From: an uncultured Bacteroidota bacterium
GTDB lineage: Bacteria; Bacteroidota; Bacteroidia; 2-12-FULL-35-15
DNA length: 35,847 nucleotides
Reading direction: 5' to 3'
Assembly (NCBI GenBank): GCA_903926385.1
Contig: CAIYIS010000034.1
Location: 1 to 35,847, forward strand
Part shown: piece after piece, positions 1 to 35,847 of the stretch
Layout: the number at the start of each line of letters is the position of its first letter
Numbering within the stretch: the stretch's first letter is position 1
Translations under genes and position numbers: made by a program
Notes under the pieces: model-generated
What the model saw: only the letters and a program-made list of their open reading frames with translations
Told to the model about the DNA's origin: nothing
Databases searched by the model: none

Positions 1-1
1 A

Positions 2-142
2 TGCAGATTTTACGGTCACTACGGGTTAGCCAAAGCAGATAACTTACTATCTAAACCCGATTGTAATGGAAATCCTTTTGCCGATAGTTCATCGGCAAAA
101 GATTGGAATGGAAAGCGGGTGAGCCCTCGCCACAAGGTGTGA
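2..142 (+). CDS. possible 3' end of an unidentified gene, partial
   Basis: A frame open from the left edge to a TGA at 140-142 would encode 46 residues (ending SPRHKV). I do not recognise a family. From about residue 17 the frame runs through a palindromic intergenic repeat (59-125), so only the first 15 or so residues could be real gene-specific sequence; the tail, with its DCNGNPF and DWNGKRV segments, is repeat-encoded. The gene could equally have no existence and the frame be open by chance. The upstream part lies outside the window, so neither start nor domain can be judged. Confidence 0.25.
   Translation, partial: CRFYGHYGLAKADNLLSKPDCNGNPFADSSSAKDWNGKRVSPRHKV
59..125. repeat. palindromic intergenic repeat with two GATTG-AATGGAAA half-copies
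   Basis: Two related segments, GATTGTAATGGAAATCC (59-75) and GATTGGAATGGAAAGCGGG (101-119), flank a perfect 10-bp hairpin, TTTTGCCGAT (76-85) and ATCGGCAAAA (91-100) with loop AGTTC. The outer ends also pair loosely (ACCCGA near 55, GCGGGT at 115-120). A related sequence occurs inverted at 33748-33768. Repeats of this general kind are common between Bacteroidetes genes. The function is not known to me. Confidence 0.6.
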
Positions 143-237
143 GGATGGTTTACTAATGATTAATTAGTATTGACTATCGAGTATTGATTATCGATTATTG
201 GCTATTGATTATTTAGTATTGCCTACAGCCAATTTCC
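143..237. repeat. A+T-rich short tandem-like repeat
   Basis: From about 161 to 222 the sequence repeats loosely variants of TATTGATTATCGATTATTGG with roughly 15 to 20 bp spacing. It lies between the palindromic repeat and the tatC stop codon. No promoter or terminator is evident in it. Confidence 0.4.
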
Positions 238-1098
238 TTATTCAGCTTTGGCTTTACGTTTCATTTCGTACATGGAAACAAAAATGCTGAGTTCGTAAAG
301 CATATAGAGCGGAAATGCCACGAGCAACTGAGAGGTCATGTCGGGCGAAGGGGTGATAACACCAGCTACAATAAGGATAACCACAATGGCGTGTTTGCGG
401 TATTTGCGCATAAACTGTGGTGACATTAGTCCAAACTTGGTAAGGAAAAATACGATAATGGGTAGTTCAAATATAAGTCCGGTGGCCAGGGTTAGGGTGG
501 TGATGGTGGATATGTAAGAGTCCATGGTAAAGTTGTTTTCGACCATGGCCGATACTTTGTAATTGCCCAGAAAGTTGACCATAAGGGGCACTATAATATA
601 ATACGAAAACAGCACTCCCGACAGGAATAAGCCGGTGGCCGAAATGATAAAAGCAGTGGAAGCTTTTTTCTCTTTATCGAGCAAAGCAGGTTTAATAAAT
701 CGCCACACCTCCCACAACACATAAGGAGCGCCAATGATAAGGCCGGCTATGATAGCTATCCACATTTGCGAAGTAAACTGGTCGGCAAGGCCTAAACTCT
801 GAAGATGGAAGGTGTAATTACCAAAACAAAGGTCGTTACCGTCTTTAAACAGGCCCTGTGCTTGCAGCCAATGGCCCAAGTGGCAAAAAGCACGATAGGT
901 TAAGAAGTCGCTCTTAAGCGGGCCGAAAATTATTTTATCGAATAATATTTCAGGGTAAAAAAAGGTGACAATAGCAATGGCCAATACCACCACTACCATA
1001 CGAAACAGGTGTCCCCTCAGGGCATCAATATGCCCCCAGAACGACATTTCGCCTTCTGCATTTTTTTTATTTCCCGAAAAAAGTCCGAATAGTGCCAT
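238..1098 (-). CDS. tatC: Sec-independent (Tat) protein translocase subunit TatC
   Basis: TatC is the multi-spanning inner-membrane receptor that, with TatA/B, exports folded proteins bearing twin-arginine signal peptides. The 286-residue length suits the family. The N-terminal cytoplasmic motif is present as GHIDALRGH (residues 22-30); the usual HLxELR has Asp one position early and Ala where E. coli has Glu15. A second signal-recognition acid is kept as Glu143 in KPALLDKEKK. The C-terminal block ITPSPDMTSQ followed by FPLYMLYELSIF is typical. Six hydrophobic segments can be followed, with a long first periplasmic loop containing two Cys (residues 72 and 91). ATG at 1098 is the start. No tatA is adjacent; the next gene upstream is a TPR protein on the same strand 118 bp away. 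Confidence 0.95.
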   Translation of the reverse strand: MALFGLFSGNKKNAEGEMSFWGHIDALRGHLFRMVVVVLAIAIVTFFYPEILFDKIIFGPLKSDFLTYRAFCHLGHWLQAQGLFKDGNDLCFGNYTFHLQSLGLADQFTSQMWIAIIAGLIIGAPYVLWEVWRFIKPALLDKEKKASTAFIISATGLFLSGVLFSYYIIVPLMVNFLGNYKVSAMVENNFTMDSYISTITTLTLATGLIFELPIIVFFLTKFGLMSPQFMRKYRKHAIVVILIVAGVITPSPDMTSQLLVAFPLYMLYELSIFVSMYEMKRKAKAE

Positions 1099-1109
1099 TT
1101 AAAGAGGGG

Positions 1110-1117
1110 CAAAGGTA
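1110..1117 (-). promoter_or_regulatory. candidate -7 promoter element of tatC
   Basis: The minus strand reads TACCTTTG, a match to the Bacteroidetes -7 consensus TAnnTTTG, 11 bp before the tatC ATG. Transcription from it would give a leader of only a few bases. No good -33 TTTG is visible at the expected distance. Confidence 0.45.
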
Positions 1118-1216
1118 ATAGAATTTAAGAAATGTAGATTTCTATTACCTAATTTCTAAATGCTGAAGGATAAAAGCCGAATAAACAATCTGTAAGTTTG
1201 CTAAGACAATGCTATT

Positions 1217-2005
1217 TTATTTTGGACTGCTTGTCTTTGCTTTTTCGCCCTGAGCCCAAGCCAGATTATTTTTTGCCAGTTGATTGTTGGGCTCGTATTC
1301 AATAGCTTTTTTAAATAAAGCTATGGCATCGTCTATCTGCCCTTTCATCATAAATGCAGTGCCTATATTATTAAGAGCGCTCACATTCTTTTTGTCAAGG
1401 TCGCCTATTTTGCTCCATACTTCAATGGCTTTGTCGTAGTTTTTTAATTTAAAATAAACCATTCCGTTATCAATATAGTATGCCACATCTTTTTTTGCAT
1501 TCGGTGTTTGTTCTTGTGTTTTAAGGATGGCTTGCAGTTTGTCTTTTTCATCAGTGCCCCATTTCAAATTGTTCTTGGCAAGCTGAAATGTGGGGTCAAT
1601 GCTGAGTGCCTTGGTGCAGGCATCAATTCCTTCCTGATATTGTTGCAACATAATATAGGCTACTCCCAAATTATTGTAAGCAATAGCACTGTTCGGATTG
1701 AGGGCAATGGCTTTTTTTAGATAATCAATACTTCGTCCGGGCATTTGATTGTTGATATAAGCCATCGAAAGGTTAATTAAATTATCGAAGTTAGGATTGG
1801 TGTTTACCAAATTTTCGAGCGTTGGAATATCCGTTTTAGCCGGCTGGCTGGCTGTTTGCTCTGCCTGATTGATAGCAGGTGGTGGTTCAGAGTTTTCGTA
1901 TAAATAAATAAGTGGTGCCAATACAAGGCCTGCTAATATTACAATTTTAAACACACGTGTATTAATTGGAGAGTTTCCGTTTGTGCTGTCGTTATTGGTT
2001 TCCAT
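1217..2005 (-). CDS. membrane-anchored TPR-repeat protein
   Basis: The 262-residue protein starts with a short cytoplasmic tail and one hydrophobic segment (about residues 19-36, FKIVILAGLVLAPLIYLY), then a Pro/Gln-rich linker and two blocks of tetratricopeptide repeats (about 75-145 and 172-250). Typical TPR signatures are AYNNLGVAYIMLQQY and ALNNIGTAFMMKGQ. TPRs mediate protein-protein contacts, so it is probably a periplasmic scaffold. Its TPR tail (NNQLAKNNLAWAQGEKAK) closely resembles the end of the TMTC-like protein at 3767-5845, with the 515-residue glycosyltransferase between them. That suggests a shared partner or a duplicated module. No specific role can be assigned. Confidence 0.8.
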   Translation of the reverse strand: METNNDSTNGNSPINTRVFKIVILAGLVLAPLIYLYENSEPPPAINQAEQTASQPAKTDIPTLENLVNTNPNFDNLINLSMAYINNQMPGRSIDYLKKAIALNPNSAIAYNNLGVAYIMLQQYQEGIDACTKALSIDPTFQLAKNNLKWGTDEKDKLQAILKTQEQTPNAKKDVAYYIDNGMVYFKLKNYDKAIEVWSKIGDLDKKNVSALNNIGTAFMMKGQIDDAIALFKKAIEYEPNNQLAKNNLAWAQGEKAKTSSPK

Positions 2006-2058
2006 TGCTTACTGAATCTGTAATTTAATTGAACTATTTATTATTGTTTGTGCTTTTG

Positions 2059-2090
2059 CAAAGTTACTATCTAATTTATTTTACTGCAAA
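2059..2090 (-). promoter_or_regulatory. Bacteroidetes-type promoter of the TPR gene
   Basis: On the minus strand TTTG (2090-2087) is followed after 20 bases by TAACTTTG (2066-2059). This fits the -33 TTTG / -7 TAnnTTTG pattern and lies about 54 bp before the ATG at 2005. Confidence 0.6.
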
Positions 2091-2097
2091 CCTCACC

Positions 2098-3645
2098 TTA
2101 CTCTGTGGTTCGCGTGATGCCGTTAATAGTATTAGGTATGGGGTTGGCAGCCGTAACACCTTCTCTAAAATATATGTACCAGTGGCAATCCACGCCATAC
2201 ACAGGCGATGATTTGTCGTAAATCTTTTTCATTTGCGCCTCCGGATTTACAATCATTGGATTGGGAATAACCGATGCGTTTCCAAAATAATCGGCCACAG
2301 GCAATGCTTCAAAGAAATTGTAATTCTTCCGCAAGCTAACCAGATAGCCCATTACATAGGCATCCGGATTGTCGTAAGTTACCACACCTTCGGCAGGCGA
2401 TAGTATTCTTGGCCCCCGTGTGGCCGACTGAGGTTGAGTTTTCCAGTGTTCGCTTATGCGTTTGCCGCTTTCGGCCAGTATATCCTGACTTACTATGTAA
2501 TCGTTTAAACTTGTGCGCGGGTAATCCCATGGGTTGCGCGATGGGTTAATGGCGGTGTACATAATATAATGAGTAAGCCATACATTAAATACAACGATGA
2601 TGAGTGAAATGGCTTTTATTGAAAAGGCGAAATAGCGGGAGATATTTGTTAGCTCCTGTTGTTTTACCATATCTGCAAATAAGAAAGCCATCACCGACAT
2701 ATAGGGTACAAACATGCGATAAGAAAACATCATGTGTACAGTGGCCGAACCCATGCCATATAGAAAAATAGCGTAAAGCCCAAAGTAAGCATACCACGAG
2801 TTGCGGAAATGGAGCGATAGCGATAAGCGTAAAGAACGGTTTGCAATACCCCATACAATAATAATAAGGAGCACTACTATAATTCCGGAGCTAACCAGAA
2901 AATCAATTATGTAATTCAGATTTTGAAGTAAGAATGCTCTGTCGCTAAAGCGTGGATGTTTTTCGTAAAATGAAGTAGGGAATATATCTCCATAATAATA
3001 GTTAGAAAATAATAACCAAAGCAAGGGAATGATGGCTGCCATCACACCCCATTTAAAGGCAGATTTCCATCCCAATTTAAAGAATAGGAAAGGGAACAGA
3101 AATGCTATAAATAATATCGCATCGAAACGACAGATAAAACATAGTCCCGACAAGATAGATAAATACAATAGTCTGCGGAAAGTATATTGATGTATTAATT
3201 TGGAAGTAAGTCTAACCATCAGAAACAATATGAGAGAGAGATAAGGTGTTTCCAAACCTCCCATGGTCCATACCATAACAAATGGCGACCCGGCAAATAG
3301 TACAATAAACAATAGCTGAGAAAGTCGTTGTGCTTTAAAATGATTGTACCCTAAAACAGATACTATCAACATGGCAAGTAACGAAACAATTTTGTTGGTG
3401 TAAGGAAGTTCGCGAGTAATAAAATAAAGTATCGACTCGATGATACCATGCAGAGGCGAAGTCATGGCGGTGATGTAGTCGTTAATATTAAATACCCATT
3501 GACCATGCCGTGTTAAATTCATGGCATAGCGCATTAGTATATATGCGTCATCTGCTATAAAATTCCAGAACAACAGGCATTGGCCCAAAACCAAACCAAC
3601 CGAAATGGCTATAACACATGATGCGAATGATGGTAGTTTTGACAT
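2098..3645 (-). CDS. GT-C fold membrane glycosyltransferase (ArnT/AftB-like)
   Basis: This 515-residue, strongly hydrophobic protein begins with a signal-anchor helix and then FIADDAYILMRYAMNL (from residue 30). An acidic pair in the first extracytoplasmic loop is the hallmark of GT-C enzymes that take sugars from polyprenyl-phosphate donors. A TSPL motif follows shortly after (near residue 63), as in related bacterial families. About ten hydrophobic segments follow, then a soluble C-terminal region of roughly 150 residues. Acceptor and sugar cannot be read from sequence. It stands divergent from the TMTC-like gene at 3767 with 121 bp between them, and 92 bp upstream of the TPR gene on the same strand. 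Confidence 0.7.
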   Translation of the reverse strand: MSKLPSFASCVIAISVGLVLGQCLLFWNFIADDAYILMRYAMNLTRHGQWVFNINDYITAMTSPLHGIIESILYFITRELPYTNKIVSLLAMLIVSVLGYNHFKAQRLSQLLFIVLFAGSPFVMVWTMGGLETPYLSLILFLMVRLTSKLIHQYTFRRLLYLSILSGLCFICRFDAILFIAFLFPFLFFKLGWKSAFKWGVMAAIIPLLWLLFSNYYYGDIFPTSFYEKHPRFSDRAFLLQNLNYIIDFLVSSGIIVVLLIIIVWGIANRSLRLSLSLHFRNSWYAYFGLYAIFLYGMGSATVHMMFSYRMFVPYMSVMAFLFADMVKQQELTNISRYFAFSIKAISLIIVVFNVWLTHYIMYTAINPSRNPWDYPRTSLNDYIVSQDILAESGKRISEHWKTQPQSATRGPRILSPAEGVVTYDNPDAYVMGYLVSLRKNYNFFEALPVADYFGNASVIPNPMIVNPEAQMKKIYDKSSPVYGVDCHWYIYFREGVTAANPIPNTINGITRTTE

Positions 3646-3663
3646 AACTTAAATTTGAAAGCC

Positions 3664-3671
3664 CAAATATA
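3664..3671 (-). promoter_or_regulatory. candidate -7 element for the GT-C gene
   Basis: The minus strand reads TATATTTG (TAnnTTTG) 18 bp before the ATG at 3645. The 121-bp gap to the divergent gene at 3767 must hold promoters for both genes. No convincing -33 box was found. Confidence 0.4.
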
Positions 3672-3766
3672 AAAGTTATTCAACTAAATGCACAGAAAAT
3701 GAAATTCTAAAAGAACAAAATAATTACCATTTAAAAAATCTCATTACCTTTATTCGCTCAAAAAAT

Positions 3767-5845
3767 ATGTTGAAACAATTATTTAACCGCTTACCAATAG
3801 CGCATACATTTATTTTTTTGTTACTGCTTACACTAGCTGTAACCATAACTTATTCCAATCACTTTTCTAATTCCTTTCATTTTGACGATTCGCATACCAT
3901 CCAAAATAATTTGTTTATTCAGGATATAAAAAACATACCACTGTTCTTTAAAGATGGCACCACCTTTAGTTCCTTACCTCAAAATCAAAGTTACCGGCCT
4001 GTGGTGTCGGCATCGCTAGCCATAGATTTTTGGCTAGGTAAAGGATATAATTTATTTTATTTTCATCTATCGTCTTTTGTTCTCTTTTTGTTGCAAGGAT
4101 TTCTAATGTTTTTTCTGATATTTAAAATAATTGACAAGTCGTTTCAGAACAGTTGGAACTTTTACATAACCGCATTTGCCACTTCATGGTATATGCTGCA
4201 TCCGGCCAATGCTGAAACAATTAATTACATCATCGCTCGGAGTGATTTGCAGTCTACATTTTTTGTAGTGCTAGCCTTCGTGATGTTTATGTTTTCTCCT
4301 TTTTGCAAAAAGTATTATCTGTATTTACTTCCCATAGCTGTGGGTGTTTTGGCTAAACCTTCGGCAGTAATGTTTGCTCCTCTTCTGTTTTTTTATGTGG
4401 TGTTGTTCGAAGAAAAAATGGCTTTAACCAATTTGCTTCAGAAAGAAAACCTAAGTAAAATGTGGCATGCTGTTAAGGTTGTATTGCCTGCGTTTATTTT
4501 TTGTGCGGTCATGTATAAATGGGTAGATCATTTTACTCCTAAAACCTGGCAATCGGGAGGAACATCGGTTATTGGCTATCTCATTACTCAGCCCTTTGTA
4601 ATCGTGCATTATTTTACCACTTTCTTTTTTCCATTTGGGTTAAGTGCCGATACCGATTGGACTATTTTGCCTTCGATATGGAATATGAAATTCTTTATTG
4701 GTTGTGCATTTATTGTACTGATGATTTTCACTTCCATTTTGTTTTCGAAGGACGAGCGCTTACGCCCCGTTTCGTTTGGTATCATATGGTTTTTTCTGGC
4801 ATTGGTTCCCACCTCCAGCGTTATTCCATTTGCTGAAGTATTAAATGATCATCGTATATTTTTTCCTTACATCGGCCTTACCATTAGTGTATGTTGGTCT
4901 GTAGGATTGTTGTTAAAAAAATATCTGAGTCATTTACCTTCACCAAAAACATATCACCCCAAACTTGTTATGGCTGCTGCGTTGTTGCTGCTTTGCGGAT
5001 ATGCATACGGAGTAAGAGAAAGAAATAAAGTGTGGAACACAGAAGAAACATTATGGAAAGATGTTACTGTTAAAAGTCCGAAAAATGGAAGAGGGTTGAT
5101 GAATTATGGCTTGTCGCAAATGGCAAAAGGAAATTATCCAGAAGCAGAAAAATACTTTTTGCAGGCATTAAGTTTGTGGCCACACTATTCTTTTTTGTTT
5201 GTCAATCTGGGAGTACTCAAAGAGGCAACAGGAGATATTCCAAGTTCAGAGAACTATTTTAAGCAAGCCATACAGTGCGGGGCAGATTACCCTGACACTT
5301 GGTTTTTCTATGGTAAATTTCTCAATGACCAGCATCGAACTTCTGAAGCTATAGGTGCTTTATCAAAAGCAATCGAAATTTCGCCTGCCCACATTGGAGC
5401 ACGTTCGTTACTGATGAAAGTGTATTACGAAACTCAGGACTGGACAAACCTTAGTGCTCTTGCGCAAAATACACTGGGAATAATTCCAGGAAATACTGAA
5501 GCTCAAAATTATTTAAGCAATTCTAAAAACGGCAAGACTACTGCTTCGGTAACGGAAGCTGAAATTAAATCATCTCCTACAGCCGAAAAATATTTAGATT
5601 TGAGTTTGCAATATTATCAAACCGGAAAATTTGAGGACTGTATAAAAGCATGTGAAGAAGCCTTAAAACTAAAACCTGATTATGCAGATGCTTACAGCAA
5701 TATGTGTGCTTCTTATAATCAGTTGAAGCAATGGGATAAGGCAATAGAAACAGGTAGCAAGGCTGTACGAATTAATCCAAATCACAAGCTGGCCAATGGA
5801 AATCTGAACTGGGCAAAATCGGAAAAAGCAAAAGCAATAAAATAA
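3767..5845 (+). CDS. TMTC-like membrane glycosyltransferase with C-terminal TPR repeats
   Basis: The first 420 residues or so form a multi-spanning membrane domain and the remainder a TPR superhelix. FHFDD (residues 37-41) in the first outer loop and HPANAETINYIIARSD (145-160) match the signatures of the TMTC family (CAZy GT105-like), whose animal members O-mannosylate proteins in the secretory pathway; bacterial members are mostly uncharacterised. TPR units begin near residue 440 (NYGLSQMAKGNYPEAEKYF) and the last ones, after residue 600, resemble the separate TPR protein at 1217-2005. The TPRs probably present acceptor proteins to the catalytic domain. The SDR gene starts 4 bp after the stop, so the two are very likely cotranscribed. 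Confidence 0.75.
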   Translation: MLKQLFNRLPIAHTFIFLLLLTLAVTITYSNHFSNSFHFDDSHTIQNNLFIQDIKNIPLFFKDGTTFSSLPQNQSYRPVVSASLAIDFWLGKGYNLFYFHLSSFVLFLLQGFLMFFLIFKIIDKSFQNSWNFYITAFATSWYMLHPANAETINYIIARSDLQSTFFVVLAFVMFMFSPFCKKYYLYLLPIAVGVLAKPSAVMFAPLLFFYVVLFEEKMALTNLLQKENLSKMWHAVKVVLPAFIFCAVMYKWVDHFTPKTWQSGGTSVIGYLITQPFVIVHYFTTFFFPFGLSADTDWTILPSIWNMKFFIGCAFIVLMIFTSILFSKDERLRPVSFGIIWFFLALVPTSSVIPFAEVLNDHRIFFPYIGLTISVCWSVGLLLKKYLSHLPSPKTYHPKLVMAAALLLLCGYAYGVRERNKVWNTEETLWKDVTVKSPKNGRGLMNYGLSQMAKGNYPEAEKYFLQALSLWPHYSFLFVNLGVLKEATGDIPSSENYFKQAIQCGADYPDTWFFYGKFLNDQHRTSEAIGALSKAIEISPAHIGARSLLMKVYYETQDWTNLSALAQNTLGIIPGNTEAQNYLSNSKNGKTTASVTEAEIKSSPTAEKYLDLSLQYYQTGKFEDCIKACEEALKLKPDYADAYSNMCASYNQLKQWDKAIETGSKAVRINPNHKLANGNLNWAKSEKAKAIK

Positions 5846-5849
5846 AATT

Positions 5850-6533
5850 ATGATTATAATCACAGGTATTACTGGCGGTATAGGAAATTATTTATACAAC
5901 GAATATTTTAAGTCAGGCGAAGAAATTATTGGCACTTACCATCTCAACAAACCTGAAGGTAATCAGTATGAAAACTGCCACCCTCTTGATATTACAGATT
6001 GGTTGCAGGCGGAAAGTTTTATGAAAAATATTTCTGGAAAGGCAAAAAATATTACACTTATAAATTGTGCGGGCATTTCGTATAATTCGTTTGCACATAA
6101 ATCAGATGTTTCCGAATGGGCTAATGTTATCAATGTAAATCTGACAGGAACATTTAATTTGATACGGGCAGTGTTGCCTTTGATGCGTGAGCAAAATTTC
6201 GGACGAATAATAAATCTATCTTCAGTGGTTGCACAAACTGGAGTGTTGGGAACATCAGCGTATGCTGCATCCAAGGCCGGACTCAGCGGCCTTATAAAAT
6301 CGGTGGCATTAGAAAACGCACACAAGTCGATTACCATTAATAATATCAATCTAGGATATTTTAAAGTTGGAATGATTAATACCATCCCGGAAGAAATTCA
6401 AGATAAAATAAAATCTAAAATTGCTTTATCTGAATTCGGAGATCCTCAAAATATTTTCAATACAATTCAATACATCCGTGAAACACCATATTTAACAGGT
6501 GTCGGAATCGACCTGAATGGAGGAATGTTATAA
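5850..6533 (+). CDS. short-chain dehydrogenase/reductase, FabG-like
   Basis: The 227-residue protein is a classical SDR of slightly short length. The nucleotide-binding TGITGGIG is at residues 5-12, NCAG at 72-75, catalytic Ser at 124-125 and the YxxxK pair at Tyr138 and Lys142. The C-terminal LTGVGIDLNGGM is also typical. It would reduce or oxidise a hydroxyl/keto group with NAD(P)H, but the substrate is not evident. Because it follows the TMTC-like gene by 4 bp, a role in making or modifying a sugar or lipid donor for that enzyme is more attractive than fatty-acid synthesis; that is inference. Confidence 0.85.
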   Translation: MIIITGITGGIGNYLYNEYFKSGEEIIGTYHLNKPEGNQYENCHPLDITDWLQAESFMKNISGKAKNITLINCAGISYNSFAHKSDVSEWANVINVNLTGTFNLIRAVLPLMREQNFGRIINLSSVVAQTGVLGTSAYAASKAGLSGLIKSVALENAHKSITINNINLGYFKVGMINTIPEEIQDKIKSKIALSEFGDPQNIFNTIQYIRETPYLTGVGIDLNGGML

Positions 6534-6541
6534 TCGTAATT

Positions 6542-6889
6542 TTATTTTTGTTTATCTTTCTCCAGCTTTTCTTTGAGTAAAGCGATATCCTGAGCTAGTT
6601 GTTTGTTTTGTGCATGTAGTTTAGAAACCACAACAGATAAGTGCAGCAAATAAATAAAGACAGCAAAAATAGCACCAGTGAAAACCAGATTAGGTGCCTC
6701 GAAAACACCTAAGGCATGGGCAATAATTTCAAGACCGTTTCTCCACAAAGAAAATAGTATAAGTACGATAGTACATACTATCCACACGATAGAATATTCT
6801 TCACGTAGTTTTCCTTTTATAATTAATCGTGCTATATAAAGCAAAAACAAAATACTTGCAGTAATTGCAATAATCTGAATTCTTACCAT
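6542..6889 (-). CDS. DUF2304 small membrane protein
   Basis: The 115-residue protein has three hydrophobic segments (about 5-23, 33-48 and 66-88) and ends in a charged coiled-coil-like tail (KLHAQNKQLAQDIALLKEKLEK). The conserved core EEYSIVWIVCTIVLILFSLW fits DUF2304, a family often encoded beside DPM1-like GT2 enzymes. Its ATG at 6889 follows the GT2 stop codon by 3 bp, so the pair is translationally linked. I infer that it anchors or activates the GT2 partner at the membrane, much as DPM2/DPM3 do for eukaryotic DPM1. Confidence 0.75.
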   Translation of the reverse strand: MVRIQIIAITASILFLLYIARLIIKGKLREEYSIVWIVCTIVLILFSLWRNGLEIIAHALGVFEAPNLVFTGAIFAVFIYLLHLSVVVSKLHAQNKQLAQDIALLKEKLEKDKQK

Positions 6890-6892
6890 GAC

Positions 6893-7621
6893 TTATTTTT
6901 TTAGAATTAAACTTTTATTTTTTATTCGTGTAAATGTAAACACTATTGCTAAAGAAACTTTAAACATATAATATACCGAAGCAAATTTGCCAATAGAAGA
7001 CACTCCTCCTTGGCGCTCTTTCATCGTTACAGCCTTTTCTCCTATTTTTAATTTGAGTAACGAAAACATAACGATTGCTTCCGGCTCAGGATACTCATCC
7101 GGATAATATTCACTTACTATTTCCAGTGCTTTTTTTCCTAACACTCGATAACCAGAAGTGTTATCGTTAATGGTTACATCTACTAAAAGGCGAATGAGAT
7201 TCTTGAAATAATTAATTCCAAAACGTCTGATAGCTGACGATTGAAAACCTTGATTGGAAATAAATCTCGAACCAATTAATACATCGTATTGCTCATCAAC
7301 AGCAGTTTTGAGAAGTTCAGGAATTTCCTCTGCAGGATGTTGTCCGTCTCCGTCAATCTGAATGGCAAAATCATAATCATTCGCAAACGCATATTTAAAG
7401 CCGGTTTGCACAGCTCCGCCAATTCCAAGGTTAATTGGGAGATAAAGTGCAATGCAGTTTAATGCGGAAATAATTTCTGCAGTACTATCAGTCGAGCAGT
7501 CGTTCACCACCACAACATCGAGTTGTAAATTATTTTCTTTAGCAATTAAATTTATGTTGTTCACTACATCTGCAATCGATTTTTCTTCATTGAAAGCAGG
7601 CACAACTACAGCGATTTTCAT
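6893..7621 (-). CDS. GT2 family glycosyltransferase, polyprenyl-phosphate sugar synthase-like (DPM1-like)
   Basis: The 242-residue protein has the GT-A motifs of the dolichyl-phosphate mannose/glucose synthase group: PAFNEE at residues 8-13, VNDCSTDST (39-47), NLGIGGAVQTG (64-74) and the metal-binding DGDGQH region at 90-95. It lacks the C-terminal pair of transmembrane helices of GtrB-type enzymes; membrane attachment may come from the following DUF2304 protein. The likely reaction is transfer of a sugar from a nucleotide to polyprenyl phosphate on the cytoplasmic face. I take ATG at 7621; a TTG one codon upstream is possible but less likely. Confidence 0.85.
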   Translation of the reverse strand: MKIAVVVPAFNEEKSIADVVNNINLIAKENNLQLDVVVVNDCSTDSTAEIISALNCIALYLPINLGIGGAVQTGFKYAFANDYDFAIQIDGDGQHPAEEIPELLKTAVDEQYDVLIGSRFISNQGFQSSAIRRFGINYFKNLIRLLVDVTINDNTSGYRVLGKKALEIVSEYYPDEYPEPEAIVMFSLLKLKIGEKAVTMKERQGGVSSIGKFASVYYMFKVSLAIVFTFTRIKNKSLILKK

Positions 7622-7807
7622 CAATTATTTTTTTCTCTTATTAAAATAATCTATTCGTTTATTTTATGAATATGGCGTAATATAGACATATTTTCTATAT
7701 TCAAAACAAGTATTTTTATCAAATATATCATACAATTGCGGGGCCTTTCAAAATTTTATCGGGTATTTCATTCACTTGATGGAGTTTTTAATAATTTGTA
7801 TAAAATG

Positions 7808-7842
7808 TTTGGTGCTGTAACAAATATTTATTCTATATTTAC
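7808..7842 (+). promoter_or_regulatory. weak candidate promoter of recQ
   Basis: TTTG at 7808-7811 and TATATTTAC at 7834-7842 resemble -33 and -7 boxes, but the 22-bp spacer is a little long and the -7 ends TTTA rather than TTTG. The recQ ATG lies 42 bp downstream. The rest of the 263-bp gap (7622-7884) is A+T rich with nothing recognisable. Confidence 0.3.
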
Positions 7843-7884
7843 ATTGCAAATTTAAATTAAAAAACAAACAAAAATAACAGAACA

Positions 7885-10098
7885 ATGCGCGAGGCGGATA
7901 CATTAACACTTCATCAATGCTTACACAAATTCTTCGGATTCGATTCTTTCAAGGGTCAACAAGAAGAAATTATTTCAAGTTTACTGGCAAAAAAAGACAC
8001 CTTTGTAATTATGCCTACAGGTGGAGGAAAGTCTTTGTGTTACCAGTTACCTGCATTGGTTAGTGAGGGGACAGCAATAATTATTTCACCGCTGATTGCA
8101 TTAATGAAAAATCAGGTGGATGCTCTTCGTAATTTTGGTAACGAAGATGGGATAGCACACTTTTTAAATTCTTCACTTTCTAAAATGGAAATTACAAAAG
8201 TGAAAAAAGACATTACAGATGGAAAAACAAAATTATTATATGTAGCTCCTGAAAGTTTAACCAAACAAGAAAATGTTACATTTTTTAATGAAATAAAAAT
8301 ATCCTTCTTCGCTATTGACGAGGCTCACTGTATTTCTGAATGGGGACATGATTTCCGCCCAGAGTATCGAAGACTTAGACCAATCATAGAAGAGATTGGT
8401 GCAGTGCCTATCATAGCGCTTACAGCAACAGCAACACCAAAAGTACAACAAGACATTCAGAAAAATCTTGGTATGACGGATGCCAATGTTTATAAATCTT
8501 CTTTTAACCGTAGCAATTTATTTTACGAAGTACGTCCAAAACAAAATGCGATTAAGGAAATTATTAAATATGTAAAAAGTCAACATGGAAAATCCGGAAT
8601 CATTTATTGTCTTAGCAGAAAGAAAGTAGAAGAGCTTGCCGAATCGCTAAGAGTAAATGGTGTGAAGGCTCAGGCTTATCATGCAGGACTAGAAGCAAAA
8701 GAAAGAGCAAATACACAAGACGCTTTTCTGATGGAAGATATTGATGTGATTGTAGCAACAATTGCTTTTGGAATGGGGATTGACAAGCCGGATGTTCGTT
8801 TTGTAATTCACCACGACATTCCTAAATCACTCGAAGGGTATTATCAGGAAACAGGAAGAGGAGGCCGTGACGGAGGAGAAGGTAACTGTCTTACTTTTTA
8901 TAGTCATGATGATATAGTTAAACTTGAAAAATTCATGAAAGGAAAACCTGTTGCCGAACAGGAAATAGGAAAACAATTATTACACGAAACCGTTTCTTAT
9001 GCGGAAACATCAAGCTGTAGAAGAAAATTTTTGCTTCATTATTTTGGAGAAGAATTTAATGAGGAAGATTGCAACGGAATGTGCGATAACTGCCGTAATC
9101 CAAAACAGAAACACGAAGGGATGGAAGATGTGGAATTGGTGCTGGAAGCTGTTACTGATGTGAAAGAAAAATTCAAAACAAAAGATATTATAAATGTTTT
9201 GATGGGTAATGTCACTTCCGTTGTAAAATCATATAAACATAATGAACTGGAGTGTTTCGGAAAAGGTGCCGAAGATGACAAGAATGAAAAATACTGGAAT
9301 GCGGTAATTCGTCAGGCACTTGTTTCAGGTTTATTGGCAAAGGATGTAGAAAGTTATGGTACTTTAAAAGTAACTAAAGAAGGAAAAGCATTTATCAAAG
9401 ATCCGTATTCAATAATGGTTACGAGAGATCATGATTATGAAGGAACCGAATCTGAGGATGATGATATAGCTGGAGGAGGAGGCGGTAATAAAGGCGGTTC
9501 GGGTGCCGACCCCGTTTTATTTAGTGCATTAAAAGATTTATTAAAACAAACCGCTCATAAATTAAAATTACCACCATACGTAATTTTCCAGGAACTATCA
9601 TTAGAGGAAATGGCAATTCAATATCCTATTAAGATGGATGAATTGGTTAATATTACAGGTGTTGGACAAGGGAAAGCTCAAAAATTCGGCAAACCATTTT
9701 TGGATTTAATTGCAAAGTATGTTGAAGAAAATGAAATTGACAGACCACTGGATATGGTTGTTAAATCTATTGTCAACAAATCCGGATTAAAAGTTTACAT
9801 CATTCAAAGCATCGACCGCAAGCTTCCTTTGGAAGATGTGGCAAGTGCCAAAGGAATCAGCCTCTCTGAACTTATCACCGAAATAGAAAGTATTGTTTCT
9901 TCGGGCACCAAGGTGAGCATAGGATATTATATCAATGATATTATGGATGAAGATAAACAGGTAGAAGCAATGGAATATTTTAAAGAATCAGAAAGTGATT
10001 CGATAGATGAAGCATTGAAAGAACTTGGAGAGGAAGATTATTCAGAAGACGAAATGCGTATGATGCGAATTAAGTTTATGAGTGAATTCGGAAATTAA
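7885..10098 (+). CDS. recQ: ATP-dependent DNA helicase RecQ
   Basis: RecQ is a 3'-to-5' DNA helicase of recombination and replication-fork repair. The 737-residue protein has the helicase core (Walker A PTGGGKS at 44-50, DEAH at 145-148, TATAT at 180-184, and the QETGRGGRDG motif VI), the RecQ-specific zinc site with Cys378, Cys396, Cys400 and Cys403, a winged-helix region, and an HRDC domain around 540-620. A Gly-rich linker (GGGGGNKGGSG) sits before the HRDC domain. About 115 residues follow it, ending in an acidic tail; this extension is longer than in E. coli RecQ. The gene stands alone, with a strong terminator 22 bp after its stop. Confidence 0.97.
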   Translation: MREADTLTLHQCLHKFFGFDSFKGQQEEIISSLLAKKDTFVIMPTGGGKSLCYQLPALVSEGTAIIISPLIALMKNQVDALRNFGNEDGIAHFLNSSLSKMEITKVKKDITDGKTKLLYVAPESLTKQENVTFFNEIKISFFAIDEAHCISEWGHDFRPEYRRLRPIIEEIGAVPIIALTATATPKVQQDIQKNLGMTDANVYKSSFNRSNLFYEVRPKQNAIKEIIKYVKSQHGKSGIIYCLSRKKVEELAESLRVNGVKAQAYHAGLEAKERANTQDAFLMEDIDVIVATIAFGMGIDKPDVRFVIHHDIPKSLEGYYQETGRGGRDGGEGNCLTFYSHDDIVKLEKFMKGKPVAEQEIGKQLLHETVSYAETSSCRRKFLLHYFGEEFNEEDCNGMCDNCRNPKQKHEGMEDVELVLEAVTDVKEKFKTKDIINVLMGNVTSVVKSYKHNELECFGKGAEDDKNEKYWNAVIRQALVSGLLAKDVESYGTLKVTKEGKAFIKDPYSIMVTRDHDYEGTESEDDDIAGGGGGNKGGSGADPVLFSALKDLLKQTAHKLKLPPYVIFQELSLEEMAIQYPIKMDELVNITGVGQGKAQKFGKPFLDLIAKYVEENEIDRPLDMVVKSIVNKSGLKVYIIQSIDRKLPLEDVASAKGISLSELITEIESIVSSGTKVSIGYYINDIMDEDKQVEAMEYFKESESDSIDEALKELGEEDYSEDEMRMMRIKFMSEFGN

Positions 10099-10120
10099 AT
10101 TCTGATTTTTAATTAAACAC

Positions 10121-10156
10121 AACACCTGGTAGGTAAATCTTGCCAGGTGTTTTTTT
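10121..10156 (+). terminator. Rho-independent terminator of recQ
   Basis: AACACCTGG (10121-10129) pairs with CCAGGTGTT (10143-10151) around a 13-base loop and runs into seven T. It lies in the convergent gap, and its T-tract overlaps the stop codon of the minus-strand amidohydrolase gene. Confidence 0.85.
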
Positions 10157-11345
10157 ATGCAGATAACTCTTGTAACGTAATCCAGGCCAGAAGACCCGAG
10201 CCTATTTCAAGCGAGCTTTCGTCAATATCAAAAGTAGATGTATGTACACCACTGGTTATTCCTTTCGATTTATTTCCAGTACCAACGCGATAAAAACAAG
10301 ATGGTATCTGCTGGGAATAAAATGCAAAATCTTCAGCGGTCATTCGGAGGGGCAACTCTTCCACATTTTCTTTTCCCAAATATTCTTCAGCCGACTGTTG
10401 AGCTCTCGAAGTAGTTACTTCTTCATTGACTAAAAAAGGATAACCAACTTCAATGCGAAATTCGCAAGTTCCGCCCATGCTTGTTGCAATTTGTTGGGCT
10501 ATTATTTTCATCTGCACATGCGCATCCTTTCTCCAGTTTTCATCCATAGTTCTGAATGTACCTTCTATTTTCACTTCGTCAGGAATCACATTGGTTGCTC
10601 CGTTTCCTGCTATTTTCCCAAAGGCCAAAACGGTCGGTACATTTTTTTTATCCAGCATAAATGACTTATTCAGTTCTGTGAGAATAACTGCCGAGATAAG
10701 CAATGGGTTAACATATTCACTAGGCATAGCAGCATGTCCACCTTTACCGGTTACAGTAATATATAATTCGTCCGTGCTAGCCATGTACATCCCTTTTCGA
10801 AATCCTACCTTTCCTGTTTCCATACTCGGGAACACATGCTGTCCAAAAATGCAGGAAGGACGCGGGCTTTCAAGCACACCTTCTTTAATCATCAGCGAAG
10901 CTCCTCCCGGTAACTTTTCCTCACCGGGTTGAAAAATTAATTTTACACTTCCTTCAAATTCATTTCGAAGTTCATTTAGTATTTTTGCTGCCCCCAACAA
11001 CGATGCACTATGCGCATCATGTCCGCAGGCATGCATCACACCATCGGTTCGAGACCGATATTCTGTCCCTGTTGTCTCTTGAATTGGTAATGCATCCAGG
11101 TCAGCACGCAATGCAACTATCTTTTTTGATGGGTTTTTTCCCTCTATAATAGCTACTATTCCTGTCTTCACCATCCCTTGTTCAAAAGGAATGTTGCATT
11201 GTTTCAGGCATTCTGCAATATAATCTGATGTTAAATATTCCTGAAAAGACAATTCAGGATGGGCGTGTAGATGTCTTCTGATGCTAACCGTTTCGGAAAG
11301 GTATTTGTGAGCGAGTTCTTTTACTCTTGATTTTAACTCAAGCAT
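10155..11345 (-). CDS. M20 family amidohydrolase (aminoacylase/IAA-amino acid hydrolase type)
   Basis: The 396-residue enzyme belongs to the M20D group of metal-dependent amidohydrolases that cleave N-acyl amino acids and related amides. Metal ligands are visible as HACGHDAH (residues 105-112), the GEE triad (141-143, catalytic Glu and ligand), the His of QHVF and a late MTAEDFAFY block. The dimerisation-domain motif GKGGHAAMP is present. I choose the ATG at 11345, one base after the TAG of the upstream permease gene; a TTG four codons earlier would overlap that gene. Substrate is unknown; no signal peptide is seen, so it acts in the cytoplasm. It is the last gene of a probable three-gene operon. 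Confidence 0.9.
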   Translation of the reverse strand: MLELKSRVKELAHKYLSETVSIRRHLHAHPELSFQEYLTSDYIAECLKQCNIPFEQGMVKTGIVAIIEGKNPSKKIVALRADLDALPIQETTGTEYRSRTDGVMHACGHDAHSASLLGAAKILNELRNEFEGSVKLIFQPGEEKLPGGASLMIKEGVLESPRPSCIFGQHVFPSMETGKVGFRKGMYMASTDELYITVTGKGGHAAMPSEYVNPLLISAVILTELNKSFMLDKKNVPTVLAFGKIAGNGATNVIPDEVKIEGTFRTMDENWRKDAHVQMKIIAQQIATSMGGTCEFRIEVGYPFLVNEEVTTSRAQQSAEEYLGKENVEELPLRMTAEDFAFYSQQIPSCFYRVGTGNKSKGITSGVHTSTFDIDESSLEIGSGLLAWITLQELSA

Positions 11346-11346
11346 G

Positions 11347-11709
11347 CTATTTACCAAGAATCATTTTTATGGCGACTAAAAACAATATCCCGCCAAAGAT
11401 TTTCTTTACTAAATTTTGATCAAGTCCTATTGAAATTTTCGAACCGATATATCCTCCAACAATAAATGTTGAAGCAATAACTAAAGTTGTTTTTACATCA
11501 ACGTAGCCCGCCTTATAATAATTGAAGACTGCGAAAACTCCAACAGGCAATAACAATACAGCAAGCGAAGTCCCTTGCGCTTCATGCTGACTCATACTCA
11601 TAAAATAAACAAGTGCAGGAACAATTATAATTCCTCCGCCCACACCCACCATTCCGCTCAATATACCAGCTGCTAAGCCTATGCAAAGCATAATCATTAA
11701 TGTTGTCAT
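11347..11709 (-). CDS. TauE/SafE family permease, half-length
   Basis: The 120-residue protein (ATG at 11709; a TTG seven codons upstream is possible) has about four hydrophobic segments and the family signature GMVGVGGGIIIVPALVYF near its start. Full-length TauE/SafE proteins of about 250 residues have two such halves; this one has only the first and ends in VKKIFGGILFLVAIKMILGK. It presumably works as a homodimer, as short members are known in Bacteroidetes. The family includes proposed sulfite and organosulfonate exporters, but the substrate here is unknown. It is followed at once by the amidohydrolase gene, consistent with cotranscription. Confidence 0.8.
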   Translation of the reverse strand: MTTLMIMLCIGLAAGILSGMVGVGGGIIIVPALVYFMSMSQHEAQGTSLAVLLLPVGVFAVFNYYKAGYVDVKTTLVIASTFIVGGYIGSKISIGLDQNLVKKIFGGILFLVAIKMILGK

Positions 11710-11740
11710 TGTATAAACAGGTTTTTCCAAAACAATTAAA

Positions 11741-14700
11741 TTAAAAATCGAGACTTAACGAAAGGTAAGTTATTGGTGTCAATACCACTCCATCCTGCAT
11801 TCCCCAGGCTCGGTCAATTCGTATAAAGTAGCCAAACAATCGGGTGCGAATACCCATACCCCCTCCTCCTATTAGTGGATTGTGCTGTATATTGAGGGTA
11901 ATTATCAAAGGTGTTTGAGCATTTCCAATAACAGTTGTGTTTAACGAATTCGTATCATCATATGGCGATCGGCCTGTCCATGCTGTACCCACATCAGCAA
12001 ACGAAACAATCTGGAAATTTTCAATAAAGTCAGCTCTGATAGGGCGTTTGTATAGATATTTAAAAATCGGGAATCTCAATTCGCTGTTCACTACCACAAA
12101 ACTATTACCGTTTCTGGCATTCTGTATAAACCCTCTCATATTAGTTGCTAAAGTTTGGTAAGCGTAATTCTGATCAGTTGCAATATTGGTAGTATGATCA
12201 AAATTCTGTGGATTATTTGCCCCGAACCAATTGTCCACACCTCCCATGTAGTAAATTAATTTTTGATTACCGAACGAAGTGCTTCCTGCAATTCTGTTTG
12301 CCCAGATAAAACAACGATGAATTTTTTTATAATAACGAGCATCAAAACCCACAACAAAAAAGTCTGTTTTATCTTTATCTATTTGTCGGTAATATTCTCC
12401 AAACACTTTTGCTCGTGTACCGTTGTATAGATTCAATCCTTTTTTTATGGTGTTATCAAAAACGTATTCTAGTTTTCCTGTGCCCCAGTTTTCATATTTA
12501 TTAGGCGCTTTCAGGTTCGCATCATCTGTTGCCATATAAATAATCTGATCGTTTCGGTAACTCAACGAAGCTCGCAAACTCGCCACTTCACTGAAAGGAT
12601 ATTTCATAATGTAACGAATATCGTGCGTGTGAATTTTCTGCATCGAATTATCTCCGGCAATGTTTAACAAAGATTGACGATGCAGTATAACCTGCCTGTC
12701 TATTCTATGAATCCTGTTTTCATAACTCACAAAAAACTCATTACTGTTTAAGTCGCCCGAAAAACGCATCGCTCCAACCATTCGATAATCTTCAAACAAA
12801 TCACTAACTCCTATTTTAAACAATCCATTGATGCCTGGATTAAGGTAAATAGGCCCTGCTCCTCCTGTAAACTTTTGATAAGAGGTATTCGTAAACGAAT
12901 TGTCCAATTGTGACACTACATAATCTACCGAGTAATTTGTATTGTAGTTTTTTTGTTTACCCAACACAAATTCAGGATTAGCTTTTGCGTAATCCGTATT
13001 CGATGTATCTCCTATACTAATCGCCACCTTTGGCTGTTCCTCACTAACAGCTTCTTTTTTCTTTTCGTTTTCAAACACAAAATTATTAATATCTATATCT
13101 GTCGAGTCTGTCACTTTAGGCTCGTTCTTTATTATTTTAATGTTTTCTAATGTTGGAGTCAGGTAAAGTGTTTTGTTTTTTGAATCTGTTTCTATTTGTT
13201 CCTTTTTCTCAATTCGGTTTCTATATTCTCTGTAAGATGTGTTAGTAAGAAGTAAGGGGGCTGTCGAGCCGACAGGCACTATTGGTTCAACATACATTTT
13301 ATATTTCCCCTGATCATAAATTATCTCTGTAAATTTATTGGCCTTTACATTCACATCTTGCTCTTCTATGTTTTTCGAATAATTAGTAATCGGGAAGGAC
13401 GACACAACAGTACGGTAATGCGCTGCTGTGTCCACATAAGCTATCGCGCTGTCGAACTGGGCAACATAACGGTTCTTAATTCCGTTCAAATCGCTGATGT
13501 ATGCCACATGTGTGCTATCGTAATCTGCAGGATAAGTTTCATCTATATATGGTGTATTCGTAACTCGTGTCAGCACTTTCGATTTAGTTACATTATCAAA
13601 CATAAACAAATCTTTGTGAAGCTGGCGCTCCGGATTTTTCTTTTTTGTATCAAAGTTTAAAGTATCATTAGGTCGATTGGATGAGAACACAATACCCTTC
13701 GAATTGTGCACAAATCGAGGAGTTAAGTCATCATAAATATCTTTGGTTATTTGTTCGTAAGCATTAGAGGCTGCTGTAAAAATAAAAATATCTGTTTGTC
13801 CTTTCTGAACAGCCGACATCACAAACTTTTTCCCATCCGAGTTGTACGAGTAGTCAAGAATTTTCTCGAAGCCAAAAATGTTCCTTTCATTTCGCTCACG
13901 GTTTTCGATTTCGTAGGTCAACATCACTTCTCTGTTTTTTCGTTCGATGATGTAAGAAAACAATTTGCTGCTCGGATGCCAGGCTAATAAAGGAAAAGAA
14001 TAATCATTTGTGCGGTCTATTTTCTGACCCGATTTCAATATTCGTTTCGCTTTATTTTTTTCAAAATTATAAAGCCAAATTTTATATTGACCCATCTCGT
14101 TGGTAGTATACACCGCATACTTGCCGTCAGGACTTACTTTTAACTGGCTGTAAACTCGGGTAGGTTTTATTTTTTTCAAAAGGGGTTTTTGCTGAGGCAA
14201 TGTTTTGCTGTTATCTCGGTCTGCATATTTATTGGTATACGAGTCGAAACACTCTTTCCACAAACTTTTAACCGAAATGCCCAACACAAAACTCATCGAG
14301 TTATCAATGTTTCGGCTCACTTTGGTCATGTACAAAAGATTTGAAAACACAGCCTCCCCGTAATTATCTGCAATGTGTTTCCACATTGCATGACCTGCAT
14401 ACACCGCATCCTGACCTTCCAGCCGGTTAATGTTTTTGTATTTCCCGCTCAGTATGCCATCTTTCACATGATTATCCAAATCCGAATTCCAGTCGCAAGC
14501 CACATAATCTGTAAATCCTCGTGTATACCATTCAGGCAAATTAAGCAAGGTATTATTCTTAAACATCTCCGTAACCTTACCACCATACATCATTTGATTC
14601 ATCAGCACTTCGGCCACTCCGCTTCGTATCTGAGCATCCAGCTTGGTGTGGTCGCCTTCGTAATACAATATTATTTTCGAACCTGCTATCCGTGTTACTC

Positions 14701-15073
14701 CCCCTGTGTTGTATTCTTCTCCCGAACCAAGACCAGTATTACTTTGTTTAAAGTCCGTTTGTTTATTGTAGCAGATAAATTGTATTTTCTCGTCAAACGA
14801 ATAATCCAGCAATTTTTCAACTTCTTCCATCTGCTTTTTGGCTACTCGCGACACATAGTTGGCCACTTCTTTTCCTTCCTCATAAAAATATACATCGTAT
14901 CGGTCGTAGGCATAATACGTCCAAAAGAAGTCTTCATACTTCATTCGGTTTTTTCCAAACTCCGTTTGCGAACCGCTGTAAAACTGCGCCACAGCATTTC
15001 CTTTGCTCATCAGTAGAGCAAATAAAATAACCACCAGACAACGAATCCTAAACAATAATTTATGACCTTTCAC
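11741..15073 (-). CDS. large TolB-like propeller protein with outer-membrane barrel C-terminus
   Basis: The 1110-residue protein has a signal peptide (about 1-29, ending NAVAQ), then a region laid out like a peptidase-MA domain but without HExxH: the helix reads SGVAEVLMNQ (151-160) and the later motif LPEWYTRGFTDY (179-190). A TolB/WD40-like propeller follows (about 300-560; LKVSPDGKYAVYTTNE, IVFSSNRPND), then a linker and a beta-strand-rich C-terminal region (about 760-1110) that reads like a BamA/TamA-type barrel, ending in the outer-membrane style phrase YLSLSLDF. It probably sits in the outer membrane with the propeller in the periplasm. The start is GTG at 15073; a nearby ATG at 15080 is out of frame. 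The permease and amidohydrolase genes follow closely. Substrate or cargo is unknown. Confidence 0.7.
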   Translation of the reverse strand: MKGHKLLFRIRCLVVILFALLMSKGNAVAQFYSGSQTEFGKNRMKYEDFFWTYYAYDRYDVYFYEEGKEVANYVSRVAKKQMEEVEKLLDYSFDEKIQFICYNKQTDFKQSNTGLGSGEEYNTGGVTRIAGSKIILYYEGDHTKLDAQIRSGVAEVLMNQMMYGGKVTEMFKNNTLLNLPEWYTRGFTDYVACDWNSDLDNHVKDGILSGKYKNINRLEGQDAVYAGHAMWKHIADNYGEAVFSNLLYMTKVSRNIDNSMSFVLGISVKSLWKECFDSYTNKYADRDNSKTLPQQKPLLKKIKPTRVYSQLKVSPDGKYAVYTTNEMGQYKIWLYNFEKNKAKRILKSGQKIDRTNDYSFPLLAWHPSSKLFSYIIERKNREVMLTYEIENRERNERNIFGFEKILDYSYNSDGKKFVMSAVQKGQTDIFIFTAASNAYEQITKDIYDDLTPRFVHNSKGIVFSSNRPNDTLNFDTKKKNPERQLHKDLFMFDNVTKSKVLTRVTNTPYIDETYPADYDSTHVAYISDLNGIKNRYVAQFDSAIAYVDTAAHYRTVVSSFPITNYSKNIEEQDVNVKANKFTEIIYDQGKYKMYVEPIVPVGSTAPLLLTNTSYREYRNRIEKKEQIETDSKNKTLYLTPTLENIKIIKNEPKVTDSTDIDINNFVFENEKKKEAVSEEQPKVAISIGDTSNTDYAKANPEFVLGKQKNYNTNYSVDYVVSQLDNSFTNTSYQKFTGGAGPIYLNPGINGLFKIGVSDLFEDYRMVGAMRFSGDLNSNEFFVSYENRIHRIDRQVILHRQSLLNIAGDNSMQKIHTHDIRYIMKYPFSEVASLRASLSYRNDQIIYMATDDANLKAPNKYENWGTGKLEYVFDNTIKKGLNLYNGTRAKVFGEYYRQIDKDKTDFFVVGFDARYYKKIHRCFIWANRIAGSTSFGNQKLIYYMGGVDNWFGANNPQNFDHTTNIATDQNYAYQTLATNMRGFIQNARNGNSFVVVNSELRFPIFKYLYKRPIRADFIENFQIVSFADVGTAWTGRSPYDDTNSLNTTVIGNAQTPLIITLNIQHNPLIGGGGMGIRTRLFGYFIRIDRAWGMQDGVVLTPITYLSLSLDF

Positions 15074-15171
15074 TATTCATCAAAATTTTGGAACGCTAAG
15101 TTAATAATTATAGTTCTACACAACTCCTATTTTTGTTGTTAGTTTTATTATTTTTGAAAAAAAATTATCTT

Positions 15172-15810
15172 ATGATTTCTATACAATGTTTTGTTTTCGG
15201 CCCTTTTCAAGAAAACACCTACATACTTTATGACGAAACCAAACAAGCCGTCATTATCGACCCTGGCTGTTATGATGAAGCCGAACGCCAAAAACTAGCT
15301 GACTTTATCCTAAAAAATAATCTCATTCCCGTAAAACTTATCAATACGCATTGCCATCTCGACCATGTTTTCGGAAACGGTTTTGTAGCCAAAAAATACA
15401 ATCTCCAGCTCGAAACACATCAAAACGAAGTGATGGTTTTAGACTCTTATATGGGTGTTGCCATTATGTATAACCTCAGTGCCCAGCCTTCTCCTCAGCC
15501 TTCTGTTTTCCTTACGGAGGCCGATGTTATTCAGTTTGGCAACTCCTCCCTCAGCATCCTTTTCACTCCCGGACATTCGCCCGGCAGCCTTACTTTTTAC
15601 AGCAGCTCCCAAAATTTCATCATTGCGGGCGATGTACTTTTTTATGGCAGCATAGGCCGTACTGATTTGCCCGGAGGTCATCACCAAACGCTTATCGAAA
15701 GTATCCAATCGCAATTACTCACCCTCCCTGACCTCACCGAAGTGTACTCCGGCCATGGCCCTTCTACCACCATAGGCTTCGAACGCAAACACAACCCCTT
15801 TTTGACCTAA
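15172..15810 (+). CDS. metallo-beta-lactamase fold hydrolase, glyoxalase II-like
   Basis: The 212-residue protein resembles short glyoxalase II/YcbL-type hydrolases. It has the dinuclear metal motif THCHLDH (residues 59-65), His135 in PGHSPGS, Asp154 in AGDVLF and His195 in SGHGPST. Such enzymes hydrolyse thioesters such as S-lactoylglutathione or related metabolites; the true substrate is open. The ATG at 15172 begins the conserved phrase ISIQCFVFGPFQENTY and is preferred to an upstream TTG at 15133. A DUF1653 gene follows after 16 bp. Confidence 0.85.
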   Translation: MISIQCFVFGPFQENTYILYDETKQAVIIDPGCYDEAERQKLADFILKNNLIPVKLINTHCHLDHVFGNGFVAKKYNLQLETHQNEVMVLDSYMGVAIMYNLSAQPSPQPSVFLTEADVIQFGNSSLSILFTPGHSPGSLTFYSSSQNFIIAGDVLFYGSIGRTDLPGGHHQTLIESIQSQLLTLPDLTEVYSGHGPSTTIGFERKHNPFLT

Positions 15811-15826
15811 GCTCTCTTTCTTATTT

Positions 15827-16039
15827 ATGAAACCCGGCAAATACAAACATTACAAAGGCAACTTTTATGAAGTGATAGGCATAGCCCGCCATAGCGAAAC
15901 ATTGGAAGAAATGGTGGTTTACAAAGCGCTTTACCTGCCCGAAGGCCAAAACCTATGGGTGAGGCCGGCTTCTATGTTTGCGGAAATGGTTACGGTTGAT
16001 GGGCTATCTGTGCCCCGATTTTCTCTGTGTGAGGAGTAA
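15827..16039 (+). CDS. DUF1653 domain protein
   Basis: The 70-residue protein is almost entirely one DUF1653 domain: it opens GKYKHYKGNFYEVIGIARHSE, then EEMVVYKALY and LWVRPASMFAE. Similar small proteins are widespread and of unknown biochemical role; the fold is probably a small beta-barrel. Its closeness to the upstream hydrolase (16 bp) suggests cotranscription. Confidence 0.85.
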   Translation: MKPGKYKHYKGNFYEVIGIARHSETLEEMVVYKALYLPEGQNLWVRPASMFAEMVTVDGLSVPRFSLCEE

Positions 16040-16335
16040 TTTTTAATTTTCTGTGTATACATATATATATATGTATAAAAAAAGGAGGTTGGTAATCTGA
16101 TTTTAATTTTTGGGTAATGAGGTTTACCACTTGGTTGGTTTTTGAGCAAGGGACGGGGGGAGGTTTTTTTTATAGCTATTAAGAAAGCAGGAGAAAAGCA
16201 CCGAAAATTTCTATCCTTAGCTTCCATTATTCGTAAATTCGTACTATTCCTATTACGTAAATTACCACTTCTAAAATTCTTCTTTTTCAAAATAAAATAT
16301 TTCCTAAATTTACACCATAATCGAAAAACAAAACA
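16040..16335. other. intergenic region with an alternating-AT palindrome
   Basis: A perfect 22-bp palindrome at 16056-16077 consists of TATAC, twelve alternating A/T bases and GTATA, followed by an A-run. At 16229-16243 ATTCGTAAATTCGTA matches repeats near 24254 and 24338. The stretch just before the ATG at 16336 contains TAAATTTAC (16299 region), a possible weak -7 box. No gene is supported. Confidence 0.5.
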
Positions 16336-19300
16336 ATGCGCCCTCTGGTCATTTTTATTTTCTTTTGTATCGTAAACTTGAGTTACGCTCAGGTAACAGA
16401 CGATTTTTCGGATGGAAACTTTTCTGCCAATCCTCTTTGGGCAGGCGATGCCGCCAAGTATATTGTTAATGCATCGTTTCAATTACAATCGAGCAATACC
16501 ACAGCCGACACCACTTATCTTTCCACCTCATCACCTGCTTCATCCCTCAATACCACCGAATGGAGTTTTTATATTAAAGAAACATTTGCTCCTTCGGGCA
16601 GCAATTTCGGAAGGGTTTACCTTGCCTCTAACCAAGCCAACCTAAACGGCCCGCTGAATGGATATTACCTTCAATTTGGAGAAGCACTGAGCAACGATGC
16701 TGTAGAACTTTTTCGGCAAACAGGCATCACCTCTACATCCGTTTGCCGCGGCACTAATGCACAAATAGCTGCAGCCTTTGCCATCTCAGTCCGTGTTACT
16801 CGCGATGCGGCTGGGCTCTGGACGCTCTATGTCGCCCCATCGGGAGGAACATCATACGCCCTTGAAGCTTCTGCCACCGACAATACTTACACCTCTTCCT
16901 CCTATTTTGGCATCGCCACATATTACACTGTGAGCAATGCCAACAAATTCTTTTTCGATAATTTTTATGCCGGGCCTATTGTTGTAGATGTCACTCCTCC
17001 TTCTCTTGTTTCTACCTCTGTTATTTCGTCTACTCAACTTGATGTGCTTTTTACGGAAGGGGTGGACTTGGTGACTTCTGAAACCATAAGCAATTATTCT
17101 GGTAACAATTCTATTGGCAATCCAACCACCGCCCAGCGCGATGCCACTAATTTTAGTCTTGTTCACCTTACCTTCTCAACACCTTTTACCAGCGGTCTTC
17201 CCAACATACTTACCGTTACCAATGTTCAAGATTTAAGCGCCAATCCCATTATTACCGCCACCTCTCCTTTCACATATTTCTTCATCTCCCCTGCCGCTTT
17301 CCGCGATATTATTATCAACGAAATTATGGCCGACCCCACTCCTCAGGTCAATGTGCCCCCTGTCGAATTTGTCGAACTTTATAACCGAAGCGCCAGTGCT
17401 GTTAATCTCACCGGATGGAAATTTACCGATGGCTCTTCCACCGCCACCCTTCCCAATACTATGCTTGCATCTCACCAATACCTTATTATCTCCTCCAATG
17501 CCGACACAGCCCTCTTTACCCCTTACGGAAATCATGTAGGTCTAGGTAGTTTTCCTTCTATAAACAATGCAGGCGACCATCTTTATCTAAAAAACGATAG
17601 TCTTGTATATATTGATTCTGTTACCTTTTCGGATGCTTGGTATCAGGATGCAACCAAACAACAAGGAGGATGGACACTCGAATTAATCAATCCAAATGCA
17701 AATGTCAATTGTCCTGCATCGAGCAATTGGATAGCATCTAATGATGCGAATGGTGGTACACCGGGTGCGCAAAACAGTGTTTACTCAACGGCTGCTGACA
17801 CTACTCATCCTAGGCTTGCAGGAGTTACCGTAATCGACTCGATACATATAAATGTTTGTTTTTCGGAAGCACTGGATGCATCTGTAATTTCGGCTTTTGC
17901 AAACTATAACATCAATGCAGGTATTGGCATACCAACGGCCGATACGGTAAATGCTACACTGAGTTGCGCTTATCTTACCTTATCTGTTCCTCTTACTAAT
18001 TCTTCTACCTACACGTTAACGGTAACCAATATGAGCGATTGCTCTGGTAATGCACTATTGACGGACACTATCAGCTTTGCATTTTACAAACCGAAACCGT
18101 TTGATGTGGTAATAAACGAAATAATGGCCGACCCCGACCCTCCTGTGAATGTATTGCCAAACAACGAATATGTGGAATTGTATAACAAAACGCAGTTTCC
18201 GATTAACATCAACAACTGGACATTTGCTGCAGGTACCACGGTAAGAACCTTGCCAAATGCTACCATCGCTGCGTACGGATACATGGTGCTTTCCACACCT
18301 TCAGCTGTTCCATTTTTCTTTTCGAATATCAACATTGCAGGAGTCACCAGCTTCCCGGCACTAACCAATACCGGTCAAACATTGGTATTAAAAACTGCTG
18401 ACGGAGTTCCTATGTCTACTGTATCGTATACGGATGCCTGGTATCAGGATGCAAATAAAAATGATGGAGGATGGAGTCTTGAACAAATAGACCCTACTAA
18501 TCCATGCGCTGGAATGATTAATTGGCGGGCATCTACAGGTGCTGCAGGAGGAACACCGGGCACAGTTAATTCGGTTCATGCTTCTAATCCCGATCATACA
18601 CCACCTCAAGTGGTGCGTGTTTCGGTAATTGCTGCTGATACCATTCAGCTTTATTTTAACGAACCTCTCGACAGCACCACCATGCTGAATCCTACTATTT
18701 ACAGCATAAACAACGGTATCGGTAATCCTGTTCAGTTAAAACCCATGGCTCCTGATTTCGGTAGTGTGCGCCTAACCCTTGCTACACCTATTCAATCAGG
18801 AGTAATTTATACCATCACTGTAAACAATGCCATCACTGATTGTGTTGGCAATGCCTTGGGATTGGATAACAGCGCTCGATTTGCCTTGCCTCAACTTGCC
18901 TTACAAAATGATATTGCCATCAACGAAATCCTCTCAGACCCCAACACAGGCGGAGTAGATTATGTTGAAATTTACAACAACTCTTCCAAAGTAATCGATT
19001 TAAAATCCATTACCCTCTCTCAATACGACACCATCACTAATGTCATCACCAGCCCCAAAGTAATTACTGCAGATGGTTATTTGCTTTTTCCACAAGATTA
19101 CCTCGTGCTGTCTACCAATTCCGATGCTGTTAAAAGCCAATATTACACAACCAATCCAAAAGCTTTTATCAATCTCCCAAGCATGATTACACTCAACATC
19201 GCCTCAGGCACCGTTTGCCTTAGCGATACAGCAGCCATCATCGACCGCTTTACTTATTACAGCGATATGCAGTTTCCTCTTCTCAACTCTACTAAAGGAG

Positions 19301-19746
19301 TAGCCTTAGAGCGCATCGATTTTAACCGCACCACACAAGACCGCATCAATTGGCATTCGGCAGCACAAGATGCCGGCTTCGGCACACCCGGTTATCAAAA
19401 CTCTCAATACCACAATGCCGGAGAAACCGATGATGCTATCCTCGTTACTCCCGAAATATTTTCGCCTGACGAAGATGGTTACAACGATGTGGTGAACATT
19501 AATTACCATTTCGATGTGCCGGGCTATACCGCCAGCATCACTATTTTCGATAGCAAAGGACAAGTGGTAAAACCATTAATCCAAAACGAATTGTTAGGAA
19601 TCAAAGGAACATTTAGCTGGGATGGAATAAACGCTGATCGCGAAAAAGCAAGAATAGGCATTTACATTATTTATTTCGAAGCCTTCGATTTGGGTGGAAA
19701 TGTGAAGCATTATAAAAAGACATGTGTGCTGGGGGGTAAATTATAA
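16336..19746 (+). CDS. secreted surface protein with three lamin-tail domains and FlgD-like C-terminus
   Basis: The 1136-residue protein has a signal peptide (1-18, ending LSYA). A lectin/laminin-G-like beta region (about 20-210) comes first, then three alternating pairs of an SbsA-type Ig-like domain (about 215-315, 490-585, 755-855; e.g. VTPPSLVSTS) and a lamin-tail domain (about 322-480, 589-740, 858-1020). Each lamin-tail domain begins with a form of INEIMADP and ends with GTPG plus QNS or VNS. The C-terminus (1035-1136) opens FSPDEDGYNDVVNI and has a FlgD-like Ig fold. This architecture is frequent among exported Bacteroidetes proteins. It is likely surface-bound or released, with an adhesive or structural role; no catalytic residues are recognised. 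It stands as a single gene with a terminator beyond. Confidence 0.8.
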   Translation: MRPLVIFIFFCIVNLSYAQVTDDFSDGNFSANPLWAGDAAKYIVNASFQLQSSNTTADTTYLSTSSPASSLNTTEWSFYIKETFAPSGSNFGRVYLASNQANLNGPLNGYYLQFGEALSNDAVELFRQTGITSTSVCRGTNAQIAAAFAISVRVTRDAAGLWTLYVAPSGGTSYALEASATDNTYTSSSYFGIATYYTVSNANKFFFDNFYAGPIVVDVTPPSLVSTSVISSTQLDVLFTEGVDLVTSETISNYSGNNSIGNPTTAQRDATNFSLVHLTFSTPFTSGLPNILTVTNVQDLSANPIITATSPFTYFFISPAAFRDIIINEIMADPTPQVNVPPVEFVELYNRSASAVNLTGWKFTDGSSTATLPNTMLASHQYLIISSNADTALFTPYGNHVGLGSFPSINNAGDHLYLKNDSLVYIDSVTFSDAWYQDATKQQGGWTLELINPNANVNCPASSNWIASNDANGGTPGAQNSVYSTAADTTHPRLAGVTVIDSIHINVCFSEALDASVISAFANYNINAGIGIPTADTVNATLSCAYLTLSVPLTNSSTYTLTVTNMSDCSGNALLTDTISFAFYKPKPFDVVINEIMADPDPPVNVLPNNEYVELYNKTQFPININNWTFAAGTTVRTLPNATIAAYGYMVLSTPSAVPFFFSNINIAGVTSFPALTNTGQTLVLKTADGVPMSTVSYTDAWYQDANKNDGGWSLEQIDPTNPCAGMINWRASTGAAGGTPGTVNSVHASNPDHTPPQVVRVSVIAADTIQLYFNEPLDSTTMLNPTIYSINNGIGNPVQLKPMAPDFGSVRLTLATPIQSGVIYTITVNNAITDCVGNALGLDNSARFALPQLALQNDIAINEILSDPNTGGVDYVEIYNNSSKVIDLKSITLSQYDTITNVITSPKVITADGYLLFPQDYLVLSTNSDAVKSQYYTTNPKAFINLPSMITLNIASGTVCLSDTAAIIDRFTYYSDMQFPLLNSTKGVALERIDFNRTTQDRINWHSAAQDAGFGTPGYQNSQYHNAGETDDAILVTPEIFSPDEDGYNDVVNINYHFDVPGYTASITIFDSKGQVVKPLIQNELLGIKGTFSWDGINADREKARIGIYIIYFEAFDLGGNVKHYKKTCVLGGKL

Positions 19747-19774
19747 GAAGGATAAAGAGGGGGGAATGAAATAA

Positions 19775-19805
19775 AAAAGGGCCGGTTAAAATGACCAGCC
19801 CTTTT
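19775..19805. terminator. bidirectional terminator between convergent genes
   Basis: AAAAGGGC (19775-19782) pairs with GCCCTTTT (19798-19805); an inner GGT/ACC pair extends the stem past one mismatch. It lies between the lamin-tail gene and the acyl-CoA dehydrogenase gene and can serve both. Confidence 0.75.
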
Positions 19806-19833
19806 GCATATACTATATAGTGTAAGAAGTTTG

Positions 19834-20973
19834 TTATTTGAGAATGCCTCTGGAGATAACAATTTTTTGTACTTCGGTGGTGCCTTCGTAAATCTGAGTT
19901 ATTTTGGCATCGCGCATGAGTCGCTCTACATGGTATTCTTTAACAAACCCGTAACCCCCGTGGACCTGTACGGCTTCGATGGTGGTATCCATAGCTACTT
20001 TGGAGGCAAACACTTTGGCCATGGCGCTTGCTATGGTATAATCCTGGTGGAGGTCTTTGAGCCAGGCTGCTTTTAAACAAAGCAAACGAGCGGCTTCTAT
20101 TTGAGTGGCCATATCGGCCAGTTTGAACTGAATGGCTTGATGCTGATTGATGGGTTTGCCAAAGGCGATACGTTCTTTGGAATAAGCCAAAGCTAACTCG
20201 TAAGCACCCGAAGCGATACCGAGGGCCTGAGAGGCGATGCCGATACGACCACCGGTAAGGGTTTGCATGGCAAATTTGAACCCGAAACCATCTTCGCCAA
20301 TGCGGTTTTCTTTGGGCACTTTGACATCGGTAAACATGAGGGAATGGGTGTCGGAGCCGCGAATGCCGAGTTTGTTTTCTTTAGGGCCAACGACAAAACC
20401 GGGCATTCCTCTTTCTACTATAATGGCATTGATGCCGTGACTGCCTTTTTCGGGATGAGTTTGAGCTATGACAATATAAACAGAGGCGCTGCTGCCGTTT
20501 GTAATCCAGTTTTTGGTACCGTTGAGGAGGTAATGGTCGCCTTTATCGATGGCGGTGGTGCGTTGGGAGGTGGCATCTGAACCGGCTTCGGGCTCGGACA
20601 AACAAAAAGCACCTATGATTTGGCCAGTAGCCAAACGGGGAAGGTATTTTTGTTTTTGTTCTTCGGTACCGAAGGTTTCGAGGCCCCAGCACACAAGGGA
20701 ATTATTAACGGACATGACTACGGAACAGGAAGCATCTACTTTAGAAATTTCTTCCATAGCGAGTACATAAGAAATGCAGTCCATACCGCCACCACCGTAT
20801 TTGGTGTCGACCATCATTCCTAAAAATCCTAATTCGCCCATTTGTTTAATTTCGTCAGCCGGAAATTTTTGGTGTTCGTCACGCTCAATAACTCCGGGCT
20901 TAAGCACATCGTTAGCAAAATCGCGTGCGGCTTTCTGAATCATCAAATGTTCTTCTGTTAGATTAAATAACAT
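19834..20973 (-). CDS. acyl-CoA dehydrogenase
   Basis: The 379-residue flavoenzyme catalyses alpha,beta-dehydrogenation of acyl-CoA thioesters with electron transfer to ETF. Length and signatures fit the short/medium-chain family: GAFCLSEPEAGSDA, the SVYIVIAQTHP region, RIGIASQALGIA, QVHGGYGFVKEY and the catalytic base Glu363 in IYEGT. The Glu at that C-terminal position is that of butyryl/short-chain and general Bacteroidetes enzymes rather than of isovaleryl-CoA dehydrogenase, which carries its base earlier. Chain-length specificity cannot be fixed by eye. It stands alone, divergent from anmK with 85 bp between them. Confidence 0.95.
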   Translation of the reverse strand: MLFNLTEEHLMIQKAARDFANDVLKPGVIERDEHQKFPADEIKQMGELGFLGMMVDTKYGGGGMDCISYVLAMEEISKVDASCSVVMSVNNSLVCWGLETFGTEEQKQKYLPRLATGQIIGAFCLSEPEAGSDATSQRTTAIDKGDHYLLNGTKNWITNGSSASVYIVIAQTHPEKGSHGINAIIVERGMPGFVVGPKENKLGIRGSDTHSLMFTDVKVPKENRIGEDGFGFKFAMQTLTGGRIGIASQALGIASGAYELALAYSKERIAFGKPINQHQAIQFKLADMATQIEAARLLCLKAAWLKDLHQDYTIASAMAKVFASKVAMDTTIEAVQVHGGYGFVKEYHVERLMRDAKITQIYEGTTEVQKIVISRGILK

Positions 20974-21018
20974 AGTCTGTATTTTTTATATTAAAAATTG
21001 TTTTATTTTTGAGAAATG

Positions 21019-21026
21019 CAAAAGTA
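21019..21026 (-). promoter_or_regulatory. candidate -7 element of the acyl-CoA dehydrogenase gene
   Basis: The minus strand reads TACTTTTG followed by CA, a full match to TAnnTTTG, 45 bp upstream of the ATG. The -33 region is poor. Confidence 0.5.
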
Positions 21027-21058
21027 AATTTATTATTCAAATCTTGCTATAAATATTT

Positions 21059-22135
21059 ATGACAAATATCAAAAAGGATGTGTACCATGTTATAGGGTTG
21101 ATGTCGGGCACCTCGCTGGATGGGTTGGATATAGCGTACTGCCGATTGGAATGCAGCAACAACAGATGGCAATACGACATACTGGCGGCCTCCACCATAG
21201 CTTACCCGGCAGAATGGAAACAAAAGCTGATAAGCCTCGAAACGGCAGATGCTCTTACTTTTCAGCAAGCACACGTGGATTATGGTTTGTATCTGGGTCA
21301 GCGGGTTTCGGATTTTATAGTTATTAATAATTGCAAAGCCGATTTTGTGTCGTCACACGGGCATACTATTTTTCATCAACCGGACAAAAAGCTAACTGTA
21401 CAAATAGGTTCGGGCCCGGCTATAGCTTCGCGATGCAAACTGCCTGTGGTGTCGGATTTCCGCTCGCTGGATGTGCTGCTGGGCGGACAGGGAGCGCCTC
21501 TGGTTCCGGTGGGCGATATGCTGCTGTTTAACGATTATGAGTATTGTCTCAATCTGGGTGGTTTTTCGAATGTGTCGTATCAGCACCAGGGGGAGCGCAT
21601 AGCGTATGATATATGTCCGGTAAACATAGTGATGAATGCCATTTGCCAAAACATGGGTATGGAATATGACGACCAAGGCCTGCTGGCCCGACAGGGTATG
21701 CTGAGCCATTATTTTCTGAACGAACTCAATCAGCTGGCTTATTACAAACAAACGCCAAACACCCCCAAATCGTTGGGGAAAGAATGGGTGGTGCAAAACA
21801 TTTTTCCCCTCATCGATCGCTACGAAATGGAAAACTCCGACCTGCTCCACACCTATTGCCACCACATAGCTACTCAAACAGCCAAAGCCCTAAACCCTCT
21901 GCCCAAAGGCAAAGTGCTTGCTACTGGCGGGGGGGTGTATAATACTTTTTTGATGGAATGTATTCAACAGCAAACTCAGCATACTATAGTTATTCCTCCC
22001 AAAAAGCTGATTGAATACAAAGAAGCCCTGGTGTTTGCTTTTCTGGGTGTTCTGCGCATGCGCCTTCAGCCCAACTGCCTCAAAAGTGTTACCGGTGCTT
22101 ACCGCGACAATTGCGGGGGGAGTGTGGTGGGGTAG
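21059..22135 (+). CDS. anmK: anhydro-N-acetylmuramic acid kinase
   Basis: AnmK phosphorylates and opens 1,6-anhydro-MurNAc to MurNAc-6-phosphate during recycling of peptidoglycan. The 358-residue length is normal. Recognisable blocks are GLMSGTSLDGLDIA (13-26, phosphate loop), SSHGHTIFHQP, VVSDFRSLDVLLGGQGAPLVP with the catalytic Asp, CLNLGGFSNVSY, and the C-terminal VLATGGGVYN. It is cytoplasmic. ATG at 21059 is the natural start. No murQ or transporter gene lies next to it in this window. Confidence 0.95.
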   Translation: MTNIKKDVYHVIGLMSGTSLDGLDIAYCRLECSNNRWQYDILAASTIAYPAEWKQKLISLETADALTFQQAHVDYGLYLGQRVSDFIVINNCKADFVSSHGHTIFHQPDKKLTVQIGSGPAIASRCKLPVVSDFRSLDVLLGGQGAPLVPVGDMLLFNDYEYCLNLGGFSNVSYQHQGERIAYDICPVNIVMNAICQNMGMEYDDQGLLARQGMLSHYFLNELNQLAYYKQTPNTPKSLGKEWVVQNIFPLIDRYEMENSDLLHTYCHHIATQTAKALNPLPKGKVLATGGGVYNTFLMECIQQQTQHTIVIPPKKLIEYKEALVFAFLGVLRMRLQPNCLKSVTGAYRDNCGGSVVG

Positions 22136-22593
22136 CGAATAGGCAATTTGGCAGTAGGCAATTTAAATGAGATGTGAGTATTGAGATATGAGATGTGAGA
22201 ATAATGCTGATTCATCTTTTTCTCAAATCTCAAATCTAATATCTCAAATCTAATTAGGGCGAGCAAGTGCCCTCTTCGTCATCACCTGTCCTCCTGCCCA
22301 CACGCGGTATCTTTTTTTTCTCGTCACCATCAGCTTTCTCGTCACCCTGAGCCTGTCGAAGGGCCATTAACTTCACTTCCCATCGAACCAAAAAAAAGGA
22401 TACTTCGCGCGGGTCAGGCGCAGTTAGTCAGCGCATAGCTTTTCATTACCTTTAAGTAAGCACGAAAAAAACTCCGAATAAGGAGGAATGGAGGTTAAAA
22501 ATTGTTTTGGTTTTTGTTTAATAATGGTGTTGCGTTACAAACGCTATTCTCAACCGCCCTCGTTACAAACGAGGGCGAGGGGGGGGTGATGGT
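22136..22593. other. repeat-rich intergenic region
   Basis: No gene is supported in these 458 bp. It holds direct and inverted short repeats built on GAGATGTGAG and TCTCAAATCT (22168-22254), the segment CACCCTGAGCCTGTCGAAGG (22343-22362), which I have seen as a scattered motif in many genomes, a GCAGTTAGTCAGCGCAT box (22420-22436), a small CTCC/GGAG hairpin near 22473, and the 69-bp two-hairpin repeat listed separately. Confidence 0.6.
22516..22584. repeat. 69-bp two-hairpin dispersed repeat, copy 1
   Basis: The copy matches 33856-33924 in 65 of 69 positions. Hairpin 1 is GCGT/ACGC around TACAA; hairpin 2 is GCCCTCGT (22556-22563) with ACGAGGGC (22569-22576), followed by a G-run. It ends 9 bp from the stop codon of the minus-strand TonB-domain gene. 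A GCAGTTAGTMAGCGCAT box lies upstream of both copies. Confidence 0.85.
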
Positions 22594-23526
22594 CTAATGG
22601 AAATCGATTGGAAGTGTTAGGTTAAACTTAACGTTTTGTCCATTATACTTCCCTGGTTCCCACTTAGGCATAAGTTGAATTACTCTAACTGCTTCTATGT
22701 CGCAAGCATTACAACCTTTTAAACCTTTTAAAACCTTTACATTTGTTATGCTTCCATCTTTTTCAACTGTGAATGAAATGTGTGCTGTGCCATTAGTATT
22801 TTTCCTTTTTTCGTTTTTAGGGTAAACCAGATTTTCTTGAATAAATCTATTCATTGCTTTATCTCCCCCCGGAAAGGAAGGTCTTCCTTCGTTTGATTTG
22901 TTTTCTGAAAAATCTGTTGAATTTTTTTCAGCGTCAGTCTTTAAGATTTCTAAATGTTCGCTATATGAAATTTCCTTTCCCTTCTTGTCAAAATATTGCT
23001 CACTTTCTGTAACTGCTTTTTGTTTGTATTTAGAAGTGGAATTTTTTAATTCCTCTGGGGTTAAGTCAACAATTTTAATTTTTGATAAACGTTCTAATTC
23101 ACCTGAATTATAATAACCATAAACATCAGTTCGCCCGTTTGCTAAATATGCTTGCTTCATTGTCAAAGAGCCAGTCATATTATAATAAAATGAAGTGTCA
23201 GAGGCTTCTCCATTTTTGTATTTGGATTTAAGATAGACTGTGCCTTTGCTATTATAATAAATTAAATTGCCATCTAAATATCCATTCTTTGCTTCTGAGG
23301 TTCTTAAAACAGTGTTGTCAGGATAGTAAACGGTATCATTTTTAATAAACTTTCCTAAATCAGATTTTATGTTTTTTTTCGCTAACAAATATATAGTTGT
23401 ACTATCTGATGAAATTGCTTTTGATTGCAGATCTAGTTTATTTGTTTCTTCTGAACTATTTGTTTGTCCAAAAGAAAACAATGAAAATGTTATTAAAATC
23501 GTTGTCAGATTAATTGCTTTATTCAT
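22594..23526 (-). CDS. periplasmic TonB C-terminal domain protein with MORN-like repeats
   Basis: With the start at ATG 23526 the protein has 310 residues and a signal peptide (1-20, NKAINLTTILITFSLFSFGQ). The middle (about 60-165) consists of short tyrosine-rich repeats such as GNLIYYNSKGTVYLKSKYKNG, like the MORN/YwqK antitoxin type. The C-terminus is a TonB fold: FPGGDKAMNRFIQENLVYP, TAHISFTVEKDGSITNVKVLKG, WEPGKYNGQNV and a final LPIDFH. It lacks a membrane anchor plus Pro-rich spacer, so it is unlikely to be the energising TonB itself and may be a periplasmic binding protein or an orphan TonB fold. A further 23 codons upstream (MKTPAKEK...) are encoded partly by a REP hairpin and are rejected. 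Confidence 0.75.
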   Translation of the reverse strand: MNKAINLTTILITFSLFSFGQTNSSEETNKLDLQSKAISSDSTTIYLLAKKNIKSDLGKFIKNDTVYYPDNTVLRTSEAKNGYLDGNLIYYNSKGTVYLKSKYKNGEASDTSFYYNMTGSLTMKQAYLANGRTDVYGYYNSGELERLSKIKIVDLTPEELKNSTSKYKQKAVTESEQYFDKKGKEISYSEHLEILKTDAEKNSTDFSENKSNEGRPSFPGGDKAMNRFIQENLVYPKNEKRKNTNGTAHISFTVEKDGSITNVKVLKGLKGCNACDIEAVRVIQLMPKWEPGKYNGQNVKFNLTLPIDFH

Positions 23527-23578
23527 AACGTATTTTTTGCTGAGTGCGTTTCCTAAAATGGCATATATCGTTTTCTCC

Positions 23579-23608
23579 TTTGCAGGTGTTTTCACCTGTA
23601 GACCGAAA
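23579..23608. repeat. REP-like hairpin, distant copy
   Basis: CAGGTG (23583-23588), loop TTTT, CACCTG (23593-23598), then TAGACCGAAA (23599-23608). It matches the longer copy at 35377-35417 next to the transposase gene, including CTTTGCAGGTG before it, but lacks the eight bases CAAACAAG between stem and tail. The tetranucleotide GTAG touches the foot of the hairpin. Confidence 0.75.
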
Positions 23609-23692
23609 CCGTTTAAATTTTCTCCTACAAATATACTACTAATAATATATGTGTATAAAGAAAATCTTATTCCAAATCGTCACATTCTGGCC

Positions 23693-23717
23693 CCCCTCCC
23701 CTTGCCAAGGGGAGGGG
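23693..23717. repeat. C/G-rich hairpin 1
   Basis: CCCCTCCCCTT pairs perfectly with AAGGGGAGGGG around loop GCC, followed by TCGGGGGTGAGGT. Sequences of this kind are frequent between genes of Bacteroidetes. Confidence 0.7.
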
Positions 23718-23754
23718 TCGGGGGTGAGGTCTTACCCCATTCGTCACCTTTCTC

Positions 23755-23775
23755 CCCCTCTCTTGTGGAGAGGGG
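23755..23775. repeat. C/G-rich hairpin 2
   Basis: CCCCTCTC (23755-23762) pairs with GAGAGGGG (23768-23775) around TTGTG; the following ATGCAGGGGAGAGGTGA parallels the tail of hairpin 1, so the two are diverged members of one family. Confidence 0.65.
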
Positions 23776-23799
23776 ATGCAGGGGAGAGGTGATTCCTAT

Positions 23800-24162
23800 C
23801 ATCGCGAGTGCGTTTCATACCATCGCTACCGCTTGCAGCACCATCGCAAGTCAATTTCATACCATCGCTACCGCTTACAGCACCATCGCAAGTCAATTTC
23901 ACACCATCGCAACCGCTTGCAGCACCATCGCAAGTCAATTTCATATCATCGCGAGTGAATAACACTCCTTCGGGCGTGCGTTTCATTCATTCGCGACCGC
24001 TTACAGCACCATCGCAAGTCAATTTCACACCATCGCGAACGCTTACAGCACCATCGCAAGTCAATTTCATACCATCGCGAATCAATTTCATACCATCGCG
24101 AGCGCCTACATCGCATTCGCGAGTCAATTTCGCTCAAACGGTAGCCCTTGCAGACCCATCGC
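23800..24162. repeat. minisatellite of 18 units of 21 bp
   Basis: The hexamer CATCGC or a degenerate form occurs every 21 bp without a single indel: 23800, 23821, 23842, 23863, 23884, 23905, 23926, 23947, degenerate at 23968 and 23989, then 24010, 24031, 24052, 24073, 24094, degenerate at 24115 and 24136, and 24157. Two unit types mostly alternate, ACCATCGCAAGTCAATTTC and ACCATCGCTACCGCTTACAG, giving a 42-bp higher order. The centre and the right end are more diverged. Confidence 0.9.
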
Positions 24163-24250
24163 ATCCCCTTACATCCCCCGTCTTTCCTCATTTCTTCATT
24201 TTCTAACCCATATTCTCCCTTTTCCTCCCCTAAAGCCCTTTTCTCCTCCT

Positions 24251-24413
24251 CCTATTCGTAAATTCGTTTTATTCGTATTTCGTAAAGTCCCCCCAATCAT
24301 CAATCACCAATCACCTATCATCAATCCCTTTCCCCCTATTCGTAAATTAGTATTATTCGTATTTCGTAAAGTCCCCCCTATCATCAATCACCTATCATCA
24401 ATCCCTTTCCCTT
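24251..24413. repeat. tandem direct repeat of about 84 bp
   Basis: Two units start at 24251 and 24335. Both contain CCTATTCGTAAATT, then ATTATTCGTATTTCG-like sequence, CGTAAAGTCCCCCC and copies of ATCATCAATCACC. The ATTCGTAAATTCGT part recurs at 16229. The segment sits upstream of the htpG promoter block. Confidence 0.75.
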
Positions 24414-24443
24414 CCATTTTGTCTTATTTCTCTCCCCTATATT

Positions 24444-24482
24444 GCCAACTTGTCAGTTTATTTCGGTTGGCATGTAGTTTGA
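24444..24482 (+). promoter_or_regulatory. candidate htpG promoter/operator
   Basis: GCCAAC (24444-24449) and GTTGGC (24466-24471) form an inverted repeat 16 bp apart. The second arm is part of TTGGCATGTAGTTTGA (24467-24482), close to the sigma-54 -24/-12 pattern TTGGCAnnnnnTTGCW but with A instead of the -12 C. A TGTCAG box lies between (24451-24456). The ATG is 57 bp downstream. Which sigma factor reads it is uncertain. Confidence 0.4.
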
Positions 24483-24538
24483 AATCCCCGCATCACAAAT
24501 TCATATTTTATAACTCATAATTTATAATTCCTATACAA

Positions 24539-26464
24539 ATGTCATCAGGTAAAATCAATGTTCAAACGGAAAACATTTTTCCAATCATCAAAAAGTTTCT
24601 TTATTCCGACCACGAAATATTTCTTCGCGAATTAGTTTCCAATGCTGTCGATGCTTCTCAAAAATTAAAAACCCTTGTTGCCCTTGGCGAGTCGAAAGCA
24701 GTGCTCGATAAGCTGCAAGTAGAAGTGGTGATAGACAAAGAAGCCAAAACACTTACCATTAAAGATAATGGAATAGGGATGACAGGCGAGGAAATAGAAA
24801 AATACATTACTCAAATAGCCTTTAGCGGTGCCGAGGAGTTTGTAAACAAATATAAAGATAAAGCAGCCGAGGCTAATGCCATCATTGGCCATTTCGGGTT
24901 GGGCTTTTACTCTTCTTTTATGGTGGCCAAAAAGGTAGAAATCCTTTCCTTGTCCCACAAAGAAGGTTCGGTAGCCGTTAGATGGGAGTGTGACGGCAGC
25001 CCCGATTACAAACTCGAAGACACCACCAAAGAAGGCAGAGGAACAGATATTATACTCCACATAGCCGATGATTCGGAAGAGTTTTTAGAACAATACCGCA
25101 TCAACGAGTTGCTCACAAAATACTGTAAGTTTTTGCCGGTGGCAATTAAGTTTGGAACCAAAAAACAATTCGAAGGCGGTGACGAAGAAGAAGAACTAAC
25201 CGACACCGATGATAAAAAAGAAACCAAACCAAAAACAGAAAAGAAAGAGATAGAAGTTGATAATATAATTAACAACACCGCTCCGGCCTGGACTAAAAAA
25301 CCAGCCGACTTAACCACCGAAGATTACAACAGCTTTTACCGCGAGTTGTATCCCATGAATTTCGAAGACCCATTGTTTCATATTCATCTCAATGTCGATT
25401 ATCCGTTTAATCTAACCGGGATATTGTATTTCCCGAAATTGAAAAAAACATTCGAGTTGCAGAAAGATAAAATTCAGTTGTATTGCAATCAGGTGTTTGT
25501 TACCGATGCCGTAGAAAACATTGTCCCCGACTTTTTGGCCCTGTTGCAAGGTGTTATCGACTCGCCCGATATTCCACTTAACGTAAGCCGCAGTTACCTG
25601 CAAAGCGACAGTAATGTAAAAAAGATTTCGGCACACATTACCAAGAAAGTGGCCGACAAACTGGAAGAAATATTTAAAAACGACCGTAAAGATTTCGAAT
25701 CGAAATGGGAGGATATTAAAGTGTTTGTGCAATACGGAATGCTTTCGGAAGAAAAATTTTATGAGAAAGCAAAAAAGTTTGCATTGCTAAAAAGCACCGA
25801 TGGCACATACTATACCTTTGAAGAATATGCCGACAAAGTGAAACCAATACAAACAGATAAAGACAAAAAGGTAATTTATCTCTATGCTACCAATGCCGAA
25901 GAGCAACACAGCTTTATCGAAACCGCCCGCGAACGCGGATACGATGTATTGCTAATGGATAGTCCTATCGACTCGCATTATATAAATCAGCTGGAGCAAA
26001 AGCTCGAAAACACCGGATTTGTGAGAGTAGATGCCGAAACGATTGATAAATTAATTAAGAAGGACGAAGCGCAACCTTCCAAATTGTCGGAAGATGAACA
26101 AAAGCAATTGCAACCTATCATTGAAGGTATGGTTCCGAAAGAAAAATTTAATGTGGTGATTGAAAGCCTGAGCGAAAAAGAAGCTCCTATGCTAATTACT
26201 CGTCCGGAGTTTATGCGCAGAATGAAAGATATGAGCGCCATGGGCGGAGGCGGAATGAACTTTTATGGTTCGTTGCCTGATATGCATAATCTGGTGGTGA
26301 ATAGTAATCACCCGTTGATTTCGAAAATACTAAACGAGAAAGATGCTGACAAACAAAAACAACTTACTAAACAAACAGTAGATTTGGCAATGCTTTCGCA
26401 AGGATTACTTAAAGGAGAAGAACTAACTAAGTTTATTAAGCGTAGTGTAGATTTGATTGATTAA
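24539..26464 (+). CDS. htpG: molecular chaperone HtpG (Hsp90)
   Basis: HtpG is the bacterial Hsp90, an ATP-driven dimeric cytoplasmic chaperone. The 641-residue protein has the GHKL ATPase motifs ELVSNAVDAS (31-40, with Asn35), DNGIGM (76-81) and GHFGLGFYS (117-125), the middle domain with NVSRSYLQSD carrying the catalytic-loop Arg, and a C-terminal dimerisation domain. A strongly charged linker (about residues 211-240; GGDEEEELTDTDDKKETKPK) separates the N and middle domains; it is reminiscent of eukaryotic Hsp90 though shorter. The gene appears to be monocistronic and is preceded by a heat-shock-like promoter block. Confidence 0.97.
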   Translation: MSSGKINVQTENIFPIIKKFLYSDHEIFLRELVSNAVDASQKLKTLVALGESKAVLDKLQVEVVIDKEAKTLTIKDNGIGMTGEEIEKYITQIAFSGAEEFVNKYKDKAAEANAIIGHFGLGFYSSFMVAKKVEILSLSHKEGSVAVRWECDGSPDYKLEDTTKEGRGTDIILHIADDSEEFLEQYRINELLTKYCKFLPVAIKFGTKKQFEGGDEEEELTDTDDKKETKPKTEKKEIEVDNIINNTAPAWTKKPADLTTEDYNSFYRELYPMNFEDPLFHIHLNVDYPFNLTGILYFPKLKKTFELQKDKIQLYCNQVFVTDAVENIVPDFLALLQGVIDSPDIPLNVSRSYLQSDSNVKKISAHITKKVADKLEEIFKNDRKDFESKWEDIKVFVQYGMLSEEKFYEKAKKFALLKSTDGTYYTFEEYADKVKPIQTDKDKKVIYLYATNAEEQHSFIETARERGYDVLLMDSPIDSHYINQLEQKLENTGFVRVDAETIDKLIKKDEAQPSKLSEDEQKQLQPIIEGMVPKEKFNVVIESLSEKEAPMLITRPEFMRRMKDMSAMGGGGMNFYGSLPDMHNLVVNSNHPLISKILNEKDADKQKQLTKQTVDLAMLSQGLLKGEELTKFIKRSVDLID

Positions 26465-26583
26465 GTAATTACCATCAAGTCGCCAGGAAACAACTAGTAA
26501 CTCCTTGTGGCTTTATGGCAAATTTAGAAGTACAATAAATAATATATATATCTTTACAAAAAATTTAATAAAAACAATCTCAA

Positions 26584-27189
26584 ATGAAAAAAGGAACAAT
26601 AATTTTATTAGTGATAGCAGGACTATTTTTGCTAATCGGATTCAATGGTTGTAATTCTTACAACTCAATGGTAACAATGGACGAAGGAGTTACTGCCCAG
26701 TGGAAACAAGTGGAAGTGGCTTATCAGGCACGTATGGATAAAACCAAAAACCTATTTGAAATAGTGCAGTCGGCTGCTGATTTCGAAAAAGGAACACTAA
26801 CCGCAGTGATGGAAGCACGAAGCAAAGCAACCAGTGTGCGTATAGACCCAAGTAATATTACACCCGAAAAACTAGCTGAATTCGAAAAAGCACAAAATGC
26901 TTTTGGTTCATCGTTGGGCAGATTAATGGCAGTTGCCGAAAACTATCCTCAGTTAAAAAGTGTAGATGCGTTCCGCGATTTCCAGGCTCAATACGAAGGC
27001 ATGGAAAACCGCATAGCTACAGAGCGCAGAAGATTTAACGAAACAGCACAGGAATTTAATACTTACATCCGCAGATTTCCGAAAAATATCTGGGCAAGCA
27101 TGTTCCACTTTGATAAGCGAGCATATTTTGCCGCGCAAGCAGGAGCTGAAACAGCACCCGATATTAAAAGTATGAGAGAAGGGAAATAA
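26584..27189 (+). CDS. LemA family protein
   Basis: The 201-residue protein opens with one hydrophobic helix (about 5-20) and GCNSYNSMVTMDEGVTAQW, which is diagnostic of LemA, followed by the long helical hairpin (QVEVAYQARMDKTKNLFEIV) and the YIRRFPKNIWASMF block. Cys23 lies in FNGC, an imperfect lipobox, so either a transmembrane anchor or a lipoprotein is possible. LemA proteins are membrane-bound helical bundles of unclear function, often linked with TPM-domain genes, as here. Two TPM genes follow. Confidence 0.93.
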   Translation: MKKGTIILLVIAGLFLLIGFNGCNSYNSMVTMDEGVTAQWKQVEVAYQARMDKTKNLFEIVQSAADFEKGTLTAVMEARSKATSVRIDPSNITPEKLAEFEKAQNAFGSSLGRLMAVAENYPQLKSVDAFRDFQAQYEGMENRIATERRRFNETAQEFNTYIRRFPKNIWASMFHFDKRAYFAAQAGAETAPDIKSMREGK

Positions 27190-27192
27190 GCT

Positions 27193-27229
27193 ATACGCCT
27201 GTCAGAGTTCCAAACCCTGACAGGCGTAT
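27193..27229. terminator. hairpin between lemA and the first TPM gene
   Basis: ATACGCCTGTCAG (27193-27205) pairs with CTGACAGGCGTAT (27217-27229); past one A/C mismatch GTT/AAC continues the stem to a CCA loop. There is no T-run after it, so it may be a dispersed repeat or a processing/attenuation site in the operon rather than a true terminator. Confidence 0.55.
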
Positions 27230-27248
27230 TAGTTAATCAACAATTAAT

Positions 27249-27686
27249 ATGTCAGCAAAAAAATTCTTTACCAAAGAGCAGCAACTCGCCATACAAAAAG
27301 CGATAGCCACAGCAGAACATGCTACATCGGGAGAAGTGCGTGTGCACATTGACGATGAGTGTAAAGAGGATGTGCTGGATGCAGCAGCCAATGTATTTCA
27401 TAAATTAAAGATGAACAAAACCGAATTGCGTAATGGTGTTTTGTTTTATCTGGCTGTTTCCAATCGACAGTTTGCTATTTTGGGAGATAAAGGAATTAAT
27501 GAAAAAGTTCCTGAAAACTTTTGGGATCATATTAAAGATACCATGTTGGTTCATTTCAAACAACAACAGTTTACAGAAGGTTTGTGTAAAGGAATAGAGA
27601 TGGCAGGAGAAAAACTGAAATCGCATTTCCCTTTACAGGCTGATGATAAAAATGAGTTGAGTGATGAAATAAGTTTTGGAAAATAA
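27249..27686 (+). CDS. TPM domain protein, short soluble form
   Basis: The 145-residue protein has one TPM domain (about 1-130), seen in IATAEHATSGEVRVHIDDE, LRNGVLFYLAVSNRQFAILGDKGI and the FTEGLCKGIEMAGEKL helix. No signal peptide or membrane segment is visible, so it is probably cytoplasmic or held by a partner. TPM proteins include photosystem II repair phosphatase-like and membrane YgcG-type members; catalysis is not established for this branch. It lies between lemA and the longer TPM gene, whose ATG begins 11 bp after its TAA. Confidence 0.85.
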   Translation: MSAKKFFTKEQQLAIQKAIATAEHATSGEVRVHIDDECKEDVLDAAANVFHKLKMNKTELRNGVLFYLAVSNRQFAILGDKGINEKVPENFWDHIKDTMLVHFKQQQFTEGLCKGIEMAGEKLKSHFPLQADDKNELSDEISFGK

Positions 27687-27696
27687 ATTAACCCAC

Positions 27697-28494
27697 ATGC
27701 TAAAAAAAATATTTTCCTTTCTGTTATTGCTCCTTGTTTCGTCAACGAGCATCAACGCTATTACCGACAGTATTCCTGAACGACCAAATCCCCCTAGGCT
27801 GGTAAATAATTTATCTAAACAAATGCCGGACTTTCTATCTGCTCAAGATGAAGAACGACTGGAAAGAAAACTGGAGGATTTTGCCAATCAAACCTCCAAT
27901 CAGATAGTAATCGTAATTGTAGATGATTTAAAGGGGCTGGAACCGTACGATTTTGCGGTTCGTTTGCATCATAACTGGGGAGTAGGACAAGCAAAGGAAG
28001 ATAACGGGATAGTGATAGTAGTAAAACCTACCGGAGGCAAAGGGCAACGAAAGTCTACCATTTCGGTTGGTTACGGACTGGAAGGTGCCATTCCTGATTT
28101 AACAGCAAAAAAAATAATTGAGAATGAACTAAACCCCAACTTTGCTAATGGCAATGTTTTCGGAGGTTTAGATAAAACTACCGATGTGTTGATGGCACTT
28201 GCCAAAGGCGAATACAATTCGGATCAATACGGGCAAAAAAAATCTAAAAATCGTTTTCCTAAAGGATTGATTATTCCAATTATCTTCTTGATACTTTTCA
28301 TCATTGCTCGTTCGTCAGGAGGAGGAGGAAGAGGAAGAGGAGGAATGAGTATGGGAACAGGTTTCTTTCTTGGTTCTATGATGGGAGGCCGAGGATTTGG
28401 AGGAGGAGGAGGTTTCGGAGGAGGTTCTTCAGGAGGTTTTGGAGGTTTTGGAGGAGGAAGTGCCGGAGGAGGAGGGGCCAGCGGAAGTTGGTAG
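27697..28494 (+). CDS. TPM domain protein with signal peptide and Gly-rich tail (YgcG-like)
   Basis: The 265-residue protein (ATG at 27697; an upstream TTG overlapping the previous gene is less likely) has a signal peptide (1-20, ending SINA), a TPM domain (about 40-170; NQIVIVIVDDLKGLEPYDFAVRLHHNWGVGQAKEDNGIVIVV, shown here only as its key NGI-type core), a single transmembrane segment (IIPIIFLILFIIA, near 197-210) and a cytoplasmic Gly/Ser tail ending GASGSW. This is the YgcG/MSW-type architecture that accompanies LemA in many bacteria. The TPM domain faces the periplasm. Confidence 0.88.
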   Translation: MLKKIFSFLLLLLVSSTSINAITDSIPERPNPPRLVNNLSKQMPDFLSAQDEERLERKLEDFANQTSNQIVIVIVDDLKGLEPYDFAVRLHHNWGVGQAKEDNGIVIVVKPTGGKGQRKSTISVGYGLEGAIPDLTAKKIIENELNPNFANGNVFGGLDKTTDVLMALAKGEYNSDQYGQKKSKNRFPKGLIIPIIFLILFIIARSSGGGGRGRGGMSMGTGFFLGSMMGGRGFGGGGGFGGGSSGGFGGFGGGSAGGGGASGSW

Positions 28495-28496
28495 AC

Positions 28497-29429
28497 TTAC
28501 TTCTTAAGCCAATTTTTAAGTTCCTGTTCATCCAAATCAATATAGTTTACGGAATTTTCCACGGTACTATTGTTAATTAAATAAATACAAGGCAAATTGG
28601 CTCCGGCCAGATAAACAAAATTTCTTCCATTCAATATACAGTGAGGCATCGCCTCTGTTTTTGTATCTTCAAAAAACGGTTTCAGTTTTTCATTGTCCCC
28701 ATTCAATACAAAATAAAAAGATATTTCAGGATTGCGCTCGTGCAGTATTCTTATTTTTTTGGCAGCAATGCGACAATGCGGACAAGTTAAACTCATAAAA
28801 GCAATAACATGTTTACCCTTTGATAACGTTTTAGGAGGGATGCTTAATGTGGCATTATTATAAAGGGAATCTAATTCGAGTTTGAAATTATTTTCCGGTT
28901 TGTTTAAATATGCCTCTGAATAATCTAAAGCAACCGGATTTAAAATAAAAGGCATGACCAGAGAAAAAACAAATGGTAAGATAACAAGGTATTTCCATTT
29001 GTTTTTTAATTCCCATCCCGGGTGAAATTTGTACAATATAAAAAATACTGCAAGCATTATGAAATTTTTAATTAATGCCTGAAGCGGTGTCATTTGAATA
29101 GCGGAACCAAAACAGCCGCAGTTTCCTTTATTGCCCGACAATACAATCTGCAACACCAGATAAATGCAGAAAAAAACCAAAACACCAATTCCTAACTTGT
29201 AAGTTAATTTCCGTAAATTAAAATTTAAGACTAATAATAGACCGATAAAAAATTCGAAAGCAATCATCAGGCGAGCTATAAACGGAGCTACTTGCCAGTT
29301 AATAAAGCCGAAATCAACAAATGTATATTCGAAAGGTTCGATGGGATACAATTTGGTATATCCCGAATAAAGAAATATTCCTCCCATTGGGAGTACTAAT
29401 AATAGGTATAAAAGGATTTTTTTTATCAC
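28497..29429 (-). CDS. MauE/DoxX-type membrane protein fused to a thioredoxin-like domain
   Basis: The 310-residue protein has a four-helix MauE/DoxX membrane domain (about 1-135) with the GNCGCFGS motif at residues 103-109, a fifth hydrophobic segment (about 147-165) and a C-terminal thioredoxin-like domain (about 190-310) with CPHC at 216-219 in FMSLTCPHCRIAAKKI. The pairs of cysteines suggest electron or disulfide transfer across the membrane, in the manner of VKOR/DsbB-DsbA fusions; this is inferred. The start is GTG at 29429. It converges on the TPM operon with 2 bp between stop codons. Confidence 0.8.
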   Translation of the reverse strand: MIKKILLYLLLVLPMGGIFLYSGYTKLYPIEPFEYTFVDFGFINWQVAPFIARLMIAFEFFIGLLLVLNFNLRKLTYKLGIGVLVFFCIYLVLQIVLSGNKGNCGCFGSAIQMTPLQALIKNFIMLAVFFILYKFHPGWELKNKWKYLVILPFVFSLVMPFILNPVALDYSEAYLNKPENNFKLELDSLYNNATLSIPPKTLSKGKHVIAFMSLTCPHCRIAAKKIRILHERNPEISFYFVLNGDNEKLKPFFEDTKTEAMPHCILNGRNFVYLAGANLPCIYLINNSTVENSVNYIDLDEQELKNWLKK

Positions 29430-29440
29430 AGTAGGGGTAA

Positions 29441-29479
29441 AAAAAAACGTCCCATATCTCTATGGGGCGTTTTTTTTTT
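29441..29479. terminator. strong bidirectional terminator
   Basis: An A-run plus CGTCCCATA (29441-29456) pairs with TATGGGGCG plus a T-run (29461-29476) around TCTC, with one G-U pair. It follows the small lipoprotein gene and lies 11 bp before the MauE-Trx gene start. Confidence 0.85.
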
Positions 29480-29494
29480 CAAAATCACAACTTC

Positions 29495-29695
29495 TTACTT
29501 AAGAGAACAAGTGTAACCAGAAGTTTGGTAAGCTGTACAAGCAGTTGTAGCTTTTTTCTTTGTGTCTTTAATAGTGTAAGAAACAGAAGCTGTTGATCCT
29601 AAATAACTGTACGTACAAGTACAAGTGTAATCTTTTTTGCAAGAAGTAGTTGACATTGCAGCTACTACAGCAACTAATAATAATAATTTTTTCAT
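29495..29695 (-). CDS. small cysteine-rich lipoprotein
   Basis: The 66-residue protein has a lipoprotein signal peptide with lipobox TTSC (Cys19). The mature part of about 48 residues has four more cysteines, CTC at 25-27 and two near the C-terminus (TACTAY, YTCS), and is rich in Thr, Ser and Tyr. It could hold two disulfides. I do not recognise a family of known function. It has its own well-formed promoter and a strong terminator, so it is a real, probably well-expressed gene. It would be anchored in the outer or inner membrane. Confidence 0.8.
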   Translation of the reverse strand: MKKLLLLVAVVAAMSTTSCKKDYTCTCTYSYLGSTASVSYTIKDTKKKATTACTAYQTSGYTCSLK

Positions 29696-29728
29696 TGTGT
29701 TTGTGATTTTTTTTAGTTAATACGGGGG

Positions 29729-29758
29729 CAAAGGTAGAAAATATTTTGATTTAGCAAA
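29729..29758 (-). promoter_or_regulatory. Bacteroidetes-type promoter of the lipoprotein gene
   Basis: On the minus strand TTTG (29758-29755), an 18-bp spacer and TACCTTTG (29736-29729) match -33 and -7 boxes well. The ATG at 29695 is 33 bp downstream. Confidence 0.7.
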
Positions 29759-29801
29759 TAAATATTTAATTATTTCCAAATTCTTGCTTTATTGATTCTA
29801 A

Positions 29802-30203
29802 TCACTTTATTTCTTTAACGGGAATACTGTTATATAAAGATGACCCATTTAATGCTTGCAGATTGACAGGCAAGCCATAACTATTATTTATTGAACTGCC
29901 GTTAATCTCCTTTATGTTCATTGGCAGGGTGCCATAAAAACTATTCCCGCCAATTTCTTTAACATTAATTGGCAAAGTTCCGTGTACGCTACTGCCGCCA
30001 ATACTATGAATATTTACATCCATATCGCTGGTGATTTTTACATTTATGGAGCCATCATCATTTATAGGAACGGAGGCAAATTTATTAAAGTTGGTTTTGT
30101 CAGCCTTAGCTTCGTTTGTCCATTTTCCATTTTCGGCTACCAATGCAATAAGTGCGAAAGCAATTACGGTTAAAACAATTTTTGTGTACCAATCAGTTTT
30201 CAT
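29802..30203 (-). CDS. membrane-anchored protein with short hydrophilic repeats, unknown
   Basis: The 133-residue protein starts MKTDWYTKIVLTVIAFALIA, a single N-terminal anchor, followed by a charged linker and, from about residue 60, a run of imperfect repeats of about 15 residues: VNIHSIGGSSVHGTLP, INVKEIGGNSFYGTLP, MNIKEINGSSINNSYGLP, VNLQALNGSSLYNSIP. The pattern (I/V-x-I/L-x-x-I-G/N-G-S/N-S) suggests a small beta-solenoid. I do not know a function. It starts 22 bp after the metallo-hydrolase stop, so both are probably cotranscribed. Confidence 0.7.
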   Translation of the reverse strand: MKTDWYTKIVLTVIAFALIALVAENGKWTNEAKADKTNFNKFASVPINDDGSINVKITSDMDVNIHSIGGSSVHGTLPINVKEIGGNSFYGTLPMNIKEINGSSINNSYGLPVNLQALNGSSLYNSIPVKEIK

Positions 30204-30225
30204 ATTATATTAAGGTATTAAATTA

Positions 30226-31080
30226 TTATTCCCCAAAAAATTCTTTCAACGTAAACGTATCTTTTAATCTTACTCCTTTTTCGGTATGCTGAACTGTACA
30301 GCATTCGTTCACCGAATCGTGCTCGAGAAAAAGGATGTATTCATTATCGGCAGCTTCTTTCATCAGCTTCTCTTTTTCGGTTAAAGTTAAAAGAGGTCGC
30401 GTGTCGTAGCCCATAACATAAGACAAAGGAATATGTCCGGTGGAAGGAATCAAATCGGCCATAAATACTACTGTTTTTCCTTTGTAATTTATCTTAGGCA
30501 ACATCATTGCATCGGTGTGTCCGCGCATATAAGCAATAGAGATATCGTTACCCATTTGCTGGCTGCTTTCTCCTTCAATAAATTTCAACTGTCCACTTTC
30601 TTGTATGGGCAAAATATTTTCTTTCAAAAAACTTGGTTTCTCTCTAGGATTCGGTTTTGTAGCCCATTCCCAGTGCTCAGCATTGCTCCAGTAAGTAGCA
30701 TTTTTAAAAGTTGTTTCCAATTTAGTTTGGTCGCTTCCGTATTTTATACTTGCTCCGCAATGATCGAAATGGAGATGAGTTAAAAACATATCGGTAATAT
30801 CATCGAAACCAAAACCCGCTTGCTTCAATGATTTCTCGAGGGTGTCGTTTCCATTCAAATAATAATGACCAAAAAACTTTGCATCCTGTTTATCTCCGAG
30901 TCCATTATCGACCAGTATCAAACGATTTCCGTCTTCTATCAGCAGGCAACGCATGGCCCAGTTACACATATTTCTTTCGTCACAAGGATTGGTTCTGGTC
31001 CAAATACTTTTGGGAACCACTCCAAACATCGCCCCACCATCAAGTTTAAAATTTCCTGTATTTATTGTATGCAGTTTCAT
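30226..31080 (-). CDS. metallo-beta-lactamase fold hydrolase, lactonase-like
   Basis: The 284-residue enzyme carries THLHFDHCG (101-109), His and Asp ligands in YMRGHTDAM and FMADLIP, and a late LFLEHD motif. With DNGLGDK near residue 58 it resembles the AHL-lactonase/MBL family B of YtnP-AiiA type. Hydrolysis of lactones or similar esters is likely but not proven, and a quorum-quenching role should not be assumed. It has no signal peptide. It lies 30 bp after the OmpA-type gene without a terminator between them. Confidence 0.85.
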   Translation of the reverse strand: MKLHTINTGNFKLDGGAMFGVVPKSIWTRTNPCDERNMCNWAMRCLLIEDGNRLILVDNGLGDKQDAKFFGHYYLNGNDTLEKSLKQAGFGFDDITDMFLTHLHFDHCGASIKYGSDQTKLETTFKNATYWSNAEHWEWATKPNPREKPSFLKENILPIQESGQLKFIEGESSQQMGNDISIAYMRGHTDAMMLPKINYKGKTVVFMADLIPSTGHIPLSYVMGYDTRPLLTLTEKEKLMKEAADNEYILFLEHDSVNECCTVQHTEKGVRLKDTFTLKEFFGE

Positions 31081-31110
31081 TAAGAATCTATGCGTTTGTA
31101 TCTAAAATTT

Positions 31111-33600
31111 CTATTTAATAATCAACATCTCCACCCTTCGGTTTTTCTGTCTGCCTTCCTGAGTTTTATTATCAGCTATTGGTTGAGTTTGACCAAAGAA
31201 TTCTACTTTAAATCTATCATCTTTCACCCCTTTGCTTACCAGATATTTTTTAACGGCTTCAGCTCTTTTCTGCGAAAGTTTTAGATTGTTAGCAGCCACA
31301 CCCTGATTATCCGTATGACCCGAAATTTTCAATCTCCATTTAGGTTTCTTTGCCAAAAGGCCTGCTAATTCATCTAACGAGGAGAACGATTCTTTTTTAA
31401 TAACATCATTACCGGTTGCAAATTCCAGATTACTGAATGCTTTGGCCACAATGGCTTTTTCGACAGTATCCAACTTTATGGCTACATCCTGAGCTTTCAA
31501 CTCATTCAGTTTACTAACATCGGTATGGAGCACAATAAAGTGTAAGTAGCCATCGCGTGTATCTTTAATTGCTTTTTTGGCAATACTTCCCACCATCACT
31601 TTTACATCAAACACCGTGTCAGCTCGGTCGCCTTCTAATTTAAATCTCACCAATTCATCAGCAGGTAATTCATCAAAACTAAAGCTTCCATCTTTACTTT
31701 GTATAACTGTGCGCAAGCTTGCTCCTGCCGAATCGACCAAAATTAATTTCACTTCAGGACAACCGTTATTTCTTGCCGGACCTGGCTTGTCAGGACATTG
31801 GTCAAATTTATCAGGTATGGAATCGTTATCTCTATCCGGACAACCTTTGAATTGAAGTAAACCAAACTCGGTAGGGCAATCGTCTTCTTTGTCAATAATG
31901 CCGTCACCATCTGTATCAGGACATCCGTTAAACTGAGGCAATCCCGGCACATCCGGACAAGCATCTTTTTTATCAATTATTTTATCGCCATCGCGGTCAG
32001 GACAACCACTGAATTCAGGCAATCCCGGTTCGTCCGGACATAAGTCGTCTTTGTCTTCCACATGGTCGTGGTCGCGGTCGGGACAACCATAAAACTCCCA
32101 AACGCCCGGCACATCGCGGCATCTGTCTCTATCGTCAGAAACGTTATCATGATCTCTGTCTTTCACTTTAGGAATAAGCACCGGCAGTTTTACCATTGCT
32201 TCTATATCCATTCCGTAAATAGCATTGGTGGTAACATAAGGCAATATGTTGGAAGTACCGATGATGATACCCCCTAAACGAAGCCCGAGGCCGAGTTTAA
32301 CTTGTCCCATCTGGTCGTACGACACCGGAACAAACACACCAAAATGGCGGCTATCCCAGCGAGGCGTGATGCTGATGGTCGACATTTCGTGAACTTTAGA
32401 TGCTTTGTTTTTAAACTGAAAAGCATAACGTGGTGTAAGGTTTACATAAAAATCTTTCCACAACTGATAATCTATTTGAGCTGATAACACTGTTGGCAAA
32501 TTGACAGAAAAAGTAGAATTATTATTGGCCTTAAAATCGGGATATTTATAATTCAAAAGCGTATCGAGTTGAGTAATTCCACTCGGATTAAAGGTATTCA
32601 AATCCCAGTGAGAAGTAGTAGGGTCGAACGTTTGCTTTTCGGCATTTTTATATTTTACCTTACCAATATCCAGCACCGAAACACCCACGCGCAATTTATA
32701 TTTATTGCTTTCGTTTCGGGTCAAATCTTTTTCTCCGTTCATTTCGTATTTATACTTTAAATAATCCGGACGCCATTCGTACACAAAACCTAAATCCATA
32801 CCAAACGAATGTTCGGACGAAGGCTTATAACTAATTTCGCTTTCGCTGCCGTTAAAGTTGGAACTATGCCCGTAACCGGCTTCTCCGTGCGAAATACTCA
32901 ATACAGTATCGTTGTTGAACTCGTAATGAAAATCTTTTAAATACAAATAAGCGGCCGACATACCTTCTACCAATTTGGCAGTGGCTGCTGCTTTAAAAAA
33001 ATGTTCGCCTTCGGCCTTAAACACGTGTCCGTAGGTAAGTCCGTACTCGGCCCAGGTCATGGTTTGAACACTTAGATTTCTATTATTAATCAACGGCACC
33101 CATAGCGTTGGCTCATAAAGCTGCTTGTAGAGCAGTGTTGCAAGGTCGGCATCCACACCATCCACATTGAGTATACTGCGCACTTTCCATTTTATCGCAA
33201 TTGCATTTTTCGGATTAATAGAAACCATCAGCGATGGGAGGTAAATATTATTTGCCAGATATATTGATTTGGGTTTCGAATTGTTTTTTAATTCCAAATG
33301 TTTTTGAAAAGGAGTTTCTTTAAAAGCATAGTAATTATCGGTATTGAAATCGTACCATTTAAACTTATTGGAATTATAATCCAACGCCTCATGGCGCAAG
33401 CCAATGTAATTATTATACAAACTCAAACTTGTGCCCAGTACATTAAAATCGGAGTAAAAGCGGCTATCTACCACCGATGCGGGCTGCAAATCGGTGCCTG
33501 TAACACCCGAATAATTACTGTTCATATAACCCAAAAAGTCCTGAGCAGAAGCCGTAATACTTAGCAGAACCAATAATACGAGGAGTAGTTTTTTTATCAT
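31111..33600 (-). CDS. OmpA family outer-membrane protein with DUF5723-like barrel and TSP3 repeats
   Basis: The 829-residue protein has a signal peptide (1-19, ending TASA), a large beta-rich N-terminal region (about 20-480) opening with the DFLGYMNSNYSGVTGTDLQP phrase characteristic of DUF5723 proteins, five calcium-binding thrombospondin type 3 repeats (about 490-620, e.g. DRDGDKIIDKKDACPDVPG, DTDGDGIIDKEDDCP), a short Cna-like fold and a C-terminal OmpA domain (about 720-829; KISGHTDNQG with Asp, and NRRVEMLI with Arg, both needed for peptidoglycan binding). It tethers the outer membrane to the cell wall. It heads a likely three-gene operon with the hydrolase and the 133-residue protein. 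Confidence 0.88.
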   Translation of the reverse strand: MIKKLLLVLLVLLSITASAQDFLGYMNSNYSGVTGTDLQPASVVDSRFYSDFNVLGTSLSLYNNYIGLRHEALDYNSNKFKWYDFNTDNYYAFKETPFQKHLELKNNSKPKSIYLANNIYLPSLMVSINPKNAIAIKWKVRSILNVDGVDADLATLLYKQLYEPTLWVPLINNRNLSVQTMTWAEYGLTYGHVFKAEGEHFFKAAATAKLVEGMSAAYLYLKDFHYEFNNDTVLSISHGEAGYGHSSNFNGSESEISYKPSSEHSFGMDLGFVYEWRPDYLKYKYEMNGEKDLTRNESNKYKLRVGVSVLDIGKVKYKNAEKQTFDPTTSHWDLNTFNPSGITQLDTLLNYKYPDFKANNNSTFSVNLPTVLSAQIDYQLWKDFYVNLTPRYAFQFKNKASKVHEMSTISITPRWDSRHFGVFVPVSYDQMGQVKLGLGLRLGGIIIGTSNILPYVTTNAIYGMDIEAMVKLPVLIPKVKDRDHDNVSDDRDRCRDVPGVWEFYGCPDRDHDHVEDKDDLCPDEPGLPEFSGCPDRDGDKIIDKKDACPDVPGLPQFNGCPDTDGDGIIDKEDDCPTEFGLLQFKGCPDRDNDSIPDKFDQCPDKPGPARNNGCPEVKLILVDSAGASLRTVIQSKDGSFSFDELPADELVRFKLEGDRADTVFDVKVMVGSIAKKAIKDTRDGYLHFIVLHTDVSKLNELKAQDVAIKLDTVEKAIVAKAFSNLEFATGNDVIKKESFSSLDELAGLLAKKPKWRLKISGHTDNQGVAANNLKLSQKRAEAVKKYLVSKGVKDDRFKVEFFGQTQPIADNKTQEGRQKNRRVEMLIIK

Positions 33601-33631
33601 CTTTTGTTGTTTATCGTTGCCTTACTCTTTT

Positions 33632-33669
33632 CAAAGGTAAGGTTGTATTCTTTTTTCTTTTCAAAAGTA
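33632..33669 (-). promoter_or_regulatory. two candidate -7 elements for the OmpA-type gene
   Basis: TACCTTTG (33639-33632) and TACTTTTG (33669-33662) both match TAnnTTTG on the minus strand, 31 and 61 bp upstream of the ATG. Confidence 0.5.
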
Positions 33670-33747
33670 AAAATAATTTATTACGTGGATGGTTTAATAA
33701 ATTAAAATTAGAATTTGGGCAGCATTGTTATCGCGCTTCGTTATCCT

Positions 33748-33823
33748 CTCTCCCGCTATCCGTTCCAAGTCCGCCCGCCCCATTGCCTGCACTCTTCGGG
33801 CTTTCCTCTTCTATCGGGTGCAG
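33748..33823. repeat. palindromic repeat related to the left-edge element
   Basis: The complement of 33748-33768 reads TTGGAACGGATAGCGGGAG plus AG, matching TTGGAATGGAAAGCGGGTG plus AG at 103-123 in 18 of 21 positions. CTGCAC (33787-33792) and GTGCAG (33818-33823) form a further inverted repeat. Confidence 0.65.
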
Positions 33824-33855
33824 TTAGTAAGCGCATCTCTCTTGGTTGGCTTTTG

Positions 33856-33924
33856 GTTTAATAATGATGTGGCGTTACAAACGCCATTCTCAACCGCCCT
33901 CGTAACAAACGAGGGCGAGGGGGG
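33856..33924. repeat. 69-bp two-hairpin dispersed repeat, copy 2
   Basis: This copy has the full hairpin 1 (GGCGT, loop TACAA, ACGCC) and hairpin 2 GCCCTCGT (33896-33903) with ACGAGGGC (33909-33916). Its upstream GCAGTTAGTAAGCGCAT box (33820-33836) is 19 bp away, against 79 bp in copy 1. It lies downstream of the 225-residue gene, past that gene's terminator. Confidence 0.85.
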
Positions 33925-33940
33925 TTTAAATAAGCACAAA

Positions 33941-33969
33941 AAAAGCCCCGCATATTTTGCGGGGCTTTT
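33941..33969 (-). terminator. Rho-independent terminator of the 225-residue gene
   Basis: AAAAGCCCCGCA (33941-33952) pairs with TGCGGGGCTTTT (33958-33969) around TATTT. A/T runs on both sides allow action in both directions. It lies 21 bp beyond the minus-strand stop at 33990. Confidence 0.9.
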
Positions 33970-33989
33970 TCTCTTTAATTTAATTCTAC

Positions 33990-34667
33990 TTAAATAACTG
34001 TAAATTTTAAAGGTTTACTTTCAGGGCCTCTTTCGCCTGACGGGCTCTCATACCATGTAATGAAATAACAATCCAGATTAATCTGGTCGGCATCGTGCAT
34101 AATATTAAATATTACAGTACCTACTGTTGACAGGTCATGATATTCTTTACGCTGTGGTGCAGGGCCTCCGTTGGGTACATAACATATCGTCCTGCCTATT
34201 TTGCCAACATCATCCGGTTTCGATTTTTTAGTTTCTTGTCCCGGTGTAGGGTTGTTTACAAAAATTTGAGTTACACCGTGAGTTTGTTTAATAACGGTGT
34301 TGTTAGGTGCATAATCTACTGCTGGTATTTTCCTACGAGTAGTAGCATCAATGTGAATGTGTAGTGCAGCAATATCTGCCGGAAGCAGGGTTATTTCTGT
34401 ACTTTTTTTAAGAGATAGCTGAAGAGCTCGGTAAGCTTTCAGTGCAGCATTATACGCGTTGTTTACTGCTATTACAGAAGCAGGCGTATGGGTTAAAGGG
34501 TCAGCATAAGTGTCAAATGTACTATCAAGAGTAGTTCGTTTGCCGCTTATACCGGTTAATGTTGCAGTTCCTATTGACAAACGGGTAGCAATACCCGTTG
34601 TGTTAATATAATCCACTGCATCATCAAACTCAGTTTTGAAGTCCGAAATAATTTGTGATATTTTCAT
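33990..34667 (-). CDS. uncharacterised protein, helical N-terminus and Fn3-like C-terminus
   Basis: The 225-residue protein is not recognised. Residues 1-90 look helical, with an Ala/Asn-rich stretch (VNNAYNAALKAYRALQLSLKK). The middle (90-140) has mixed character (IHIDATTRRKIPAV), and the C-terminus (about 150-225) looks beta-rich and ends CYFITWYESPSGERGPESKP then LKFTVI, like the last strands of a fibronectin type III fold. There is no signal peptide or membrane segment. The layout recalls a group of Bacteroidetes hypothetical proteins with a helical head and Fn3-like tail, but this is memory, not alignment. It is a single gene with a strong terminator, flanked on both sides by repeats. 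Confidence 0.75.
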   Translation of the reverse strand: MKISQIISDFKTEFDDAVDYINTTGIATRLSIGTATLTGISGKRTTLDSTFDTYADPLTHTPASVIAVNNAYNAALKAYRALQLSLKKSTEITLLPADIAALHIHIDATTRRKIPAVDYAPNNTVIKQTHGVTQIFVNNPTPGQETKKSKPDDVGKIGRTICYVPNGGPAPQRKEYHDLSTVGTVIFNIMHDADQINLDCYFITWYESPSGERGPESKPLKFTVI

Positions 34668-35436
34668 TTTACTTTTTTTTGATTAGTAAATAAATTAATT
34701 ATTTTACAAATTTAATTATGAAATAAATTTCACAAAAATGATTTTTATCAATTTTCAAAAATTAATTTCCCCTGCTTTTTCGATATGCCCTTCATGGACA
34801 TAAATTACCGCTATGGGCAATGTGGTTAATTATTGCCTTGTTTTTTGCCTTTTTATATATACGTAAATCATTGACACGCCTCCTATATTATTAAATATCA
34901 ACATTTAAAAAACGAACAAAATTTCTCACTTTACTTTCTTACACACAAGGAAAGTGTTTCTAAGCACTAGAAATTCATTTTTTAGTACTAAGAAAGCATT
35001 TCTACCCACTACCCTACCCCTGGGGCCCTCTATACCACCTTTGCTAACCCTGATAAAAGTGTTTGTTAGTACTAGAGGAGGTATGCAAATTGTTAAAATA
35101 ACGATTTAGACTAATTTGACCATGTTTTCTATTAATATGGATTGGTTCTTTAGTTATATAAATTGAATCTTTAGTAATTTAAAACCAAACCTTAGTACTA
35201 AGGAAAAGATTCGTATTACTCTGCTTTGCTTCCATATTAATCTGAAAGGTTTCGGTGGTAGGTTGGGAGAATTCTGTCTTAAGTAAGATTGAACCCATCT
35301 TAAGCCCAAACCAATCTTTAATGTGCTAGATTGGTTACTTTAAATAGTGTTTAGGGGTAGGGCAAAAGTATCGATGCCTTTGCAGGTGTTTTTTCACCTG
35401 CAAACAAGTAGACCGAAATATTCATACATTTGTTAT
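34668..35436. other. structured intergenic region upstream of the RAYT gene
   Basis: No gene is supported in 769 bp. The first 270 bp are A+T rich and hold the promoter of the 225-residue gene. From 34951 on there are TTAGTACTAA-type palindromes (34957-34973 imperfect, 34982-34991, 35066-35075, 35190-35203), inverted pairs GAATCTTT/AAAGATTC (35165-35172 and 35205-35212) and AACCAATCT/AGATTGGTT (35309-35317 and 35328-35336), and a distant inverted pair CCCTACCCCT (35012-35021) with AGGGGTAGGG (35353-35362). Confidence 0.6.
35377..35417. repeat. REP-like hairpin adjacent to the RAYT gene
   Basis: TTTGCAGGTG (35379-35388) and CACCTGCAAA (35395-35404) form a perfect 10-bp stem with a T6 loop, followed by CAAGTAGACCGAAA. 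The transposase ATG is 20 bp beyond. The GTAG tetranucleotide (35407-35410) is the type of signal recognised beside REP hairpins by RAYT proteins in enterobacteria. Confidence 0.8.
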
Positions 35437-35847
35437 ATGGTTTCTTTCAGAAAAACATCTAGTGTTTATTTTTTTACAGCCACAAACCTTAATTGGATTA
35501 AAGTGCTTGAGGAGGATAAGCACAAAACAATTTTAATAAATAGTTTGAATTTTTTGAGTGAAAACAAAAGAGTAAGAGTGTTAGGCTTTGTGATAATGCC
35601 AAACCATATACACGTAATTTGGCAAATACTCGAACCAAATATAAATAGTGATGTTCAAAGAGATTTCTTAAAATATACTTCACAGCAAATTAAATGGAAT
35701 TTGGTAAATACTGATTCTCCTTTATTGGATGATATACGGGTAAATGCGAAGGACAGGCGGTATCAAGTATGGGAACGAAATCCGCTGTGGTTTGAACTTG
35801 ATAACACAGCTACGTTTTTGCAAAAACTAAATTATATTCACAATAAT
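35437..35847 (+). CDS. REP-associated tyrosine transposase (Y1/IS200-like, RAYT), partial at window edge
   Basis: The frame is open from ATG 35437 to the last base, giving 137 residues with no stop, so the 3' end is missing. MPNHIHVIWQ (54-63) contains the HUH-type His57 and His59 that coordinate the metal in single-stranded-DNA transposases of the Y1 class. DVQRDFLKYTSQQIKW (72-87) resembles the helix of the Bacteroidetes branch of the family, and Tyr80 in it could be the nucleophile. YQVWERNPLWFEL and KLNYIHNN further match that branch. Such single-copy genes act on REP palindromes rather than mobilising themselves. The REP-like hairpin 20 bp upstream supports this. Confidence 0.88.
   Translation, partial: MVSFRKTSSVYFFTATNLNWIKVLEEDKHKTILINSLNFLSENKRVRVLGFVIMPNHIHVIWQILEPNINSDVQRDFLKYTSQQIKWNLVNTDSPLLDDIRVNAKDRRYQVWERNPLWFELDNTATFLQKLNYIHNN

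Follow-up and report, generated by a model that had tools for sequence, protein, structure and literature searches.

The window examined in this work is the whole stretch of 35,847 nucleotides and equals the complete contig C34 of the genome of an uncultured Bacteroidota bacterium (G000, 85 contigs, 4.27 Mb). Near its right end, on the forward strand, lies the 5' part of a RAYT / Y1 HUH transposase gene (35437..35847, 137 codons); the frame starts with an ATG at 35437, contains the HUH motif NHIH, ends in YIHNN and continues off the contig end. The contig probably stops inside the transposase because the gene is repeated. The preliminary description of this DNA placed a perfect 10-bp hairpin directly before the gene, which is borne out: the stem TTTGCAGGTG/CACCTGCAAA closes a T loop of 6 nt (TTTGCAGGTG-TTTTTT-CACCTGCAAA, 35379..35404, forward strand), and the ATG follows 32 nt past the hairpin. 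It was found both by pattern search and by DNA folding (−10.1 kcal/mol, z −4.6), and the core pattern gave one match in the window versus 0.05 expected. The outer foot of this left-end hairpin carries the trinucleotide GCC (35376..35378, forward strand, read from the sequence). The sequence common to the two RAYT copies of the genome starts 3 nt outside this tag, at GATGCC. The tail CAAGTAGACCGAAA (35405..35418, forward strand), which had been pointed out earlier, is not the conserved tag.

The hairpin core was searched in the whole genome, yielding 30 matches at up to two mismatches and none for the reversed-pattern control. At most one mismatch was present in 23 of the 30, and a few of the two-mismatch matches are probably chance hits. 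A second pattern, with the stem letters left free, gave 28 matches (control, 0). GCC was found directly outside the 5' arm in 20 of the 23 matches with at most one mismatch, using a search pattern that did not contain the tag. The earlier proposal of a GTAG-type tail 3' of the stem as the tag is wrong; the conserved tag is GCC and lies 5' of the stem. The stretch GTAGACCGAAA occurred three times in the genome versus four times for its reversed control, and no hairpin of the same core was found at the third of these loci (L035). At the second RAYT copy, on contig C1, the tail stretch reads ATTTTACTGAAA, not GTAGACCGAAA. On the same contig TAGACCGAAATAT does stand behind an additional hairpin, located another 49 nt upstream, and may for this reason be a local piece of the left end in this genome. 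Some copies of the hairpin read FAGEKTPAKA in an open frame, but by eye this was not general and a coding function was discarded.

The assignment of the transposase was based on profile, structure and motif comparisons. The truncated protein of the window scored 68.5 bits with NCBIfam REP_Tyr_transpos (NF047646), which is under the cut-off of 80, and a full-length orthologue scored 81.6 bits. Pfam gave no match for the two proteins tried (E 0.001); a search of the genome with Pfam Y1_Tnp matched the copies on C81 and C1, not the window copy. The structure model of the full-length orthologue (pLDDT 91.8) has its closest fold in E. coli TnpAREP (4er8; Z 14.2, 2.8 Å over 136 residues), with IS608/ISDra2 and Thg1-like proteins also in the list, all below 4er8. 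This entry was also the sole match in a PDB sequence search (E 0.068). In an alignment of 12 proteins the NHIH and YIHNNP columns are conserved, with a single catalytic tyrosine. The gene is a RAYT / TnpAREP of the Y1 HUH type by its motifs, its fold and the flanking hairpins dispersed in the genome.

For TnpAY1 subclass 2.6 the motifs NH[LIV]H, YIH[QN]NP, SS and WQ and a length of ~179 aa are given in the text of PMC6006769 (Quentin et al. 2018). By eye comparison with the published table, NHIH, YIHNNP and YSSA are present in the proteins studied here, the records are from Bacteroidetes/Bacteroidia, and the orthologues are 177 aa long. In place of the WQ motif, W-E was present in all 12 aligned proteins; W-Q was seen in the remoter homologues L085, L087 and L088. 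A further marker of the subclass is a 21-aa insertion between helix C and strand 4 (PMC6006769). The distance from HUH to the tyrosine is 76 residues versus 56 in 4er8, which would agree in size with such an insertion. The GTAG-reading region of the E. coli protein comprises W94, Q95, E100, H101 and R104, and the text of the same paper reports it as not conserved in subclass 2.6 (PMC6006769). The tryptophan and tyrosine are 21 residues apart in both proteins, and the equal spacing puts the E. coli residues on W112, E113, W118, F119 and D122 here; we infer from this mapping that the tryptophan alone is kept. Such a loss of GTAG-contact residues would fit the use of another tag. Overall, the protein fits TnpAY1 subclass 2.6, reportedly the same as RAYT group 5 of Bertels et al. 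2017, save for W-E in place of W-Q.

The ends of the RAYT unit were compared at 27 homologue loci, including the same-genome pairs L066/L067 and L074/L143; 12 remoter loci (L086, L089-L099) were excluded. An upstream hairpin was present within 350 nt at 19 of the 27 loci and absent at 8. All 19 upstream hairpins have an apical GTG, 16 have GCC at the outer foot and none has GGC at the inner foot; a GTAG or GTGG foot was likewise found at none of the 19. Downstream hairpins were present at 15 loci, with apical GTG in 14, GGC at the outer foot in 9 (missing from the other 6) and GCC at the inner foot in 1. From these outer and inner counts on the two sides, the order of the unit in this clade reads as GCC-hairpin, gene, hairpin-GGC, with mirror-image ends. 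At the excluded remoter loci the hairpins, where present, are without GCC, and a GTG tip was seen only at L086. The middle of the stem differs by lineage, being GCAGGTG/GTTGGTG in the genus, GGTCGGTG in G189, GTGAGTG in G159 and GTGTCAGGTG in Adhaeribacter and a MAG. A search of eight genomes found the GGTCGGTG hairpins (n = 5) confined to G189, where all five bracket two RAYT matches, one of them partial; the GTGAGTG hairpins numbered seven in G159, five of them around the RAYT, and one in G000. Judged by sequence comparison, an outer foot with GCC and a tip with GTG/CAC stay constant, the middle of the stem changes with the transposase, and hairpins and tag track the RAYT across genera.

Co-occurrence was assessed in 36 genomes of the genus, our own included, with an orthologue defined by at least 66% identity and remoter RAYTs (e.g. 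in G006, 48%) scored as absence. At least 8 hairpins were present in 10 of 10 genomes with such an orthologue, two of the orthologues being broken (G026, G029). Without it, at least 5 hairpins were found in 1 of 26 genomes (G004, with 15) and none in 19 of 26. The Fisher p of 4e-8 treats the 36 related genomes as independent, kinship being ignored. The counts include RAYT-adjacent copies, which form the majority in some genomes (G019, G027). Against the pairing stand G004 with its 15 hairpins and G011 with 4, in which no RAYT match was found at E 1e-10. The proposal that the RAYT is paired with its own hairpin is well supported: neither a want of further copies nor copies unrelated to the presence of the RAYT was found, given about 30 copies in the home genome and the strong co-occurrence across the genus.

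The genome holds several pieces of the RAYT. Contigs C34 and C1 each end in a 5' half (proteins 96% identical), and C5 and C36 each begin with a 3' half, the halves being separated by contig breaks. A third, distant RAYT is present on C81 (27% identity). Between the contig end and GATGCC, a stretch of 475 bp, the 5' halves share 96.4% identity; their flanks diverge 3 nt outside GCC. The 3' halves are 98.8% identical over 260 bp, up to ...CAAGGGCGAAAAT; the point of divergence is 7 nt past a GGC belonging to an additional half hairpin, which lies ~50 nt beyond the right hairpin of the RAYT itself. The two home genome edges come from different contig pairs. Duplicates in G013 (89%) have their left edge within 6 nt of the tag, the right edge being cut by the contig end, and duplicates in G014 (77%) have their right edge within 2 nt of the tag, the other edges not matching. 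Taken together, the edges that fit in G000, G013 and G014 are all within 2–7 nt of a tag. No single pair with both edges was seen for this RAYT type in G000, G013, G014 and G091; in G091 the duplicate edges do not coincide with tags, and two copies in G142 gave no alignment. The two RAYT loci of G189 share 75.5% identity over 462 bp, the match to the RAYT being only partial at the second. No empty site was found among the available genomes, one per species; a candidate in a gene on C1 was rejected, as its flanks were not clearly one gene. Overall, the RAYT units, whose duplicates begin or end at tags or close to them, look as if they have moved in the manner of insertion sequences, and they may still do so.

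Shorter derivatives were found as well. G014 contains 94-bp double hairpins with the tags outward (L194, L203; variant L202). In their middle they carry GAAAAAAATCGGGATAT, placed as far from the right hairpin as it is in the RAYT unit's own right end; these ~94-bp doublets look like shortened units. The home genome has one doublet of ~92 bp (C1:40909-41000), inverted. Neighbouring hairpins within 200 nt in G014 were outward in 5 cases, tandem in 14 and inward in none, so most copies, being solo or tandem, are not REPIN-like. At another G014 locus (L211, C22:57465-57617) the hairpin GTTGGTG-GTGATAA-CACCAAC-AACGGC recurs in tandem every 33 or 66 nt.

The preliminary description also reported a second copy of the hairpin near 23.6 kb, upstream of an unrelated gene. 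A shorter hairpin is indeed present there (23582..23598, seen in sequence and fold), with a stem of 6–7 bp and a TTTT loop, but it belongs to a decayed member of a leader family, and the tail shared with the RAYT hairpin is not a tag. This class I copy (23574..23649, reverse strand) consists of a promoter-like box, a leader and a decayed hairpin (stem CAGGTG/CACCTG, tag GGA for GGC); it scored 77.2 bits with the leader model and is among the 11 model-building sequences. The box TATATTTG (23628..23635, reverse strand) is the TAnnTTTG, −7-like box of the class I leader; TAnnTTTG is the −7 promoter consensus of Bacteroidota. The gene behind the hairpin (22594..23526, reverse strand) starts 55 nt after it and encodes 310 aa with a signal-peptide-like N-terminus and what is presumably a TonB-C-like C-terminus. 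On the gene strand the foot of the 5' arm reads TCTAC for TTTGC, and this substitution accounts for the GTAGACCGAAA letters on the opposite strand. The eight bases said to be lacking between stem and tail, and the variable spacing drawn from them, are not a deletion, since the letters are the substituted stem foot and a leader of differing consensus. Minisatellite-like arrays lie near several hairpin copies (window about 23800-24200, L037 about 570-870, L008 after 500).

The 11 aligned members of the leader family share TAnnTTTG, ~20 nt and GGTTTGCAGGTG-loop-CACCTGCAAAGGC, usually followed by a gene. A model built from them was run on 37 genomes and gave 37 matches at home (11 of them its own building sequences), 16 in G013, 14 in G014, 4 in G011 and single matches in three further genomes. 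TAnnTTTG was present within 75 nt upstream of 15 of 28 collected hairpins, at 32–37 or 48 nt, two of the 28 being probably chance. It was found beside only 7 of 73 hairpins of G014, where the hairpins occur in all gene contexts. In RAYT right ends and their solo copies the start of the box precedes the GCAGGTG/GTTGGTG of the stem by 48 nt in both G000 and G014, and by 49 nt in G013; the box overlaps the RAYT stop codon in G000 and G013; promoter activity of this right-end box is predicted from its sequence. Signal-peptide-like starts were scored by a crude rule in 17 of 24 downstream genes versus 14 of 67 background frames, the latter being chosen differently and the test starts set partly by eye; the count omits five further frames, namely minisatellite-like ones at L003 (two) and L008 and those at L021 and L052, as well as hairpins lacking a frame. 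Minus the LVPNPSFE family the proportion was 10 of 17, and the enrichment is suggestive only. At two loci (L155, L156) the RAYT right end lies in frame in the last codons of domains that resemble type IX secretion signals, and QNLVPNPSFE genes follow.

Other RAYT-type families were noticed on the way. Two near-identical 23-bp palindromes CGCCCTCGTTACAAACGAGGGCG occur in the window (22555-22577 and 33895-33917; 0 expected) and resemble hairpins that flank other Bacteroidia RAYT-type genes (L089, L092); they probably represent a second RAYT-hairpin family. In G114 another RAYT-type gene is present as a 683-bp duplicated unit, 94% identical (L150 on C8, L151 on C26), with hairpin ends CCGCAGGATT/AATCCTGCGG and flanks that differ on both sides. 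Hairpins of the type GGTCGGGATT-tgc-AATCCCGACC flank the RAYT-like genes of L092 and L099 on either side and lie upstream of that of L094. The distant RAYT on C81 (L036, 256-789) is followed by GGTAAGTacaACTTACC, and its 3' end recurs directly behind leader hairpins as a composite repeat (L012, L013, L024, L259). The published search, as described in the text of PMC6006769, found no REPs for subclass 2.3; if L092, L094 and L099 belong to that subclass, the hairpins there contrast with this absence.

With the pairing, the tag, the tip, the inverted order, the copy numbers, the co-occurrence and the duplicate edges at or near tags all observed, the feature is in our judgement very probably the left terminus of a small mobile unit with a subclass 2.6-type RAYT, which spreads both hairpins and units. 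The unit would consist of GCC plus hairpin, the RAYT gene, and a mirror-image hairpin plus GGC. The transposase, with its HUH motif and one tyrosine, would read the single-stranded hairpin by the GTG/CAC tip, the lineage-specific stem middle and GCC, and the tyrosine would cut and join strands at or next to the tag, which would take the place of GTAG in classical REPs. Hairpin binding, the cleavage site and the single-strand intermediate are proposed by analogy with IS608 and TnpAREP, in which the protein holds the hairpin as a single strand, reads the tag and cuts nearby. Acting on its own ends, the enzyme would have duplicated the whole unit in the style of an insertion sequence; acting on other ends, it would have generated solo hairpins and ~94-bp REPIN-like doublets that retain the right subterminal sequence. 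A bolder extension, which we put forward tentatively and do not favour on balance, is that Bacteroidota RAYTs of subclass 2.6 still work as insertion sequences with GCC mirror-image ends and are not domesticated, and that their right end carries a promoter facing outward, through which copies that inserted or were shortened would have come to serve in this genome as promoter-plus-leader modules for secreted-protein genes.

In principle, the locus could be a classical REPtron, in which the RAYT is fixed or domesticated, REP/REPIN hairpins alone move, and unit duplicates stem from ordinary recombination between hairpins. The hairpins greatly exceed the RAYT genes in number in G014 and G000, as would be expected, and no very recent duplication is seen at home, since the 5' halves differ by ~4%. 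However, in G000, G013 and G014 the duplicates have edges at tags or close to them, and all five same-stem hairpins of G189 lie at two RAYT loci; both observations argue against this possibility, which we consider rather doubtful. It is also conceivable, and in our view improbable, that the home hairpins are mainly regulatory 5'-leader modules (promoter plus mRNA stem-loop) of secreted-protein genes, with the RAYT link secondary. The leader-model matches at home, 11 of the 37 being building sequences, together with the upstream box at 15 of 28 hairpins and the excess of signal-peptide-like starts (17/24 versus 14/67), point in this direction. The box is present, however, at only 7 of 73 G014 hairpins, which lie in all gene contexts, tag and hairpin track the RAYT across genera, and the right end of the RAYT unit has the box itself. 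A reading of the hairpins as simple intrinsic terminators, or as palindromes arisen by chance, is hardly credible: A/T-rich loops and short stems are frequent in AT-rich genomes, but the copy number (control, 0), the near-identical stems and the one-sided tag refute this explanation, and by eye the hairpins are often upstream of genes with no T run after them.

RAYTs are usually presented as domesticated transposases bound to a GTAG tag. A lineage with another tag, its own stems and duplicated units lends itself naturally to testing how the cut site is chosen by tag and stem, and when a transposase ceases to move itself. The search rule GCC, variable stem, GTG-loop-CAC finds a class of repeats that GTAG-based searches miss.

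Non-GTAG hairpins beside subclass 2.6 genes are already known from the text of PMC6006769, in which the subclass has 63 members in Bacteroidetes, with atypical flanking hairpins without GT[AG]G and copies elsewhere in the genome. Apparently new are the GCC tag and tip rule, the ~94-bp doublets, the duplicated gene units edged at or near tags, and the right-end box 48–49 nt inside; a search of the open literature, which took in the text of PMC6006769, a paper whose supplement may list hairpins, found no description of this tag and tip, of unit duplication or of the leader family. The present system is like subclass 2.6 in its occurrence in Bacteroidetes, its protein length, the NH[LIV]H, YIH[QN]NP and SS motifs, the non-GTAG hairpins and the dispersed copies, and unlike it in having W-E-R where the published table has WQ. 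The hairpins of subclass 2.6 are called weaker in structure, whereas many perfect 9–10 bp stems are present here (compared by description), and whole units are duplicated here with none described for the subclass in the text of PMC6006769. The likeness to enterobacteria, noted from the outset, holds in outline; the RAYT subclass and the tag are different, and whole units are duplicated. The 5' unpaired tag, the inverted pairs and the HUH-Y1 fold are shared with the GTAG REP/RAYT systems of E. coli, Stenotrophomonas and Marinomonas (groups 2 and 3); the differences are the GCC tag, the apparent loss of the E. coli GTAG-contact residues save tryptophan, and the presence of the gene in duplicated units. 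As in IS200/IS605 elements (IS608, ISDra2), a lone Y1 transposase gene lies between hairpins and the unit is duplicated. Unlike in those elements, with the end arrangement of IS608 as the basis of comparison, the ends here are inverted copies, and the fold is nearer to TnpAREP (Z 14.2 versus ≤12.5). A guide model, in which the site of cutting is bound by base pairing with guide bases, has been tested for Marinomonas REPs (PMC8266576); on this model the CC of the tag would select a GG site here. Finally, CGTC-tagged REPs are short hairpins tagged at one end, reported from Bacteroidetes among others, with no associated transposase in the text of PMC3733652; the repeats described here resemble them in the short hairpin and the tag at one end, and differ in that the tag is GCC and a transposase is present.
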